The notes below the pieces were generated by a model, which saw only the letters and a list, made by a program, of their open reading frames with translations, made no database searches and had not been told where the DNA came from. 64,000 bases of DNA, from NCBI RefSeq assembly GCF_003544915.1, contig NZ_CP032097.1:744001-808000 (forward strand), read 5' to 3'. A program made the translations under genes and the position numbers. This document shows positions 1 to 64,000 of the stretch, piece by piece; position 1 is the first letter of the stretch; the number at the start of each line of letters is the position of its first letter. The DNA is from Arcobacter ellisii (GTDB lineage: Bacteria > Campylobacterota > Campylobacteria > Campylobacterales > Arcobacteraceae).

Positions 1-645
1 AATTCAATTTGTAATCATACAGATGTAGAAGGAAGATACTCTTATAATAATCAGCCTTATGTGGCACGATGGAATTTGTTTGTTTTATTAGATTGTCTTA
101 AAAAAATTTGTGATGAAACAAAACTTGAAAACTATATGAAAAACTATTTATCTTTACATAAAAAAATCTATTTGGATATGATGAACAAAAGAGTAGGGCT
201 TGAAGTTTCAAAAAGTGGTGACTCAAATTTATATTTGATTCTTGAATTATTAGGTGCTTTGGAATCCTCAAAAATGGATTATAATGTATTTTTTTATAGA
301 TTAACAAATCTAAAATCATTTGAAGATTTAAGTTCAATTTTGGATATAGCAGTTTTTCAAGAGCCACTTAAAAAATGGTTTGAATCATATAAAAAAGTTT
401 GTTTAGAGCAAGAAACGACTTTTGAAAGTAGATTTGAAATTATGAAAAAAGTAAATCCAAAATATATATTAAAAAACTATATGCTTCAAGAAGCTATCCA
501 AAAAGCAGATGAGGGCGATTATTGGCTTGTAAATGAGTTGTTAAATATTGCTTTAAATCCATTTGATGAACATCCAGATTTTGAAAGATATGCCCAACCA
601 ACACCTATGAAATTTGCAAATATTAAACTTAGTTGTTCTTCATAA
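1..645 (+). CDS. selO: Protein adenylyltransferase SelO, C-terminal part (5' end outside window)
   Basis: Open from base 1 in frame 1, so the gene starts upstream of the window. The first residues contain ICNHTDVEGRYSYNNQP, a SelO/YdiU signature, and the protein ends in LSCSS, the CSS tail typical of bacterial SelO. SelO is a pseudokinase-fold enzyme that AMPylates protein substrates, with roles in oxidative stress. The Cys of ICNH and the C-terminal Cys are candidates for the redox disulfide described in E. coli SelO; that pairing is inference here. The N-terminal ATP-binding half is missing only because of the window edge. A transporter gene follows closely on the same strand. Confidence 0.9.
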   Translation, partial: NSICNHTDVEGRYSYNNQPYVARWNLFVLLDCLKKICDETKLENYMKNYLSLHKKIYLDMMNKRVGLEVSKSGDSNLYLILELLGALESSKMDYNVFFYRLTNLKSFEDLSSILDIAVFQEPLKKWFESYKKVCLEQETTFESRFEIMKKVNPKYILKNYMLQEAIQKADEGDYWLVNELLNIALNPFDEHPDFERYAQPTPMKFANIKLSCSS

Positions 646-679
646 AATAAACTTTATAATAAAAATAAAAAGGATAAGT

Positions 680-1522
680 TTGCAAATCTTTATTTTGATT
701 TCTATTTCACTTTTGTTTTTAAGTGCAAACTCTATTTTGTGTAAAATGGCAATTTCTACACAAAATATTGATGCTTATTCTTTTACTTTTTTACGAATAT
801 TTTCAGGGGCAATTTTTCTTTTATTAATCTATTTTTATAAAAACAAAAATCTAAAACTAAATCTTAAAACAAATTGGTTAAGTTCGTTTATGCTTTTTTT
901 ATATGCTATTTGTTTTTCATACTCTTTTATGAATTTATATGCTGGAATTGGAACATTGATTTTGTTTGCAGTTGTTCAACTAAGTATGATTTTAATAGCT
1001 CTTTTTTACAAAGAAAAACTCTCTTTACATAAAATAATTGGCGTGTTGATTGCTTTTGCTGGTTTGGGTTATCTTCTTTATCCAAAAGAAGAGTTTGTTA
1101 TCTCTTTATTTCACGCAAGTTTGATGATAATAGCTGGAATTGCTTGGGGAGTTTATAGTGTTTTAGGAAAAAAATCTACAAATGCTACTTTTAATACAAC
1201 AGATAATTTTTTCAAAGCTTCGATTTTTACACTCATTTTTGGAGTTTTATTTGTAGATTTTTTAAAAGTTGATGTATATACTTTTTTACTTGCAATTACT
1301 TCAGGGATGATAACATCAGCTTTGGGTTATTTGATTTGGTATGAAGTTTTACCAAAAATAGAAATTTTTACTGCAAGTATTTTGCAACTTTTAGTTCCTA
1401 TTATAGCCATATTTTTAAGTCTAATAATTTTAGATGAAAAACTTAGTTTTGAACTGATAGTTTCAACTTTTATAATACTTTTTGGAATATTAATAGCCTT
1501 ATATAAAAAGAGAAAAATTTAG
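680..1522 (+). CDS. EamA/DMT-family transporter, about 10 TM
   Basis: About 280 residues of hydrophobic segments, with the two-repeat EamA (drug/metabolite transporter) layout: a conserved N-terminal segment and a second repeat with W(G)VYSVLGKK near the middle. The family exports small metabolites or amino acids; the substrate cannot be told from sequence. An in-frame ATG at 614 would overlap selO by 32 bases with no good RBS. A TTG at 680 follows AAGGA with 5 bases between, so I prefer it. The 3' end overlaps by 4 bases the end of the convergent GGDEF-EAL gene, so there is no room for a terminator between them. Confidence 0.8.
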   Translation: MQIFILISISLLFLSANSILCKMAISTQNIDAYSFTFLRIFSGAIFLLLIYFYKNKNLKLNLKTNWLSSFMLFLYAICFSYSFMNLYAGIGTLILFAVVQLSMILIALFYKEKLSLHKIIGVLIAFAGLGYLLYPKEEFVISLFHASLMIIAGIAWGVYSVLGKKSTNATFNTTDNFFKASIFTLIFGVLFVDFLKVDVYTFLLAITSGMITSALGYLIWYEVLPKIEIFTASILQLLVPIIAIFLSLIILDEKLSFELIVSTFIILFGILIALYKKRKI

Positions 1523-3675
1523 TTTTTTATCTCTTTATTTGGAACTGAAAAATAGTAACCTTGAGAATAATTTATTCCCAAATTATTTACAATTTTTTGT
1601 ACATTTTCATTATGAACAAACTCAGCAATACAAGGAATTTTTACATTTTTTGCAAAAAATGCGATAGCTTTTACTATTTCAAAACTTCTTTTATTTGTAT
1701 CAATATCTTTTATATATTTTGAATCAATTTTTAAAAAATCAATATCCAAATCTAAAATTCTTTCAAAATTTGAATACTCTGCACCAAAATCATCAATTGC
1801 GATTTTAAAACCTTTGCTTTTTAGTGAAGTTAGTTGATTTATATGGTTTTTTTTACCAGTTGAACTAACACCTTCAAGTATTTCAAGAATCACTCTATTG
1901 GGATTTATTTTATAAAAAGCAATTTTTTCATCTAAATAATTCACAAGATAGTTTTCTGCTAAATCATCTTCTGTTATATTTATTGAAAATGAAAAATTAT
2001 TTTTTGCCATAGTTTTAAAAGTTTTATCTATTATTACTTTTGTAATTTCAGGTAAAAGTCCTGATAATCTAGCTGGTTCTAAAAATTCAAAAGGAGAAAT
2101 GATTTTATCTTTTAAAACAATTCTTGCTAAGGCTTCAAATTTTGTGATATTGTGATTAAAATTGTCATAAATTCCTTGGAAAAAAGGAAAAAATTGGTCA
2201 TTGTCTAGTGCTGATTTTATAAGATTTGTATTGTTTATAAAAGCTTCTCTTTTTGTATAATCAATACTGTAATTTTGTTCAAAAATTTCAAATCTATTTT
2301 TCCCATTTTCTTTTGCTTCTTTTAATGCCGTTGATGCTTTTCTTAAAAGCATTTCATTACCATAAACAGCACCATAAGAGAAGGTAATATTTAGTTTGAT
2401 TTTTTTTACATTGATTAAATTTTTCATAAAATAATCTTGAATTTCCAAAATCTTATCAATAATAGAAATTTCACTATTAAAAACCAAAGCAAACTCATCT
2501 GAATTGATTTTACAAAGGGTATCTATTTGAAAATTATTTTTGAAAATTTCAGAAATACAAAGTAAAATTTCATCACCAATATCAAAACCGTAAGCTGTAT
2601 TTATATAACTAAAATTATTTATATTTAAAAGAATCAGTGTTTTATAACTTGGTGTATTTAAAATAGAAGTTAAATAACTTTTATTATATAGATTTGTAAG
2701 AGAATCATGATAAGCCATATATTCCATCTTATTTTGAGCCTCTTTTAACTGAGTTAAGTCTGTAAAAATAGCAAAATAGTTATGTGTTTGTTTATTCTCA
2801 TCTTGAATTGCTGTTATACTCATCCATTCATGAATTAGAGAATTATCTTTTTTTCTATTGATAATTTCACCACTCCATTTTGAATCTTTTTTTATCTTTT
2901 CCCACATATTTTCATAGAAATTATCATCATGTAAATTTGAAGATAAAATTTTTGGATTTTTACCAATCAATTCCTCTTTTTTATAACCATAAATTTTTTC
3001 AACGGCATCATTTATTTCAATAATTTGATTTTTTTCATCACTAATTATAATTCCATCTGATGAGTCATCTAAGGCAATTGAAAATAGCCTATTTCTTCTT
3101 TGAATCTCTTCATTCGCTAAAACTGTACTAACTATTGAAGAGGCTGTTTCAAGTAATTTTTTATGAAATTTATTAGGAGAACGGTGTTCAAAAGATGAAA
3201 GAGCAAAAGAACCAATAGCATTTTTTTCTTTATCTCTAATTGGAAAAGACCAACAAGAACAGATGTTAAAATCAATTGCTACTTCTTTTAGCCCAGCCCA
3301 TCTTTTATCTGTAAATGTATTTTTTACAAATTGAGGTAAGTTTTTAAAAACAGCATTTCCACAAGAACCACCTGTTGGATCTGGTTTTAGATTAGCAAGT
3401 CTATCTTGTCCATTTTGAGGAATTGATGGAGCAGCTTTTATACTCATTAGCCCATCTTCTTTATTTTTTAACATAATTGAGGCTACAGAGTTTGGAAGTA
3501 AAGATTCTGCTAAAAGACAAAGTTTTGATAATATTTGTGAAGTATTAATATTTGTCGATAGCATTTCAAGAATTTGTTGTTGTAAATTTAAAATTTGATT
3601 GTACTCAATTGATGTTAGATGTATCATTTCTGTATCATTTTGTTTATCAAAATTATAATTATTATTTTCGGACAT
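1519..3675 (-). CDS. GAF-PAS-GGDEF-EAL protein, likely c-di-GMP phosphodiesterase
   Basis: 718 residues. A GAF-like sensor lies at about 30-190 (with a GGSCGNAVF segment), PAS at about 197-315, GGDEF at about 320-465 and EAL at about 480-715. The cyclase signature is degenerate (NSDEF instead of GGDEF), so synthesis is probably lost. The EAL domain keeps EALAR, the Asn of INIT, the Glu of EILEG, DDFG, the Lys of FLKID, the Glu of AEF and the Gln of SQGYYF, so hydrolysis of c-di-GMP is expected. No membrane segment is evident, so it is probably a cytosolic sensor. It converges with the EamA gene. The GAF input ligand is unknown. Confidence 0.9.
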   Translation of the reverse strand: MSENNNYNFDKQNDTEMIHLTSIEYNQILNLQQQILEMLSTNINTSQILSKLCLLAESLLPNSVASIMLKNKEDGLMSIKAAPSIPQNGQDRLANLKPDPTGGSCGNAVFKNLPQFVKNTFTDKRWAGLKEVAIDFNICSCWSFPIRDKEKNAIGSFALSSFEHRSPNKFHKKLLETASSIVSTVLANEEIQRRNRLFSIALDDSSDGIIISDEKNQIIEINDAVEKIYGYKKEELIGKNPKILSSNLHDDNFYENMWEKIKKDSKWSGEIINRKKDNSLIHEWMSITAIQDENKQTHNYFAIFTDLTQLKEAQNKMEYMAYHDSLTNLYNKSYLTSILNTPSYKTLILLNINNFSYINTAYGFDIGDEILLCISEIFKNNFQIDTLCKINSDEFALVFNSEISIIDKILEIQDYFMKNLINVKKIKLNITFSYGAVYGNEMLLRKASTALKEAKENGKNRFEIFEQNYSIDYTKREAFINNTNLIKSALDNDQFFPFFQGIYDNFNHNITKFEALARIVLKDKIISPFEFLEPARLSGLLPEITKVIIDKTFKTMAKNNFSFSINITEDDLAENYLVNYLDEKIAFYKINPNRVILEILEGVSSTGKKNHINQLTSLKSKGFKIAIDDFGAEYSNFERILDLDIDFLKIDSKYIKDIDTNKRSFEIVKAIAFFAKNVKIPCIAEFVHNENVQKIVNNLGINYSQGYYFSVPNKEIKN

Positions 3676-3782
3676 TCTTTTTCTTTCTCTTTAAAAATTG
3701 CCCAATGATACAACTAAAATGATGAAAATAAGATAAATAAGGCTTATACCTTAATAATTAGAAAATATTAAAATAAATCTTT

Positions 3783-3998
3783 CTATTTATTTTCTTGTTG
3801 TTTTGAAGGAAGATTTTCTATCCCTTTAAATGTATCATACCATTGTAATTTTGAGGGAGTCGCTTCTGTTTTTTGATTTTTTGAAGTATCAAAGTGAATA
3901 GCAGTTGTAGTTGGTTTTTTTTCAAGATATGAAAATGCAATGGCTAAAATAATTGCACTAATAATAAGTTTTATAATTGTATCTTTTAAATCTTTCAT
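3783..3998 (-). CDS. Small single-pass membrane protein, unknown function
   Basis: 71 residues with one hydrophobic helix at about 8-25 (IIKLIISAIILAIAFSYL), followed by a polar, Thr/Lys-rich tail that should lie outside the membrane. I do not recognise a family. It sits between the biotin carboxylase gene and the GAF-PAS-GGDEF-EAL gene, all leftward, separated by about 65 and 107 bases. Codon use matches its neighbours, which supports it being a real gene. Confidence 0.6.
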   Translation of the reverse strand: MKDLKDTIIKLIISAIILAIAFSYLEKKPTTTAIHFDTSKNQKTEATPSKLQWYDTFKGIENLPSKQQENK

Positions 3999-4039
3999 AA
4001 AAAGATTTTTACATTATTTTGTTTAATCTTTTCTGTTGG

Positions 4040-4069
4040 CATTAAGCACCTTATTTGAGGTGCTTAATG
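4040..4069 (-). terminator. 12-bp hairpin at the end of the biotin carboxylase gene
   Basis: Perfect stem CATTAAGCACCT / AGGTGCTTAATG (4040-4051 and 4058-4069) with a 6-base loop. The stem contains the stop codon of the biotin carboxylase gene. No strong U-tract follows on either strand, so it may be an attenuating or 3'-end-protecting hairpin and not a strict intrinsic terminator. Confidence 0.5.
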
Positions 4070-5515
4070 TTTCACTTTTAAATTATTTTTGTTGATAGTT
4101 TCAATAAGTTTCATGATACTAGCAACTTTTTCTTCTTCTTTTTTGATATTATCTTCACTATGAAGTGTAAAGATTTCCATTTTTTTATCAAGATAATTTG
4201 TAGTAAATTTCCCATCAATAAAATCTTGGTCTCTTACAATTTCTCTATGAAGTGGAATATTTGTTGGGAAGCCTTCAATATAAAATTCATCTAATGCTCT
4301 TTTTGCTTTTTTAACAGCACCTTTCCAGTCAAGTGCCCAAACAATAAGTTTTCCAATCATTGAGTCATAGTTTGCTGGAACTTTATATCCAGTATAAATA
4401 CTTGTATCTATTCTTACTCCTGGACCTCCTGGAGTTAAATATTTACTAATTGTTCCAACTGATGGCATAAAGTTTTTTTGAGGATTTTCAGCATTTATTC
4501 TAAATTCAATTGCATATCCTCTAAATTGTACATCTTCTTGTAAAAATTGAAGTTTATCACCTTCAGCTATTTCTATCATTCTTTGAATAATATCAACACC
4601 AGTTATAGTTTCAGTTACCGGATGCTCAACTTGAACTCTTGTATTCATCTCAATAAAATAAATATTATTATTTTCATCAACTAAAAATTCAATTGTTCCA
4701 ACACTTTCATATCCAAGTTTGAACATTGCTTTTGTTGCAATTCTATAAAGCTCTTTTCTTGTACTTGCATCTAATCTAGGACTTGGAGCAATTTCAATAA
4801 CTTTTTGGTGTCTTCTTTGAATTGAACAATCTCTTTCCCCTAAGTGAAGAACATTTCCATATTTATCAGCAATAATTTGAATTTCAATATGTCTTGGATT
4901 TTCAACATATTTTTCAATAAATGCTTCACCACGACCGAAATATTTTTTTGCTTCATTTGTTGCACTTTCAAACATATCTTTGAAATCTTTTTCAGCTCGA
5001 ACGATTCTCATACCTCGTCCACCACCACCAAAAGCAGCTTTGATGATTACTGGAAAACCAATTTGTTTTGCAATTTTCGCACCTTCTTCAATGTTTATAA
5101 TTGGTTCATCTGTTCCTTCAAGAACTGGAACTCCAACTTTTTTCATCGCAACTTTTGAAGCCATTTTATCACCAAATAGTTCAATATGTTCAGGTTTAGG
5201 ACCAATAAAAATTAGACCATTTTCTTCACAAGCCTTTGCAAAATCTGCATTTTCACTCAAAAATCCATAACCTGGATGAATTGCATCACACTCAGCTTTT
5301 TTTGCAATTGAAATTATCTTTTCATAATCAAGATATGCTTGAACAACATCTCCCAAAATTGGATAACACTCATCTGCTTTTCTAACCCAAATACCCTCAA
5401 CATCAATTTCTGAAAATATAGCAACACTTGCTATTTCTAACTCTTTACAAGCTCTAATAATTCTTAAAGCTATTTCCCCTCTGTTTGCAATAAGTACTTT
5501 TTTTATTTTTCCCAT
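4064..5515 (-). CDS. Biotin carboxylase subunit (AccC / PycA type)
   Basis: 483 residues. This is the ATP-dependent biotin carboxylase that carboxylates biotin on a carrier protein for acetyl-CoA or pyruvate carboxylase. Visible marks are KVLIANRGEIALRIIRA at the N-terminus, HPGYGFLSEN, the glycine-rich ATP loop AAFGGGGRGMRIV, ERDCSIQRRHQKVIE and EMNTRVQVEHPVTE. It is longer than a typical 445-450-residue AccC and has a Lys/Glu-rich C-terminal extension. The N-terminal region (SVAIFSEIDVEG, DAIHPGYGF) looks closer to the A subunit of two-subunit pyruvate carboxylases. No biotin carrier or carboxyltransferase gene is adjacent, so the partner is not decided. RBS AAAAGG precedes the ATG by 8 bases. 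Confidence 0.9.
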   Translation of the reverse strand: MGKIKKVLIANRGEIALRIIRACKELEIASVAIFSEIDVEGIWVRKADECYPILGDVVQAYLDYEKIISIAKKAECDAIHPGYGFLSENADFAKACEENGLIFIGPKPEHIELFGDKMASKVAMKKVGVPVLEGTDEPIINIEEGAKIAKQIGFPVIIKAAFGGGGRGMRIVRAEKDFKDMFESATNEAKKYFGRGEAFIEKYVENPRHIEIQIIADKYGNVLHLGERDCSIQRRHQKVIEIAPSPRLDASTRKELYRIATKAMFKLGYESVGTIEFLVDENNNIYFIEMNTRVQVEHPVTETITGVDIIQRMIEIAEGDKLQFLQEDVQFRGYAIEFRINAENPQKNFMPSVGTISKYLTPGGPGVRIDTSIYTGYKVPANYDSMIGKLIVWALDWKGAVKKAKRALDEFYIEGFPTNIPLHREIVRDQDFIDGKFTTNYLDKKMEIFTLHSEDNIKKEEEKVASIMKLIETINKNNLKVKH

Positions 5516-5663
5516 CTGTTTTGCCTTTTAAGTATTTCTAAAATTATAGAGGAATTTTAGAGTTTTTTTAAAATTTAATCTTCTTAATTTATGCTAGTTA
5601 AATTGTTGTATATTGCTTATTTTATTATTCAATTTTGTTTCAAAATTAGTTTTTTATTGTTTA

Positions 5664-5972
5664 TTACCAAGGACCTTGAAACCTACTAACTTTATGTAAA
5701 ACTTTCTTTTTGTGTTTAGTAGCTTTTCCTTGAACTCTTTTTCTCCACATTTTAAAACTGCTTTTTTTCATCAAAGTTCGCATAATCTTTTTTACTTGAT
5801 TTTCAGTTAAACCATAAAGCTCAAAAATAGTATCAAAGGTAGTTCTATCTTGCCATGCCATTTCAATCAAACGATTTAAGTCCTCTTCTTGAAATGGTGT
5901 TAAATCTTGTTTTTGTTTTTTTGGCTTTTTTGTAAAGTCTAGTTTTAAACTCTCTTTTTTTTCATGGTACAT
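5664..5972 (-). CDS. TIGR03643 / DUF2805 family protein
   Basis: 102 residues, strongly basic. The core FDTIFELYGLTENQVKKIMR followed by KKSSFKMWRKRVQGK and TKHKKK matches the small TIGR03643 family, a helix-turn-helix-like protein of unknown function often found with cryptochrome/photolyase genes. It is the last gene of the leftward stress island and lies 3 bases downstream of the lipocalin lipoprotein gene, so the two are probably cotranscribed. A nucleic-acid-binding role is inference from charge and fold type only. Confidence 0.75.
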   Translation of the reverse strand: MYHEKKESLKLDFTKKPKKQKQDLTPFQEEDLNRLIEMAWQDRTTFDTIFELYGLTENQVKKIMRTLMKKSSFKMWRKRVQGKATKHKKKVLHKVSRFQGPW

Positions 5973-5975
5973 AAC

Positions 5976-6497
5976 TTATTCCTGAATAGTCCAGATTAAT
6001 TTTGAAGTCTCAAAACCTAAAGTTGGGAGTTTTTGTAAAATCTCATTTTTGATTTTTTCATCTAGTTTAGAAGTTCTTGCTAAAATCCAAAGGTACTCAC
6101 GACTAGGTGTTCCAACAACAGCGTATTTGTAGTTTTCATCAAGCATTAAAACCCAATAATCCCCATAAAATGGTCTAAAAAAACTAACTTTTAATTTGCT
6201 ATTTGACTCATCTATGGCATAGGCTCTACCAATTGCCTCTTTTTTCTCATTTGTTTGGATTTTTGTACATCTGTTAATTACTTTGATTGTCTCTTTATCC
6301 ATCATAGAGTAGTTTGCAGTTACATTTTTACAATCTTTTTCAAAAAAATGTTCATATCTTGCTATTTCATACCAAGAGCCTAAATACTTATTTAATTCTA
6401 CTTTTTCTACAGTTTGTAGTGGTGGATTTTTTGAAGAACAAGCTGTAAATAAAACTATAAAAGAGGCGATGATTAGGAGTTTGAAAATCTTTAACAT
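5976..6497 (-). CDS. Lipocalin-family lipoprotein (Blc-like)
   Basis: 173 residues. The N-terminal signal peptide ends in the lipobox FTAC (lipidated Cys about residue 20), so it is a lipoprotein. LGSWYEIARYEHFFE is the first lipocalin signature (GxWYEIAR). Later blocks GDYWVLMLDENYKYAVVG and YLWILART follow the bacterial Blc pattern. Blc proteins bind lysophospholipids or fatty acids at the outer membrane. It is one of two lipocalins in the island; the other, at 14837-15325, has no lipobox. The spread of lipid-active genes around it suggests a job in damaged or modified fatty acid handling (inference). Confidence 0.88.
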   Translation of the reverse strand: MLKIFKLLIIASFIVLFTACSSKNPPLQTVEKVELNKYLGSWYEIARYEHFFEKDCKNVTANYSMMDKETIKVINRCTKIQTNEKKEAIGRAYAIDESNSKLKVSFFRPFYGDYWVLMLDENYKYAVVGTPSREYLWILARTSKLDEKIKNEILQKLPTLGFETSKLIWTIQE

Positions 6498-6560
6498 AAA
6501 AAATCCTTTTTTATTTAGTATATAGAAAAATAGATTTTTTTGATATGGTTTTTATGTTTT

Positions 6561-7292
6561 TTAATCGAAAAATTCACTCATATATGTTCTATAGACAAGT
6601 GGAACTAAATTTTGTTGTAGTTTTAGATTTATTCTCTCTTTTATAGTAACACCTTTAAAAAAACTCTTCCAAAGCTTTTGGAATTTTTCTTCATTTGAAG
6701 AATAGATTGGCTCATCAAAATAAGCAATTTCTTGTATAGAAAACTCTTCATCTATTTTTACAAAAGCTAACTTTCTATTTAGGTCGTGGATTATGAAATT
6801 TTGGTTATTAAAGCGTTTTAAAAAGTGTTTTCCTAAAAAATATACCACATTAAATTTTGATTCAATTTTTCCATATAAAGTTCCATCTTCAAGCTCTTCA
6901 AATCTAATAAAAGCGTACATTTTATGAACTAGCCTAAATAACTCTTTTTCAAGTGAATTTAGATAAAAAACGCAAGAATTATTTATATTGTATAGTTGTT
7001 TTAAATCTTTAAATCCAATGATAATATACTCTAAAAGAGCCATTTCAAACTCTTTTGAATCGCACATAAAAATGTTTAATATCTTTTCAAAACAATCTTT
7101 TGGAAACTTTATTTTTAGTGCATTAAAAACTTTTTCATATTTTTCTTTTGATGTTTCTATTTCTATAATCTCTTCAAAAATCATCTCATTTGGAAGAGTT
7201 TTATAGATTTTTATAGGTTTTAGTTTTTTATAATAAACCTCATAAACCAAAGATAAAAATCCCTCAAAAGTTCCATCATAAACTAAAATCAT
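6561..7292 (-). CDS. TIGR03915 family putative DNA repair/metabolism protein
   Basis: 243 residues starting MILVYDGTFEGFLSLVYEVY, the typical opening of TIGR03915 (DUF4130-type) proteins. In many bacteria these are paired with a radical-SAM protein of family TIGR03916, exactly as here: the start overlaps the end of the radical-SAM gene by 4 bases, so translation is probably coupled. The proposed role is processing of damaged DNA bases, by association with a uracil-DNA-glycosylase-like domain in longer homologues. No such glycosylase domain is visible here. Function is inferred from family and pairing. Confidence 0.8.
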   Translation of the reverse strand: MILVYDGTFEGFLSLVYEVYYKKLKPIKIYKTLPNEMIFEEIIEIETSKEKYEKVFNALKIKFPKDCFEKILNIFMCDSKEFEMALLEYIIIGFKDLKQLYNINNSCVFYLNSLEKELFRLVHKMYAFIRFEELEDGTLYGKIESKFNVVYFLGKHFLKRFNNQNFIIHDLNRKLAFVKIDEEFSIQEIAYFDEPIYSSNEEKFQKLWKSFFKGVTIKERINLKLQQNLVPLVYRTYMSEFFD

Positions 7293-8524
7293 AATTCACC
7301 TGTTAGTGAACTAATATCAAAAAGAGAGGGTTGTATTAGTTTTTTTGGTTCTGGTTTTGTAAGTGCAAGTTTTAGACTTTCTCGATAAAATGGAATTTGC
7401 CTTTGAAACTCTTTGTTACAAGTGATAAAGTATTTTGCTTTTTTGATTGTTATTTTTAGCTTTTTCAAATCATCAAAAGTCAATCTTTTAAATCTTCTAG
7501 CACTTAAAATCTTCATCACACCTCTTGCTCCAATTCCTGGAATTCTTAAAAGTTCCTCTTTTGAAGCTGTGTTTATTTCCATAGGAAAATATTTTAGATT
7601 GTTTAACGCCCAAAATGTTTTTGGGTCAAGTTCTTCATCTAGATTTGGGAACTCATCAGTAACTATTTCATCCCAAGAAAAGTCATAAAATCTAAGCAAC
7701 CAATCGGCTTGATAAAGTCTATGTTCTCTTAAAAGTGGGGGTTTTGTGATAATTGAAGGAAGATTTTTGTCATTGTTTACTGGAATATAAGCACTGTAAT
7801 AAACCCTTTTTAACAAAGCTTTATCGTATAAAGCAGAGCTAAGTTTAAGTATATCTCTATCACTTTCAGGTGTTGCTCCAACGATTAGTTGAGTACTCAT
7901 TCCTATTGGTTTTTGATTCTTTTCTAGGCTTAAATCCCTTGCAAATTTTAGTGGTTGTAAAACTTTCTCTTTTGTTTTATTTGGAGCTAAAAGTTTTAGG
8001 GATTTATCACTTGGAAGTTCGATATTTGAACTTACTCTATTTGCTAGTTTTACGATTTCTTCAACTAATTCCATACTACTTCCAGGGATTAATTTTACAT
8101 GAATATATCCATTAAATCTATACTCATATCGTAAAATCTTCAAAGCTTTTAAAATCAAAGTCATAGTATGGTCTTCATTTTTTACAATTCCAGAACTTAA
8201 AAAAAGACCTTCAATATAGTTTCTTTTATAAAAATTTATTGTGATGTCTGCAAGTTCTCTTGGAGAAAAAACAGCTCTTGGAATATCATTTGAAATACGA
8301 TTTATACAATAAGCACAATCATAAATACAAATATTTGTAAGTAGAACTTTTAGAAGTGAAACACATCTTCCATCAGGCGTGAAAGTGTGGCAAATTCCAC
8401 TTGTGTGTGTTGCTCCTAGTTCTCCTTTTTTGAAGCTTGTGTCAACTCCACTAGAAGAACAAGAAACATCATATTTTGCACTATTTGCTAAGATTTCCAT
8501 TTTTTCATAAATATCTGTTTTCAT
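7289..8524 (-). CDS. Putative DNA modification/repair radical SAM protein (TIGR03916)
   Basis: 411 residues. The radical-SAM cluster motif is CIYDCAYC (CxxxCxxC), around residue 67. A helix-hairpin-helix DNA-binding segment appears near the C-terminus (INTASKEELLRIPGIGARG). This arrangement defines the family of radical-SAM proteins linked to DNA repair. It overlaps the downstream TIGR03915 gene by 4 bases and lies 43 bases downstream of the photolyase-like gene, so the three make a DNA-repair subcluster. The substrate is not known; a DNA lesion is the common suggestion. Confidence 0.88.
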   Translation of the reverse strand: MKTDIYEKMEILANSAKYDVSCSSSGVDTSFKKGELGATHTSGICHTFTPDGRCVSLLKVLLTNICIYDCAYCINRISNDIPRAVFSPRELADITINFYKRNYIEGLFLSSGIVKNEDHTMTLILKALKILRYEYRFNGYIHVKLIPGSSMELVEEIVKLANRVSSNIELPSDKSLKLLAPNKTKEKVLQPLKFARDLSLEKNQKPIGMSTQLIVGATPESDRDILKLSSALYDKALLKRVYYSAYIPVNNDKNLPSIITKPPLLREHRLYQADWLLRFYDFSWDEIVTDEFPNLDEELDPKTFWALNNLKYFPMEINTASKEELLRIPGIGARGVMKILSARRFKRLTFDDLKKLKITIKKAKYFITCNKEFQRQIPFYRESLKLALTKPEPKKLIQPSLFDISSLTGEL

Positions 8525-8567
8525 TTTTGTATTTTAGTAAAACTAAAAAAATTCCTTTAAAAATATT

Positions 8568-9962
8568 TCAATCTGTAATAAAAAGTTTTTCTAAAAATTC
8601 ATTTGCAATTTTTAGATGAGTTTCTAGTTTCTTTTTTGGTATTTTGTTTAAAAGTGCTATTTGCATTTTCATTCTTGGATTTTTGTCAAACTTGAAAGAA
8701 TATTTATATAAAAATCTCCAATAAAGTGCATCTATAATCTTGCACCACTCTTCTTTTTTATCATAATCACTCATCTTTAAAAGATAGTTTGAACTAGCTA
8801 TATAAGGTTTTGTAGTGATACTTCCACCATCACTAAAACCACTCATTCCATAAACATTTCCAACCATCACCCAATCGTAAGCATCAATATAGTTTTTCAT
8901 AAAAAACTCATAAACATCATTTGGTTTTATTTCAAGTAATAAAAAGATATTTCCTAAAATCATAAGCCTTTCTATATGGTGATTATAAGCTGTAAATTCT
9001 AGTTTTTTTATGACATCATCTAGGATTTTTATGCCAGTTTGAGCTTCTAAAATTTTATTTGGAATAGAGTTTTTAAACTCAAAAAAATTTGAGTTTCGCA
9101 AGAGTATTCCATCATCTTCATAAACTCGAAGCATAAATTCCCTCCAACCTATGATTTGCCGTATGAAACCTTCTTTTGCATTGTATGGAGCATCAAAATT
9201 TACTATTTTTTCTATTAATTCATTTAAGTCAATCAAACCAATATTTAAACTACTTGAAATATTTGAGTGAAATAAAAAGTTTTGTTTTAAATCTTTTGTA
9301 ATTGCATCTTGAAAAGAGCCAAAATTCTCAAATTTCTCTTTTAGAAAATAATCCAGTTGTAAAGAAGCTTCATCAAAAGTTGTAGGATAATAAAAATTTT
9401 CACAACTACCTACACTTTTAAACTTTTTGCAGTAAATCAAAGCTTCTTTTACAAACTCATTTTCAAAAGCTAAAGTAGGGGGAATTTTTATCTCTTTTGG
9501 AAGTTTTTTTCTGTTATCTTCATCAAAGCTGTATTTATCAAAAAGAGGTTTTCCATTTTGCATAAAAATATCTAACTCTTTTCTTCTATTTATATAAAAC
9601 TTATGCAAAAACTTATTTTTATCTTTTGGGTTTATGAAGTTTGGATTTTTGATTGTTGTGATGTTTGAAAAGTTTTTATAAACTTTTTTTTCTAAATAAT
9701 TATCAAAAAGTTCATACACAAAAACTTCTTCATTTTTATAAATCTCAAGATAACTTTCATCTTCAAAATACTCAACTAAAATACTGTTTTGTTTCAAATA
9801 ACTCTCATAAAACTTCATACTAGCTCTATGAAGAATAAGCTTTTGAATATGAAAATCATATTGAGTAAAAAATAGTGGTTCTTCTATTAAAAGCACTTTT
9901 TTATTTACAAAGTTTGATAGGTTTTTAAATAATTGATTTGGATAAAGGATAAATGTTTTCAT
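8568..9962 (-). CDS. Cryptochrome/photolyase-related protein (FeS-BCP family) lacking Fe-S cysteines
   Basis: 464 residues. It follows the bacterial cryptochrome/(6-4) photolyase family (PhrB/CryB): GWREFMLRVYE, NHHIERLMILGN, DAYDWVMVGNVYGMSGFSDGGS and NPRMKMQ. In that family four conserved Cys hold a [4Fe-4S] cluster, two of them in a CxxC after KMSDY. Here that stretch is MSDYDKKEEWCKIIDALYW, with a shortened loop and one unaligned Cys. The upstream cluster Cys position (before the NHHIERLM block) is also not Cys. FAD binding is expected; a cluster is not. It is shorter than typical members (about 500). It lies in the same strand island as lipid and DNA-repair genes. Confidence 0.85.
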   Translation of the reverse strand: MKTFILYPNQLFKNLSNFVNKKVLLIEEPLFFTQYDFHIQKLILHRASMKFYESYLKQNSILVEYFEDESYLEIYKNEEVFVYELFDNYLEKKVYKNFSNITTIKNPNFINPKDKNKFLHKFYINRRKELDIFMQNGKPLFDKYSFDEDNRKKLPKEIKIPPTLAFENEFVKEALIYCKKFKSVGSCENFYYPTTFDEASLQLDYFLKEKFENFGSFQDAITKDLKQNFLFHSNISSSLNIGLIDLNELIEKIVNFDAPYNAKEGFIRQIIGWREFMLRVYEDDGILLRNSNFFEFKNSIPNKILEAQTGIKILDDVIKKLEFTAYNHHIERLMILGNIFLLLEIKPNDVYEFFMKNYIDAYDWVMVGNVYGMSGFSDGGSITTKPYIASSNYLLKMSDYDKKEEWCKIIDALYWRFLYKYSFKFDKNPRMKMQIALLNKIPKKKLETHLKIANEFLEKLFITD

Positions 9963-10014
9963 AAGGTTAGTTTATTGGATTTTAGTTGTACTTTGTAGAG
10001 ATTTTTTGTAAATT

Positions 10015-10036
10015 AAAGCAAGTTAAAACTTGCTTT
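10015..10036 (-). terminator. Hairpin after the EAL gene
   Basis: Inverted repeat AAAGCAAGTT / AACTTGCTTT directly downstream of the EAL protein gene on the leftward strand, touching its stop codon. The following bases are AT-rich with only a weak U-tract, so termination may be partial. Confidence 0.5.
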
Positions 10037-11091
10037 TAAATAACCCTAATAATCTCAGCACTAGGTTTCGCAAAATAATAACCTTGCGCATAATCTACAC
10101 CTATCTCTTTTACTTTTTCTAGTTCATAAGGAGTTTCAACACCTTCAGCTAAGATTTTGATATTATTATCAACACAGATTGTTCTTAAAGCCTTATAAAT
10201 AGATTGTTTCATCGTATCTGTGTCGATATTTTCTATTATATTTCTATCAACTTTTATGATGTCTGGTTTTATATCAATAATCATATTAAGTGAAGAGTAT
10301 CCCTCGCCTACATCATCAAGTGCAATTAAAAAACCTTTATCTCTATAAAAATTTAAAATAGTTTTTAAGTGTTCTTTATCTTTTACATTTTGTGTTTCAA
10401 CGACTTCAAAAACTATATTTTTTGGGTCAAAGTCCAGCTGTTTTGCCCATTTTACAGTGGAAGCCAGACAAAATTCTGGGTCATAAATAGAAGTTGGAAT
10501 AAAGTTTATAAAAACTTTTGCATCTATTTTTTTAACGGCGGTTGTTTTTAAAGCTGTTTCCCTACACATTCTATCAAGGGTAAAGTTCATATCATTTCGT
10601 GTTGATTTTGAAAATAAAACATCAGGATACATAAGTTCACCATTTGGCAAAACTCCCCTTGTCAAAGCTTCATAGGCAAAAATTTCATTTGTTTGCATAT
10701 TTATTATTGGTTGAAAGTGAGCAGTTAAACTGCTATTTTCGATAATATCAAAGAAGTTTTTATCCTCTATAAAATGTAAATATCTATTTAATGGTTTTGC
10801 AAAAAATATAGTTCCAAGTGAGAGTTGATTATCTTCATTTTCTATAAAAATTTTGATTTCATCTTTTTCCAAATCATTAAAATTTATATTAAAAAAGTCA
10901 AAATTCTCTTCAAAAAAAAGTTTTGGATTCTCTTCTTCAATAGTTATTATTCCATCTATTTTTGAGCTTTCAAAACCTAAAGTTTTTAAAAGATTTGAAG
11001 ATTTTATCACTAACTCTGTTATTTGAGTTATGAAGTGAATTTTGCTTTTTTTCTCACTTATAGAAAATATATCTTTGCATTTACAAGCCAT
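10036..11091 (-). CDS. EAL-domain c-di-GMP phosphodiesterase
   Basis: 351 residues. The N-terminal domain of about 120 residues is unrecognised and starts MACKCKDIF, with two closely spaced Cys. An EAL domain follows at about 125-350. The catalytic set is complete: EALTRG, the Asn of FINF, the Glu of VVE, DDVGEGYSS, the Lys of IIKVD, AEGVET and AQGYYFAKP. It should hydrolyse c-di-GMP in the cytosol. It lies 3 bases downstream of the DUF3833 lipoprotein gene in a run of stress and lipid genes, an unusual position for a signalling enzyme. The N-terminal region might sense redox or metal, which is a guess from the CKC motif. Confidence 0.87.
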   Translation of the reverse strand: MACKCKDIFSISEKKSKIHFITQITELVIKSSNLLKTLGFESSKIDGIITIEEENPKLFFEENFDFFNINFNDLEKDEIKIFIENEDNQLSLGTIFFAKPLNRYLHFIEDKNFFDIIENSSLTAHFQPIINMQTNEIFAYEALTRGVLPNGELMYPDVLFSKSTRNDMNFTLDRMCRETALKTTAVKKIDAKVFINFIPTSIYDPEFCLASTVKWAKQLDFDPKNIVFEVVETQNVKDKEHLKTILNFYRDKGFLIALDDVGEGYSSLNMIIDIKPDIIKVDRNIIENIDTDTMKQSIYKALRTICVDNNIKILAEGVETPYELEKVKEIGVDYAQGYYFAKPSAEIIRVI

Positions 11092-11094
11092 TTT

Positions 11095-11622
11095 TTAATC
11101 CTTGATTATCGTAATTACAATTTCGCCCACAATAAAACCAAATTTTTTTAGTTTAGAGTGATTTATAATAACACCATCATCTTGTAAATGTAACCAATCT
11201 TGAACACTCAAATCAATAGTAGAATCTTTATAAGGAGTTCTCATAACATAATCAAGCATAACAGTATTTCCATTTGCAATCATTGGACTTTCACCAATAA
11301 TATCATTTGCAGTTGCTATAAACTTTTTATCTCCTGTTGGTTTTAGAGTCCAAACTCTTTTCATCTCTTCACCATCGTTATAAACAAAATACTCATCAAG
11401 TGTTCCAATACCGTTTTTATCCCAAGAACCTATCATTGTTCCTTTGAATGTTCTTGTTATTTTTCCACTTCTATCTTTTACGATACCATAGGCTCTTAGT
11501 TTTCCATTAAAATAATCTTGTGGAATAAACTCTGGTTTTGTGTTGTTAAAATCTTCTATTTTCATACCCGTACATCCTGTAAATAAAATTGTTGTTAAAA
11601 AAATAAATATTAAATTTTTCAT
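11095..11622 (-). CDS. DUF3833 family lipoprotein
   Basis: 175 residues with a signal peptide and lipobox FTGC (Cys about residue 17). The body (DYFNGKLRAYGIVKDRSGKI, then a VWTLKPTGDKKF segment and YVMRTPYKDSTIDLSVQDW) matches DUF3833, a family regularly found beside Cfa-like methyltransferases and DUF1365. Its function is unknown; a periplasmic or outer-membrane lipid-binding role is plausible. The start codon overlaps the end of the Cfa-like gene by 4 bases (ATGA), so the two are translationally coupled. Confidence 0.85.
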   Translation of the reverse strand: MKNLIFIFLTTILFTGCTGMKIEDFNNTKPEFIPQDYFNGKLRAYGIVKDRSGKITRTFKGTMIGSWDKNGIGTLDEYFVYNDGEEMKRVWTLKPTGDKKFIATANDIIGESPMIANGNTVMLDYVMRTPYKDSTIDLSVQDWLHLQDDGVIINHSKLKKFGFIVGEIVITIIKD

Positions 11623-12845
11623 GCGATTAATCCTTTGTTTAAATCTATATTTTGATCTCTTGTAAAAACCAATTGATGAAGATTTATATTTCTTGTTAAA
11701 AATGCAGCTTCACAATAGTTTAGATACATTTTCCACATTCGTATAAAATATTCATCAAAACCTAACTTTTTAACTTCTTCTAATTTTTTTTCAAAATTTT
11801 CATGCCAAATATTCAAAGTCTTTGCATAATCTTCTGTAAACTCTTCAAGATGATTTAGATTTAGTCGTGTGTGTTTTGATGTCACTTCAAGTATTTTAGA
11901 GATACTTGGAAGATGACCTCCTGGGAAAATATATTTTTGTATAAAATCAGTCCCTTTTGAGTAAGCTTTATATCTTTGGTCTGGCATTGTGATTACTTGT
12001 AGAACTAAAACTCCATTTGGTTTTAGTAACTCTTGGCACTTTTTAAAGAAGATATGAAAATACTCTTTTCCAACAGCTTCAAACATCTCAACAGCAATTA
12101 TTGCATCAAATTTTCCGTTTAAATCTCTATAATCTTTTAATAAAATATCGATTTTATCTTCTACATTATGCTCTTTAAATCTATTCTCGCAAAGCTTTTT
12201 TTGCTCAACACTTAAAGTTACAGTTGTAACCTCACAACCTTTATCATTTGCCAAATGAAGTGCCATAGCTCCCCAACCTGAACCAATTTCTAAAACTTTT
12301 GAACCCTCTTTTAGGTTTAGTTTTGATGAGAGTTTTTCTAACTTGTTTTTTTGTGCATCATATAAATTTTGGTTTTTGTGTGAAAATACAGCACTTGAAT
12401 ACATCATCGTTTCATCAAGCATTAGTTTATAAAAATCATTTGATAAATCGTAATGTGCTGAGATATTTTTTCTTGCATTTGTTTTTGAGTTTTTTCGTAA
12501 ACTATGTTTTATTTTATTAAAAATTGGCATTAGATTTATTAGTTTATTTTTTTCATTTTCACTTGTAGTTCCAAGATATTGTGCATTTAAAAGTGCTAAT
12601 TCTAATAGTTTTGTAAGATTTGAAGTTTCAAAATCTTTATCTATAAAACTTTCACAAAAACCAATATCACCATAAAGTAGGGTTCTACTAAAAAATCTAT
12701 TATTATATATTTCTAAAGTGATTTTTTCTGCAACATTTTTTTCTCCATAAAGTTTGATAGTTCCATCTTTATAAACTACTTCAAGTGTTCCTTTTTTTAT
12801 TTTTGAAAAGAAGTTATCTCCAAATTTATTCCATAATTTTTGCAT
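11619..12845 (-). CDS. Cyclopropane-fatty-acyl-phospholipid synthase family methyltransferase
   Basis: 408 residues. The SAM-binding motif is VLEIGSGWGAMALHLA; the Cfa family block AHYDLSNDFYKLML and the FIQKYIFPGGHLPS motif follow the standard order. The family adds a methyl or methylene group to double bonds of phospholipid acyl chains. Members encoded with DUF1365, a FAD oxidoreductase and DUF3833 form a branch distinct from housekeeping cfa and are linked to photo-oxidative stress lipids in alphaproteobacteria. Whether the product is a cyclopropane, methylated or furan fatty acid is not decidable from sequence. It lies 2 bases downstream of the DUF1365 gene. Confidence 0.9.
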   Translation of the reverse strand: MQKLWNKFGDNFFSKIKKGTLEVVYKDGTIKLYGEKNVAEKITLEIYNNRFFSRTLLYGDIGFCESFIDKDFETSNLTKLLELALLNAQYLGTTSENEKNKLINLMPIFNKIKHSLRKNSKTNARKNISAHYDLSNDFYKLMLDETMMYSSAVFSHKNQNLYDAQKNKLEKLSSKLNLKEGSKVLEIGSGWGAMALHLANDKGCEVTTVTLSVEQKKLCENRFKEHNVEDKIDILLKDYRDLNGKFDAIIAVEMFEAVGKEYFHIFFKKCQELLKPNGVLVLQVITMPDQRYKAYSKGTDFIQKYIFPGGHLPSISKILEVTSKHTRLNLNHLEEFTEDYAKTLNIWHENFEKKLEEVKKLGFDEYFIRMWKMYLNYCEAAFLTRNINLHQLVFTRDQNIDLNKGLIA

Positions 12846-12847
12846 TT

Positions 12848-13600
12848 TTAATACCTCCTTATTTTGTCACTTTCTCTTGGAAAATAGATTTTTAACCCTT
12901 TTAAATAAAGCCTAAGAGCGTGATAATATGTTCGAGAAACCACTAAAAAAGTGCTGAACATATATCTAAAAAATATTTTTAGTATATTTTTAAAAGTGTA
13001 GGGCTTTGCTTTTGAGTTAAAAATCGCTGTTAATTTATGTTGTTTATCTTCGTATAAATCTATTTTTATAAATAATTTGTTTTCATCATACTTTAGCTCA
13101 AATTCATAAACTCCCTCACATTGAAAAAAAGGCGAAACATACATATCTTTTTTTACAACTCCAAAATATGAATTGTCTCTTTTTTCAAGTTTTACAGGAT
13201 AAACAACACGACCATTGTTGTAGTTATGAACTTCAGCTAAAATATGAGTTGGAAGGTTTTCTTCATCAAATAAAACCAAAACACTAATAGGATTAAAAAC
13301 AAAGTTTAAAACTCTTGGAAGTGTTAAAAATCTCATTTTTGTAGTAGTTTTTAAATCAAATTTTTTTAAAAGCTCCTCTATATTTTTCATAAAATCAGTA
13401 GTTTTTCCAAAGTGGTCAAAACTTTGTAGACTCATAAAATTTAATTTATTTATAGAAAAAATTCTGTTTTCTAAACTTTTTAAATCAAATACATCAATAT
13501 CAAGCAGATAAAAGTTATATTTAAAATCATGCTTTTTAGGAAGAAATCTTTTATGATAAATAGTTCCTTCAAAAATATTGTGATTTGATAAACTTTGCAT
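12848..13600 (-). CDS. DUF1365 family protein
   Basis: About 250 residues. IFEGTIYHKRFLPKKHDFKY near the start and LPRVLNFVFNPISVLV are DUF1365 hallmarks. The family is nearly always encoded next to a FAD amine-oxidase-like protein and a Cfa-like methyltransferase, as here. The longest frame starts at 13642, overlapping the FAD gene by 41 bases. An ATG at 13600 lies one base after that gene's stop (TAAAATG) and places the family's conserved start correctly, so I use it; translation is probably coupled. Function is unknown, likely membrane lipid modification. Confidence 0.85.
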   Translation of the reverse strand: MQSLSNHNIFEGTIYHKRFLPKKHDFKYNFYLLDIDVFDLKSLENRIFSINKLNFMSLQSFDHFGKTTDFMKNIEELLKKFDLKTTTKMRFLTLPRVLNFVFNPISVLVLFDEENLPTHILAEVHNYNNGRVVYPVKLEKRDNSYFGVVKKDMYVSPFFQCEGVYEFELKYDENKLFIKIDLYEDKQHKLTAIFNSKAKPYTFKNILKIFFRYMFSTFLVVSRTYYHALRLYLKGLKIYFPRESDKIRRY

Positions 13601-13601
13601 T

Positions 13602-14840
13602 TTAGAACTCGCATCCAAGTTTTGAAGCCACTTTTGTAGCACTTAAAAGTCCATCTTCATGGAAACCATATCTCCAATAAGCTCCTGCAAAATAAGTGTT
13701 ATTATGTCCACAAATTTCATCTTTTCTACTTTGCATTTTTATTGCTGTTGAGTCAAATTGAGGGTGTTCATAAGAGATTTTTTCAATCACATTATTTATA
13801 TTTTGTGTTTCATTTAATGATACAAAATAATCTTTTTTTGTTTTTAGATTTTGTAGAGTATTTATCCAATAACTAAGTGTTACAAGCTTATTTTGTTTGT
13901 TTGAACTTGTATAGTTCCAAGCTGCATACATTTTTCTATTTGGATATAAAATATTATTGTCATTATGTAAAACAGCGCTATTTTCTTTGTATTTAAACGC
14001 ACTTAAAATCTCAATTTCTTTTGGTGTTGGATTTTCTAAAATCTCTAAAGCTTGTGGTGCGTGCATAGCTAATATAACTTTGTCATAAAATGATTTAGTT
14101 CCATTTCTATGGATTAGAAAAATGCCATTTTCTTCCCTTTGAACTTTTATCACATCAGAGTTTACAAATATTTTTCCAGAGATTTCATTTTTTATTTTAT
14201 TTACATAATTTATGCTTCCATTACTAACAGTTAGCCATTGATGATGAGTTGAAACTCCTAAAAGTCCATGGTTTTTAAAAAATGTCAAAAATGTTCTTGC
14301 TGGAAAATTATTCATCTCATCACTTGGAGTTGACCAAATAGCAGCACCCATTGGAAGTAAATATCTTTGTTTGAAAGCATTTGAATAATCTTTTATGTAT
14401 TCGCCCAAAGTTTTGTCTAAATTTGAATTACACTCTTTTAAATCTTGATTTGCTTTTTTATTAAAATCTAAAATATCTTTTATCATTTTATAGTGAGTAA
14501 GTGAAAAAAGATTTCTTTTTTGAGCAAACATTCCTTTTAGTGATGAGCCATTGTAAGCTCTGTTTATATCTTTGTCCCAAAAAGCAAAACTCATATCTGA
14601 GTTTTCTATTTTTACATCTAACTCTTTAAATAGTTTTGTTAAAAGTGGATAAGTAGGATGATTAAAAACTAAAAAACCAGTATCAACGCCAAAGACTTTA
14701 TCCTCATCTTGAACCATTGAAGTTCTAGCATGACCTCCTAATCTATCCTCTTTTTCGTATAAATCAACTTCATGTTTTTTGCTTAAAATATAGGCACTTC
14801 CAAGTCCACTAATTCCAGCTCCTAAAACTGCTATTTTCAT
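13602..14840 (-). CDS. FAD-dependent oxidoreductase, amine-oxidase-like (NAD(P)-binding Rossmann)
   Basis: 412 residues. The N-terminal dinucleotide fold is MKIAVLGAGISGLGSAYILS, followed by DLYEKEDRLGGHARTS, the flavin amine oxidase pattern. The C-terminal FAGAYWRYGFHEDGL is the matching FAD-binding end of the subgroup that accompanies DUF1365 and Cfa genes. A related protein set in Rhodobacter belongs to the singlet-oxygen (sigma-E) response and to unusual fatty acid synthesis, so a role in oxidising or desaturating acyl chains is likely but inferred. Its start overlaps the second lipocalin gene by 4 bases. Confidence 0.88.
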   Translation of the reverse strand: MKIAVLGAGISGLGSAYILSKKHEVDLYEKEDRLGGHARTSMVQDEDKVFGVDTGFLVFNHPTYPLLTKLFKELDVKIENSDMSFAFWDKDINRAYNGSSLKGMFAQKRNLFSLTHYKMIKDILDFNKKANQDLKECNSNLDKTLGEYIKDYSNAFKQRYLLPMGAAIWSTPSDEMNNFPARTFLTFFKNHGLLGVSTHHQWLTVSNGSINYVNKIKNEISGKIFVNSDVIKVQREENGIFLIHRNGTKSFYDKVILAMHAPQALEILENPTPKEIEILSAFKYKENSAVLHNDNNILYPNRKMYAAWNYTSSNKQNKLVTLSYWINTLQNLKTKKDYFVSLNETQNINNVIEKISYEHPQFDSTAIKMQSRKDEICGHNNTYFAGAYWRYGFHEDGLLSATKVASKLGCEF

Positions 14841-15325
14841 TTGTATCTTCCTTTTGGGTCAAGTTTTGTAAAAACTAATTTTGAAATATCCATTTTGTTT
14901 TTTAAATCATTTAGAATTTTTTCTAACTCATTTTTATCTATGTTGGGTGTTCTACTCATAATCCAAAGATTTGAATAATCATCATTTGAAACAACTGCAG
15001 TTTTATAATCATTTAGATATTCGATTTTATATGAAGTTCTAAAAACGAAAAAATATCTCATAAAAAGTTGGTTATTTTCTAGTTTTGCAAAACCATTGTA
15101 TTCTATTAGTTTTCCATCTAATTCATTTTCAAAACATCTGTTATAAACATCATAAGTATTATCACTTTGAAGTTTGTATTCTACACTTGAAGCCACACAA
15201 GAGGTTTGAAAACTATTTTCAATTCTTGCAATTTCATACCAAAGTCCAGAAAATTTTTTAATATCAACAAGAGTATTTGCAAAGATTGATGAAGAAAAAA
15301 ATATTGTTAAGAATAAAAATTTCAC
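14837..15325 (-). CDS. Lipocalin-family periplasmic protein
   Basis: 162 residues. An N-terminal signal peptide (FLFLTIFFSSSIFA) has no lipobox Cys, so the product should be soluble in the periplasm, unlike the lipocalin lipoprotein at 5976-6497. FSGLWYEIARIENSFQ is the lipocalin signature; NLWIMSRTPNID matches the later Blc block. Two Cys (CVASS and NRCFE) may form the conserved disulfide. It is the first gene of a tightly packed set with the FAD, DUF1365, Cfa and DUF3833 genes, which suggests shuttling of modified lipids or fatty acids. Confidence 0.85.
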   Translation of the reverse strand: MKFLFLTIFFSSSIFANTLVDIKKFSGLWYEIARIENSFQTSCVASSVEYKLQSDNTYDVYNRCFENELDGKLIEYNGFAKLENNQLFMRYFFVFRTSYKIEYLNDYKTAVVSNDDYSNLWIMSRTPNIDKNELEKILNDLKNKMDISKLVFTKLDPKGRYK

Positions 15326-15383
15326 AAATACCCCTTTTACTTAAACAATGTAATTTATTATAAAAAAAGAGAGTTTTGTATAC

Positions 15384-16646
15384 TTATTTTGTCACTTTAT
15401 ATTTTAGTAATAAAATAATAGAAAATATTTTGAAGATTATGGGCATTATTGAATATAAAAAAATGATTGCATAAATTGAAGTTTGATTTATATTTGAAGT
15501 TTCAAAATTTGTAAATTCTAAACTTATAAAAGAAATTGCAACTGCCAAAGATAAAGAGAGTTTTGTAATCATTGCCCAAAAACCAAATAAAACTCCTGTT
15601 AAATCTTGATTTTGTTTTTTTGTTTCTTGAGTTACATCAGTTTGAATAGAAGAGGGTAATGCCATATCAGCTCCCAAACACATTCCAGTTATAACACAAA
15701 TAATAACAAAATAGAAAAAATCACCTTCACTTAAAAAAGGCACAAAACTAAAAGCACTAATTGCAATAATTATTGACAAAATCCAAGTAGATTTTTTTGA
15801 GATTTTAGTTGAGAGTTTTATCCAAATAGGAAAAGTAATAATTGCACTTAAAAAATAGATTATTAAAAAAAGTCCAGTTTTTTCTTCTAAAACTAACACA
15901 TATTTTACAAAAAACAGAAATAGAGTTGCAGGAAGTGCATTTGCTAGATTGTTTAATAAAAAAGCAAAAAATAGTTTTTTGTGATGTGGGAAATTTATAA
16001 AAAATGTTTTTAAGGATTTGAAGAAGTTTTCATTTCTTAAAAGCTCCTCTTTTTTTTCCAAGTGTTTTAGTTTTGTAAAAAATAGAAGTAAAAAAATAGG
16101 AAAAATAATCAAAATTGTATAAAGTAAAAGTTCTAAACTCTTTTTTGAATCATTTGAAACTAAAAAAATATAAGGAATTAATAAAGAGATTAGAACTCCA
16201 ACTATTATAAAAATCTCCCTTGAAAAAGCAAGTTTTGTATTCTCTTGTTCATTATTACTTAAAATTGAGTTTAAACTAAGATAAGGAATTAAAACAAAAC
16301 TATAAGAGATATATGTAAGAATAGAAAATAAAAATAACCAAAGAGAACTGTAAAAAATAGGTTTTATTAAAAAAAATAGTCCAAAAACTAAAAAGATAGA
16401 AGAGATGAAAATAATATTAAATTTTTTGCTATAAATATCACAAAATCTCCCAATAAACGGGTCAACAATCATATCAAGTAATCTTGCAACTAATAAAATA
16501 GCTCCAACAATTCCAACACCTAAACCAATATTTTCAACATAAAAAGTTGGTAAATAAATATATAAAGGAAAACCCAAAAAAGCAATAGGAATTCCCAATA
16601 TTCCATATAAAAGAATTTCTTTGCTTTTTAGGTTATTATTATTCAT
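15384..16646 (-). CDS. MFS / GPH-type transporter
   Basis: 420 residues with about 12 hydrophobic segments. The N-terminal part has ARLLDMIVDPFIGRFCD, the conserved loop 2-3 motif of the glycoside-pentoside-hexuronide and related MFS_2 carriers. Similar carriers recur with DUF1365/Cfa/FAD genes, where sugar transport is doubtful and lipid or lysophospholipid movement is more likely. It lies between the SDR and lipocalin genes on the same strand with gaps of 40 and 58 bases. Substrate unknown. Confidence 0.85.
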   Translation of the reverse strand: MNNNNLKSKEILLYGILGIPIAFLGFPLYIYLPTFYVENIGLGVGIVGAILLVARLLDMIVDPFIGRFCDIYSKKFNIIFISSIFLVFGLFFLIKPIFYSSLWLFLFSILTYISYSFVLIPYLSLNSILSNNEQENTKLAFSREIFIIVGVLISLLIPYIFLVSNDSKKSLELLLYTILIIFPIFLLLFFTKLKHLEKKEELLRNENFFKSLKTFFINFPHHKKLFFAFLLNNLANALPATLFLFFVKYVLVLEEKTGLFLIIYFLSAIITFPIWIKLSTKISKKSTWILSIIIAISAFSFVPFLSEGDFFYFVIICVITGMCLGADMALPSSIQTDVTQETKKQNQDLTGVLFGFWAMITKLSLSLAVAISFISLEFTNFETSNINQTSIYAIIFLYSIMPIIFKIFSIILLLKYKVTK

Positions 16647-16686
16647 AAAATCAAATCTATATATTTCACAAGAATTTTAGTTTTAA

Positions 16687-17445
16687 TCATTTTAAAAATC
16701 TTTTTGTTATTGAAAAACTCCAACTATATGGTAAAAAGCTAAGCAATTTTAAAAAACTTGAGAGTAAAAAAGGAAACGATATCTCAAATCTATAAGGCTT
16801 GTTTAATCCTTCAAATATCTTTTTAGCTGCATAATCAACTTGCATTAATTGTGGCATTTCAAAATCATTTTTAGCTGTTAGTCTTGTTTTTACAAAACCA
16901 TGATTTATAATCTGCACATAAATATTTTTTCTTTGTAACTCTGGCTGTAAAGATTGGGCAAGATTAACTAATGCAGCTTTTGAAGCACTATAAGCTCCAC
17001 CATAAGGTAACCCAAAACAACTTGCTAAACTTGCATTTAGAACAATTGTTGATTTGTTATTTTGTTTTTCCAAATAAGAAATAAGTGGTTTTAAAACTCT
17101 TAAAACACCTAAATAATTAATGTCAATCATGGATTCAAAGTTTGAAATATTCCATTGCTCGTAAGTCATTGATTCATAGACTCCTGCATTGTAAAAACAG
17201 ATATCTAAACCATTAAAAATATTAAATACTCTATCCACACTTTTGATAACATTTTCGTTATCTAAAACATCAATATTTAAAAGTTGTAGATTATCCATGT
17301 ACGTTGATTTTAGATTTAATAACTCATTTGAATTTTCTATATTTCTTGAACTTGCAATTACTAAATAATTATTTTGTAACCACAATTTTACTAACTCTAA
17401 ACCAATTCCGCTACTAGCGCCAATAATCCAAACTCTTTTTTCCAT
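16687..17445 (-). CDS. Short-chain dehydrogenase/reductase (SDR)
   Basis: 252 residues. The NAD(P)-binding motif GASSGIG lies near the start, with NAGVYES, a Ser in NASLASCF and the catalytic YSASK. The substrate is unknown. In comparable clusters a member of this SDR group accompanies the Cfa/DUF1365/FAD genes. An alternative TTG start lies 9 bases upstream. The ATG at 17445 has AAAGG at a 9-base distance and gives MEKRVWIIGASSG, so I prefer it. This is the first gene of the leftward stress island; no regulator gene is adjacent. Confidence 0.88.
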   Translation of the reverse strand: MEKRVWIIGASSGIGLELVKLWLQNNYLVIASSRNIENSNELLNLKSTYMDNLQLLNIDVLDNENVIKSVDRVFNIFNGLDICFYNAGVYESMTYEQWNISNFESMIDINYLGVLRVLKPLISYLEKQNNKSTIVLNASLASCFGLPYGGAYSASKAALVNLAQSLQPELQRKNIYVQIINHGFVKTRLTAKNDFEMPQLMQVDYAAKKIFEGLNKPYRFEISFPFLLSSFLKLLSFLPYSWSFSITKRFLK

Positions 17446-17575
17446 GATAAACAACCTTTGTTTATTTAAGCTAGCAAATACTAACTTAAAATGATTATAT
17501 GAGAAATAAAGTATTTTTTGTATGTTTTATTTGTAGATTGATAAAAGAAAAACCATGAAGCAAAAGAGCTAATAC

Positions 17576-17929
17576 CTAATAAAAAGGTATAGCTGCTCCA
17601 CTTGCTCCCATGATTTCTCTTGCATCTTCACTCATCATTGAGGGATCCCAAACAGGGTTAAATACTAAATTTACTCTTACTTCATCAATCTCATCAACTG
17701 CAAGTGTCACATATTTTACTTGTTCAAGTAAAGAATCTGCAACAGGACAAGCTGGGCTTGTTAATGTCATATCAATTTCACAATATAAATAGTTCTCTTT
17801 TTCTTCAAATTTTATTTCATATATTAATCCAAGATTATAAATGTCTGCTGGAATTTCAGGGTCATAAACTTTTTTTAAATTTTCTATTACTTTTTCTTTT
17901 ATTTTTTCTAAATCAAATATTTTACTCAT
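17576..17929 (-). CDS. SufT-like MIP18/DUF59 family protein
   Basis: 117 residues. The DUF59 marks are YDPEIPADIYNLGLIYEI and DMTLTSPACPVADSL, with the conserved Cys in the SPACP motif. SufT/MIP18 proteins assist iron-sulfur cluster maturation or transfer. It is the last gene of the leftward suf operon, 11 bases after sufE, consistent with that function. The ending GAAIPFY is typical of short bacterial members. Confidence 0.88.
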   Translation of the reverse strand: MSKIFDLEKIKEKVIENLKKVYDPEIPADIYNLGLIYEIKFEEKENYLYCEIDMTLTSPACPVADSLLEQVKYVTLAVDEIDEVRVNLVFNPVWDPSMMSEDAREIMGASGAAIPFY

Positions 17930-17940
17930 TTTTTAATCCT

Positions 17941-18351
17941 TTATGCGTTTTGGGCATACTCTTTTATTTTTTTCATCATTCCAATAACTCCACTTTGTCT
18001 ATTTGGAGTTATCACTTCACTTAGTTTTAATTCATGAACAATATCCATATCAATATCTTTTAATTCTTGTATAGTTGAGCCAGAAAAAATTTTTAATATC
18101 ATATAAACTAAACCTTTTACAATTATGGCGTCACTTGTTCCTCTAAAATAGATTTTTCCATCTTTTATCTCATGTGTTAACCAAACTTGAGAAGTACAAC
18201 CATGGACTATATTTGCTGGTATTTTATCACTCTCATTAAACTCTTCAAGTTTTTTCCCTAAATCAATAATATATTCATATTTTGCAAGTTCATCATCAAA
18301 AAAATCTAAATCTTCTTTTATCTCATTTACTCTTTCTTCAATAGTGCTCAT
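17941..18351 (-). CDS. sufE: SufE, sulfur acceptor for the SUF system
   Basis: 136 residues. SufE accepts persulfide sulfur from the cysteine desulfurase SufS and passes it to SufB. The active Cys is in NIVHGCTSQVWL, the standard SufE motif; the later GLVYMILKIFSG segment also fits. It is 1 base downstream of sufS in the order expected for the suf operon. Confidence 0.93.
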   Translation of the reverse strand: MSTIEERVNEIKEDLDFFDDELAKYEYIIDLGKKLEEFNESDKIPANIVHGCTSQVWLTHEIKDGKIYFRGTSDAIIVKGLVYMILKIFSGSTIQELKDIDMDIVHELKLSEVITPNRQSGVIGMMKKIKEYAQNA

Positions 18352-18352
18352 T

Positions 18353-19537
18353 TTATCCCTTTAACATAATTAAGGCTCTTTTTAATGCCTCGATTAATTT
18401 ATCTACATCAACATAATCATTATAAAAAGCTGTGCTAACTCTTATAGTTCCTTTTATTCCTAATTTTTTCATAATTGGTTGTGCACAGTGATGACCAACT
18501 CTTAGAGCAACTCCCATTTTATCAAGAAGTATTCCTATATCATCGTGAACTATGCCTTTGAAGTTGAAACTTCTACTTCCAATTGTATTTGAAATGTCAT
18601 TGTAAAATACAATATCAGGAAGTTTTGCTAACTCTTCATCTAAGTATTTAAAAACTTTATGTTCTAAATTTTCAATATTTTCATATCTAACATGATTTAT
18701 ATACTCTAATGCTTTTCCAAAACCTATAACACCAGCAATATTTTGTGTTCCTGCTTCAAATTTATATGGAGAATCAAGTAAAGTTGAACCATTAAAATCA
18801 ACTTCATGTATAGTTGCTCCACCAGTTTGATAAGGTTTTATATCTTTTAGATATTTTTCTTTTATATAAATTGCTCCAACACCAGTTGGTCCAAATGTTT
18901 TATGTCCAGAAATTGCAAAAAAATCAACATCTAGTTTTTGTATATCCACTTTTAGATGAGCTAAACTTTGAGCTCCATCACACATAACAACAGCACCATA
19001 AGAGTGAGCTAGTTTTGTAATAGCTTCCATATCATGGATTTTTCCAAAGGCATTTGAAATATGCGTAATACTAACAAAAGCATTTGCATTTGCTTTTAAT
19101 AGTTCTTCAAAATGAGTCATATCAAAATCTAAATTTTCATTACAATTTACAACTTCAAGTCCATTTCCCAAAGTTCTTCCTTGCATGTGCCATGGAACAA
19201 TATTTGAGTGGTGTTCTAAACTAGAAATAATTACAGTTTTAAAATCTTTTGCAAAAGATGAGGCAATAAAATTTAAAGATTCTGTTACACCTTTTGTAAA
19301 AATAATCTCTTCTTTTGCTGAAGCATTTATAAACTCTTTTAAAAGAGTTCTTACTTTCTCAAACTCTTGGGTTGCTTTATTTGCGTGACCAAAATTACTT
19401 CGGTGTGTGTTTGAACAATATTGTTCATAATATTCAACTTGCGAATCTATAACAGATTTTGGTTTTTGAGTTGTTGCACCATTATCCAAATAAATTGTTT
19501 TTGAGTTTTGGAAATATGGAAAATCATTTTTAAACAT
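18353..19537 (-). CDS. sufS: Cysteine desulfurase SufS
   Basis: 394 residues, a class-V aminotransferase fold using pyridoxal phosphate. The PLP-lysine lies in ISGHKTFGPTG, with THISNAFG and CDGAQSLAH ahead of it. The persulfide Cys is in RVGHHCAQPIM near the C-terminus, the short-loop type II (SufS) form. It provides sulfur to SufE for iron-sulfur assembly. It overlaps the end of sufD by 8 bases. A second desulfurase (NifS type) is encoded divergently at 23170. Confidence 0.94.
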   Translation of the reverse strand: MFKNDFPYFQNSKTIYLDNGATTQKPKSVIDSQVEYYEQYCSNTHRSNFGHANKATQEFEKVRTLLKEFINASAKEEIIFTKGVTESLNFIASSFAKDFKTVIISSLEHHSNIVPWHMQGRTLGNGLEVVNCNENLDFDMTHFEELLKANANAFVSITHISNAFGKIHDMEAITKLAHSYGAVVMCDGAQSLAHLKVDIQKLDVDFFAISGHKTFGPTGVGAIYIKEKYLKDIKPYQTGGATIHEVDFNGSTLLDSPYKFEAGTQNIAGVIGFGKALEYINHVRYENIENLEHKVFKYLDEELAKLPDIVFYNDISNTIGSRSFNFKGIVHDDIGILLDKMGVALRVGHHCAQPIMKKLGIKGTIRVSTAFYNDYVDVDKLIEALKRALIMLKG

Positions 19538-20561
19538 ATTTTTCCCTTTTATAATTTTCTACAAACTCTTTTATTATCTCATTTTTTATATTAGATATTA
19601 TCGTACTTTCAAAAGCATTTAATAACATTTCATAAGCTTTTTCTTTTTTTATACCTCGTGAACAAAGATATAAAAGTTGGTCTTGATTTAAAGTTCCTGT
19701 TGTTGTTCCATGACTTGCTTCAAGTTCATCTATTAAAATTTCAAGATGAGGTTGTGCAAAAATTGTTGCATCATCACTTAGTAATATAGTGTTACAATTT
19801 TGAAATGCTTTTGTAAATTGTGCAGTTTCATTTACAATTGATTTTATTTTTACAACAGCTTTTGAACTATCTTTTAAAGAGTTTTTATAGTTTATTGAAC
19901 TTGTAGAGTTTTTTTCGTTATGAATTGTTTTTACTAAAGTTGCAGTTGTTGAATCATTTGATAATTTAATTAATCCATTTAATTCATAGTTTACAAACTC
20001 TTTATTTATGATATTTTCAAAACTATTTACTATAAATCCATCACCAAACTCAAGATTTGTTATTTCAAGATTTGAACTTTTTTCTTGTTTTATACTATTT
20101 GCAAAAATCATAGAATTTGAAGCATTTATATCTTGAATTTTTACATATTCTAAAGAGGCATTTTCTTCTAAAATAATATTTCTATTTACTGTAAAAGCAG
20201 AGTTTTTAGAACTGTTTACAAAAACTTCTACAACTTGAGCTTTGATATTTTCTTTTACTTCTATTTTTAAAGAGTTAGAAAAAAGTGTTTCATCTTCTTT
20301 TATTTTATATATTAAAAAAATTGGTTCAGCAATATTTTTATCTATAGTTAAAACTTTTTGATTTTCATCTAAACTTTTTGTAATATTAAATAAAACAGAT
20401 TCATAAGAGTTTTCATCTTTTATAGTTTTTAAACCCATAATATCAAATTCATAAATTTTAGATTCTTTAAATTCAGTAGAAAACAGAGAATCAAAATTTA
20501 TTTTTAAAAACTCTTCATCTTTTTTATTTGGAAGATTAGTGTTTAATTCATTTATTTTCAT
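19530..20561 (-). CDS. sufD: SufD, SUF scaffold subunit
   Basis: 343 residues. The C-terminal SufB/SufD beta-helix region is visible: ATIFAQPHLEILIDELEASHG with TTGTLNQDQLLYLCSRGI. The conserved His in EASHG is the residue linked to cluster formation at the SufB-SufD interface. The N-terminal half is less conserved, as usual for SufD. It overlaps sufC by 14 bases upstream and sufS by 8 bases downstream, so the operon is tightly coupled. Confidence 0.9.
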   Translation of the reverse strand: MKINELNTNLPNKKDEEFLKINFDSLFSTEFKESKIYEFDIMGLKTIKDENSYESVLFNITKSLDENQKVLTIDKNIAEPIFLIYKIKEDETLFSNSLKIEVKENIKAQVVEVFVNSSKNSAFTVNRNIILEENASLEYVKIQDINASNSMIFANSIKQEKSSNLEITNLEFGDGFIVNSFENIINKEFVNYELNGLIKLSNDSTTATLVKTIHNEKNSTSSINYKNSLKDSSKAVVKIKSIVNETAQFTKAFQNCNTILLSDDATIFAQPHLEILIDELEASHGTTTGTLNQDQLLYLCSRGIKKEKAYEMLLNAFESTIISNIKNEIIKEFVENYKREKYV

Positions 20562-21315
20562 CTTTTATTCCTATTGCTTCATAACCTTTTTCATCTAGTT
20601 CTAAAGCTAAGTTATAATCTCCTGTTTTAGCAATTTTCCCATCATTTAAAATATGAACAAAATCAGGTTTTATAAGTTCTAAAAGTCTATCATAATGGGT
20701 AATCATTAAAATTGATTTTTTCCCATCAAGCATTGAGTTTATAACATTTGCAACAGTTTTTATAGCATCTACATCAAGACCTGAATCTATCTCATCAAGC
20801 ATAATTAAATCAGGTTTTAACATAAGTAGTTGAATAAGTTCATTTCTTTTTTTCTCACCACCACTAAAGCCATCATTTAAGTCTCTTTGTAGAAGTTTTC
20901 TATCAATATTGAATTTTCCTGTTTCTTCTTTTGTTAGTTTTAAAAATTCCATTGCATCAAGTTCTTCAAGTCCTTGATATGCTCTTTTTTCATTTATAGC
21001 TGTTTTTAAAAAGTAACTATTATTAACTCCTGGAACTTCAACTGGAGTTTGAAAACTCATAAAAATTCCTTCATTTGCTCTAGTTGCTACATCCATTTCA
21101 AGTAAATCTTTATTTTTATAAGTTATTTTTCCCTCTGTTACAATACAGTCATAGTGAGCACTTAAAGTTTTTACTAAAGTTGATTTCCCAGCTCCATTTG
21201 TTCCCATTAGAACATGAATTTCACCCTCATTTATCTCTAAATTTAAACCTTTTAATATTTCATTCTCATTTATTTTAACATGTAAGTTTTCTATTTTTAA
21301 TAATTGTTTTTTCAT
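20548..21315 (-). CDS. sufC: SufC ATPase of the SUF scaffold
   Basis: 255 residues, an ABC-type soluble ATPase. Walker A is GTNGAGKST, the signature is FSGGEKKR, and Walker B is LIMLDEIDSGLD. SufC powers assembly in the SufBC2D complex in the cytosol. It lies 3 bases after sufB and overlaps sufD by 14 bases. Confidence 0.95.
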   Translation of the reverse strand: MKKQLLKIENLHVKINENEILKGLNLEINEGEIHVLMGTNGAGKSTLVKTLSAHYDCIVTEGKITYKNKDLLEMDVATRANEGIFMSFQTPVEVPGVNNSYFLKTAINEKRAYQGLEELDAMEFLKLTKEETGKFNIDRKLLQRDLNDGFSGGEKKRNELIQLLMLKPDLIMLDEIDSGLDVDAIKTVANVINSMLDGKKSILMITHYDRLLELIKPDFVHILNDGKIAKTGDYNLALELDEKGYEAIGIKDENK

Positions 21316-21318
21316 AAT

Positions 21319-22755
21319 TTATCCCACGCTTCCTTCAAGTGATATATTTAATAACTCTTTTGCTTCTGCTGCAAATTCCATTGGTAACTCTTTTAGAACT
21401 TCTTTACAAAAACCATTTACAATCATAGCGATTGCATCTTCTTCAGAAATTCCTCTTTGGTTTAAATAAAATAGTTGTTCTTCTGAGATTTTTGAAGTTG
21501 TTGCTTCATGTTCTATATTTGCACTACTATTTCTTATTTCATGGTATGGATAAGTGTGTGCATGACACTTGTTTCCAATTAAAAGTGAATCACACTCTGA
21601 AATATTTCTAGCATTTGAAGCATTTTTCCCAACTCTTACAAGTCCTCTATAAGCATTTACTCCATGCATTGCAGAAATACCTTTTGAAATAATTGTTGAT
21701 TTAGTATTTTTTCCTAAATGAACCATTTTTGTTCCGGTATCTGCTTGTTGCGATTTTGAAGCAATGGCAACTGAATAAAACTCTCCAACACTATTATCAC
21801 CTTGTAAAATACATGATGGATATTTCCAAGTTATGGCACTTCCCGTTTCAACTTGTGTCCAAGAGATTTTTGAATTATCACCTTTACAGATTCCTCTTTT
21901 TGTTACAAAGTTTAAAATTCCACCTTTTCCTTTGTCATCTCCTGGAAACCAGTTTTGAATAGTTGAATATTTTATTTGTGAATTTTTTAGAGCAACTAAT
22001 TCAACAACTGCAGCATGAAGTTGTCTTTCATCTCTTGTTGGAGCAGAACAGCCTTCATTATAAGAAACATAACTTCCTTCATCACAAATAATTAATGTTC
22101 TTTCAAATTGTCCTGTATTTAAGGCATTTATTCTAAAATAAGTTGAAAGTTCCATAGGACATCTCGTATTTGGTGGAATATATACAAAACTTCCATCTGT
22201 AAAAACTGCACAGTTTAAAGCTGCAAAATAGTTATCAGTTGGGGGAACAACACTTGCTAAATACTCTTGTACAAGTTGTGGATATTTATGAGCTGCTTCA
22301 CTGATTGAGCAAAATATAATTCCAAGTTTTTCAAGTTCATCTTGATAAGTAGTTTTAACTGATACTGAATCAAAAACAGCATCAACCGCAACACCTGCAA
22401 GTTGTTTTTGTTCTTCAAGTGGAATTCCTAATTTTTCATAAGTCTTTAAAATTTCTGGGTCAACTTCATCTAAAGAGTTTAAAGCTTTTTTAGGTGCACT
22501 ATAATATGCAATATCTTGGTAATCAATTTTTGGATATTTTAAATTTGCCCAAGATGGCTCTTCCATTTTTAGCCATTTTTTATAAGCTTTTAGTCTAAAA
22601 TCCAATAACCATTCTGGTTCATTTTTTTTAGCACTAATTGCTCTTATTACATCTTCATTTAAACCTTTTTCAAAAGTATCACTTTGAACTAAAGTTTCAA
22701 AACCTAGTTTATACTCTTTGTTAATTACGTCATGTATTTGTTGATTCTCATTCAT
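21319..22755 (-). CDS. sufB: SufB, Fe-S cluster scaffold
   Basis: 478 residues, close to the usual SufB length. Clear blocks are [19 protein letters not shown] near the N-terminus, [20 protein letters not shown], and [20 protein letters not shown]. The conserved cluster-site Cys lies in [10 protein letters not shown], and the C-terminal [18 protein letters not shown] is standard. It is the first gene of the suf operon, with a palindromic operator-like site 26-58 bases upstream of its start. Confidence 0.95.
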
Positions 22756-22780
22756 GACTTCTCCAATATAATATTAAATT

Positions 22781-22813
22781 TTTTAAATAGGACTATATTT
22801 ATCCTATTTAAAA
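22781..22813. promoter_or_regulatory. Operator-like palindrome upstream of sufB
   Basis: Perfect 12-bp inverted repeat TTTTAAATAGGA / TCCTATTTAAAA separated by 9 bases. It lies just upstream of sufB, probably near or downstream of its transcription start. Size and symmetry suit a dimeric repressor of the Rrf2/IscR or Fur type; which one is unknown. Confidence 0.6.
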
Positions 22814-23041
22814 TTCTATCATAATGTAGTATACAATGTAAAGAATAAATTATTTTCAAATTGAACTAATTATTTTAATAAAAAACTTAATTCTCTTTAT
22901 TGAAAATAATTAAAAAATAAAGAAATCGGAGAAATTTTATATTAAAAGATGAAAATATAGTAATTGTAAACTATTTAGCCACATTTAATAGCGGTTTTTA
23001 AATCATTGATTAGTATAATAAATTTACTGTATGAAAAAAAA

Positions 23042-23082
23042 CAAATAGATAAAAACAATTAAGACAATTTTTATCCTATTTG
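23042..23082. promoter_or_regulatory. Operator-like inverted repeat upstream of nifS
   Basis: CAAATAGATAAAAA (23042-23055) and TTTTTATCCTATTTG (23068-23082) are inverted copies that differ by one unpaired base. The right arm shares TTTATCCTATTT with the sufB operator, which suggests co-regulation. Confidence 0.5.
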
Positions 23083-23130
23083 CATTAGAATACGAAAAAG
23101 TTTTATTTGTAACTATTAATTTCGGAATAG

Positions 23131-24366
<1,236 letters not shown>

Positions 24367-24399
24367 TAAAAAATTGAACAATATTTAAAGGAAAATAAG

Positions 24400-25380
24400 A
24401 TGGCAAAAAATAGTTTAATAAGCGGTTCGATTTGGGATGAATACTCAAATCAAGTAGTAAATAGAATGAATAACCCAAAACACCAAGGGGAAATCACTGA
24501 AGAAAGAGCAGCTGAACTTGGAGCAAAATTAATTGTTGCAGATTTTGGAGCTGAATCATGTGGTGATGCTGTAAGACTTTATTGGGCAGTTGATGAAAAT
24601 ACAGATAAAATTTTAGAGTCAAAATTCAAATCTTTTGGATGTGGTACAGCAATCGCATCTTCTGATGTTATGGCTGAATTATGTATTGGAAAAACAGTTG
24701 ATGAAGCTGTAAAAATTACAAATATTGATGTTGAGTTTGCATTAAGAGATAATCCAGAAACTCCAGCTGTTCCACCTCAAAAAATGCACTGTTCTGTTAT
24801 GGCTTATGATGTTATCAAAAAAGCTGCAGCAGAGTATAAAGGTGTTGATATGGAATCTTTTGAAGAAGAGCAAATCGTTTGTGAGTGTGCAAGGGTTTCA
24901 TTAGCAACTTTAAAAGAAGTAATTAGAATCAATGATTTAAAAACGGTTGAAGAAATTACAGATTATACAAAAGCAGGAGCTTTCTGTAAATCATGTATCA
25001 AACCAGGTGGTCATGAAGCTAAAGATATCTATTTAGTTGATATTTTAAAAGATGTTAGAGCAGAAATGGAACAATCAAGATTAAAAACAGCAGCAGATGC
25101 AAGTGCTTCTGGTCATGCAAGTTTTGATAAAATGACTTTAGTTCAAAGAATTAAAGCAGTTGATGCAGTAATTGATTCAGATATTAGACCAATGCTTGTA
25201 ATGGACGGTGGAGATATGGAGATAATTGATATCAAAGAAAATTTACCACATTATGATATTTATATTAGATATTTAGGTTCTTGTTCAGGATGTTCGTCTG
25301 GAAGTACTGGAACTTTATTTGCTATTGAAGCAGTTTTACAACAAAAAGTTGATGAAAATATCAGAGTTTTACCAATCTAA
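24400..25380 (+). CDS. nifU: NifU Fe-S scaffold protein
   Basis: 326 residues with three domains. The N-terminal U-type scaffold (to about 130) has SCGDAVRLYW, GCGTAIASS and the MHCSV Cys. The central [2Fe-2S] region has CECARV and CKSCIKPGG. The C-terminal Nfu domain has SCSGCSSGS (CxxC). It assembles clusters with NifS in the cytosol. A strong terminator follows, so nifS-nifU is a two-gene unit. Confidence 0.95.
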   Translation: MAKNSLISGSIWDEYSNQVVNRMNNPKHQGEITEERAAELGAKLIVADFGAESCGDAVRLYWAVDENTDKILESKFKSFGCGTAIASSDVMAELCIGKTVDEAVKITNIDVEFALRDNPETPAVPPQKMHCSVMAYDVIKKAAAEYKGVDMESFEEEQIVCECARVSLATLKEVIRINDLKTVEEITDYTKAGAFCKSCIKPGGHEAKDIYLVDILKDVRAEMEQSRLKTAADASASGHASFDKMTLVQRIKAVDAVIDSDIRPMLVMDGGDMEIIDIKENLPHYDIYIRYLGSCSGCSSGSTGTLFAIEAVLQQKVDENIRVLPI

Positions 25381-25401
25381 TTTTTCATAATTTTAGATTT
25401 C

Positions 25402-25437
25402 AAAAAGGGACTTATCTTTTGATAAGTCCCTTTTTTT
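25402..25437 (+). terminator. Rho-independent terminator after nifU
   Basis: Perfect 15-bp stem AAAAAGGGACTTATC / GATAAGTCCCTTTTT with a TTTT loop, running into seven T. A textbook intrinsic terminator. Confidence 0.92.
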
Positions 25438-25516
25438 ATATTTTATAAAGATTAAATCATGAAGAAACTTACCTTATGTTACAATTTATTTTTCAAATTA
25501 ATTTAAAGGAATATAT

Positions 25517-25951
25517 ATGAAAAATAGAAACATTTTTTTAGCAGGCTTAATTTGTTTATTTTTAACAGCTTGTAGTGTAGTTTCAGTTGAAAATAACTCT
25601 TCAACTAAACCAAAGGCAACTTTAACAAACAGTTATTTTAAAGCAATAGTTTTAAATGGAGAAAAGGTAGAAGTTTTTGATAGAGAACCACATATTAGAT
25701 TTCAAGATGATGGAAAAGTTTTTGGAGCTTTAGGTTGTAATAATTTTTTTGGAACATATAAAAAAGATAAAAATGAAATTGTTTTTCAAAATATTGCTAG
25801 TACAAAAATGATGTGTCATGCAATTAAAACTGAAGATGAATTCTCAAAAGTTCTTCAAAATACAAAAACTTATGAAATTAAAGAAGAGAGTTTAATACTG
25901 TTTGATAAAGATAAAAAAGAGATTGCAAAATTTAATGTTGTATATTTTTAA
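25517..25951 (+). CDS. META-domain lipoprotein (HslJ-like)
   Basis: 144 residues. The signal peptide ends in the lipobox LTAC (Cys about residue 19). The body (HIRFQDDGKVFGALGCNNFFG, then IVFQNIASTKMMC) is the META/HslJ fold, with the GCNxFxG motif and the later MMC Cys. META-domain proteins are envelope proteins linked to stress or antibiotic tolerance; the exact role is unknown. RBS AAAGGAA precedes the ATG. It is followed after 25 bases by the helicase gene. Confidence 0.85.
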   Translation: MKNRNIFLAGLICLFLTACSVVSVENNSSTKPKATLTNSYFKAIVLNGEKVEVFDREPHIRFQDDGKVFGALGCNNFFGTYKKDKNEIVFQNIASTKMMCHAIKTEDEFSKVLQNTKTYEIKEESLILFDKDKKEIAKFNVVYF

Positions 25952-25976
25952 AAATAGTTCATCAAATTAAGATTTA

Positions 25977-28355
25977 ATGCAAATTTCAAAGTTAAAAGAG
26001 TTATGCCTAGAACAGGCAAATTTTTATTATGAGTATGTAAAAAAATTTAGTGAAAATAATGGAAAAAGTATAGATAAAGTAGTATCAATAAATTATCAAA
26101 AAGATAGTTTTCCAAAACTTTATGAAATAAAACTTGAAAAACCTATTTATGATTTTGAAAAAACTTATTATAAAAATAATGAAATAAATGAATACTATTT
26201 TAATAAAAAAGATATTTTAATAAAAGAGTATGATGAAAAAAATAGGCTTTTATATGTTCAAGTTTTAAATTCTGATATTGAGTTTGAAAAGATAAAAAGT
26301 GATGACTTTTTGGTAGTTACTGATTTACTTTTTTTGATTAAAAATATAATTGAATGGTATGATAAAAACTCCCATAAACTTACTTTTGATGACAAATTTG
26401 ATTTAGATTTAAAAGCAAATTTAGAAATACTAAAAGATACAAAACTAAACCAAAATCAAAAAGATGCAGTAGATTCTATATTTGAAAATAGATATTCATA
26501 TATTTGGGGAGCTCCTGGAACTGGTAAAACAAAAGCTGTTTTATCAACTGCTTTGATAAATTATATTTTTCAAAATAAAAAAGTGTTGATAGTTGCTCCT
26601 ACAAATGTTGCCTTAGAACAGATACTTTTTGGAGTTTTAGAAAATACAGAAAAACTTCAAATTTCAAGGGAAAAAGTTTTACGATTAGGAATTCCATCAA
26701 AAGATTTTTTTGATAAGTATTCTGAAGTTTGTGAAACAAAAGGAATAGAAAGGGTTTTGGAATCCCTTGAAAATGAGATAAATATATTAAATAGGGTGAT
26801 TAAATATCGTGAGGGAAAAATAATCAGTGATGATTTAGAAAAAATCCTAGAACACTTTTTAAAACTACAAGAAAACAAAGAAAAAATCATAAAACTTGAA
26901 TATGAAGAAGAACACTTACAACCTTTGATAAATCTTTTAATTTTACCTTTAAAAGCCTATCATTTTTCAAATAATTCAAGAATGATAAAAGATGCAATCA
27001 AAAAACATGAAAAAAATCCTTGCGTAAATTTTGATGAAAAATTGATAGAAGAGGGTAGATTAAAAGAGGTTGTAAATATAAATTGTGTTCGAAAAGAGTT
27101 AGAAAAAATTGATGAAAAGATAAATAAAATAAATCAAGAAAATTTTGAGATATTAACTCTTTGTAAAAATCTTATAAAAAGTGAAAAGATTTATAATGAG
27201 ATATTTAAAGATTTGAATCAAACAAATTTAGATGAAAAACAAGTTCAAATAAATGAAAAAATATCTCAACTAAATCTTTGGTGTAAAACAAGTTTAGAAT
27301 CAATCAAAACTTTAGTAGAAAACTCAAATGATGAGCTGATAAATCAAGCCTTAGATATCCACCATAAAGATTTTGATGATGAAAAATTAAAAAAGAAATT
27401 AGCTTTTTTAATAGATGAAAAAGATTTATTAATTGAACAAAGTACAAAACAAAGAGTAAAAAATAGTTTAGTTCTTGCCATGACTATTGATGCCTATATT
27501 CAATACTCTATAAATGAAAATATCGAAGTAGACCACATCTTTTGTGATGAAGCTGGATATATGTCAACAATTAAAGCTTTGAGTCTATTTAAGTCTAATA
27601 GTCCAATAACATTTTTAGGTGACCATATGCAACTTCCACCTGTTAGTGAAATAAAAACATATGATGTAATTTCACATAAAAAGAGTTTTTTATGGAGTCA
27701 ATCAGCACTATTTTTTGAAACACTTTTTTTGAAAAATAGTGTTGAGGAGATATTTTTTGAATTTACAAATAATACTACTCCAAAGTTTGAAAAAACTTCC
27801 CAAGTAAATCTAATCTCAACCCATAGATTTGGGAAAAACTTAGCTCAAGTTTTAAATAAATTTGTTTATAAATTTGGTTTTGAATCAGCTTTAAAAAGTG
27901 ATACAAATCTATTTTTTATAGATAGTGCTTCAAATGTAAATGAAGCAAGTGAGCGTTCATCTTTGGAAGAAGTTTTAATAATCAAAGAGTTAGTAAAAAA
28001 ATTTGAGGGAAAATCTTTTGTGATATTAACTCCATATAAAAAGCAAGTAAAACTTCTAAAAGAACATTTAGATAGAAAATATTTTGAAAATATAATGACA
28101 ATTCATAAATCTCAAGGAAGTGAATGGGATAATGTGATTTTTTCTGTTGTTGATGACTCAAACGGTGGAAAAAGAAAAATGTTTTTTACAGATACTTTAA
28201 ATGAAAACTTCAAAGGTTTAAACCTAATAAACACAGTTGTAAGCCGAACAAAAAGAAGATTAATAATTGTTGCAAATGAAGAGTTTTGGATAAAACAAAA
28301 AGATGCTCAACTAATAGGAAATTTAATCTTTATTTCAAAAAAAGTTACTGTTTAA
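25977..28355 (+). CDS. SF1 DNA/RNA helicase, DNA2/UPF1-like AAA protein
   Basis: 792 residues. Motif Q/I region LNQNQKDAVDSIF and Walker A GAPGTGKTKA; motif II DHIFCDEAGYM; motif III FLGDHMQLPPV; motif IV-V STHRFGKNL and TIHKSQGSEWDNVIF; motif VI VVSRTKRRLIIV. The arrangement is of the DNA2/NAM7 (UPF1-like) SF1 group. A long helical insertion of about 250 residues separates motifs Ia and II. No nuclease domain is obvious. It ends 12 bases from a repeat that I take as the left end of the prophage, so the integration left it intact. A housekeeping role and a defence role are both possible; nothing around it decides. Confidence 0.85.
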   Translation: MQISKLKELCLEQANFYYEYVKKFSENNGKSIDKVVSINYQKDSFPKLYEIKLEKPIYDFEKTYYKNNEINEYYFNKKDILIKEYDEKNRLLYVQVLNSDIEFEKIKSDDFLVVTDLLFLIKNIIEWYDKNSHKLTFDDKFDLDLKANLEILKDTKLNQNQKDAVDSIFENRYSYIWGAPGTGKTKAVLSTALINYIFQNKKVLIVAPTNVALEQILFGVLENTEKLQISREKVLRLGIPSKDFFDKYSEVCETKGIERVLESLENEINILNRVIKYREGKIISDDLEKILEHFLKLQENKEKIIKLEYEEEHLQPLINLLILPLKAYHFSNNSRMIKDAIKKHEKNPCVNFDEKLIEEGRLKEVVNINCVRKELEKIDEKINKINQENFEILTLCKNLIKSEKIYNEIFKDLNQTNLDEKQVQINEKISQLNLWCKTSLESIKTLVENSNDELINQALDIHHKDFDDEKLKKKLAFLIDEKDLLIEQSTKQRVKNSLVLAMTIDAYIQYSINENIEVDHIFCDEAGYMSTIKALSLFKSNSPITFLGDHMQLPPVSEIKTYDVISHKKSFLWSQSALFFETLFLKNSVEEIFFEFTNNTTPKFEKTSQVNLISTHRFGKNLAQVLNKFVYKFGFESALKSDTNLFFIDSASNVNEASERSSLEEVLIIKELVKKFEGKSFVILTPYKKQVKLLKEHLDRKYFENIMTIHKSQGSEWDNVIFSVVDDSNGGKRKMFFTDTLNENFKGLNLINTVVSRTKRRLIIVANEEFWIKQKDAQLIGNLIFISKKVTV

Positions 28356-28366
28356 TTATAAATCAT

Positions 28367-28380
28367 TAATAATTTATTAA
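28367..28380. repeat. Candidate attL core
   Basis: TAATAATTTATTAA, 12 bases after the helicase stop codon, exactly repeated in the same orientation at 41786-41799. The pair encloses all phage genes. Its AT-richness means a chance match is possible. Confidence 0.5.
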
Positions 28381-28404
28381 TAAATAAATACGAAGAAATA
28401 GGAC

Positions 28405-28435
28405 TTAATTTAATAAGTGTGCAATTTTTGTGTTT
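28405..28435. repeat. Left subterminal direct repeat (possible integrase arm site)
   Basis: 31 bases that match 41640-41670 at 27 positions in the same orientation, including AGTGTGCA and TTTTTGTGT. It ends at the integrase stop codon. Either an imperfect att core or an integrase arm-binding site. TTTTTGTGTAT recurs again at 41683-41693, which favours arm sites. Confidence 0.55.
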
Positions 28436-29460
28436 TACATATCATCTAAAAATGTTCTTTTTCTTTCTTTTGTGTCAGTAGGTAAATATCTCGAGTATTT
28501 TTGTAAAGTTATACTTGAATTACTATGACCTAAAGTTTTAGAAACCCACATTAAAGACTCACCATTACTTAACATATTACTAGCGAAAGAATGTCTAGTT
28601 TGATAAATACTTCTATGCTCTAGATTTAACTCTTTTAAAGTTTCTTTCCAATATTGTTGCAAACTTCCCGAAGTTCTATAGGGCTTTCCATCACTTCTTA
28701 AAAAGACATATTTACCTTTAGTAATCTTTCTTTGAGAATAAAAATACTTTTCAGCTTGTGAAAGCATATCAATAGTTCTTATACTGCTTTTTGTTTTTGG
28801 TGTACTAATAAAATTATTAGTATGTGTTAATTTTATTGAAATTTTATAATTAATAAAATCTACATTATCCCAAGTCAAAGCCATTAATTCACCCGTACGC
28901 ATACCCGTAAAAAAAGAAATACCGATAAAATTTTTAAATTGTTCATTTTTGATATTCGACAAAATAAAATCTATATCACTTAATGAAAAAGGATTAATTT
29001 CATAAACCGACCTAAAACGTGGTTTTGTGATAGTTAAAGGTGAAGAAAAAATATATTCCTCAATTATTGCCTTTTCAAAAGCAGGTTTTAAAATAGCACT
29101 TACACAAGTGTTTAAAGTTGATTTATCTTGAAATGAATCATAAAAATTTTTAATATTCAAAGGCTTTATATCTTGAACTAAAGTATCTTTAAAATATGGT
29201 ATAATCCACTTATTGAACAACGAACAATAACAATAATGTGAAATAGGTTTTAAAGTCTTTTCCTTATCTTTTAAAACCTGTTCACAAAAATCTAAAAAAG
29301 TCTTATTTTTATTTATAACAGCAAATTTATTAAAGAACTCATCATTTTTAGAATAAGATTGATAAAGCTTTATATTCTCTTTTGAATATTTTAACTTAGT
29401 TGAAATCCTCTTACCTGAAATTGAAACATATAAAATTCCATTACGATTATAAAAGGTCAT
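28435..29460 (-). CDS. Tyrosine recombinase, phage integrase
   Basis: 341 residues. A SAM-like core-binding domain lies at about 55-140. The catalytic domain shows FFTGMRTGELMALTW (first Arg), YQTRHSFAS (the TRH-type box with the second Arg), LGHSNSSIT (His) and the nucleophile in YSRYL. It is expected to integrate and excise the element. It is the outermost gene at the left end, as usual for integrases, and its start overlaps the excisionase-like gene by 4 bases. Confidence 0.93.
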   Translation of the reverse strand: MTFYNRNGILYVSISGKRISTKLKYSKENIKLYQSYSKNDEFFNKFAVINKNKTFLDFCEQVLKDKEKTLKPISHYCYCSLFNKWIIPYFKDTLVQDIKPLNIKNFYDSFQDKSTLNTCVSAILKPAFEKAIIEEYIFSSPLTITKPRFRSVYEINPFSLSDIDFILSNIKNEQFKNFIGISFFTGMRTGELMALTWDNVDFINYKISIKLTHTNNFISTPKTKSSIRTIDMLSQAEKYFYSQRKITKGKYVFLRSDGKPYRTSGSLQQYWKETLKELNLEHRSIYQTRHSFASNMLSNGESLMWVSKTLGHSNSSITLQKYSRYLPTDTKERKRTFLDDM

Positions 29461-29738
29461 AAATTTTCCTTAAATTGTATAATCGCACTTTCTACAAAGT
29501 TATATTTTACCATTTTATTTACAATTGTTTTTTTATAATGTACATTTTCTTTAAATCTTCCATCTTTTATATAATTAGAAACTGTTGTTTTTGATACTTG
29601 AAGATATTTTGCAACATTTTGCAATTTAGTAAGATTTGGTTTATTTTTATTTTGAATGTTTAAAATATCTTGTTTTAATTCTTTAATTTCTTTCAAGAGC
29701 AAAGGAATTAAATCTAAATTTTTTAAATCTATAATCAT
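29457..29738 (-). CDS. Excisionase-like helix-turn-helix protein
   Basis: 93 residues. The N-terminal half is a short coiled coil. The middle has NVAKYLQVSKTTVSNYIKDG, a MerR/excisionase-type winged HTH. It overlaps the integrase gene by 4 bases, the usual place of a recombination directionality factor. RBS AAAAGGA precedes the ATG. That it directs excision is inferred from fold and position. Confidence 0.7.
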   Translation of the reverse strand: MIIDLKNLDLIPLLLKEIKELKQDILNIQNKNKPNLTKLQNVAKYLQVSKTTVSNYIKDGRFKENVHYKKTIVNKMVKYNFVESAIIQFKENL

Positions 29739-29761
29739 ATTTTTTCCTTTTCAAAAAATTT

Positions 29762-29800
29762 ATATAAAAAAAAAGGTTGAGAAATTAATCCCAACCTTTT
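29762..29800 (-). terminator. Rho-independent terminator downstream of the spike region
   Basis: On the leftward strand the RNA forms stem AAAAGGTTG / CAACCTTTT followed by a run of U (29762-29800 read backwards). It ends the spike and small membrane protein transcript and separates it from the excisionase-integrase pair. Confidence 0.88.
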
Positions 29801-29830
29801 AATTATTTTATTGTTTGTTTTTTTTCAATT

Positions 29831-29971
29831 CTAAATACCTAAATGACCTTTTATATAGCTAATCTCTTTTAAACTATAAAATATATATTTAAAAAGTGGA
29901 ACAATAGCCACACTATTAATCAAAATAAACAATTGTGTTAATAATTCGATTGTATCTTTATCTAATGTCAT
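29831..29971 (-). CDS. Small membrane protein, 46 residues
   Basis: Reads MTLDKDTIELLTQLFILI.. and ends ..KGHLGI. A hydrophobic helix spans about 9-35, with a basic end. An RBS (AAAGAGG) lies 6 bases before the ATG, and the gene sits between the spike gene and a strong terminator. Size and position suit a small virion membrane protein, holin or antiholin; there is no family match by eye. Confidence 0.65.
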   Translation of the reverse strand: MTLDKDTIELLTQLFILINSVAIVPLFKYIFYSLKEISYIKGHLGI

Positions 29972-29982
29972 ATAACACCTCT

Positions 29983-31401
29983 TTAATTTGCTGGAGGAAT
30001 TAAATCTGAAACATCATTAACAAATGTATCATATTCAGTTATATTGAAATCAACAAATCTAGTAGCACCAGTTAGTAAACCACTTTCTAAAATTGAAACG
30101 TTTGAGATATCAGCAGAATGACCATTTTTTAAAGTAATTAAAATGTTTTCAATATAACAAGAGGCATTTATATTTCTATCTGCAATAATTAATAATTGAC
30201 CATTAATAACAGCGATATAAGCTTTTAAAGAATCATTAAGTGATAAAGGATAATTATTATAATTACTGAAAGAATCTCCTAAGTTTTCAAATGCTGAAAT
30301 ATTAACACTATTTAAAGAAGTTGGATAAGTTGTTTCAGAATTTAAAGTATATGTAAATAAGTCATATTCATCAGGAGAGTTTAAAATATCTAAATCAATT
30401 GATACCTCTAAAGTATTGTAAGATTTTACAACTTTATAATCTATTTTTTCGATATCTGCAACATTAAGTGATAAATTAGTAACTAACATATTATAATCAT
30501 TAATTTGGCTAGTTCTAAGAACTCTAATTAAAAGTTCATTATCACTTAATTTATTAAATGAATAAATTGAATTTTCAATCTCAAAAGGATTTATAAAATC
30601 TGTTGTTGGTGTTTCAGGTGTTGTTGGTGTAGAACCTGAATTATTTTCAAGATTATCAATTCTTTGTAATAAATCTGTAAAAGTTGAAGATTGAAAAATA
30701 AAAGCAAATATTTTATTTTTTTGAATAGAATCTAAACTATCAAAATCAAAAATTGCACTTTCTGCGTCTTGACCGTCTATACCTTTTAAACTTTCTAACC
30801 ATTCAGACTCTGAACCATCAAAACCATTATTAACAGCTATATCATATGCAGATAAACCATTTTGACCTTTTAAAGACAATAACCATTCAGGCTCTGAACC
30901 TTCAAAACCATTATTTTTTGCTATTTCATAAGAACTTAAACCATTTTGACCTTTTAAAGAGTTTTTTTGTTCTTGTGTTAAATCTTCAAAAGTTCCATTT
31001 GCACCTTTTAAAGACAATAACCATTCAGACTCTGAACCTTCAAAACCATTATTTTTTGCTATTTCATAAGAATTTAAACCATTTTGACCTTTTAAAGAGT
31101 CTTTTTGTTCTTGTGTTAAATCTTCAAAAGTTCCATCTTTAGGAGTAAAATAACCTGATTCATATTTTGATTTAAAATCTTGAAAAATTGTGTTATATTC
31201 ATTATAAAGAATTGATAAATCTTGACTTGATATTGTTGATTGAATACTTTTAAGAGTTTTATATCTTTCCATTATGTCATTTAATTCAGAATCATAATCT
31301 TTTATATCTTCATATTTTAAATCTTTTTCTAAAAATGTTTGATATTTAACAGCAAGTTTTAAAAGATTATCTTCAATAACTTCTAATATATTTTGAGCCA
31401 T
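29983..31401 (-). CDS. Phage spike/fibre protein with collagen-fibre-type modules
   Basis: 472 residues. The N-terminal ~100 residues are helical, probably virion-anchoring. From about 88 to 215 three to four modules follow, of the type GTFEDLTQEQKxSLKGQNG and SYEIAKNNGFEGSESEWLLS, which are common in tail fibres and receptor-binding spikes. A coiled coil and a Pro/Thr hinge (GSTPTTPETPTT) lead to a C-terminal beta-rich domain of about 200 residues, the likely receptor-binding head. The module DNA is nearly repeated, so copy number may change by recombination. RBS AAGGA precedes the ATG. Terminators lie on both sides, suggesting its own promoter or read-through. Confidence 0.8.
   Translation of the reverse strand: MAQNILEVIEDNLLKLAVKYQTFLEKDLKYEDIKDYDSELNDIMERYKTLKSIQSTISSQDLSILYNEYNTIFQDFKSKYESGYFTPKDGTFEDLTQEQKDSLKGQNGLNSYEIAKNNGFEGSESEWLLSLKGANGTFEDLTQEQKNSLKGQNGLSSYEIAKNNGFEGSEPEWLLSLKGQNGLSAYDIAVNNGFDGSESEWLESLKGIDGQDAESAIFDFDSLDSIQKNKIFAFIFQSSTFTDLLQRIDNLENNSGSTPTTPETPTTDFINPFEIENSIYSFNKLSDNELLIRVLRTSQINDYNMLVTNLSLNVADIEKIDYKVVKSYNTLEVSIDLDILNSPDEYDLFTYTLNSETTYPTSLNSVNISAFENLGDSFSNYNNYPLSLNDSLKAYIAVINGQLLIIADRNINASCYIENILITLKNGHSADISNVSILESGLLTGATRFVDFNITEYDTFVNDVSDLIPPAN
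30846..31142. repeat. In-gene tandem repeats in the spike gene
   Basis: Blocks of about 60-170 bases encoding the GQNG..SYEIAKNNGFEGSE and TFEDLTQEQK modules recur with few changes. The copies around 30905-31015 and 31045-31140 are nearly the same, and a shorter copy lies at about 30850-30900. Confidence 0.75.
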
Positions 31402-31431
31402 ATTTTTTTCCTTTCATATTTTTTTTTGGAC

Positions 31432-31466
31432 AAAAAAAAAGGCTAGGTATTTAAACCTAACCTTTT
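31432..31466 (-). terminator. Rho-independent terminator after the 134-residue protein gene
   Basis: Leftward RNA: stem AAAAGGTTAGGT / ACCTAGCCTTTT (one mismatch) followed by U9. Located between the 134-residue protein gene and the spike gene. Confidence 0.88.
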
Positions 31467-31491
31467 AATAACTATTTAGTTTAAAAAACTA

Positions 31492-31896
31492 TTATGGTGC
31501 AACCACAACAGTTTCATAACCTTTAAATGTAACTTTTTTTGGTTTTTCAACTGGGAATAATTCAAATGGTGTAGCAGTTGCTAACGCATTTGTAATATCA
31601 TCATTTGAAGCAGTATTTTTAAAATGAATTGCACCTGAATAAGGTTTAATAGTTTCAAAAATTGGTTTCCCATTTACTGAACCAACAAGACCGATTTGAG
31701 TATGTGGATTTGTGTTAGCCACTAAAGTATCAGCTGTAGCTAAATTTGATTCAATAACTTCTGAAACCTCATAACCACCCTCTAATAAAGCTAAAAGATT
31801 GTCTAAATCTGCTTTATCCATAAAAACACTAAATGCAATTGATAAAGGTTTACCATTTAAGTTTAATTTTTGAACGATTTTATATTTTTTTGCCAT
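31492..31896 (-). CDS. Presumed virion protein, 134 residues (candidate coat protein)
   Basis: No family recognised. Starts MAKKYKIVQKLNLNGKPLS. It has a predicted mix of beta strands and short helices, few charged clusters, no signal peptide and no membrane segment. A strong RBS (AAGGA) precedes it, a long inverted repeat lies upstream (31987-32052), and a strong terminator follows immediately. This is the layout of a separately and highly expressed gene. Together with its place among presumed structural genes this makes it a candidate major coat or abundant structural protein (inference). Confidence 0.6.
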   Translation of the reverse strand: MAKKYKIVQKLNLNGKPLSIAFSVFMDKADLDNLLALLEGGYEVSEVIESNLATADTLVANTNPHTQIGLVGSVNGKPIFETIKPYSGAIHFKNTASNDDITNALATATPFELFPVEKPKKVTFKGYETVVVAP

Positions 31897-31986
31897 TTTT
31901 ATATCCTTATATTATATTTTTTTAAACTTTTTAAATCGGCAAATTTAAGAAAGTAAAGAATTATTACAAATATAAAAAACCATTTC

Positions 31987-32052
31987 AATATCAACTTTTA
32001 AAAATAAAAAAGGCTATAAAATAGGAGTTCTATTAATCTAAGAGTTGATATT
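31987..32052. repeat. Long inverted repeat in the phage intergenic region
   Basis: Arms AATATCAACTTTTA (31987-32000) and TAAGAGTTGATATT (32039-32052) pair at 13 of 14 positions, enclosing 38 bases with smaller dyads. It lies between the 118- and 134-residue genes. Could be a promoter-linked element, an mRNA processing hairpin or a DNA signal. Confidence 0.6.
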
Positions 32053-32058
32053 AACTTT

Positions 32059-32415
32059 TTATAATTTATAATTTGTAGTAATTTTTAAAGAATCAGGTTT
32101 TAAAGAATCAATTTTTACATAACTAAAAATCATATTCTTTAAATCTTCTTCACTAATTGTCTTTTTAAGTTTTGGTATTTTAAAACTATAACCATAATTT
32201 TTAGATGATGAAATAACCTTTATATTTGCAGAATGAATATAGTTATTATCATCTTCCTTTATAGCTTTATCTTCATGTAGTATTTCTCTTATCTCTAATA
32301 GTTCACCTGAAAAAAGTTCATAAAAAACATCAACTATATTTTGATAGTTATCTGCATGTAATTCTGAATAAAGTGTTTTACCATTAGTATTATAAGTGAT
32401 TTGGTATTTCCCCAT
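32059..32415 (-). CDS. Phage protein of unknown function, 118 residues
   Basis: The longest frame starts at 32442, but an ATG at 32415 preceded by GAAAGG at 8 bases is the better start (MGKYQITYNTNGK). It appears weakly similar to the upstream 120-residue protein: a similar beta-rich N-terminus, a shared KKTI segment in the C-terminal third, and the same length. I take them as a tandem paralogous pair. No known family. A GGGC-AAA-GCCC hairpin sits just upstream of its RBS. Confidence 0.6.
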   Translation of the reverse strand: MGKYQITYNTNGKTLYSELHADNYQNIVDVFYELFSGELLEIREILHEDKAIKEDDNNYIHSANIKVISSSKNYGYSFKIPKLKKTISEEDLKNMIFSYVKIDSLKPDSLKITTNYKL

Positions 32416-32425
32416 CTGCAACCTT

Positions 32426-32440
32426 TCGGGCAAAGCCCTC
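32426..32440. repeat. Hairpin repeat, copy 1
   Basis: TCGGGCAAAGCCCTC, a GGGC/GCCC stem with an AAA loop. The same 15 bases occur at 39125-39139 at the apex of a long hairpin. Here it lies between the 120- and 118-residue genes. Confidence 0.6.
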
Positions 32441-32442
32441 AA

Positions 32443-32802
32443 TTAATCTATAAATAATACGTTGTATATATCTTCTATTTGTTCATTATCAATATTTAAT
32501 TTTTTAAATTGAGTTAATATAATATCTTTTGTAATAGTTTTTTTGATATTGTACAATTCAAACATTTTTGCTTTAGTTTTACTTTTTGCACAAACAATAA
32601 TTTTTTTATAATAAAGTTCTTTTGTAATAACTTTTTGAACATAATTTACATTTAATTCTTTTGAATAAACAATCTTCTTAATTGAAGACACCACAGCAAC
32701 TGAAACAGAGTTAAAAAAAGTTAAAATATCAGTTTTTGAATCAGCCTCTATAATTAATGAATCAGAACGACCCAAAGACAAAGTTACATGAAACCAAAAC
32801 AT
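32443..32802 (-). CDS. Phage protein of unknown function, 119-120 residues
   Basis: Starts MFWFHVTLSLGRSDSLIIEA. The ATG at 32802 overlaps the stop of the preceding gene (TGATG), so translation is coupled. An in-frame TTG one codon earlier is possible. It resembles the following 118-residue protein in length and in the KKTIT segment. Rich in Lys and beta-branched residues, no membrane segment. No family recognised; presumed virion or assembly protein from its position. Confidence 0.6.
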   Translation of the reverse strand: MFWFHVTLSLGRSDSLIIEADSKTDILTFFNSVSVAVVSSIKKIVYSKELNVNYVQKVITKELYYKKIIVCAKSKTKAKMFELYNIKKTITKDIILTQFKKLNIDNEQIEDIYNVLFID

Positions 32803-33602
32803 CAAGCAACCTTAGTTCCCATTTGTGTTAATAAATCCAAAGTCAATTTAGCATGTGAAAAAATTTGACCACTTGCAGTTGTAACAATATTTGCATAAGA
32901 ATTTAATTGATTTACATAATCTTGATTAAATGATACTGTATCAGCATTTTGACCTGTACAATCAAAATAAAGCTTTTTATCTCTTTGTGTATTTTTCCAC
33001 ATACCTTTATCAAATTTAAGCATATATAATTCCATGTTTTTTTCTCTTGCAGTATTTCTAACTTTATACATATTAGATTTAGCTTTTTCAACTCTATTAA
33101 CTTTTTGACCTTGTAAAACAATTTGGTTATGTCTTTCTTGACCTATTGCACCAATCAAATTATTAGCAGAATTATTAACCATTCCTGCAAGGGCTAAAGT
33201 TTCTTTTTGATTTCCTATAACGGCACTTGTCGCAGTTCCAACAACAGTAGAACCAATAAAACCAACTGGGGTACGTTTCAAAATTGGATTATTTAATATT
33301 CCCTCTTTTAAAGATTGTATAAATCTTCTTCCCTTAATATAAACATATATACCCGTTAAAATAGCACCCGTTTTTGTAATTGCATATTCAGTAACCAAAA
33401 CAATAGTTGCGTTCATAATACCCATTTTTAAAGTATCTAAAGCACCTTCTAAAGCTTCATCAAATTTAGCATTAGGATTAAAATTCAAATAATCTTTAAC
33501 TTTTTTAAATATTTCTGAACCCTCTTCATAAACTAACAAGGATGTATATTCATCTATAAAATCTTCACCAGCATTTGCCAATACATTTTGAAGAGTAATC
33601 AT
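32802..33602 (-). CDS. Presumed virion membrane/DNA-delivery protein, 266 residues
   Basis: No family recognised. The first 60 residues are acidic and helical. The middle (about 75-150) has two to three hydrophobic, Gly/Ala/Ile-rich segments (MGIMNATIVLVTEYAI; GFIGSTVVGTATSAVIG) that look membrane-active. The C-terminal part is basic and helical (NRVEKAKSNMYKVRNTAREK). The layout recalls membrane or pilot proteins of non-tailed phages (inference). The start overlaps the stop of the preceding gene (TAATG). Confidence 0.6.
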   Translation of the reverse strand: MITLQNVLANAGEDFIDEYTSLLVYEEGSEIFKKVKDYLNFNPNAKFDEALEGALDTLKMGIMNATIVLVTEYAITKTGAILTGIYVYIKGRRFIQSLKEGILNNPILKRTPVGFIGSTVVGTATSAVIGNQKETLALAGMVNNSANNLIGAIGQERHNQIVLQGQKVNRVEKAKSNMYKVRNTAREKNMELYMLKFDKGMWKNTQRDKKLYFDCTGQNADTVSFNQDYVNQLNSYANIVTTASGQIFSHAKLTLDLLTQMGTKVA

Positions 33603-34699
33603 TATTTCCCCTCCCCACTAAAAACCTTTGAAGTGTTTTCAGTTGTATAAACAGTTTTATCATGTGACGAAAATTTCTCAAGAAGTTTAAAAAGACTAGC
33701 TTCATCAAAACCAATTCCACCCTCACCAGTTCCTAGACCACTATTTAAAGCACCATCTAAATGTGTTAATGTTTCTTCTGTACTATCTTTCCAGTTATAA
33801 GTATTTTCAGCAGTTTTATAAATATTATGTTCAGCATGATTTTTTGCTTTTACCTCTCTTGGTTTGATAACATTTCCTGAACTGTCTTTTAATGTTGAAA
33901 CTCCGTCTTTTTCAAAGTCTAATTGTTCATTTTTCTTTGTTATATTTTCAACAATTTTTGCATTTGTTTCTTTTTGATTTTCAATACCTTCAACTATCTT
34001 TGTATTAGTTTGAACCTGATTTTCTTTCATTGAATTAATTGCATTTGTTAAATCAGCTGTATCAAGATTGAAAGTTCCACCACTTGCGTCAATTGTTGAA
34101 GTCTTTTGAGCAATAACAGATTTTATATTTGCCATATTTTTAATCATTGTTGAATTTTGAAGTATTATTCTTTCATTTTGGTCGTATAATTGCCCCTGCA
34201 TATATAGTTGAGATTCTGCAATAGAGTTAGCGTGTTCTCTTAATTCCAGTTCTTTCATTCTTAATTGAACTTGCATTTTTTTATATTCAATATCAGCTTT
34301 CGCCAACATAATCTCTCTTTCGTGTTGCTTTTGCTTTAAATCATTTCCAGCTTTCATTTGAGAGATTAAAGGCGAAGTTGTTTGAACTTGGGGGACAGAC
34401 AAATCGGAGTCAAAATCAGATAGCATTTTATTCATCAAATGCTCTTTAAATCTTATTTTTTCAGCCTCCAAAAGACCAATAATGCCCAATTTTTCTTCTA
34501 AAGGCTTTTTAGTTTCCGAACTAACCTTAACTCCTAATTCTTCCTTAACGGCAACAGTTTCATCATCAATTCCAAATTTCATAACAACCGTTGTATCTGC
34601 TAATGTACCAGCATTAGAAATAATTTTAGTAACTCCAACGGGCAATGAATAAAAATTTGAATCATTTTCTAAGCCGTCAGCGTATTGAGTATAAGGCAT
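33602..34699 (-). CDS. Presumed structural protein with long coiled coil, 365 residues
   Basis: No family recognised. The N-terminal ~90 residues look globular (YSLPVGVTKIISNAG). About 100-260 is a long charged helix rich in Lys, Glu and Gln (for example MLAKADIEYKKMQVQLRMKE), then a Gly-rich, flexible C-terminus. A very strong RBS (AGGGGG) lies 6 bases before the ATG. Long helical proteins of this kind serve as scaffold, pilot or minor capsid proteins in small phages. It is coupled to the downstream 266-residue gene by a TAATG overlap. Confidence 0.6.
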   Translation of the reverse strand: MPYTQYADGLENDSNFYSLPVGVTKIISNAGTLADTTVVMKFGIDDETVAVKEELGVKVSSETKKPLEEKLGIIGLLEAEKIRFKEHLMNKMLSDFDSDLSVPQVQTTSPLISQMKAGNDLKQKQHEREIMLAKADIEYKKMQVQLRMKELELREHANSIAESQLYMQGQLYDQNERIILQNSTMIKNMANIKSVIAQKTSTIDASGGTFNLDTADLTNAINSMKENQVQTNTKIVEGIENQKETNAKIVENITKKNEQLDFEKDGVSTLKDSSGNVIKPREVKAKNHAEHNIYKTAENTYNWKDSTEETLTHLDGALNSGLGTGEGGIGFDEASLFKLLEKFSSHDKTVYTTENTSKVFSGEGK

Positions 34700-34776
34700 T
34701 ATTGACCCCCTAACAGTTTATTTATTTTTTGTAATTCTTTTAATATATTGTTTAATATTTCTTTACATTCATCCAT
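34699..34776 (-). CDS. Possible 25-residue peptide / leader ORF
   Basis: Reads MDECKEILNNILKELQKINK and ends LLGGQ. AAGGA lies 9 bases upstream. Its stop overlaps the start of the coiled-coil gene (TAATG), and its last codons form that gene's RBS. Either a small helical protein or a translational coupler; evidence is only positional. Confidence 0.45.
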   Translation of the reverse strand: MDECKEILNNILKELQKINKLLGGQ

Positions 34777-34805
34777 TTTTTTATTTTCCTTTCTATTTAT
34801 TTTTT

Positions 34806-35747
34806 TTATTCAGTTATGCCAAAACATTGGGCAAGACAACACAATTTCGGATTAATTACTTCATTACTTCTATCACGATAAACTAATAAATATTTTTTTC
34901 TAATTTGCACAAATTCGTCGGTTATTTCATCAATTTCAAAACCTTTATAAAATATATATCCAACATAACGAGAAGTTTCGGGAGTCCATCTATCATTATA
35001 ATTTGTATTAAAATAACCTCTTCCATAACCTAAACTAGAATAATGTAAATTTTCACTATATCTACCACCCCAAGCAGGAACAACACCACCACCCCAAAAA
35101 GTAGAAAATTGATTATAATCTTCAAACCCCTCTAAAGGATTAACACCAGTAATTCCGTTAAGCGTTCCGCCCTCATCTTTAAAAGTTTTAACATTTAAAG
35201 GAGGTGTAATTGAGTCGGAAAACTCAACTTTAGAGCCAGTATCAAAAGAATATACTAAAGGAGTCCATTCCCAATGGGGTTTTGTGTAATCATTGTTATC
35301 AATAGGTTGAGGAATGTTAAAAATATCGTGTAATGTGACCTTATTAGGAAAAAAATCAATTAATTTTGTTTTTAAAATAATAGGCTCGATATGATGATTT
35401 TTTGTTGTATAAACTGGAGTGTAATATCTACCCTCAAAATCTTTAATATAATAAGTGTCATATCCTTTTGAATGTGCATAACTATGTGTTAAATTCATAG
35501 TTTCAACTCTTATTCTTTTTCCATTATCTGAGTCATATTGACTAAAAGAAACATTATAATAATGAAAAATAAAATCTTTTGGTAATAATTCAGCATTAGG
35601 AAACATATCAAAGGGCATATAATTTAATTCTAAAGTTTTATCATAATCATAAAAATATAAAGTATAACTAATCAAAAAAGGGGCTTTGATATTGTAATCT
35701 AAAGCCTGATTTATTGATGTTAAAATTTCATTGTTTAAATAACCCAT
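34806..35747 (-). CDS. Presumed virion protein, 313 residues (candidate capsid or spike)
   Basis: No family recognised. Rich in Tyr, Phe, Trp and Asn, predicted mostly beta, with a Gly/Trp-rich stretch FWGGGVVPAWGGRYSENLHY around 225-245 and two adjacent Cys near the end (LCCLAQCFG). It starts 8 bases after the holin-like gene. The size would fit a double-jelly-roll capsid protein of a small non-tailed phage, but this cannot be shown by eye. A receptor-binding role is the main alternative. Confidence 0.6.
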   Translation of the reverse strand: MGYLNNEILTSINQALDYNIKAPFLISYTLYFYDYDKTLELNYMPFDMFPNAELLPKDFIFHYYNVSFSQYDSDNGKRIRVETMNLTHSYAHSKGYDTYYIKDFEGRYYTPVYTTKNHHIEPIILKTKLIDFFPNKVTLHDIFNIPQPIDNNDYTKPHWEWTPLVYSFDTGSKVEFSDSITPPLNVKTFKDEGGTLNGITGVNPLEGFEDYNQFSTFWGGGVVPAWGGRYSENLHYSSLGYGRGYFNTNYNDRWTPETSRYVGYIFYKGFEIDEITDEFVQIRKKYLLVYRDRSNEVINPKLCCLAQCFGITE

Positions 35748-35755
35748 TTATAAAC

Positions 35756-35992
35756 CTAATTTTTACTTTTTTGAACAAAAGTTTTATTTTCTGTTAATGC
35801 TTCATCAATTTCAGGAGATAAGCCACCTTTTGAATTTTTTGCATTTTCCAAAGTGTTAGAAACAGCTTTTAAAATTTTAATACCTAAATCAATTTTACTA
35901 GCATATTTAACTGGTAAAAGATACATTAAAGGGGGATATACAGCCCCAAGAACTAATAATATATTTCCTAAATTTTCTGTTATGATTTCCAT
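35756..35992 (-). CDS. Holin-like small membrane protein
   Basis: 78 residues. One or two hydrophobic segments at about 7-28 (NILLVLGAVYPPLMYLLP), then an amphipathic basic helix and a polar tail. It directly follows the lysozyme gene (1-base gap; its RBS is within the last codons of lysozyme). Size, topology and position fit a holin or a spanin-like lysis partner; no sequence family is recognised. Confidence 0.6.
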   Translation of the reverse strand: MEIITENLGNILLVLGAVYPPLMYLLPVKYASKIDLGIKILKAVSNTLENAKNSKGGLSPEIDEALTENKTFVQKSKN

Positions 35993-35993
35993 T

Positions 35994-36452
35994 TTAATAT
36001 TTTCCTTCTCTCATTACTTTTGATAAATATTCACTTCTTAATAGTCCAGAATTACCTCTTTTATTATCTTGCATATCGTAGTTAATAAAATCTTTATGCC
36101 ATTTTGAATTTAGCATTTCTTCTGAAGCACTTTGAAAGTTGTTATTTTGTAAATGTTTAATAGTATTTTTAAATTCCAATAAGTTTGGAACTCCCATATT
36201 GTAAGCCATTTCTAAAAGAACATTTTGTCTAATATCATCAAGCTTTTTGAAAACTGGTAATTTGTCCTCTAACTCTAATTTAATATTCAAAATGTCATTT
36301 CTTAATAATAAATCTGCTTCACTTTTACTAATTCCATTTAGTTGTATATTTCTACCCCAACCAATAGTTATAAACCCATTAGGACACTTATAAGGTTTTA
36401 AACTTATGTCCTCACTTTTTTTAATTGAATCTTCTAATAAATCAATATTCAT
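35994..36452 (-). CDS. T4-type lysozyme endolysin (muramidase)
   Basis: 152 residues. Catalytic pattern Glu14-8 residues-Cys23-5 residues-Thr29 in SEDISLKPYKCPNGFITIGW, the E-D/C-T triad of phage GH24 lysozymes with Cys in the Asp position. NMGVPNLLEFKNTIKHLQNN and the C-terminal RRGxSGLLRSEYL-like segment (NKRGNSGLLRSEYL) complete the family. It cleaves the glycan chain of peptidoglycan for release or entry. There is no signal peptide, so it needs the adjacent holin-like protein for export. RBS AAAGG precedes the ATG. Confidence 0.93.
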   Translation of the reverse strand: MNIDLLEDSIKKSEDISLKPYKCPNGFITIGWGRNIQLNGISKSEADLLLRNDILNIKLELEDKLPVFKKLDDIRQNVLLEMAYNMGVPNLLEFKNTIKHLQNNNFQSASEEMLNSKWHKDFINYDMQDNKRGNSGLLRSEYLSKVMREGKY

Positions 36453-36455
36453 GTT

Positions 36456-36644
36456 TTATAGCCTTTCTTTTAAATTATTTAATGATTTGATAACCCCAAA
36501 ATAGCTTTTATTTATTCTTTTTGAAATTTGATAAGGACTCACATTAGTTTTTTTTAATCCGTTTTTTTCTTTTTTTCTTTCATCTAGGATTGTTAATATC
36601 TCTTTTATAATGTCCCTTTGTGTTTCAGTAACTTCAATAGTCAT
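36456..36644 (-). CDS. Small HTH-like phage protein, 62 residues
   Basis: A helical, basic protein with SPYQISKRINKSYFGVIKSL, a possible winged-HTH recognition segment. It starts at the stop of Rep (TAAATG) with AAAGGTGG ahead, and ends 3 bases before the lysozyme gene. It may regulate the late genes or replication; no family is recognised. Confidence 0.6.
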   Translation of the reverse strand: MTIEVTETQRDIIKEILTILDERKKEKNGLKKTNVSPYQISKRINKSYFGVIKSLNNLKERL

Positions 36645-38024
36645 TTACACCACCTTTAATTGTTCAAAAAAATTAGATGCACGATTTAATTCTTTTTGAA
36701 TTGGAGTATCAATATTTTTTAGTTTTTGTGTAAGTTTTGAATAAAGAGAAAAAGCTGTTTTTGTGTTATCAAAATCAGGTTGAAGCCCATCTTTTAAAAG
36801 CATTTTAGAATTTTCAATAAAATTTGAAACGACTTTCAATTCGCCATAATCATGTAATGAAATTCCTAAAATATCCCTCAACTCTTGTGTAACTTCATCA
36901 ATAATACTTATTAACTCATTTGGATTATTACCACGTGCTTTATAAGTTGCACCAATATAAGCTTTTAAGAATTTTTTTGCTGTTTGTGATTGTGGTTCTT
37001 TGATATGGTTATATTTAAAAATTTGAGTTGCATATTTATTATCCCAATTTGTTAATATATTCCAAAAATCTAACCTATTTGGATTATCTCTTGCACGTTG
37101 AAAAATCTTTTTTATAGAATCTGATTTTAAATTATTTTCAGAAATTCTTATAACTTCATCATTTGTTAAATCAGTCCAACGAATCTTATTTATTGCATTA
37201 TTCCAAAGTTTTGGAGTATTTTGAAAAAAGTATAAAACTTCATCCTCTAAATCTTTAGGCATAAATTTAGAAAGCAATGCCCGTCTATATTGTGCTTCAT
37301 GTCTAAAAACTGGAAGTTTCTTTTCCATATCATAATCATTAAATTGCCATTTAGTCATAATATAAGATTTATTTTTACGAAGCTGTATCTCTTTTGTTTT
37401 ATCATAAATCCTAAACATAAAATCACCATTTCCCCAAGCGAATCCAGTTACTTTTTTGAATTTAGAATGTATTGTTTCTTTAAAATCTGTTTCTTTATAA
37501 TTAGTTTGAAATCTTAAATTGTCAAAATGTGTATATCTTATACCTTGAATATCAGTGTATAAATCCATTCTATTGCATAAGTTTCTAGTTTGACCTATCA
37601 TTTTATTAACAAGCCTTAAAACGAGTTCATAAGCCTTTTTATGACTCAATGCAAATAAATAATGTGCCCTCATTTCAATTTTAATTTGTGGAGTAGAAAA
37701 ATCATTTCCACCAAATTTAGTATTAGCAACAAAAATTGATAAATCCTCATTTTCAAGATAATATTTATACATTCCCATACCTTGAGCATATATTTTAAAT
37801 TGTCCCATACCTAAGATATTATCTTTTACATATCTTATTTTTTGATTTGATGAATCAATACATTGTGCCTTTTCTTTTAAATCTTCTAACTTTCTTAAAA
37901 GTGGTAAAAACTTTTTGTTATAGGCAATTTCATCAAGTGCAATATGCGAAGTAACAAGAGTATCAATTCCTTGTGAAATTACTTTTACGTCAATTGGATT
38001 ATCTTTAGAGGGATAAAAATTCAT
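36645..38024 (-). CDS. Rolling-circle replication initiator (Rep_trans / phage replication initiation type)
   Basis: 459 residues. Features of the Rep_trans family: ISQGIDTLV near the N-terminus, CNRMDLYTDIQ (the acidic RxD motif), a GNGDFMFRIYDKTKEI block with the conserved Tyr-Asp-Lys, and VFRHEAQYRRAL (the R-x-E motif). These proteins nick one strand at the origin and stay joined through a Tyr. It should drive rolling-circle replication of the excised circle, with an ssDNA intermediate or product. Inverted repeats that could be its origin lie just upstream (38098-38170). RBS AAGGA precedes the ATG. Confidence 0.75.
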   Translation of the reverse strand: MNFYPSKDNPIDVKVISQGIDTLVTSHIALDEIAYNKKFLPLLRKLEDLKEKAQCIDSSNQKIRYVKDNILGMGQFKIYAQGMGMYKYYLENEDLSIFVANTKFGGNDFSTPQIKIEMRAHYLFALSHKKAYELVLRLVNKMIGQTRNLCNRMDLYTDIQGIRYTHFDNLRFQTNYKETDFKETIHSKFKKVTGFAWGNGDFMFRIYDKTKEIQLRKNKSYIMTKWQFNDYDMEKKLPVFRHEAQYRRALLSKFMPKDLEDEVLYFFQNTPKLWNNAINKIRWTDLTNDEVIRISENNLKSDSIKKIFQRARDNPNRLDFWNILTNWDNKYATQIFKYNHIKEPQSQTAKKFLKAYIGATYKARGNNPNELISIIDEVTQELRDILGISLHDYGELKVVSNFIENSKMLLKDGLQPDFDNTKTAFSLYSKLTQKLKNIDTPIQKELNRASNFFEQLKVV

Positions 38025-38097
38025 TATATTAATTCCTTGTAGTAGATTGAAAATATTTTTTTGTTTTTATGTAGGTGTAAATGGAGTTTTCCAGTTA

Positions 38098-38143
38098 ATC
38101 AAGAGTTAAAGAGGTGTCCCGTTGGTAACCCTTGATAAACGGG
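38098..38143. other. Candidate rolling-circle origin: interlocking inverted repeats
   Basis: ATCAAGAGTTA (38098-38108) pairs with TAACCCTTGAT (38126-38136), 10 of 11. Overlapping it, CCCGTT (38118-38123) pairs with AACGGG (38138-38143). The two dyads exclude each other or form a pseudoknot or cruciform. Immediately upstream of rep, the usual place for a double-strand origin. Confidence 0.5.
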
Positions 38144-38153
38144 AACGGGGAAA

Positions 38154-38170
38154 AGAGGATTTAATCCTCT
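38154..38170 (-). terminator. Short hairpin after the ssDNA-binding-like gene
   Basis: 17-base palindrome with arms AGAGGATT / AATCCTCT. On the leftward strand it is followed by TTTT, so it may reduce read-through from the ssDNA-binding gene into rep, or be part of the origin. Confidence 0.5.
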
Positions 38171-38178
38171 AAAGCCCA

Positions 38179-38685
38179 TCATTTCATATTTCTAACTCTT
38201 GATTCTAATTCTTGTCTATATGGTACAACAGACGTGAACTCAACTTGGAAATTCATAGCTGAATCAGTTGAAAGCATATAAGTTCCAAAATAAGATTGAC
38301 CTTGTTCAAGAAGTTCGATTTCTTCTTTTTTTAATCTTTTTGTAGAGATTTTTCCTTTTAATCCCTCACCAGTTACTTCAACATAAGGTGAAACAATTTG
38401 TTCAATTTCACCAGTTTCACTATTTACAACATCAATTCCATTTTTATCAGTCTTGTTAAATCTATATTCACCTTTTACAATTACAGTAAATCTTAATTCA
38501 CCTCTATTCATTGAGTTTAATTCATTGTTTAAAAGTGCAATATCTAACATTTTTGATTCAGAAAAGAACTCTTGTGTTACAACTGTATTTGGTTCAACTT
38601 TTTTTGCTGTTTCTTTTGGTGTTTCTGTTGTAATTTCTTCAACATTACTTGAAGTTGCATTTAATTTGTTTTTGTCGATTGACAT
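38179..38685 (-). CDS. Probable ssDNA-binding / early phage protein, 168 residues
   Basis: The N-terminal ~45 residues are Thr/Lys-rich and flexible. The rest is beta-rich (GELRFTVIVKGEYRFNKTD; SPYVEVTGEGLKGKIST; SYFGTYMLSTDSAMNFQVEF), with an OB-fold-like alternation and aromatic residues. It sits directly upstream of rep, the position of the helix-destabilising protein in rolling-circle phages, with a strong RBS (AAGGA) and a terminator-like hairpin after it. Function is inferred from position and composition; no family match is certain. Confidence 0.55.
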   Translation of the reverse strand: MSIDKNKLNATSSNVEEITTETPKETAKKVEPNTVVTQEFFSESKMLDIALLNNELNSMNRGELRFTVIVKGEYRFNKTDKNGIDVVNSETGEIEQIVSPYVEVTGEGLKGKISTKRLKKEEIELLEQGQSYFGTYMLSTDSAMNFQVEFTSVVPYRQELESRVRNMK

Positions 38686-39080
38686 ATTTTTTTTCCTTTT
38701 TTGTTTGATTGATATATTTAGGTTTAAAACCTAATTACTACATTTAGTAAATATGCAAATGCAGTAATTAAGTTTCAGTTAGAAAAATCAAATCTCTTTT
38801 TTACTGTTTAAGTGGAGGGAATGAATTTCCAATTAAAAAAAATTAACATTCACCCGTTAAGTGTAAAGGTGTAAATAAACTCCGTCCGATAGCTTTAAAA
38901 GACTTTTCTAAGACATTTAATAGCCTAGCCACTGTTTAGCTAAAAAATACATTTCTAGCCCTTGCGTAATAAGTTCAGCTGTTATCTTTCATAATCGAAT
39001 TTTTTTTGTTCTTAACATTCAGAATCTGGGGACAAATCTTTCTTTCTTTTTTTGCTTTATCCCGACTCCCACCTTTCTAA

Positions 39081-39183
39081 TCACAATCATAAGCCAACAA
39101 AATCTTAATTCTTTTTCTGATGTGTCGGGCAAAGCCCTCCAAATAAGAAACATTAAGATTTATTGTCTTTTTTATGATTGTGA
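39081..39183. repeat. Long nested hairpin, candidate packaging or single-strand origin signal
   Basis: Outer arms TCACAATCATAA (39081-39092) and TTATGATTGTGA (39172-39183), 12 bp perfect. Inner arms AATCTTAAT (39101-39109) and ATTAAGATT (39152-39160), 9 bp. The apex is GGGC-AAA-GCCC (39127-39137). The three dyads stack in register. Weaker pairing CCTTT / AAAGG extends it outward. Confidence 0.75.
39125..39139. repeat. Hairpin repeat, copy 2
   Basis: TCGGGCAAAGCCCTC, identical to 32426-32440, here at the tip of the long hairpin. Confidence 0.6.
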
Positions 39184-39247
39184 AAGGCGTGAAGAACTCG
39201 GGGGCAAATAAGAAAAATAAATCATTTTTTCTCTAAAATGCTAATTT

Positions 39248-39529
39248 TCAAAAAAGTTCTAATTGCACAGCTTTTTGCTGTTTTGTTATAGGTATAGGAT
39301 AGCTTTCGTTATTAGTATATAAATACCAATAACCTTTTATATCTTTAAATTTTTCTTGGATTAATTCAAAGTTTTTATTAAATGAAAAAACTGGATTAAA
39401 TAGGTAATATTTGTAAGTATTATCCTCTTTATTAGCTGCAGAAAAATAAAAGAAAATTTTTTTACCTTTTGCAAAAACTTTTGAAGCATCATATCTAGTC
39501 TTAATTTTATTCAATGTAGATAAATCCAT
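39248..39529 (-). CDS. Phage protein of unknown function, 93 residues
   Basis: Starts MDLSTLNKIKTRYDASKVFA at an ATG preceded by AAAGG at 8 bases; the longer frame to 39574 lacks support. Contains an aromatic-rich stretch (KKIFFYFSAANKEDNTYKYY) and ends LELF. It follows the zinc-finger gene by 4 bases in the early leftward operon, so an early or replication role is possible. No family recognised. Confidence 0.6.
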   Translation of the reverse strand: MDLSTLNKIKTRYDASKVFAKGKKIFFYFSAANKEDNTYKYYLFNPVFSFNKNFELIQEKFKDIKGYWYLYTNNESYPIPITKQQKAVQLELF

Positions 39530-39533
39530 TTTA

Positions 39534-39785
39534 TTAACCTTTCTTTTTAGATACACAATGTAAATTATTAGCAAGAAGAAATAATCTGCTTTTCATAGAG
39601 TTAGAATAAGAACCTTTAAAACCAACTTTTAAAAGTCTTGTTTCAAATGCAGATAAAAACTTATTAACATCACGACAATTGTCAGAACAATAATCTTTAG
39701 TTCTACCTTTTTTTTGATTTTGATACGAAGCCCCACAAATAGGACAAATTAAATCAGTACCAAAACTATTTATATTTGATTCCAT
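39534..39785 (-). CDS. Small zinc-finger phage protein
   Basis: 83 residues from the ATG at 39785 (MESNINSFGTDLICPICG); the longer frame to 39848 has a poorer start. Four Cys in CPICG and DYCSDNCRD form a zinc ribbon, resembling recycled-codon or DNA-binding fingers in small phage and plasmid proteins. The C-terminal half is basic. Probably an early DNA-binding protein. Confidence 0.65.
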   Translation of the reverse strand: MESNINSFGTDLICPICGASYQNQKKGRTKDYCSDNCRDVNKFLSAFETRLLKVGFKGSYSNSMKSRLFLLANNLHCVSKKKG

Positions 39786-40081
39786 AATAAAAACCCTTAT
39801 AAAGAATAAAAATCTTAATGAAGCACTATAAAAAGAATAATCAACCATAAAAAAAAAGAAATTAAATTAAATAAAATGTAAATTGTATTCTCTATAGTGC
39901 TTTACTAAAATTTCACTTACTCCCTTTGATATACCACAGTCCTACTTTTCAAAGGTCAGAATTATAAACCCGTCTTCGTTTGCGTGGCTACGGGCTAAGT
40001 TTTAAAAGAACAAGAAGTTAAAAACTTCTAAGAATCCACACAAAACAAAATAAAAAAAGTGTGGACTCATAGAAACTTTTT
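39786..40081. other. Gap between early phage genes with hairpins
   Basis: About 296 bases without a supported gene. It holds CCCGT...ACGGG (39969-39994), a dyad recalling the CCCGTT...AACGGG pair near rep, AGAAGT/ACTTCT (around 40012-40029), and TCCACAC / GTGTGGA (40034-40066), which may terminate the CII-like gene. A leftward promoter for the early operon may lie here. Confidence 0.45.
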
Positions 40082-40597
40082 TTAATTAGTTTCTTTTATT
40101 CGGCTTTCAAAAAGAATTAGAAAAGCCCTTAAATCATAAGCTATCTTTTGTAATGAATCTTTTTCAAGGTCATTAATGTTTCCATCTTGAACAGCTTTTA
40201 AAAAACAATTAGCTAATTCCCCATTCGTTGCAGATATAGTTAAAAGTAATGTTTCCATATTTTGATAAATACCTTTTTCCATCATTTCAGCAGAATCAAC
40301 ACAAACAAAACCAAATTGATGACATAAAGAATCAAGAATCATTTTTTTATGAAAACAATCAAGGTGAGATAAAATAAGTTCTAAATCTGTAATTTTTAAA
40401 TTTTTATCAGTATTGTTAGGATTTAAAAATTTAAGTGATTGACTTTCAGAATATGGAAGAAACTTAGAAAAATAACCTTTTTGGAATCCCATAGAATTAC
40501 AAAATGAATTAATTGAATGACTAATAACATTCAATAATGTTGATTGAGAATATCTTTTTGAGTATAATTGATTAGATAGAGGGGTTTGAACTTGCAT
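40082..40597 (-). CDS. CII-like phage regulator (CP76 family-like)
   Basis: 171 residues. The layout matches the phage regulatory CII/CP76 family: an N-terminal helical DNA-binding part, ITDLELILSHLDCFHKKMILDSL with CHQFGF, then ATNGELANCFLKAVQDGNIN and a C-terminal helix. It diverges from the CI-like repressor and starts the leftward phage operon. RBS AAAGG lies 7 bases before the ATG. It may set the choice between lysogeny and lytic growth. Confidence 0.65.
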   Translation of the reverse strand: MQVQTPLSNQLYSKRYSQSTLLNVISHSINSFCNSMGFQKGYFSKFLPYSESQSLKFLNPNNTDKNLKITDLELILSHLDCFHKKMILDSLCHQFGFVCVDSAEMMEKGIYQNMETLLLTISATNGELANCFLKAVQDGNINDLEKDSLQKIAYDLRAFLILFESRIKETN

Positions 40598-40623
40598 TTA
40601 AAAACCTTTCAATTTGTTTAATA

Positions 40624-40642
40624 TAGTGAAATAATAACACTA
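40624..40642. promoter_or_regulatory. Operator-like dyad between CI-like and CII-like genes
   Basis: TAGTG and CACTA separated by 9 AT bases, in the 78-base divergent gap. The natural target for the CI-like repressor, and it overlaps likely -10 regions for both directions. Confidence 0.5.
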
Positions 40643-40675
40643 AATGATTGATATGTCAAGAGGAGAGCAATCAAA

Positions 40676-41245
40676 ATGTTTGATTTTAAAGAAATATTAC
40701 AAAGATTAAAAGAAGAATCAAGTCTTAAACATGATAGAGAAATAGCCGATTTATTGGGAGTTGAACAACAAAATATAACAAATTGGAAAACAAGAAATTC
40801 TATTCCATACGATTTGATAATTTCATTATGTTTAGAGAAAGAAATCAATTTGATTTATATTTTAACTGGTAAAAAAAATAAAAATTCAGTAAAAATTGAT
40901 AAAGAGTTATCAAAAACACAAAAAGAAATTTGTACAAAACTAAACAATTTAGACCCTATACAACAAAAAATTATATTAAATAAAATTGATGAAGAAATAA
41001 TTAAAAATGAAGAAAAAGAGATAGAAATTTTAAAAAACAGTATTTTAAAATGTTTTGACAATATTAATTCTACTCATAGAATCATTTTAAAAGAATTTGA
41101 AAGAGATGAAGAAACTCTTAAAGCAGTTTATATAGATGATGATTGGAACTTAGATTTAAAAAACGAAACATATATAGAAGATAATAATAAAAGCTTTGTT
41201 GAACTTCTAAAAATGTTATTAGAAAATATAAAAGAGAATAAATGA
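40676..41245 (+). CDS. CI-type phage repressor
   Basis: 189 residues. The N-terminal domain (1-65) is the phage CI repressor HTH: REIADLLGVEQQNITNWKTR, then IPYDLIISLCLEKEINLIYI and LTG. The rest is a long acidic helical region. There is no S24 peptidase domain, so it cannot self-cleave like lambda CI or LexA; induction must use another route. AGGAGAG precedes the ATG by 8 bases. The 3' end overlaps the TolA-like gene by 4 bases. Confidence 0.85.
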   Translation: MFDFKEILQRLKEESSLKHDREIADLLGVEQQNITNWKTRNSIPYDLIISLCLEKEINLIYILTGKKNKNSVKIDKELSKTQKEICTKLNNLDPIQQKIILNKIDEEIIKNEEKEIEILKNSILKCFDNINSTHRIILKEFERDEETLKAVYIDDDWNLDLKNETYIEDNNKSFVELLKMLLENIKENK

Positions 41246-41643
41246 AAAAATATTTTAAAGTATTAATTGGAATTTTAATAGTAAGTAGTTTAGCAGCAGA
41301 AACAAAAGAAACAGACCCCCAAAGATTTAAAAAATATTTTGAAGAACAGAAAGAAATAAAATTTAATAATCCAAAATTTTCAGAACCTTTTGCAAATGAA
41401 TATTATGGAGCAATTTCTGAAAGATTATCAGCATGGATTCCAGTTGGTTCAGGACTGAAAGCAGTAATAAACATTTATATATATAGTGATGGAAAATTTG
41501 ATTATGAAATTTTAAAAGAATCAACATCAAAAGAATTTAATGACAGTTTGAAAGCTTTTTTAGAAAAACAAAAAGATATTAAATATCCAGTCTATAACAA
41601 TAGAAATATAAAAATAAATGTTGATTTTAAAAGCGAAGGTTAA
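41242..41643 (+). CDS. Exported TolA/TonB C-terminal-like protein of the prophage
   Basis: 133 residues with a signal peptide (FKVLIGILIVSSLAAE). The mature part follows the TolA/TonB_C pattern: YYGAISERLSAWIPVG, then AVINIYIYSDGKFDYEILKE, FNDSLKAFLEKQK and IKINVDFK. TolA domain III ends in the same order of helix, strand, DG turn and FK. It is cotranscribed with the repressor (ATGA overlap), so it should be made in the lysogen. A prophage copy of a phage-receptor domain suggests receptor blocking; this is inference. Confidence 0.65.
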   Translation: MKKYFKVLIGILIVSSLAAETKETDPQRFKKYFEEQKEIKFNNPKFSEPFANEYYGAISERLSAWIPVGSGLKAVINIYIYSDGKFDYEILKESTSKEFNDSLKAFLEKQKDIKYPVYNNRNIKINVDFKSEG

Positions 41644-41670
41644 TTAAAAAAGTGTGCAGTTTTTGTGTAT
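41640..41670. repeat. Right subterminal direct repeat
   Basis: Matches 28405-28435 at 27 of 31 positions in direct orientation. The TTTTTGTGTAT part recurs at 41683-41693, 23 bases further on. Confidence 0.55.
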
Positions 41671-41785
41671 AAACTTTTATATTTTTTGTGTATTTTTGAT
41701 AAAAGATATAAAAATTCATTTTGTAGAAAGTGCCTAAAATTGAGTGTTTGTGATAAAAACAAACAAAAACATATTAATGCGTAAC

Positions 41786-41799
41786 TAATAATTTATTAA
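41786..41799. repeat. Candidate attR core
   Basis: TAATAATTTATTAA, the same 14 bases as at 28367-28380. It lies 38 bases upstream of the CBS-domain gene, inside its probable promoter region, so integration may have replaced upstream promoter sequence. Confidence 0.5.
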
Positions 41800-41837
41800 A
41801 TAATATGTATTATGATGATTATAAATAAGGAGTTAAA

Positions 41838-42461
41838 ATGTTTGCTGTATATAACAACGGAAGTGTAGGTTTTAGAAGCACAGCTGATAACTTATATAAC
41901 TTAAAAAATGTAGAAGAATTACAAGAAACTAGATTAAAACCAGATGAAGGATTTATTCAAAACTTTTCAAATGAAGAGAAAGAACATCAAAAACAAGAGT
42001 TTTTAAATACATATAAAAAGATTGCAAATTTAGATACTTCTGAACCAGTTTATTATGCAAAAGATATAATGACTAAAAATGTTTTTTCTATGGACAATAA
42101 TGTATCTATCGAAGAAGCTTATACTTTTTTAAAAGAAAATCAAATCACACAAATACCAATTACTGGTTTTGGTAAAAAAATCATTGGAATAATAAATAAA
42201 AAAATCATTTTAAATCTTATAATGGAAGATATTGAAAATGTAAAAAATATTTTAAATAGAAAAATAGAAGATATTTATTTACCTGAAATTATTACAGCTG
42301 CACCAATGGCTGATGTACGAAGTGTTGTAAAAGTTATGCTTGATTTTAAACTTGATGCTATTCCAATTGTTGATGAAAATGATATATTATTAGGAATTAT
42401 CTCAAAAACTGATATTTTAAGAGCTGTTTCTCATTTACCAAAATTACAATTGTGGTCATAG
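41838..42461 (+). CDS. CBS-domain protein
   Basis: 207 residues. After an N-terminal region of about 70 residues, two CBS domains follow: AKDIMTKNVFSMDNNVSIEE..ITQIPITG and LPEIITAAPMADVRSVVKVM..DAIPIVDENDILLGIISKTD. Such pairs bind adenosine nucleotides and regulate partners. An RBS (AAGGAG) precedes the ATG. It is the first chromosomal gene right of the prophage. The partner is unknown; the TSUP transporter gene follows after 84 bases. Confidence 0.88.
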   Translation: MFAVYNNGSVGFRSTADNLYNLKNVEELQETRLKPDEGFIQNFSNEEKEHQKQEFLNTYKKIANLDTSEPVYYAKDIMTKNVFSMDNNVSIEEAYTFLKENQITQIPITGFGKKIIGIINKKIILNLIMEDIENVKNILNRKIEDIYLPEIITAAPMADVRSVVKVMLDFKLDAIPIVDENDILLGIISKTDILRAVSHLPKLQLWS

Positions 42462-42545
42462 AATAAAAATGAAATTTTTGTAAAATTTTAATATAACTTA
42501 TATATAACTTTTGGATATACTTCCCAAAAAAATAGAAGAGTTTAT

Positions 42546-43313
42546 ATGGATTTTTTACAAGAAATAACCACTTTGTGGATTATTATTTTTATGATTACCG
42601 GTTTTATAGCAGGTTATATTGATTCTATTGCAGGTGGTGGTGGAATGATTCAAGTTCCTGTTTTACTTTATAGTGGTATTCCTCCTGTTTTTGTTTTAGC
42701 TACAAATAAGATGGCTTCTTTATTTGGTACTTTAATGGCAACAATCAAATATTTTTTAAGTAAAAAGATATCTTTAAAAGTTGTTGGAGTTGCTATTATT
42801 CCTTGTTTGTTAGCATCATATGTTGGAAGTAAACTTGTGATGTACATTCCTGATTATGTTATAAAATGGGCAATTTTAATTGCAATTCCAATTGCTTTAA
42901 TTTTTTTACTAAAAAAGAGTAAAGATATAAGTGAAGAAAAAACAAAATTGACTAATAAAAATATTATATTAGCAACTGCACCAATTGGTTTTTATGATGG
43001 TATTTTAGGGCCAGGTACAGGAACTTATATGACAATATCTATGAAAAAGTTTTTACATTTGGATTATATTATTTCAACAGCTTCAACAAAACCTTTAAAT
43101 TTAGCTACAAATGTAGGTTCGGCAATTGCCTTTGTAATGGCAGGAAAAGTATTATGGATGATTGCAATTCCAATGGCTATTTCAAATATGTTAGGTTCTT
43201 ATATTGGAAGTCATTATGCAATAAAAGGTGGAGAGAGTTTTATAAAAAAAGTTTTGATTTTTGTATTGATTTTTATGTTAGTTGCAAATATTATAAAAAT
43301 TACTTTATCATAA
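42546..43313 (+). CDS. TSUP-family transporter (TauE/SafE)
   Basis: 255 residues with about 8 hydrophobic segments. The two family half-repeats are visible: GFIAGYIDSIAGGGGMIQVP near the start and GFYDGILGPGTGTYMTIS in the second half, with the N-K in LATNKMAS. The family exports sulfonates, sulfite or other organic anions; the substrate is unknown. It converges with the diguanylate cyclase gene, 11 bases away. Confidence 0.9.
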   Translation: MDFLQEITTLWIIIFMITGFIAGYIDSIAGGGGMIQVPVLLYSGIPPVFVLATNKMASLFGTLMATIKYFLSKKISLKVVGVAIIPCLLASYVGSKLVMYIPDYVIKWAILIAIPIALIFLLKKSKDISEEKTKLTNKNIILATAPIGFYDGILGPGTGTYMTISMKKFLHLDYIISTASTKPLNLATNVGSAIAFVMAGKVLWMIAIPMAISNMLGSYIGSHYAIKGGESFIKKVLIFVLIFMLVANIIKITLS

Positions 43314-43324
43314 TAGAGTAATTT

Positions 43325-44572
43325 TTATAATTCAATCCCATTATCTATGATGATTTTATTTCTTCCTTTATGTTTTGCTTCATAAAGTAATTCATCAGCT
43401 CTTTTTTTAGCATCTGTAAAAGTTTCATATTTATTTCTATAAGTAATTCCAGCAGAAAATTTTATTTTTATTTGTGAATCTTTATATAAAAAGTTTGCAT
43501 TTTCAAGAGTTTTTTTAACTCTTTTTATATATCTTTGCACTTCAATCTCTTCTTGATAATTTACAAGTGCAACAAACTCTTCTCCACCATATCTTGCAAT
43601 AATATCTTCTTTTCTAGTTAAATCTTTTAAAATCGCAGCAAAATTTTTTAGTACGCTATCTCCACAAGAGTGCCCAAATTGGTCATTAATTTCTTTGAAA
43701 TGGTCTATATCATAAAAAACAATTGCATAGTTAGCATTAAAAATAGAGAATTTTTTCTCCATCTTTTCTACTTCTTTATGATAAGCTCTTCTATTTAGAA
43801 TATTTGTCAAATAATCAACTTGATACTCTTCTTTTACTAATACAAGTTCTTTTTGTAACTCTTCTATTTGTCTATTTAATTGTTGGAATTTTTCTTTATT
43901 GTCTTCAATCATTTTATGATTTTCTTTCATAGAATGTTCGATATTATAAATAGTATCAATAAGTTTTTTTTCAACAATTTTTAATTCTCTAAAAGAAGAA
44001 CTAGAAATATTTAAAGATAATAGTTCATCTTTTATTTTGATTATTTCTTCAGTTGAATTTTTTCCATCATTAAGTGTTTTATCAAAATATCTACTCATAA
44101 GAGAGGTCAATTTTACAACATCATCTGTTTTATCTTTTAAAACTTTTCTATCAGCATCAACTCTTTTTTTAGACAACTCTTTTAGTTTTTCTAGTGAATC
44201 ATTTGAGATTATAGTTTTTGGATTTTTTATATTTTTTAAAATAAATTCTTCAATATCCTCTATAAAACTATAATCAATTGATGGTGTTAAAATATCACTT
44301 AGTGTTGCTACTAAATTTTTTAATTCATCAGTTGTAATTCTTTGAGATAAAATATTTGCTAATTCATTAAAAGATTCTATTTTTAAAGAGTTTTTTTCTT
44401 CTTGAGTTAAAGAGTTTTTTATTCTGTTAAATTCTTTGAATTCATCTAATTCAATATTGGCTTTTTCTGCTTGTTTTTTGAATTCTACAAAATAGTGTTC
44501 AGGTGTAGTTGAAATATTTTCATCTTTTAGTTGAAAAAGTGTATTTTTTGTTAACTCTTTAATATTTATCAA
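43325..44572 (-). CDS. Diguanylate cyclase (GGDEF)
   Basis: 415 residues. The first ~240 residues are helical with a long coiled coil before the catalytic domain. The GGDEF domain is at about 250-410: DYLTNILNRRAYHKE, FDIDHFK-type metal site (FYDIDHFKEINDQFGHSCGD) and active loop RYGGEEF. RKED five residues ahead of GGEEF is an RxxD inhibitory site, so feedback by c-di-GMP is expected. The N-terminal helical domain is the sensor; no membrane segments are seen. Confidence 0.92.
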   Translation of the reverse strand: MINIKELTKNTLFQLKDENISTTPEHYFVEFKKQAEKANIELDEFKEFNRIKNSLTQEEKNSLKIESFNELANILSQRITTDELKNLVATLSDILTPSIDYSFIEDIEEFILKNIKNPKTIISNDSLEKLKELSKKRVDADRKVLKDKTDDVVKLTSLMSRYFDKTLNDGKNSTEEIIKIKDELLSLNISSSSFRELKIVEKKLIDTIYNIEHSMKENHKMIEDNKEKFQQLNRQIEELQKELVLVKEEYQVDYLTNILNRRAYHKEVEKMEKKFSIFNANYAIVFYDIDHFKEINDQFGHSCGDSVLKNFAAILKDLTRKEDIIARYGGEEFVALVNYQEEIEVQRYIKRVKKTLENANFLYKDSQIKIKFSAGITYRNKYETFTDAKKRADELLYEAKHKGRNKIIIDNGIEL

Positions 44573-44656
44573 AGGATAATACCTTATTTTTTTTATTGTT
44601 AATGTTGGGTATTATATCAAGTATTTAATAATAACTAATATAAAAAAGGAAAAATT

Positions 44657-44848
44657 ATGACAGCACAAGATAAAGAATTAGCTCAACTGCACGATAATAT
44701 CGTTGAAGATGTTAAGTCATTAGTTGATAAATATATGTCTATAGTTGGATGGGATGTTCCTGAAAATAATGAAGAATCTGCAAAAAGTAAGATTTTATAT
44801 ATTATTAAAGATGCAATTGAAGAGATTGAAGAAAGTAGTATTGATTAG
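44657..44848 (+). CDS. Small acidic protein, unknown function
   Basis: 63 residues, rich in Glu and Asp, predicted helical (MTAQDKELAQLHDNIVED; GWDVPENNEESAKSKIL). RBS AAAGGAAA lies ahead of the ATG. It lies 60 bases before the hemerythrin gene on the same strand. I do not recognise a family. Confidence 0.65.
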   Translation: MTAQDKELAQLHDNIVEDVKSLVDKYMSIVGWDVPENNEESAKSKILYIIKDAIEEIEESSID

Positions 44849-44908
44849 TATCAATTAAAAAAATATTTATCTTTCTTATAATTAGAGAAAAATTATAAGG
44901 CGGATATT

Positions 44909-45343
44909 ATGAGTACAATTTCATCTTTTTTAACAGCAGACCACAGAGCTTGTGATGAGGAGTTTGCAAATTTAGAAAATGCAGTTGCTTCTTCAAATTG
45001 GGAAGAAGCAAAAGTAAAAATGGAAAAATTTGCTTCTGATTTGTTACATCATTTTGAAATGGAAGAAAAAGTTATGTTTCCTACTTTTGAAGAGGTAACA
45101 GGAATGAGGGAAGGTCCAACTATGATTATGACTATGGAACATAATCAAATGAGACAGTTATTAAACTCTTTGAAAGAGGATTTAGAAAAAAAAGATAAAA
45201 ATCATTTTTTTGGTGTTAGTGAGAGTTTAATGATGTTAATGCAACAACATAATATGAAAGAGGAACAAATGCTTTATAGAATGGCAGATGCTCATTTAGG
45301 TGGTTTAGTTTCTCAAGTTCTTGATAATATGAAGGCAATATAA
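44909..45343 (+). CDS. Hemerythrin HHE-domain protein
   Basis: 144 residues, a four-helix di-iron fold. Iron ligands are visible as ADHRACDEEF, LLHHFEMEEKVMFP, MTMEHNQMR and QQHNMKEEQMLY, with the His and Glu of the HHE pattern. The family binds oxygen or nitric oxide, or senses iron and redox. The next gene encodes a polytopic membrane protein 2 bases away, so the two are likely one unit. Confidence 0.9.
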   Translation: MSTISSFLTADHRACDEEFANLENAVASSNWEEAKVKMEKFASDLLHHFEMEEKVMFPTFEEVTGMREGPTMIMTMEHNQMRQLLNSLKEDLEKKDKNHFFGVSESLMMLMQQHNMKEEQMLYRMADAHLGGLVSQVLDNMKAI

Positions 45344-45345
45344 AA

Positions 45346-46614
45346 ATGTTCAATCAAGGATTAAGCCTAGACCAAGCACCTCCTATTAGTGTTCCTTTTA
45401 GGTTTTTTTTAAGTGCTCCAATTTTTGGAGTACTTATCTCTTTGATTTTTTTATTTTCCCCTTTTTCACAAACTTCTAATCAATTTCATTATGTATCAAT
45501 TGGTATTGTTCACCTTTTTACTTTGGGAATTTTATCAATGATAATTTTTGGTGCAATGCAACAAATGATGCCTGTTCTTGCAGGTGCAGTTATAAAAAAA
45601 TCAAAGTTATTTGCAAATATTGTTCATAGTTCTTTAGTTTTGGGAACTTTGGGTTTGAGTTTTTCATTTATTTTTGAGCTTAAATGGTTGTTACATATTG
45701 GAGTTTTGTTTTTAGCTATTGCTTTTTTTACTTTTTTTATTGTTTCAATCAAACTTTTATTTAATGTAAAATATCTCACTTCTACAGTAAAAGCTATGAG
45801 ATTATTTGCTTTAGCTGGTTTAATCACTTTTATTTTAGGATTATTTTTAGCAACTTCACATATAACATCAAACTTAAATGAAAAATATTTGGTTTTTGTA
45901 AATACACATATTTTATTTGGTTTATTGGGTTTTGCATTTTTACTTATTATGGGAGTTTCATTTCAAGTTATACCTATGTTTTATGTTGCACTTGATTTTC
46001 CAAAATTTATACAACATAAACTTCCAATTATTTTATTTATCACTCTTTTTATTTCATTTTTCTTTTTTTATTTTGAAATAAATTTTTTATTTTTGAAATT
46101 AATATTTGTAGTTATGATTTTAAGTTTTGCCTATTTTGCTTTAAAATCTTTAAACAATAGAAAACGTCCAGTTTTTGATGTAACTTTATGGTATTGGAAA
46201 TTTTCTTTAATTTGTTTGATTATTTCTATGATTATTTGGATGTTTGATATTTTTGAATCAAATTATATATTAGCAATTATTTTTGCTTTTGGATTTTTAT
46301 ATTCACTTTTACAAGGAATGGTTTATAAAATAATTCCTTTTTTATCTTGGTTTCATTTGAACTCAAAAGGGTATTTCAAAATACCAACAATTAGAGAGTT
46401 TATAGAAGAAAAATATATAAAAGTGCATTTTTTTCTTCATTTTTTTTCTATACTATTTTTCCTTATCTCTTATTATGAAAATAAATTCGTTTATATAGCA
46501 GGAATTTTGTTTCTGTTTTCAAATATTTTGTTTTTAATAAACGCAATAGTTGCAATAAAAAAATATACAAATATATCAAAAACTGACCCAATGGATTTCT
46601 CTTCTTTTAAATAA
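45346..46614 (+). CDS. Polytopic membrane protein, about 12 TM, NnrS/heme-copper-oxidase-like
   Basis: 422 residues, hydrophobic throughout. Conserved-looking His in [28 protein letters not shown] and [11 protein letters not shown] lie in or near helices, a layout like NnrS or a subunit-I-like heme protein; the family is not certain. Coupling to the hemerythrin gene suggests handling of NO or O2 (inference). RBS is within the end of the preceding gene. Confidence 0.7.
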
Positions 46615-46626
46615 TATCACTTGTGT

Positions 46627-46632
46627 TATAAT
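46627..46632 (+). promoter_or_regulatory. -10 element of argH
   Basis: TATAAT about 40 bases before the argH start. A 7-bp hairpin TGCCTTA / TAAGGCA (46635-46651) lies directly after it, in the likely 5' leader. Confidence 0.5.
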
Positions 46633-46672
46633 GTTGCCTTATTTTAAGGCACATTATAATTTAGGGAATGAA

Positions 46673-48064
46673 ATGGCAAATCAAAACAATCAAATTTTAA
46701 AAAATACAAATGCACAAATATTAGATGAGTTTAATGCTTCAATAATGTTTGACAAAGAACTTTATGCACAAGATATAAAAGGTTCAATTGCTCACTCTCA
46801 AATGTTAGCAGAACAAGGAATTCTAACTAAGCAAGAACAAGAAGCAATCGAAACAGGACTTTTACAAGTTAAAAAAGAGATTGAAAATGGAGAGTTTAAA
46901 TTCTCACTTGCTTATGAAGATATTCATATGGCAGTAGAAACAAGACTTACTGAAATTATTGGAGAACCAGGGAAAAGACTTCACACGGCACGTAGTAGAA
47001 ATGACCAAGTTGCAACAGATTTTAGACTTTATGTACAAGATAAATCATTAAGTATAAAAGCTCAATTAAAAGAGTTAGTTGAGACTTTTGTAAATGTTGC
47101 AGGAAAATACACAACTACTTTAATTCCTGGAATGACTCACTTACAACATGCACAGCCACTTAATTTTGGTTACCATTTATTAGCCTATGCAAATATGTTT
47201 AAAAGAGATTACGAAAGATTTGAAAGTTCGTATGAGAGAAATAATTATTGTCCTTTAGGAAGTGCTGCATTAGCTGGAACACCACATAATATTAATAGAG
47301 AATCAAGTTCACAAAAATTAGGATTTATAGCTCCAACTTCTCATGCTATGGATACAGTTTCTGATAGAGATTTTGCATTAGAAATTTTATTTAATATCTC
47401 AACAACTATGATGCATATTAGTAGAATTTCAGAAGAGTTAATCTTATGGTCTTCTTATGAGTTCCAATTTGTAAGAATGAGTGATGAGTATGCAACTACA
47501 AGTTCTATTATGCCTCAAAAGAAAAATCCTGATGTTCCTGAACTTTTAAGAGGAAAAACAGGTCGAGTTTATGGGAATCTTATTTCACTTTTAACAGTAA
47601 TGAAAGGTTTACCACTAGCTTATAACAAAGATACACAAGAGGATAAAGAGGGAGTTTTTGATTCAGTTAAAACAGTTGAAATCTCAATCTCTATTTTAAA
47701 TGAAGTGATTAAAACTATGATTGTAAATGTAGATAAAATGCAAAATGCTTGTAAAATAGGGCATTTAACTGCAACAGATTTAGCTGATTATTTAGTTCAA
47801 AAACAAAATATGCCATTTAGAACAGCTTATTATATTACAAAAGATGTAGTTGCTTTAGCAAATAGTTTAAATAAAGATATTAGTGAATTAAATATAGATG
47901 AAATTAGAAGTGCAAATGATGAACTAAAAAATGTTAGTAAAGAGATAGTTATGTATTTAGATTTAAGAAATTCAATGAATGCAAGAAATTCATTTGGTGG
48001 AACATCATCAATACAAACAGAAAATCAAATAAAATATTTTGAAGAGTGGTTGGAAAATAGATAA
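46673..48064 (+). CDS. argH: Argininosuccinate lyase
   Basis: 463 residues from ATG 46673 ([10 protein letters not shown]), which follows AGGGA; the longer frame from 46631 would start inside the promoter hairpin. The fumarase-superfamily signature [14 protein letters not shown] is present, with [16 protein letters not shown] and [17 protein letters not shown]. It cleaves argininosuccinate to arginine and fumarate, the last step of arginine synthesis. No other arg gene is adjacent. A hairpin terminator shared with cheV follows. Confidence 0.95.
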
Positions 48065-48092
48065 AAATAAGATGAGTTTAACTCATCTTATT
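48064..48092 (-). terminator. Hairpin between argH and cheV
   Basis: Perfect stem AATAAGATGAGT / ACTCATCTTATT, loop TTA. Leftward it is followed by TTTTTAT, so it terminates cheV; it may also act on argH. Confidence 0.8.
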
Positions 48093-48102
48093 AAAAAAGA
48101 GA

Positions 48103-49011
48103 TTATCTTAATAAAAGTTTTTTTGTTAGTTTAAATAGACTTGAAATATCAGTTTTTCCAACAAATCCATCAACACCAACTTGGTTCATTTTTCCTCTTA
48201 CCGCATCTGTTGTCATTGAAGAGTTTACAATAATTGGAACATGTGCTAAGTTTTTATTATTTTTTATAAATGCAGCAACTTGATATCCATCAGTTCCAGG
48301 CATTTCAATATCTGTAATTACTAATCCGATTTTTTCTGGATTTAATTCTTCTAATCTTTTTACTAGTAAAGTTCCATTTGCATAAATCTCATAATCAAGA
48401 CCTGTTTCTTCAAAGAATGAGCTTAAAACTTCTCTTGCAACTCCTGAATCTTCAGCAGCTAAAATAAGTTTATCAGAATGTAATTTCTCATCTACATATT
48501 TTCTTATTTCATCTGAACCATCATCAGTCCATTTAATATCTCTTAAAAGTTGTTCAGCATTAAATACTGTACATAATTCATCTTTATTATTAACTTTTAC
48601 ATAAGTTGTGTATGTGATTTTTGAGTTAGTCTCTTCTGTATGTCTTAATTCTTGAGTTGTTTTTTCAACTATATCAAGCATGTCTTTAACTAAAAAACCA
48701 ATTTTTTTGTGATTAAATTCACAAAAAATAATAAGTTTATAATCTTTAACTTCTAAAGCAGGTAAACCAAGCCAAGCATCAAGATTTATTAAAGTTACAG
48801 GTTCCCCCCTAATTGTTGCAATACCTGCAATAATATTAGTATCTTTTGGTGTATCATTAATTGCAACTTCTTCAGTAATTATAAAAGCTTTAACTTTTGC
48901 TATATTAATTGCGTAAATATTATTATGACCAGTGTAAAATACTGCTAATTGTTGAACATTTCTTAAATGCCCTTGCGTCATTTGCTCTACACTACCGCTA
49001 ATACCGCTCAT
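48103..49011 (-). CDS. cheV: Chemotaxis protein CheV (CheW-REC)
   Basis: 302 residues. The N-terminal CheW domain is at about 20-165 (VFYTGHNNIYAINIAKVK; GIATIRGEPVTLINL). The C-terminal receiver is at about 180-300, with phospho-acceptor VITDIEMPGTDGYQ, the Ser/Thr in IIVNSSMTT and Lys in FVGKTD. It couples receptors to CheA and can be phosphorylated. There are no other che genes in the window. Confidence 0.93.
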   Translation of the reverse strand: MSGISGSVEQMTQGHLRNVQQLAVFYTGHNNIYAINIAKVKAFIITEEVAINDTPKDTNIIAGIATIRGEPVTLINLDAWLGLPALEVKDYKLIIFCEFNHKKIGFLVKDMLDIVEKTTQELRHTEETNSKITYTTYVKVNNKDELCTVFNAEQLLRDIKWTDDGSDEIRKYVDEKLHSDKLILAAEDSGVAREVLSSFFEETGLDYEIYANGTLLVKRLEELNPEKIGLVITDIEMPGTDGYQVAAFIKNNKNLAHVPIIVNSSMTTDAVRGKMNQVGVDGFVGKTDISSLFKLTKKLLLR

Positions 49012-49072
49012 GTGAATCCTTTTTCATGTAAGTTAATTATTATATATCTTTTAAACTTTGAGTAACTTTAAG

Positions 49073-49723
49073 TTATTTTTGCATCTTTTTTAACAGTTTT
49101 TGTATCGTTACAGACGCCATCATTAGGCCAAATGAACCAGTAACTCCTTCAAAGCTACCTTTTTCTATACAGTTTGGATTTTCTGATGAAAAAATTACTT
49201 TAAATTTTTTCTTAAATCCTTGTTTTTTAAGCTCTTCTCTAACTTTTTTTATAAAAGGGTCATTGTAAGTGTCCCAAATAGAAATATATTCTATTTTACT
49301 TGGATCAATTCTTTTTGCTCCACCACTTGTACTAATTACTTTTGTAAAATATTTTTTAATAAGATGAACTTTTGGTTTTATATCATCAATCGCGTCTAAA
49401 ATATAATCATAAGATGAAAAATCAAAATTATCTATCCATTCAGGTGTGATTTTAATATGAATAGGTGTAACTTCTGGATATTTTTCTTTTAAAGCTTCAA
49501 CTTTAACTCGTCCAATATTTCCATGACTTCCCATTTGTCTATTCATATTTGATTCTTCATAAGTATCAAAATCTACAATAGTTATATTTGTAATTCCAGT
49601 GTTATAAAGTGCATCTAGTGCAAAACTTCCAACACCACCAACTCCTAAAAGTATTAGTTTAGCATTTTTGAAATTTTCAAATGCATCATCACCAAATAAC
49701 TTTTTTGTTCTATCATATTTCAT
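49073..49723 (-). CDS. tcdA: ThiF-family tRNA threonylcarbamoyladenosine dehydratase (TcdA-like)
   Basis: 216 residues. The nucleotide-binding motif is LLGVGGVGSFALDAL, then DFDTYEESNMNRQ and RVKVEALKEKYPEV, typical of E1-like TcdA/CsdL. TcdA makes the cyclic form of t6A at position 37 of tRNA. It is shorter than the E. coli protein (about 270), mostly at the C-terminus, but ends cleanly. Divergent from greA, 61 bases away. Confidence 0.85.
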   Translation of the reverse strand: MKYDRTKKLFGDDAFENFKNAKLILLGVGGVGSFALDALYNTGITNITIVDFDTYEESNMNRQMGSHGNIGRVKVEALKEKYPEVTPIHIKITPEWIDNFDFSSYDYILDAIDDIKPKVHLIKKYFTKVISTSGGAKRIDPSKIEYISIWDTYNDPFIKKVREELKKQGFKKKFKVIFSSENPNCIEKGSFEGVTGSFGLMMASVTIQKLLKKMQK

Positions 49724-49784
49724 CTAAACTTCTCTTTTACTATTTTTAGGTATTATATCATAAATAAATTTATTGGAGATGTTG

Positions 49785-50273
49785 ATGGATAAAGAACCAA
49801 TGACACTAGCTGGTTACAACAAAGTTACAGGAGATTTAGAGTTTTTGAAAAAAACAGAAAGACCTGAAACTGTAATTGCATTGGATGAAGCTAGACAATT
49901 AGGAGATTTAAAAGAGAATGCTGAATATCACTCTGCAAAAGATAAATTAGCATTAATCGACTCACAAATTGCAGAATTAAACGCAGTTATTTCTAAAGCA
50001 GTGATTATCGATCCTTCAACTCTTCCACATAATAAAGTAAGTTTTGGTTCAACAGTAAGTTTAGTTGATACAAATACAGATGAAGAATTTACTTATACAA
50101 TAGTTGGTGGAGTTGAATCAAATGCAGATAAAGGATTAATTTCTTTTAATTCGCCACTTGCAAAACAACTTATGGGAAAAGAAGAGGGTGATGAAGTAAC
50201 TGCAACACTTCCTGGTGGTGTTAAAACTTTTGAAGTTTTAAATGTGTGTTACAAGGAAATAGAGTTACAATGA
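49785..50273 (+). CDS. greA: Transcription elongation factor GreA
   Basis: 162 residues from the ATG at 49785, which follows GGAG at 7 bases (MDKEPMTLAGYNKV); a TTG 12 bases upstream is a poorer start. N-terminal coiled coil with the functional acidic tip in DEARQLGDLKENAEYHSAKD; C-terminal FKBP-like domain with GSTVSLVD and SPLAKQLMGKEEGDEV. It rescues arrested RNA polymerase by stimulating cleavage of the transcript. Confidence 0.95.
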   Translation: MDKEPMTLAGYNKVTGDLEFLKKTERPETVIALDEARQLGDLKENAEYHSAKDKLALIDSQIAELNAVISKAVIIDPSTLPHNKVSFGSTVSLVDTNTDEEFTYTIVGGVESNADKGLISFNSPLAKQLMGKEEGDEVTATLPGGVKTFEVLNVCYKEIELQ

Positions 50274-50332
50274 ATGTAGCTGAAATAGCGAAAAAAATTA
50301 CTACAAAAACAAAAATAGCTTATGAATCTTAA
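50270..50332 (+). CDS. Possible 20-residue coupling ORF between greA and the phosphoesterase gene
   Basis: ATG overlaps the greA stop (ATGA), reads MNVAEIAKKITTKTKIAYES, and its last bases overlap the start of the next gene (ATG at 50322). The next gene has no clear RBS, so this ORF may carry ribosomes to it. It could equally be chance. Confidence 0.35.
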   Translation: MNVAEIAKKITTKTKIAYES

Positions 50333-51032
50333 TATTAAAGAGGGAGCTATTTTTGTAGCTGACTCTCATTTTAATGAAAAAAATAGAGAATTCTTACAAT
50401 TTCTAAAAAAAATAGAAAATCAAGAGATACAAACTTCCCAACTCTTTTTAATGGGTGATATTATAGATTTCATTTCAAGTGAATGTAAATTTTTTATAAA
50501 ACAAAATAGTGAAGTAATAACTCTTTTGAACAAGTTATCAAAAAATATGCAGATAGTTTATTTAGAAGGAAACCACGATTATAATCTACAAGAACTTTTT
50601 TCTAATATAAAAATTGTAAAAAGAGAAAATCAACCACTTATTGGAAAATTTGAAGATAAAACCATAAGTTTAGCACATGGAGATAATTTTATAAATTGGA
50701 AATATGACCTTTTTTGTAAAGTTGTTAGAAATAGATTCTTTTTGAAATTTATGAATTTTATTGATATAAATTTTTACATTTCAAAAAAAATAAATAATGC
50801 ACTATTAGGAAAAAATATTTGTCACAAAATGATAAATTTTGAAGAAATAGTTTTTAAAAGATTAAAAAATTATCACACAAATATTGTGATTGAAGGGCAT
50901 TATCATCAAGGTGGAAATTATACTTTTGATAATAAAAAATATATAAATATTCCATCTTTATGTTGTCAAAAGAAATATACAAGAGTTAAAAATTCTAATT
51001 TTGAAGAGGTAGATTTATGCATTTTGCCATAA
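50322..51032 (+). CDS. LpxH-like metallophosphoesterase
   Basis: 236 residues. The calcineurin-like metal motifs run in order: VADSHFNEKN (DxH), LMGDIIDF (GDxxD), LEGNHDYN (GNHD), AHGDNF (H) and IEGHYHQGG (GHxH). This matches UDP-2,3-diacylglucosamine diphosphatase-type enzymes of lipid A synthesis in Campylobacterota. No lpx gene adjoins it. The 3' end overlaps the next gene by 16 bases. Confidence 0.8.
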   Translation: MNLNIKEGAIFVADSHFNEKNREFLQFLKKIENQEIQTSQLFLMGDIIDFISSECKFFIKQNSEVITLLNKLSKNMQIVYLEGNHDYNLQELFSNIKIVKRENQPLIGKFEDKTISLAHGDNFINWKYDLFCKVVRNRFFLKFMNFIDINFYISKKINNALLGKNICHKMINFEEIVFKRLKNYHTNIVIEGHYHQGGNYTFDNKKYINIPSLCCQKKYTRVKNSNFEEVDLCILP

Positions 51033-51553
51033 TTGGTATAATAATTGTTGCAATTTTATTATTGATAGTTTTGATATATCTATTAATGGATGACAAAAAA
51101 AATATAGAAAAACCAAATATAAAAGTAAACACTCCTTCTTTAAAAATTATAAAATTAAATGAAATGAGATTTCCAAAAAATATAGAAAGTATGAATATAA
51201 ATGCTTTATCACAAGCTTGTAGAGTGATATTAGATTCGTATAGAGCTTTAGATTATGCAAATAAACTTCCAAGTGCAATGGATAAAATAGAGTGGCATAC
51301 TTGGCAAGTCTCTTTGCTTTTATATTTTTTGAAAACAAAAAATAGATTATCAATTTATAATAGTGATAGATTTTTCCATATAACTATTTTAGAATTAAAT
51401 GAAGAACATAGAAACCGTGATATACAAAGAATTTTAAATAAATATTGGAATAATGCAAATATAGAAAAAGATAGAGATACTTTAAGTAGAGATGTTATTT
51501 GGACAGCAAGAGATGTATCTATTATTTTATATGAAATTTTGAAAGAGAAATAA
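51017..51553 (+). CDS. Membrane-anchored protein, unknown function
   Basis: 178 residues. One N-terminal helix ([19 protein letters not shown], about 6-24) anchors it, and the rest is a cytoplasmic helical domain with repeated Arg/Trp ([30 protein letters not shown]). It overlaps the LpxH-like gene by 16 bases. uvrB begins 10 bases after its stop. No family recognised. Confidence 0.65.
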
Positions 51554-51563
51554 GGAGTTTATC

Positions 51564-53537
51564 ATCGCAAAGTTTAAAGTAGTAAGTGATTATGAACCAA
51601 GTGGAGACCAACCAAAAGCAATAAAGGCTTTAAGTGAAAGTATAGAAGCTGGAAATCAATACAACACGCTTTTAGGAGTAACTGGAAGTGGTAAAACTTA
51701 TACAATAGCTAAAGTTATTGAAAAAGTTCAAAAACCAACTCTTATTATGACTCACAATAAAACTTTAGCAGCTCAGTTATACTCAGAGTTTCGACAGTTC
51801 TTTCCAAATAATCATGTTGAATATTTTATCTCTTATTATGATTATTATCAACCTGAAGCTTATATTCCTAGAAGTGATTTATTTATTGAAAAAGACTCAT
51901 CAATCAATGAAGAGTTAGAAAGATTAAGACTTAGTGCAACAGCTTCACTTTTATCTTTTGATGATGTTATTGTAATAGCTTCTGTTTCAGCTAATTATGG
52001 TTTAGGAAATCCTGCTGAATATAAAGCTATGGTTCAAAGAGTTGAAGTTGGGTTTGAATATTCACAAAAAGAGTTTTTATTAAAACTTGTAGAAATGGGA
52101 TATAAAAGAAACGATAAATTTTTTGATAGGGCAGATTTTAGAGTAAATGGTGATGTTATAGATATTTTTCCTGCTTACTTTGAAGATGAGTTTATTCGGG
52201 TTGAGTTTTTTGGTGATGAGGTTGAATCAATTTCAAAACATGAGTATATTACAAATAATAGAGTAAAAGATTTACAAGAAGTAATTATCTATTCTGTTAA
52301 TCCTTTCGTTGTTTCAAATGATAAACTTGCAAATGCTGTAAAAGAGATTGAAGAAGAGTTAGATGAAAGACTTGAATATTTTCAAAATGAAAATAAGTTA
52401 GTTGAATATCAAAGACTAAAACAAAGAGTTGAGTTTGATTTGGAGATGATTGAAGGAACTGGAATGTGCAAAGGGATTGAAAACTATGCACGACATTTAA
52501 CAGGTCAAAAGCCAGGGGAAACTCCTTATTCTTTACTTGATTATTTTGAACAAATGGGAAAAGATTTTTTACTTGTAGTTGATGAATCTCATGTTTCACT
52601 TTCTCAATTTAGAGGAATGCATGCAGCTGATAGAAGTAGAAAAGAAGTTTTAGTTGAGTATGGATTTAGACTTCCTTCTGCACTTGATAACAGACCTCTA
52701 AAATTTGATGAATTTATAAGAAAAGCACCACATTATGTATTTGTAAGTGCAACTCCAAATGAACTTGAACTTGAAATGAGTTCAGTTGTAGCAGAACAAA
52801 TAATTCGACCAACGGGACTTCTTGACCCTGTTATTGAAATAATAGATAGTGAATATCAAGTTGAAAGATTACACGATGAAATCAAAAAAACGATTGCAAA
52901 AGATGAAAGAGTTTTAGTTACAGTTTTAACTAAAAAAATGGCAGAAGAACTTGCAAGTTATTACGCAGATTTAGGAATAAAAGTAAAATATATGCATAGT
53001 GAAATTGATGCAATCGAAAGAAATCAAATAATAAGAGAACTTAGACTTGGAACTTTTGATGTTTTAATTGGAATTAACCTTTTAAGAGAAGGTTTGGATA
53101 TTCCTGAAACTTCACTTGTAGCAATTCTTGATGCAGATAAAGAAGGATTTTTAAGAAGTAAAACTTCACTTATTCAAACAATCGGAAGAGCTGCTAGAAA
53201 TGAAAATGGAAGAGTTATTTTATTTGCCAAAAAAATCACAGCTTCAATGCAATTTGCCATAGATGAAACAAATAGAAGAAGAAAAATCCAAGAAGAACAC
53301 AATATCAAAAACAATATAACTCCAAAATCTACAAAAAGAAAATTAGATGAAAATCTAAAACTTGAAGAGTATGATGATGTAGCATGGAAAAAACAAAAAC
53401 TAGAAAAAATGCCAGCAGCTGAGCGAAAAAAAATCTTAATTGAGCTAAATAATAAAATGAAAAAAGCAGCACAAGATTTAAACTTTGAAGAGGCTATTAG
53501 ATTAAGAGATGAGATAGCTAAAATAAAAGAGATATAA
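51564..53537 (+). CDS. uvrB: Excinuclease ABC subunit B, with probable AUC start codon
   Basis: 657 residues. The expected UvrB N-terminus ([19 protein letters not shown], residues 2-20) is encoded but no ATG, GTG or TTG precedes it in frame; the first ATG is at 51747, after Walker A (GVTGSGKT, 38-45). An in-frame stop lies at 51540. ATC at 51564 occupies the usual Met position and follows TAAGGAG by 6 bases, so I propose it as the start. Other marks: [12 protein letters not shown] (beta-hairpin), [23 protein letters not shown] and a C-terminal UvrC-binding coiled coil. Damage recognition in nucleotide excision repair. Confidence 0.9.
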
Positions 53538-53538
53538 G

Positions 53539-54186
53539 ATGAAAAAAGCAACAAAACAAGATATTGAAATAATAAAACAAGCATTTATTGAAAAATATAG
53601 TGATGCAGTTACAGAGCTAAATTATAGAAATGATTATGAATTATTAATAGCTATTATTTTATCTGCTCAATGTACAGATAAAAGGGTAAATATTATAACT
53701 CCAGCTCTTTTTGAAAAATATCCAAGTGTAAGGGAATTAGCAGTTGCTGAGCTTAAAGATGTAAAAGAGTTATTAAAATCTTGTTCATTTTTTAATAATA
53801 AGGCAAAAAATATTATAAAAATGGCTCAAAGTGTTTTGATGAATTATGATGGTGAAATTCCACATGACCAGAAAAAGCTTATGAAACTTGCAGGTGTTGG
53901 AAATAAAACTGCAAATGTATTTATGATTGAGTTTGAAGGTGCAAATCTTATGGCTGTTGATACTCATGTTTTTAGAGTTTCTCATAGACTGGGACTTAGT
54001 GATGGAAAAACAGTTGATATAACAGAGGCTGATTTAGTAAAAAAACTAAAAGGGCATGATTTACATATTTTTCATCAAGCAATGGTTTTATTTGGAAGAT
54101 ATATTTGTAAAGCTGTAAAACCTGAGTGTGAAAATTGTTTATTTCCTCAGGTTTGTAAAAGTAAAAGTAGTTTTAAACCAGCATAA
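53539..54186 (+). CDS. nth: Endonuclease III
   Basis: 215 residues. HhH motif LAGVGNKTANVFMIE with the catalytic Lys, catalytic Asp in AVDTHVFRVSHRL, and the [4Fe-4S] cluster motif CKAVKPECENCLFPQVC (C-x6-C-x2-C-x5-C). It removes oxidised pyrimidines and cuts the AP site. It starts 1 base after uvrB ends, so two DNA repair genes form one unit. Confidence 0.95.
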   Translation: MKKATKQDIEIIKQAFIEKYSDAVTELNYRNDYELLIAIILSAQCTDKRVNIITPALFEKYPSVRELAVAELKDVKELLKSCSFFNNKAKNIIKMAQSVLMNYDGEIPHDQKKLMKLAGVGNKTANVFMIEFEGANLMAVDTHVFRVSHRLGLSDGKTVDITEADLVKKLKGHDLHIFHQAMVLFGRYICKAVKPECENCLFPQVCKSKSSFKPA

Positions 54187-54216
54187 GAAGAGTCTATTTT
54201 TCTATACACTCTTCTT
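54185..54216 (+). terminator. Hairpin between nth and the membrane protein gene
   Basis: Stem AAGAAGAGT / ACTCTTCTT with a 14-base loop, followed by TT. Shared by the convergent genes; overlaps the end of the leftward one. Confidence 0.5.
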
Positions 54217-54604
54217 TTAAATCCAAGAAATTTTTAAATACAAAGTTATTTTGTATTTTATTGATTTCAACTTCATTTGCTGTACATAAAAACTCTTTAT
54301 TATCTTTTTTTACAAGATATGTAAATTTATAAATAAACTTATCTTTTGAACTAACAACTTTGTTATTTAAAAGTTCAGATTCTAATCCTTCAATTAAAAC
54401 ATTTTTTTCTTTTTCATATTTCTCTTTAAACATTTTTGGGAAAAAGTTTTCTTGAGATTTTTCATACCAAATATAAGCTATTGTTGAAATAATAATTATT
54501 AATAAAAGGATTATAAACTCTTTTTTTTCAAATCTATCGTTTACTTTATAGAGTATCAGTGTAATAAGTATAATTAAAATTGCTATGGCTATAATTATTT
54601 GCAT
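54194..54604 (-). CDS. Membrane protein, unknown function
   Basis: 136 residues with two N-terminal hydrophobic segments (IIIAIAILIILITLILY and FIILLLIIIISTIAYIWY) and a polar domain behind them. No family recognised. A run of 10-base tandem repeats sits directly upstream, in its leader/promoter region. Convergent with nth. Confidence 0.65.
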   Translation of the reverse strand: MQIIIAIAILIILITLILYKVNDRFEKKEFIILLLIIIISTIAYIWYEKSQENFFPKMFKEKYEKEKNVLIEGLESELLNNKVVSSKDKFIYKFTYLVKKDNKEFLCTANEVEINKIQNNFVFKNFLDLKEECIEK

Positions 54605-54612
54605 TTTATTCC

Positions 54613-54650
54613 TTTTTATTTATTTTTATTTATTTTTATTTATTTTTATT
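54613..54650. repeat. 10-base tandem repeat, about 3.8 copies
   Basis: Unit TTTTTATTTA. It lies 8 bases upstream of the start of the leftward membrane protein and about 55 bases upstream of the glpD-like gene. Confidence 0.85.
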
Positions 54651-54702
54651 ATATCCTAGCTTAGCAAAAAGCTTTTTTTAAATACCTTTAATTGAGAAAA
54701 AT

Positions 54703-56292
54703 ATGTTAAATTCAAGAGATGAAAACTATGATATTGTTGTGATTGGTGGCGGAGCTGTTGGAAGTGGAATATGTCTTGATGCAACACTTAGAGGTTATAA
54801 AGTTTTACTTTTAGAAAAAAATGATTTTGGAAGTGGAGCTAGTTCTAAAAGTTCAAAATTAGTTCATGGTGGAGTTAGGTATCTTGAAAAGGCAATCAAA
54901 GAGTTTGATAAATCTCAATACAATTTAGTAAAAGAAGCTTTAAAAGAAAGGGCTATTTTTCTAAAAAATAGTTCAAATATATCAAAAAAATTAAAAATAA
55001 ATATTCCATGTTACTCTTATTTTAGTTTAATTAAAAATTATATTGGTTTGTTTATTTATAAATTGATTTCATCTAAAAATAGTTTAGGTAATAACACTTT
55101 TTTGAATAAAGTTATTAGTAGTTACTATTTTTCAAATTTGAGAAAAAAGAGTTTAAAAGCATGTATTTCATTTTATGATGGAACTTTTTTAGATTTTAGA
55201 ATGATAATCTCACTTTTACAATCAGCTTTTGAAAATGGTGCAATTGTTAAAAATTATTGTGAAGTTAGAAATTTTTTATATGATGAAAATCATAATATTT
55301 CAGGTGTGAAGTATTTTGATAAAGTAAAAAATAAAGAGTTTGAAATTAAATCAAAAGTTGTAATAAATGCAACAGGTGCAAATGTTGATAATATGAGATT
55401 TTTAGATAATGAAATTGAAAAAGTTTTGACTTTAAGTAGTGGAATTCACATTGTAGTTTCAAAGGATTTTTTATCTTCAAATGAAGCAATTTTGATACCA
55501 AATACAAGTGATAATAGAGTTGTTTTTGTATTACCATTTTTAGAACATTGTTTAATAGGAACAACAGATAATAAAACTTTTTATGAGGAAAATTCAAAAG
55601 TAAAAGAGGAAGAAATAGATTATTTATTAAAAGAGGTAAATAATTATTTTGAAAAAACTTTAACAAAAGAGGATATTTTATCTTCATGGAGTGGAATTCG
55701 ACCACTTGTGAAAAGTGATAAATTAAAAACAGAACAAATAAATAGAGAACATTCAATTTTTAGTTCAAAAAGTGGTTTAGTTTCAATTTGCGGTGGGAAG
55801 TGGACTACATATAGAAAAATGGCAAATGATATGATGGATTATTTGATAAAACAAAATAAAATTGAAAAGAAAGAACTGTGTAAAACAAAAAAATATAAAC
55901 TTGTAGGAAATAAGCAAAAGAAAAATATTTTAGAAAAATTACTCTCTTTTTATCCAATTTCAAAAGAGACAAAAAAGTCTTTAATTTTACTTTATGGAGA
56001 TAATTCAACAAAGATTTTAGCCCTTGCAGATGAAAATAAAGATTATGATTTATTAGATGAAAGATTTCCTTATTTAAAAAAAGAGATAGAGTATTGTATA
56101 AAAAATGAGTTCATCCAAAAGCCAATAGATTATTTGGCAAGAAGAATAGGGCTTTGTTTTATAGATAAAAAATCTTCTTTAGAACTTGTTGATATTGTTT
56201 GTGAAGAAATGGCAAAAATTTTAAAATGGGATATTGAAAAAAAAGAAATAGAAAAAAATGAAGCAAAAGAGTTTATTCAAAACTATTTTTGA
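54703..56292 (+). CDS. glpD: FAD-dependent glycerol-3-phosphate dehydrogenase
   Basis: 529 residues. N-terminal FAD motif VVIGGGAVGSGICLDATLRG, then SSKSSKLVHGGVRYLEKA, a GlpD hallmark; later WSGIRPLVKSD and CGGKWTTYRKMA. It oxidises glycerol-3-phosphate to dihydroxyacetone phosphate and feeds electrons to quinone. No glpK or glpF is nearby, so the substrate may come from lipid turnover. C-terminal domain is present. Confidence 0.9.
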   Translation: MLNSRDENYDIVVIGGGAVGSGICLDATLRGYKVLLLEKNDFGSGASSKSSKLVHGGVRYLEKAIKEFDKSQYNLVKEALKERAIFLKNSSNISKKLKINIPCYSYFSLIKNYIGLFIYKLISSKNSLGNNTFLNKVISSYYFSNLRKKSLKACISFYDGTFLDFRMIISLLQSAFENGAIVKNYCEVRNFLYDENHNISGVKYFDKVKNKEFEIKSKVVINATGANVDNMRFLDNEIEKVLTLSSGIHIVVSKDFLSSNEAILIPNTSDNRVVFVLPFLEHCLIGTTDNKTFYEENSKVKEEEIDYLLKEVNNYFEKTLTKEDILSSWSGIRPLVKSDKLKTEQINREHSIFSSKSGLVSICGGKWTTYRKMANDMMDYLIKQNKIEKKELCKTKKYKLVGNKQKKNILEKLLSFYPISKETKKSLILLYGDNSTKILALADENKDYDLLDERFPYLKKEIEYCIKNEFIQKPIDYLARRIGLCFIDKKSSLELVDIVCEEMAKILKWDIEKKEIEKNEAKEFIQNYF

Positions 56293-56358
56293 TAATTAAC
56301 AGTAAATTAACAGCTCTTTGTAATACTTTCGTAAATTTTTTAATACAAGGTAAAATTT

Positions 56359-58308
56359 ATGAATAGAATTATTTCTCTATCACTTGTAACAACTGCTGTT
56401 TTATTTGCAAGTGAAACTAATACATTAGAAACTATCAGTGTAGTTGAAACTGCAAATTCAACAATTGTAAAAGATGTAAGTTCAGAAGAGATTAAAAGTG
56501 CAGATTTAGCTGAAGCTCTAATGAAAAATGTTCCATCAATTTCAATTGTAAGAAGAAGTGGAATTGCAAATGATATTATTTTAAGAGGGCAAAAAAAAGA
56601 CAATATAAATATTTTACTTGATGATGCAAAAATATATGGAGCTTGTCCAAATAGAATGGACCCTGCAACTTCTCACGTTTTATCAAACAACATTCAAAGT
56701 GTAAAAGTTATTGAAGGGCCTTATGATGTAGAGAACTTTGGAACTTTAAGTGGTTTAGTAAAAGTTGAAACAAAAGAACCTACAAAAGATGTTCATGGAG
56801 AAATTAACTTAAATGCAGGTAGTTTCGGATATAGAAAAGCAAGTGCTACTGTAAGTGGTGGAACTGATAGATTTAAACTTTTAGTTTCAACTTCAACTGA
56901 AGAGGGTGACCAATATAAAGATGGAAATGGAGATAATTTCTTAGAACAACAAGTAAATAAAGGTATGCCAGCAATCAACAGATATTCAAGAGATAACTTA
57001 GATGCTTTTGAGAAAAAAACACTTTTAACAAAAGGTCAATTTAACATAAATGATGACCAAGAAATAAAACTTTCATATACAGCAAATAGAAGTGATAATG
57101 TTTTATATCCAAATACGCCAATGGATGCAGATTATGATGATTCAAATATTTATACAGTTGGATACACTGCAAGAAATTTAGGAGATTTTTCTAAGCAATT
57201 AGATTTAGACTATTATTACTCAAATGTTGATCATCCAATGAGTACAAAACTTAGAAACAGTGGTATATCAAATTATATGACAGCAAAATATAAAACTTCT
57301 ATTTGGGGAAGTAAAATCAAAAATAGTGTAGAAGTTGCTGATAGTTTATTAACAGTTGGTTTAGATACAAGTGTTAGAAATTGGAGAGGAGAAATGTATA
57401 GAACTAATGTATCAACAGGTGCTGTTGATATGAATTCTATTCCTTTAGCTTCTACTGATACAACAAATAAAGCAATTTTTTCAAAAATTGAAAAATCATT
57501 TGGAAACTTAGATTTAGAAATGGGTGCTAGATATGATTATACAGATGTTGATTCAATTGATAGTACAAAAACTGACAAAAAATACACTGGACTAAATGCA
57601 AATATATTTGGTATTTATAATGTTGATAAAGATATGAAATATTTTGCAGGTGTTGGTAAATCTTCAAGAGTTCCTGATGCAAGAGAACTTTATGATACAA
57701 CAGCTGGAAATTCAAATTTAAAAGAAACAAAAAATTATGAAGTTGATTTAGGATTTGATAAAACTATTAATAACTTTAATATTAGACCGAAACTATTTTA
57801 TTCTGTGTTAAAAGATTATATTTATAATACTGGTACTTTTGAAAATATTGATGCAAAAATTTATGGTTTAGATATAAGTGGATTATATGTAATAACTGAT
57901 AATTTCTCTTTAGATTATGGAATGGCTTATCAAAGAGGTAAAAAAGATGAAGATGTTGCAGATAAAGATTTAGCAGAAATTCCACCATTAAAAGCTAATT
58001 TAGCATTAAATTATGAAATGGATAAATCAAAATATACTGCAGAAATCTTAGCTGTTGACTCATGGGACAGTTTTGATAGTAGTGCAAAAGAACAAGAATT
58101 AGGTGGTTATGCTGTCGTTAACTTAAAATATACAAACCAACTACATAAAAATATTGGTTTAACACTTGGATTAGATAATGTGTTCGATAAAGTATATGCT
58201 TCAACAAATACTTATCAAGATATTAGATATGTTGAAACGGGTGGCTCTCCAATATTATTTAATGACCCAGGAAGATATGGATATGTAAATTTAAAATATA
58301 GCTTTTAA
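56359..58308 (+). CDS. TonB-dependent receptor of the copper (OprC/NosA) type
   Basis: 649 residues. Signal peptide 1-17, a short TonB box region (LETISVVE), plug domain to about 140, beta-barrel to the C-terminal Phe (VNLKYSF). In the plug, ACPNRMDPATSHV gives Cys96-x3-Met100; in the barrel DHPMST gives His292-x-Met294. CxxxM and HxM are the copper ligands of OprC, so copper import is the best reading. Substrate inference rests on these motifs. Ends in a clean terminator. No tonB/exbB in the window. Confidence 0.88.
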   Translation: MNRIISLSLVTTAVLFASETNTLETISVVETANSTIVKDVSSEEIKSADLAEALMKNVPSISIVRRSGIANDIILRGQKKDNINILLDDAKIYGACPNRMDPATSHVLSNNIQSVKVIEGPYDVENFGTLSGLVKVETKEPTKDVHGEINLNAGSFGYRKASATVSGGTDRFKLLVSTSTEEGDQYKDGNGDNFLEQQVNKGMPAINRYSRDNLDAFEKKTLLTKGQFNINDDQEIKLSYTANRSDNVLYPNTPMDADYDDSNIYTVGYTARNLGDFSKQLDLDYYYSNVDHPMSTKLRNSGISNYMTAKYKTSIWGSKIKNSVEVADSLLTVGLDTSVRNWRGEMYRTNVSTGAVDMNSIPLASTDTTNKAIFSKIEKSFGNLDLEMGARYDYTDVDSIDSTKTDKKYTGLNANIFGIYNVDKDMKYFAGVGKSSRVPDARELYDTTAGNSNLKETKNYEVDLGFDKTINNFNIRPKLFYSVLKDYIYNTGTFENIDAKIYGLDISGLYVITDNFSLDYGMAYQRGKKDEDVADKDLAEIPPLKANLALNYEMDKSKYTAEILAVDSWDSFDSSAKEQELGGYAVVNLKYTNQLHKNIGLTLGLDNVFDKVYASTNTYQDIRYVETGGSPILFNDPGRYGYVNLKYSF

Positions 58309-58325
58309 AAAGCTATATTTTTTTA
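58296..58325 (+). terminator. Rho-independent terminator after the TonB receptor gene
   Basis: Stem ATATAGCTTTT / AAAAGCTATAT overlapping the last codons and stop, followed by TTTTTTT. Also close to the end of the convergent HD-domain gene. Confidence 0.85.
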
Positions 58326-58329
58326 TATT

Positions 58330-59559
58330 TTAATCAAAATCCATTCTAGCTTGAGTTTGTCCTGTTGTTCCAAATTCATGGTCAATTTGAGTTGCAATTG
58401 CTTTAAAATCAACTCCTTGAATCTCTTTTAAACCTTTTAAAATCTCTTTTTTCCCACCAATTAACTCTTTTGATTTTATTCCATGAGAGATTGATAAACT
58501 AGCTTCTACAAATGCTGATAATTTATCACATTGTTTTAAAGCAAGACCATCTATTGCTTCGTATTTATCAATATTATATTTTGAAATATCTTCAACTTCT
58601 TCAATTTTTCCATTATGTTTGATTTTGTTTGTAAACTCTTCTTTAATTCCATTATAAAGACCTAAAATGTAAGAGAATTCTTCGTGTAATGATTCAGGAA
58701 TATTTGGCAAAATATCATCTTCAATTTTTTCAATTTCATATTCAGCAATTATTTCTGATAACTCATCAACACAATATTTCACAGGAGTTATAATATCCCT
58801 TGTAAGAGCTTCTGGTAAATCATGGAAAAGTGCTGTAAAAAAGTTGTTTTGTAATCTTTTATCACAAGCGTTTACTTCTAGTGAGAAAAAATATCCAAAA
58901 ATTGCAACCGTTAACATATGTCCTAAAACTGATGTTTCAGGAATTCTTGGAGTTTGTGCCCATCTTTTTTGAAATCTTAATCTTCCACTTAAATCTACAA
59001 TTTTTCCAAGTTTTTTATTTAGAGCAATTTTTCGAACGCCAATTAACTCATAATAATCTTCAAGTTCTTCATCAACACTTTTCTTTACATCTTCAATATC
59101 ATTTAAAAATTGACTTGTTTGGTAAACGATTGAAAATTCCCATTTTGTTGCAAGATATGAAGCCGCTTTTAAAATAAATCTCTCTTTTTTATACATTTCA
59201 GGATTATTTAAAAACTCTTCAAATTTTTGTAGAAAAGTTCCATTGTCTATTGATTCTAATGATGGAGCTAGTTTTGAGATTACCCAACTATTAATCTCTT
59301 TTGATTTTTTTTGTAAAGCTTTTCTAAAAACATCAGGTCTTATATCTGTTACAACTACACGTCTTAAAAACTCAAAAATTCCAGCTTCAATTAGATGTGT
59401 AAAATTTATATCTTTTTCAAGTTTTGCTATAAAATAAGCAATTATAAATTTATGAGCTTGTTTATCAAGCTCTACAAGTTCAACCATTCTTGGATAGTCA
59501 TTCCATCTTTGAATAGATGCACTTGAAAAAATATAATCAATAATTCTTGGATTTATCAA
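58330..59559 (-). CDS. HD-domain phosphohydrolase
   Basis: 409 residues. The HD metal site is in SVLGHMLTVAIFGYFF and TALFHDLPEALTRDI (H...HD), with a later Asp; it resembles the HD_3/YfbR-like nucleotidase group. The substrate may be a deoxynucleotide but is not settled. The start codon is TTG (MINPRIIDYIF) with AAGGA 5 bases upstream. N-terminal half has no recognisable domain. Confidence 0.82.
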   Translation of the reverse strand: MINPRIIDYIFSSASIQRWNDYPRMVELVELDKQAHKFIIAYFIAKLEKDINFTHLIEAGIFEFLRRVVVTDIRPDVFRKALQKKSKEINSWVISKLAPSLESIDNGTFLQKFEEFLNNPEMYKKERFILKAASYLATKWEFSIVYQTSQFLNDIEDVKKSVDEELEDYYELIGVRKIALNKKLGKIVDLSGRLRFQKRWAQTPRIPETSVLGHMLTVAIFGYFFSLEVNACDKRLQNNFFTALFHDLPEALTRDIITPVKYCVDELSEIIAEYEIEKIEDDILPNIPESLHEEFSYILGLYNGIKEEFTNKIKHNGKIEEVEDISKYNIDKYEAIDGLALKQCDKLSAFVEASLSISHGIKSKELIGGKKEILKGLKEIQGVDFKAIATQIDHEFGTTGQTQARMDFD

Positions 59560-59567
59560 ATTAGTCC

Positions 59568-59669
59568 TTATTTATCTTTTTTTGAATCATCAAAAAACAT
59601 CATTTTTTTACCGATTAGCATCAAAGATACAACAATAAACATCATTAAATAAACTTGCCAATCACTCAA
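59568..59669 (-). CDS. Possible 33-residue membrane peptide
   Basis: TTG start (GAGG 8 bases upstream), reads MSDWQVYLMMFIVVSLMLIG then KKMMFFDDSKKDK. One hydrophobic helix with a positive tail. It lies between rpiB and the HD gene and ends 8 bases before the HD start. Weak but coherent. Confidence 0.45.
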   Translation of the reverse strand: MSDWQVYLMMFIVVSLMLIGKKMMFFDDSKKDK

Positions 59670-59673
59670 AATT

Positions 59674-60129
59674 TTAACCTCTACAATTTCCCATTTTTCC
59701 TAATGCATTGATTTTTTCAACTCTTCCTGCATGTCTTCCACCTTCAAATTCAGCTTTATCCCACGCTTTAACAATTGCTTCAATCATTCCATGACCAGAA
59801 ACCCGTTCACCTAAACAGATAACATTTGCATCATTGTGTTTTCTAGCCATTCTAGCACTATATTCGTTGTGACAAAGTGCTGCTCTTATTCCATCAAATT
59901 TATTTGCAGCCATGCTCATTCCAAGTCCTGAACCACAAATTAATATTCCCATAGTTCCTTCATTTTCAAGAACTTTTTTACAAACTTTTGATGCATAATC
60001 AGGATAATCAACCCTGTCTTTACTATAAGGTCCCAAATCTTCAACTTGGTGACCTCTCTCTTCAAAAAGTTCTTTCACATAAGATTTTATGTCTATTCCT
60101 GCATGATCTGCTGCAATGTAATATTTCAT
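59674..60129 (-). CDS. rpiB: Ribose-5-phosphate isomerase B
   Basis: 151 residues from ATG 60129, one base after the lepB stop (TAAGATG), with AAGGA 10 bases upstream; the longer frame to 60150 overlaps lepB. Starts MKYYIAADHAGIDIKSYVKE; catalytic Cys65 in ICGSGLGMSMAANK; ends GKMGNCRG. Interconverts ribose-5-phosphate and ribulose-5-phosphate. Confidence 0.94.
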   Translation of the reverse strand: MKYYIAADHAGIDIKSYVKELFEERGHQVEDLGPYSKDRVDYPDYASKVCKKVLENEGTMGILICGSGLGMSMAANKFDGIRAALCHNEYSARMARKHNDANVICLGERVSGHGMIEAIVKAWDKAEFEGGRHAGRVEKINALGKMGNCRG

Positions 60130-60130
60130 C

Positions 60131-60916
60131 TTAATAGATTCCTTTTTCATGATTAATTTCTATTTTTTCTTTATCCATATTTTCTTCAATAGATTTTACG
60201 CTTTTTAAAACTCTATCCCATCTGATTTCATAATTTTCATCCCAAGAAAAATATACAAACCAAGGTGTTCCTACAATATCTTTATAAGGAACAGTTCCCC
60301 AAAATCTTGAATCATTTGAATGGTCTCTATTATCACCCATCATAAATGTTTCATCTTCAGGAACAATTATTGGCATCATATTAAATAATTCGCTTGGATT
60401 TAATCCATTATTTACAACTGTTGGGTCATTATGAATTCCAGGATGATCTTTTTTATATGGATCAACTACCCAAAGTTTATCTTCTACTTCGATAATATTT
60501 TCTTTTGGATAATTTGCTTTAACAAATTCATTTCCCTCTTTTGGATGTAATAAAAGATGTTTATCTTTTATTGCAATCATATCTCCACCAGTTGCAACAG
60601 CTCTTTTTACATAATGGATAGTTTCATTTTTTGGATATCTAAAAACTACGATATCTCCACGTTTTGGTCTTGGACCTTCGATTAAATGACCATTGTTATT
60701 AAAATCAGGTAAAACTTTTATTTCAAGCCAAGGAATTCTAGGTGTTGGAATTCCATATGCAAATTTTTTTACAAATAACATATCTCCAATTAATAGAGTG
60801 TTTTTCATACTTCCACTTGGAATTACAAATGCTTGAGCAATAAAAAATATAATAGTAAGTACAATTACTACTGTTCCAGTCCAAGAAGAAGACCAATTAT
60901 ATATTTTTTTTATCAT
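60131..60916 (-). CDS. lepB: Signal peptidase I
   Basis: 261 residues. N-terminal membrane segment at about 12-30 with the catalytic Ser35 in IPSGSMKNTLL and Lys103 in IHYVKRAVATGG. FMMGDNRDHSNDSRFWG is the later conserved box. Removes signal peptides from exported proteins at the inner membrane. Starts right after folD ends. Confidence 0.95.
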   Translation of the reverse strand: MIKKIYNWSSSWTGTVVIVLTIIFFIAQAFVIPSGSMKNTLLIGDMLFVKKFAYGIPTPRIPWLEIKVLPDFNNNGHLIEGPRPKRGDIVVFRYPKNETIHYVKRAVATGGDMIAIKDKHLLLHPKEGNEFVKANYPKENIIEVEDKLWVVDPYKKDHPGIHNDPTVVNNGLNPSELFNMMPIIVPEDETFMMGDNRDHSNDSRFWGTVPYKDIVGTPWFVYFSWDENYEIRWDRVLKSVKSIEENMDKEKIEINHEKGIY

Positions 60917-61777
60917 TTATTTAGTTTCTCTTTTTTCTCTTAACTTTGCAGCTTTAATTGTATTTTTTAATAACATTGCAATAGTCATAGGTCCAACACC
61001 ACCTGGAACAGGAGTTATGTGTGAACATTTGTTTTTTAAACCTTCAAAATCAGCATCTCCAACTAATTTTCCAGTATCAAGTCTATTTATACCAACATCA
61101 ATTACGATTGCACCATCTTTTACCATATCTTCTTTTAATAAATATGGAACACCAACAGCAATAACAACAATATCAGCTGCAAGTGTATGAGCTTTTAAAT
61201 CTTTAGTTCTACTATTACAAACTGTAACTGTTGCTTTTGCATTGATTAAAAGTGAAGCCATTGGTTTTCCAACAATATCACTACTTCCAATAACTACAAC
61301 ATTTTTACCACTTAATTCAATACCATACTCTTCAAACATTCTCATAACACCAAAAGGAGTTGCTGGTAAAAATGCATCAAGATTTGAAACCATTCTTCCT
61401 ACGTTGTATGGATGGAAACCATCAACATCTTTTAAAGGATTAATTGCTTCAAGAACAATTGTTGTATCTATATGTTTAGGAAGTGGTAATTGAACTAAAA
61501 TACCATCAAGTTTTGGGTTTTCATTCATTCTTGCGATAGTTTCAAGTAATTCATCTTGAGTAATTGTTTCAGGCATTTCATGGACAACAGAATAAATGCC
61601 AGCATTTTTACAAGATTTTGCTTTACTTGCTACATATGTTGCACTTGCTGGATCATTTCCAACTAAAATTACTGCAAGTCCTGGAGTTATTTGTTTCTCT
61701 TCTACAAGTTGAGCAACTTCAACTTTAACTTCTTCTTTTATTTTTTCAGATAATGCTTTTCCATCTAATAATATCAT
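60917..61777 (-). CDS. folD: Bifunctional methylenetetrahydrofolate dehydrogenase/cyclohydrolase
   Basis: 286 residues. Catalytic Lys region YVASKAKSCKNAGI, GILVQLPLPKHI, VVIGSSDIVGKPMASLL and TPVPGGVGPMTIAMLL. Interconverts methylene- and formyl-tetrahydrofolate. First gene of the folD-lepB-rpiB unit; divergent from the rplY gene. Confidence 0.96.
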   Translation of the reverse strand: MILLDGKALSEKIKEEVKVEVAQLVEEKQITPGLAVILVGNDPASATYVASKAKSCKNAGIYSVVHEMPETITQDELLETIARMNENPKLDGILVQLPLPKHIDTTIVLEAINPLKDVDGFHPYNVGRMVSNLDAFLPATPFGVMRMFEEYGIELSGKNVVVIGSSDIVGKPMASLLINAKATVTVCNSRTKDLKAHTLAADIVVIAVGVPYLLKEDMVKDGAIVIDVGINRLDTGKLVGDADFEGLKNKCSHITPVPGGVGPMTIAMLLKNTIKAAKLREKRETK

Positions 61778-61894
61778 TGGATTTAACCTTATATATTTGT
61801 TTTAATTGAGGCAATTATGTTATCTAAAATTCTATTAATAAAAGTTAAATAAATTTTTAATAAAAACTTAACCTAATATTTAGTTAGCTTTGAA

Positions 61895-61900
61895 TATAAT
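61895..61900 (+). promoter_or_regulatory. -10 element of rplY
   Basis: TATAAT 36 bases before the ATG, in the 159-base gap with folD. RBS AAAGGA lies 6 bases before the ATG. Confidence 0.6.
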
Positions 61901-61936
61901 CCCGACTCAAATTAAAATTAAACACAAAGGATCGTT

Positions 61937-62473
61937 ATGTTAGAGGGTATCATTAGAGATAGTATGACAAAACAAGCTACTAAAACTTTAAGAAGAGAAG
62001 GATATTTAATTGCAAATATCTATGGTAAAGGTTTAGAAAACATTTCAGCGGCATTCAAAAAAAATGAATTTATCAAATTTTTAAGAAATAAAGAAACATT
62101 AGCATTTGATGTAAATCTTTCTGGAAACATCGTAAAAGTTGTAGTTCAAGAATATCAAAAATGTCCATTAACTTCTGAGTTATTACATGTTGATTTAATG
62201 GTTGCACAACCAGGTGTTAAAACTTCATATAAAATTCCAGTTAAAACTACAGGAATTGCAAAAGGTCTTAAAAATAAAGGTCTTTTAATGATTCATACTA
62301 AAAGAGTACCTGTTAAATGTACACTTGAAAACTTACCAAATAACATTACTTTAGATGTAACAAATTTAGATACAGGTGATAATATCTTAATTAGAGATTT
62401 AACTTTACCTGAAACTTTAGAGTGTTTCTTAGATCCAAGAGTACCAGTTGTTGGTGTAATTAAAGCTAAATAA
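61937..62473 (+). CDS. rplY: 50S ribosomal protein L25 / general stress protein Ctc
   Basis: 178 residues, the long CTC form. N-terminal L25 domain ([36 protein letters not shown]) and C-terminal beta domain ([32 protein letters not shown]). Binds 5S rRNA in the ribosome. pth follows after 9 bases. Confidence 0.94.
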
Positions 62474-62482
62474 TTAATATTT

Positions 62483-63034
62483 ATGTATTTAATAGTAGGT
62501 CTTGGTAACATTGGTGAAAAATATCAATTAACAAGACATAATATAGGTTTTTTAGTTATCGATGAGATGACTAAAAATCTATCAACTTCAAATGTGAATA
62601 ACACAAACTTTCAATCAACACTTTTAAAATCAGGTTACAATCTTTTTGCGAAACCAACAACATATATGAATAATTCTGGTGTTGCCGTTCATGCTATAAA
62701 AGAGTATTATAAAATCGATTTAGAAAATATTATAGTAATTCATGATGATTTAGATTTACCATTTGGAACAGTAAAGTTTAAAATAGGTGGTGGTCATGGC
62801 GGACATAATGGTCTTAGATCTTTAGATTCTCATATTGGAAAAGATTACATACGTGTAAGAATTGGAATAGGGAAACCAGCTGATAAAGGTGATGTTGCAA
62901 ATTATGTATTAAGTAACTTTTCAAAAGAAGAGTTAAATAAATTGCAAGATATAATACCTCACACTATAAAAGCGATTGAAGCACTTAAAACTGAAGAAAT
63001 CGATTTAGTAAAATCAAAATTTTCATTGAAGTAG
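62483..63034 (+). CDS. pth: Peptidyl-tRNA hydrolase
   Basis: 183 residues. Catalytic His19 in QLTRHNIGFLVID, with Asn9 in GLGNIGEKY, TYMNNSGVAV and HDDLDLPFGTVKFKIGGGHG. Releases tRNA from peptidyl-tRNA after drop-off. The rplY-pth order is common in bacteria. The LptF/G-like gene follows after 2 bases. Confidence 0.96.
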   Translation: MYLIVGLGNIGEKYQLTRHNIGFLVIDEMTKNLSTSNVNNTNFQSTLLKSGYNLFAKPTTYMNNSGVAVHAIKEYYKIDLENIIVIHDDLDLPFGTVKFKIGGGHGGHNGLRSLDSHIGKDYIRVRIGIGKPADKGDVANYVLSNFSKEELNKLQDIIPHTIKAIEALKTEEIDLVKSKFSLK

Positions 63035-63036
63035 AT

Positions 63037-64000
63037 ATGAGCATACTAACAAAATTTATTCTAAAGAAATATATATTTAATTTTTTTATTGTTTTAATAT
63101 CATTAGAACTATTTTTTGTAGGAATAGATTATTTACAAAATTTCAAAAATATACCAGAATCTGCAAATTTACAATTACTTTATATTTTATATAATAGTTT
63201 TTTTACTTTAACACTTGCTTTACCATTATCAATAGTTTTTGGTTGGGTAATTACTTTGGTGATTTTTATTAAAAACAATGAATTTGTTGCCTTTAATGCA
63301 CTTGGTGCTACACGAAATGAGATATTTATGCCAATAATTTTTATATCTACATTTTTATTAATCTCTTTAATTGCTTTACAAATGACACCTTTAGCATATT
63401 CTTATGAACAAAAAAGAAAAATTTTAAATAATGAATATTTTACAAGTACAAAAAGTGATATTTTTTTAAAATATAATGATTATTATGTATATTTTAAAAA
63501 GTTATTACCATTAGAAAAAAAAGCTGAAAATATTCATATTTTCAAAGTAAATAATAGTGATGTTGTTGAGACTATTATTGGTGAGAAAGCATATTTCCAA
63601 AATAATAAATGGTATGTTGTAGATGTTAAAATTATAAATAAACCAGAAAATATTAATGTTGATAATTCAAAATTAGATATTAGATATGAAAAATTTTTGC
63701 ATACACTTGATGGCTTTAAACCTAAAATTTTAGATAATGTTTATGAAAGTAAAACAGATTTTTCTATTTTTGATGCAGTTTCAGCTCTGATTTTATTAAA
63801 AGAACAAGGAATAAATACTCAAAAAATTAGAGGAGTGATTTATAATCAAATTATTATTCCATTTTTTGTACTTCCGATGATATTATTAGTGTATGCATAC
63901 GCTTCTTTAAATAGTAGATTTTTTAATTTAGGTAAATTTACGTCCCTTTCAATTTTTGGAACACTTATTGTTTGGGGATTTTTCTTTATGTTATTTAAAC
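63037..64000 (+). CDS. LptF/LptG-family permease, N-terminal part (cut by window end)
   Basis: Starts MSILTKFILKKYIFNFFIVL and runs open to the last base (321 codons). Three early hydrophobic helices, the FNALGATRNEIFMP loop typical of YjgP/YjgQ (LptF/G) and a periplasmic jellyroll-like segment follow. The family extracts lipopolysaccharide from the inner membrane with LptB and LptC. Whether it is LptF or LptG is not decided. Confidence 0.85.
   Translation, partial: MSILTKFILKKYIFNFFIVLISLELFFVGIDYLQNFKNIPESANLQLLYILYNSFFTLTLALPLSIVFGWVITLVIFIKNNEFVAFNALGATRNEIFMPIIFISTFLLISLIALQMTPLAYSYEQKRKILNNEYFTSTKSDIFLKYNDYYVYFKKLLPLEKKAENIHIFKVNNSDVVETIIGEKAYFQNNKWYVVDVKIINKPENINVDNSKLDIRYEKFLHTLDGFKPKILDNVYESKTDFSIFDAVSALILLKEQGINTQKIRGVIYNQIIIPFFVLPMILLVYAYASLNSRFFNLGKFTSLSIFGTLIVWGFFFMLFK

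Follow-up and report, generated by a model that had tools for sequence, protein, structure and literature searches.

The uvrB gene of Arcobacter ellisii, encoding excinuclease ABC subunit B, can with high confidence be predicted to start with an AUC codon at position 51564 of the window (the whole 64,000-nucleotide stretch of DNA that was analysed; Table 1), and comparison with related genomes indicates that AUC or AUA almost certainly starts uvrB in many relatives as well. A sequence-only reading of the window had proposed this start because the reading frame is open from 51543 and has no ATG, GTG or TTG until 51747, past Walker A, and because a Shine-Dalgarno (SD) sequence lies 6 bases ahead of the ATC at 51564; these coordinates proved correct, the SD being AAGGAG at a spacer of 6 nt. 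The open frame runs from 51543 to 53537 (664 codons plus a stop codon at 53535-53537), with no canonical start codon (ATG, GTG or TTG) from the preceding in-frame stop up to where conserved coding begins, and with residue 62, counted from 51564, as the first canonical codon. On the same numbering, GVTGSGKT, which we take to be the Walker A motif of UvrB, occupies residues 38-45 (51675-51698) and is retained near the N-terminus only if translation begins at 51564 or nearby, while it is lost from a product started at ATG 51747. The product scores 1013 bits against NF003673 (cut-off 743) and 987 bits against TIGR00631 (cut-off 750.1). The codon directly 5' of the aligned uvrB start varies among the relatives (ATC, ATT, AAA, GTC, CCC and others), so that 51564, and not the tandem codon at 51561, is the conserved ATC.

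The upstream gene, which shares 11 nt with the open frame of uvrB in A. ellisii, matches no Pfam or NCBIfam profile at E 0.01. Its product has a hydrophobic N-terminus, and C-terminal ends similar to its own (such as VIWTAREVSIIL) were seen by eye to precede uvrB in several genera.

Table 1. Features of the uvrB region and of other genes with apparent non-canonical starts (positions are those of the window unless a genome and contig are given)
Feature	Position	Strand	Remarks
uvrB, excinuclease ABC subunit B	51564..53537	+	657 codons plus stop; NCBIfam scores, Pfam UvrB domains
Predicted AUC start codon, uvrB	51564..51566	+	Aligned family codon and 6-nt spacer to SD
Shine-Dalgarno AAGGAG	51552..51557	+	From the sequence; overlaps stop codon TAA (51551-51553) of upstream gene
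Tandem ATC directly 5' of uvrB start	51561..51563	+	Spacer only 3 nt; not conserved
First canonical ATG in uvrB frame	51747..51749	+	3' of Walker A; rejected as start
Upstream gene, 178 aa	51017..51553	+	Ends 10 nt 5' of AUC
Zinc-ribbon-like small protein	G000:C1:742198-742395	-	L319; 1.6 kb left of window; putative ATA start behind AAAGGAG
Membrane protein, 263 codons	G000:C1:962911-963699	+	L309; AAAGGATGA ATT ATA; weak DUF3147 match below cut-off
606-codon ORF	G000:C1:808534-810351	-	Just right of window; first 70 codons (292 in G006) hold no canonical start
TatD-family gene	G014:C1:561776-562588 and G026 counterpart		TIGR00010 over cut-off; apparent AUU behind AAGGA
rnpA	G014:C1:494843-495187 and G026 counterpart		TIGR00188 over cut-off; apparent AUU behind AAGGA

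The gene was compared with uvrB from 31 genomes of the genus, from the family Arcobacteraceae (97 of 104 genomes matched) and from 397 genomes of the class. The aligned start codon was readable in 95 family genomes from 19 genera, the gene being either not found or cut off at its start in the other nine, and was ATC in 39 (A. ellisii included), ATA in seven, ATT in none, ATG in 33, TTG in 13 and GTG in two, with a single genome (L193) that has AAA at this position and a canonical codon three codons upstream. The relatives are therefore far from uniform in having ATG here, and the AUC start first suggested for A. ellisii alone recurs, together with AUA, in nine of the 19 genera (g1, g3, g5, g6, g9, g12, g13, g73 and g74). 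These 46 ATC/ATA genomes are not phylogenetically independent; on the UvrB family tree the start codon needs 16-17 changes, and ATC is found in several separate clades. Isoleucine codons in the 46 genes are mostly ATT (60%), followed by ATA (28%) and ATC (12%), and because ATT, the commonest of the three, occurs in 0 of 46 at the aligned position, the position behaves as a start codon rather than as an ordinary isoleucine codon.

In 22 of the 46 AUC/AUA genomes only a single in-frame codon separates the upstream stop from the start, so that the start is hemmed in by this stop on one side and the conserved N-terminus on the other. The stretch that usually precedes the first canonical codon, codons 2-47, shows protein-level constraint in this group, with 15224 synonymous versus 8699 nonsynonymous pairwise codon differences among 45 sequences and a mean third-base identity of 0.57. 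The N-terminal 46 codons have a mean identity of 81% compared to 95% for the next 46, and the same dip is seen in the relatives with canonical starts (71% versus 91%). An in-frame canonical codon upstream occurs once among the 46, 15 codons away (L180), and canonical codons stand at codon offset 22 in L007 and L179 and at 27 in L189; in L034 a contig end truncates uvrB. In one draft genome a second near-full-length UvrB match (G452:C27:16201-18105; 54% identical) was noted, which may be a paralogue or contamination. Within the class search, the start was read in the family members and in 28 genes from eight other families of the order (f3, f4 and f7-f12, with f2, f5, f6 and f13 left out), and in all 28 a canonical codon lies no more than three codons from the aligned start, the sole aligned ATC among them (L214) being directly followed by TTG.

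The start codon is coupled to the kind of sequence that precedes it. An SD motif at a spacer of 5-8 nt is present in all 46 AUC/AUA genes (AAGGA or longer in 45, only AAGG in L165), and a -10 box just upstream was found in none of the 46, A. ellisii uvrB included. Among the 33 ATG relatives, 22 lack an SD and instead carry TATAAT, TACAAT or TAAAAT with its end 5-7 nt ahead of the ATG, a spacing that would place the start of transcription at or beside the A of the ATG. The remaining 11 comprise seven genes with neither an SD nor one of the counted -10 forms (one of which, L205, has the looser TAATAT), three from g1 with a four-base SD and one (L187) with a strong SD. The 15 TTG/GTG genes, too, each carry an SD motif, which is strong in 10, so an SD does not force AUC or AUA. 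Behind a strong SD, ATG is used by only one of 56 uvrB genes; for comparison, AAGGA is followed after 4-8 nt by a canonical codon in 99 of 329 long ORFs in 400 kb of A. ellisii, with the start picked mechanically, and this codon is ATG in 79 of the 99, with corresponding proportions of 68/89, 69/84 and 68/89 in three other genomes.

The association was also examined on the tree with 93 rows (L034, too short, and L193, in which the aligned codon is not a start, were left out) and with an SD rule looser than the main one, which counts five ATG genomes with an SD instead of four (L159 added). Eight independent pairs differ in SD on well-supported branches (10 on all branches), and non-AUG goes with the SD in seven or eight of the eight (mean 7.8) and with its absence in none (sign test, median p 0.008). 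When AUC/AUA instead of non-AUG is taken as the partner trait, 5-6 of the eight pairs agree (median p 0.031), the lower count resulting from SD forms that use UUG or GUG.

A -10 box of the form gnTAnaAT, followed after 5-9 nt by ATG, has been described as the rule for leaderless mRNAs in Epsilonproteobacteria, and the leaderless genes reported there for C. jejuni all have ATG (PMC3847290). A -10 box 5-9 nt before ATG without an SD is found in the 22 ATG relatives noted above and not in the other 11, and uvrB of A. ellisii, with an SD and no such -10 box, falls outside this class. The 22 relatives thus have the layout of leaderless genes, and their uvrB transcripts would presumably be leaderless. 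The same earlier description covers genes, some of them for DNA repair, that are leaderless in one species and have an SD in another; it differs from the present case in that the main text of the paper does not mention uvrB and that the starts it names are ATG, GTG and TTG (PMC3847290).

The arrangement as a whole is very probably explained by translation from AUC with a strong SD and the ordinary initiator tRNA, where the weakness of the start keeps UvrB scarce. AAGGAG, at its 6-nt spacer, would recruit the 30S subunit to the AUC, the ordinary initiator (anticodon CAU, carried as fMet-tRNA) would read AUC despite the third-base mismatch, and the weak AUC would counterbalance the strong SD and operon transcription to yield a low level of UvrB. 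In the ATG relatives, a promoter directly before the AUG would give a leaderless mRNA without an SD and so offer another route to modest UvrB. Comparison of the genomes establishes the open frame, the SD, the retention of AUC/AUA to the exclusion of AUU, the joint switching of SD and codon and an ordinary set of initiator tRNAs, and it lends good support to the reading that a weak codon after a strong SD would set a low level, in alternation with a leaderless AUG layout. Initiation at AUC with fMet, the low level of UvrB, the leaderless state of the relatives' mRNAs and selection for that level as the cause are what we infer from the comparison. A. ellisii has 59 tRNA genes (ARAGORN gave an equal number in the stretches supplied to it), of which two are initiator genes, both with the anticodon CAU and an ordinary anticodon arm. 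The 59 were examined for a special initiator tRNA, and none was found; sorted by what we take to be the initiator anticodon-arm motif, the five tRNA-Ile(GAU) genes lack it. As both initiators are CAU and there is no GAU initiator, fMet-tRNA would be the one to read AUC, with a third-base mismatch.

Another reading, possible but on the unlikely side, is that the AUC serves as a regulatory switch, such that initiation factor IF3 represses the AUC and a stress or growth state that alters IF3 raises UvrB, in place of SOS control. The phylum is not known to have a LexA-type SOS system. Such a switch would fit with the behavior of IF3 in vitro, where weak third-base pairs are disfavoured and excluded (PMC10158994; the pair of AUC with CAU lies outside the portion of that paper used here), with the repression by IF3 of the GTC start of sigR in Streptomyces (PMC5472188) and with the medium-dependent use of the AUA start of ccpN in Staphylococcus aureus, though the AUU start of cvfC1 in the same organism is reported to have no medium effect (PMC13009471). 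Against it, infC was located in 30 of the 31 genus genomes searched (loci L115-L144) and begins with UUG in all 30, so the AUU start that this gene has in E. coli is absent here.

Low UvrB through a weak start also has to be weighed against neutral tolerance, by which a weak start suffices once the SD is strong and a stop codon lies close upstream, so that AUG would have drifted to AUC or AUA with no benefit from low expression, a reading that is considered improbable. Many of the genes do have the context it calls for, as 36 of the 46 AUC/AUA genes have a same-strand ORF of 80 codons or more whose end lies no further than 24 nt from the start (in 43 it lies within -150 to +30), and starts of this sort recur in unrelated genes (see below). 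However, drift among isoleucine codons does not account for the complete lack of AUU, the commonest of them, at the uvrB start, nor for the retention of AUC in the face of the third-position divergence in codons 2-47. Drift should, by reasoning, also often revert to AUG, whereas AUG stands behind a strong SD only in the one gene of 56 and is kept in the -10-box form.

It is very unlikely that the true start is a canonical codon elsewhere, whether the ATG at 51747 or the start of the upstream gene, joined to uvrB by a frameshift or readthrough. The lack of any canonical codon near the conserved N-terminus and the 11-nt overlap of the two frames would favor such a start, but initiation at 51747 would remove Walker A and was rejected on that account, and the ORFs upstream of uvrB differ among the genomes (judged by eye from their ends) and in 22 of 46 the stop lies one codon from the start, which makes a conserved frameshift very unlikely and led to the rejection of frameshift and readthrough alike. 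Translational coupling is doubtful as a general requirement, given that 10 of the 46 AUC/AUA genomes (seven of g13 and three of g6) lack an ORF of 80 codons ending within 60 nt. A sequencing or assembly error at 51566 (C for G), for which the sequence-only reading had advised a check, is practically ruled out by ATC in 38 further genomes, each of a different species, and ATA in seven, and could hide only in the pair L186/L187. The two members of this pair (G447 and G446) have near-identical leaders with the same strong SD, ATC standing in L186 and ATG in L187, which could reflect either a true reversion or a discrepancy between assemblies.

Non-AUG starts as such are established, AUC and AUA being documented for few genes, namely those cited here. 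The infC gene, with AUU in E. coli and AUC in Streptomyces, shares with uvrB a low-efficiency AUH start (PMC5472188) but is a different gene in which that start serves autoregulation of IF3. Streptomyces sigR has, as uvrB does, a rare start on a stress-response gene, and its start lowers output; it differs in that the codon is GUC, that it sets a sigma/anti-sigma ratio and that its effect was shown experimentally, and alternation with a leaderless form is not mentioned in the portion of that report used here (PMC5472188). A conserved non-canonical start combined with a strong SD is also found in ccpN (AUA) and cvfC1 (AUU) of S. aureus, which are Firmicutes genes with an extended SD, established by ribosome profiling and reporters; their output is about 10% of that from AUG in poor medium and, for ccpN, up to 30% in rich medium (PMC13009471). 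In Listeria, six conserved genes have fixed non-canonical starts, among them rnhC, with an ATC start stated to be experimentally confirmed, and infC is ATT, but that survey covers one species, and alternation with a promoter-proximal AUG is not mentioned in the part of it used here (PMC13068326).

Among 61,358 reconstructed cases from 36 groups of related genomes, AUG changed to AUU once and to CUG twice (PMC5622118), and given such rarity, AUC or AUA on one core gene in about half a family is unusual. A report of an AUC or AUA start of uvrB was not found among the matches listed from the open-access literature, and those that join uvrB with leaderless starts concern Deinococcus, by title. The AUC/AUA start of uvrB, its breadth and its alternation with an apparently leaderless form look new, and the family's uvrB genes form a natural series for the trade-off of start codon, SD and promoter in setting the level of a protein.

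For other genes with starts of this kind, 400 kb of A. ellisii was scanned against 400 kb of G006 for genes in which 12 or more aligned codons precede every canonical start, change being counted as coding-like when there were at least three synonymous codon changes and these outnumbered the nonsynonymous ones. Of 323 gene pairs, 19 were flagged and five of these were coding-like, with uvrB at the top (19 synonymous versus seven nonsynonymous), its stretch ahead of the first canonical codon thus exceeding chance. The other four are the 263-codon membrane protein, the zinc-ribbon-like protein and the ORFs 603605 and 604034, the last two put aside by eye as probable antisense frames. In all 10 genus matches the membrane protein gene has ATA behind AAGGA at a 6-nt spacer, and a stop codon stands two codons ahead of this ATA; its first canonical codon is at offset 11-12 in L315 and L317 and not before 32 in the other eight. 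The zinc-ribbon-like protein, for which profile matches are below cut-off, has ATA in 10 and ATC in two of 12 close genus matches, a count that leaves out the distant L331 and L332; in one of the 12, L328, a canonical codon lies 12 codons further upstream.

The 606-codon ORF, with 15 synonymous versus 23 nonsynonymous changes, possibly starts with AUU or AUA, its start boundary being ambiguous. Comparisons of A. ellisii with G014 (128 pairs) and of G006 with G026 (111 pairs) yielded only this ORF and an ORF at 955476, in which nonsynonymous changes outnumber synonymous ones. A pair from another family (G311/G326) gave 199 gene pairs, of which 65 were flagged and none kept, though with a GC content of 57% versus 27% it is not a matched control. 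Between G014 and G026, a pair from the UUG clade, two of 233 gene pairs passed, the TatD-family gene and rnpA.

A set of Arcobacteraceae genes with AUC, AUA or AUU starts, uvrB included, might form an IF3-responsive translational regulon that takes in DNA repair and in which uvrB alternates with a leaderless AUG form, although this is quite unlikely. If true, its layout would be AAGGA, about 6 nt, AUH and often GCN, with a joint response to initiation fidelity. Gene callers restricted to ATG, GTG and TTG can mis-start or miss genes in Arcobacteraceae, and the part of the A. butzleri genome report used here describes annotation with a caller limited to these three codons (PMC2147049).
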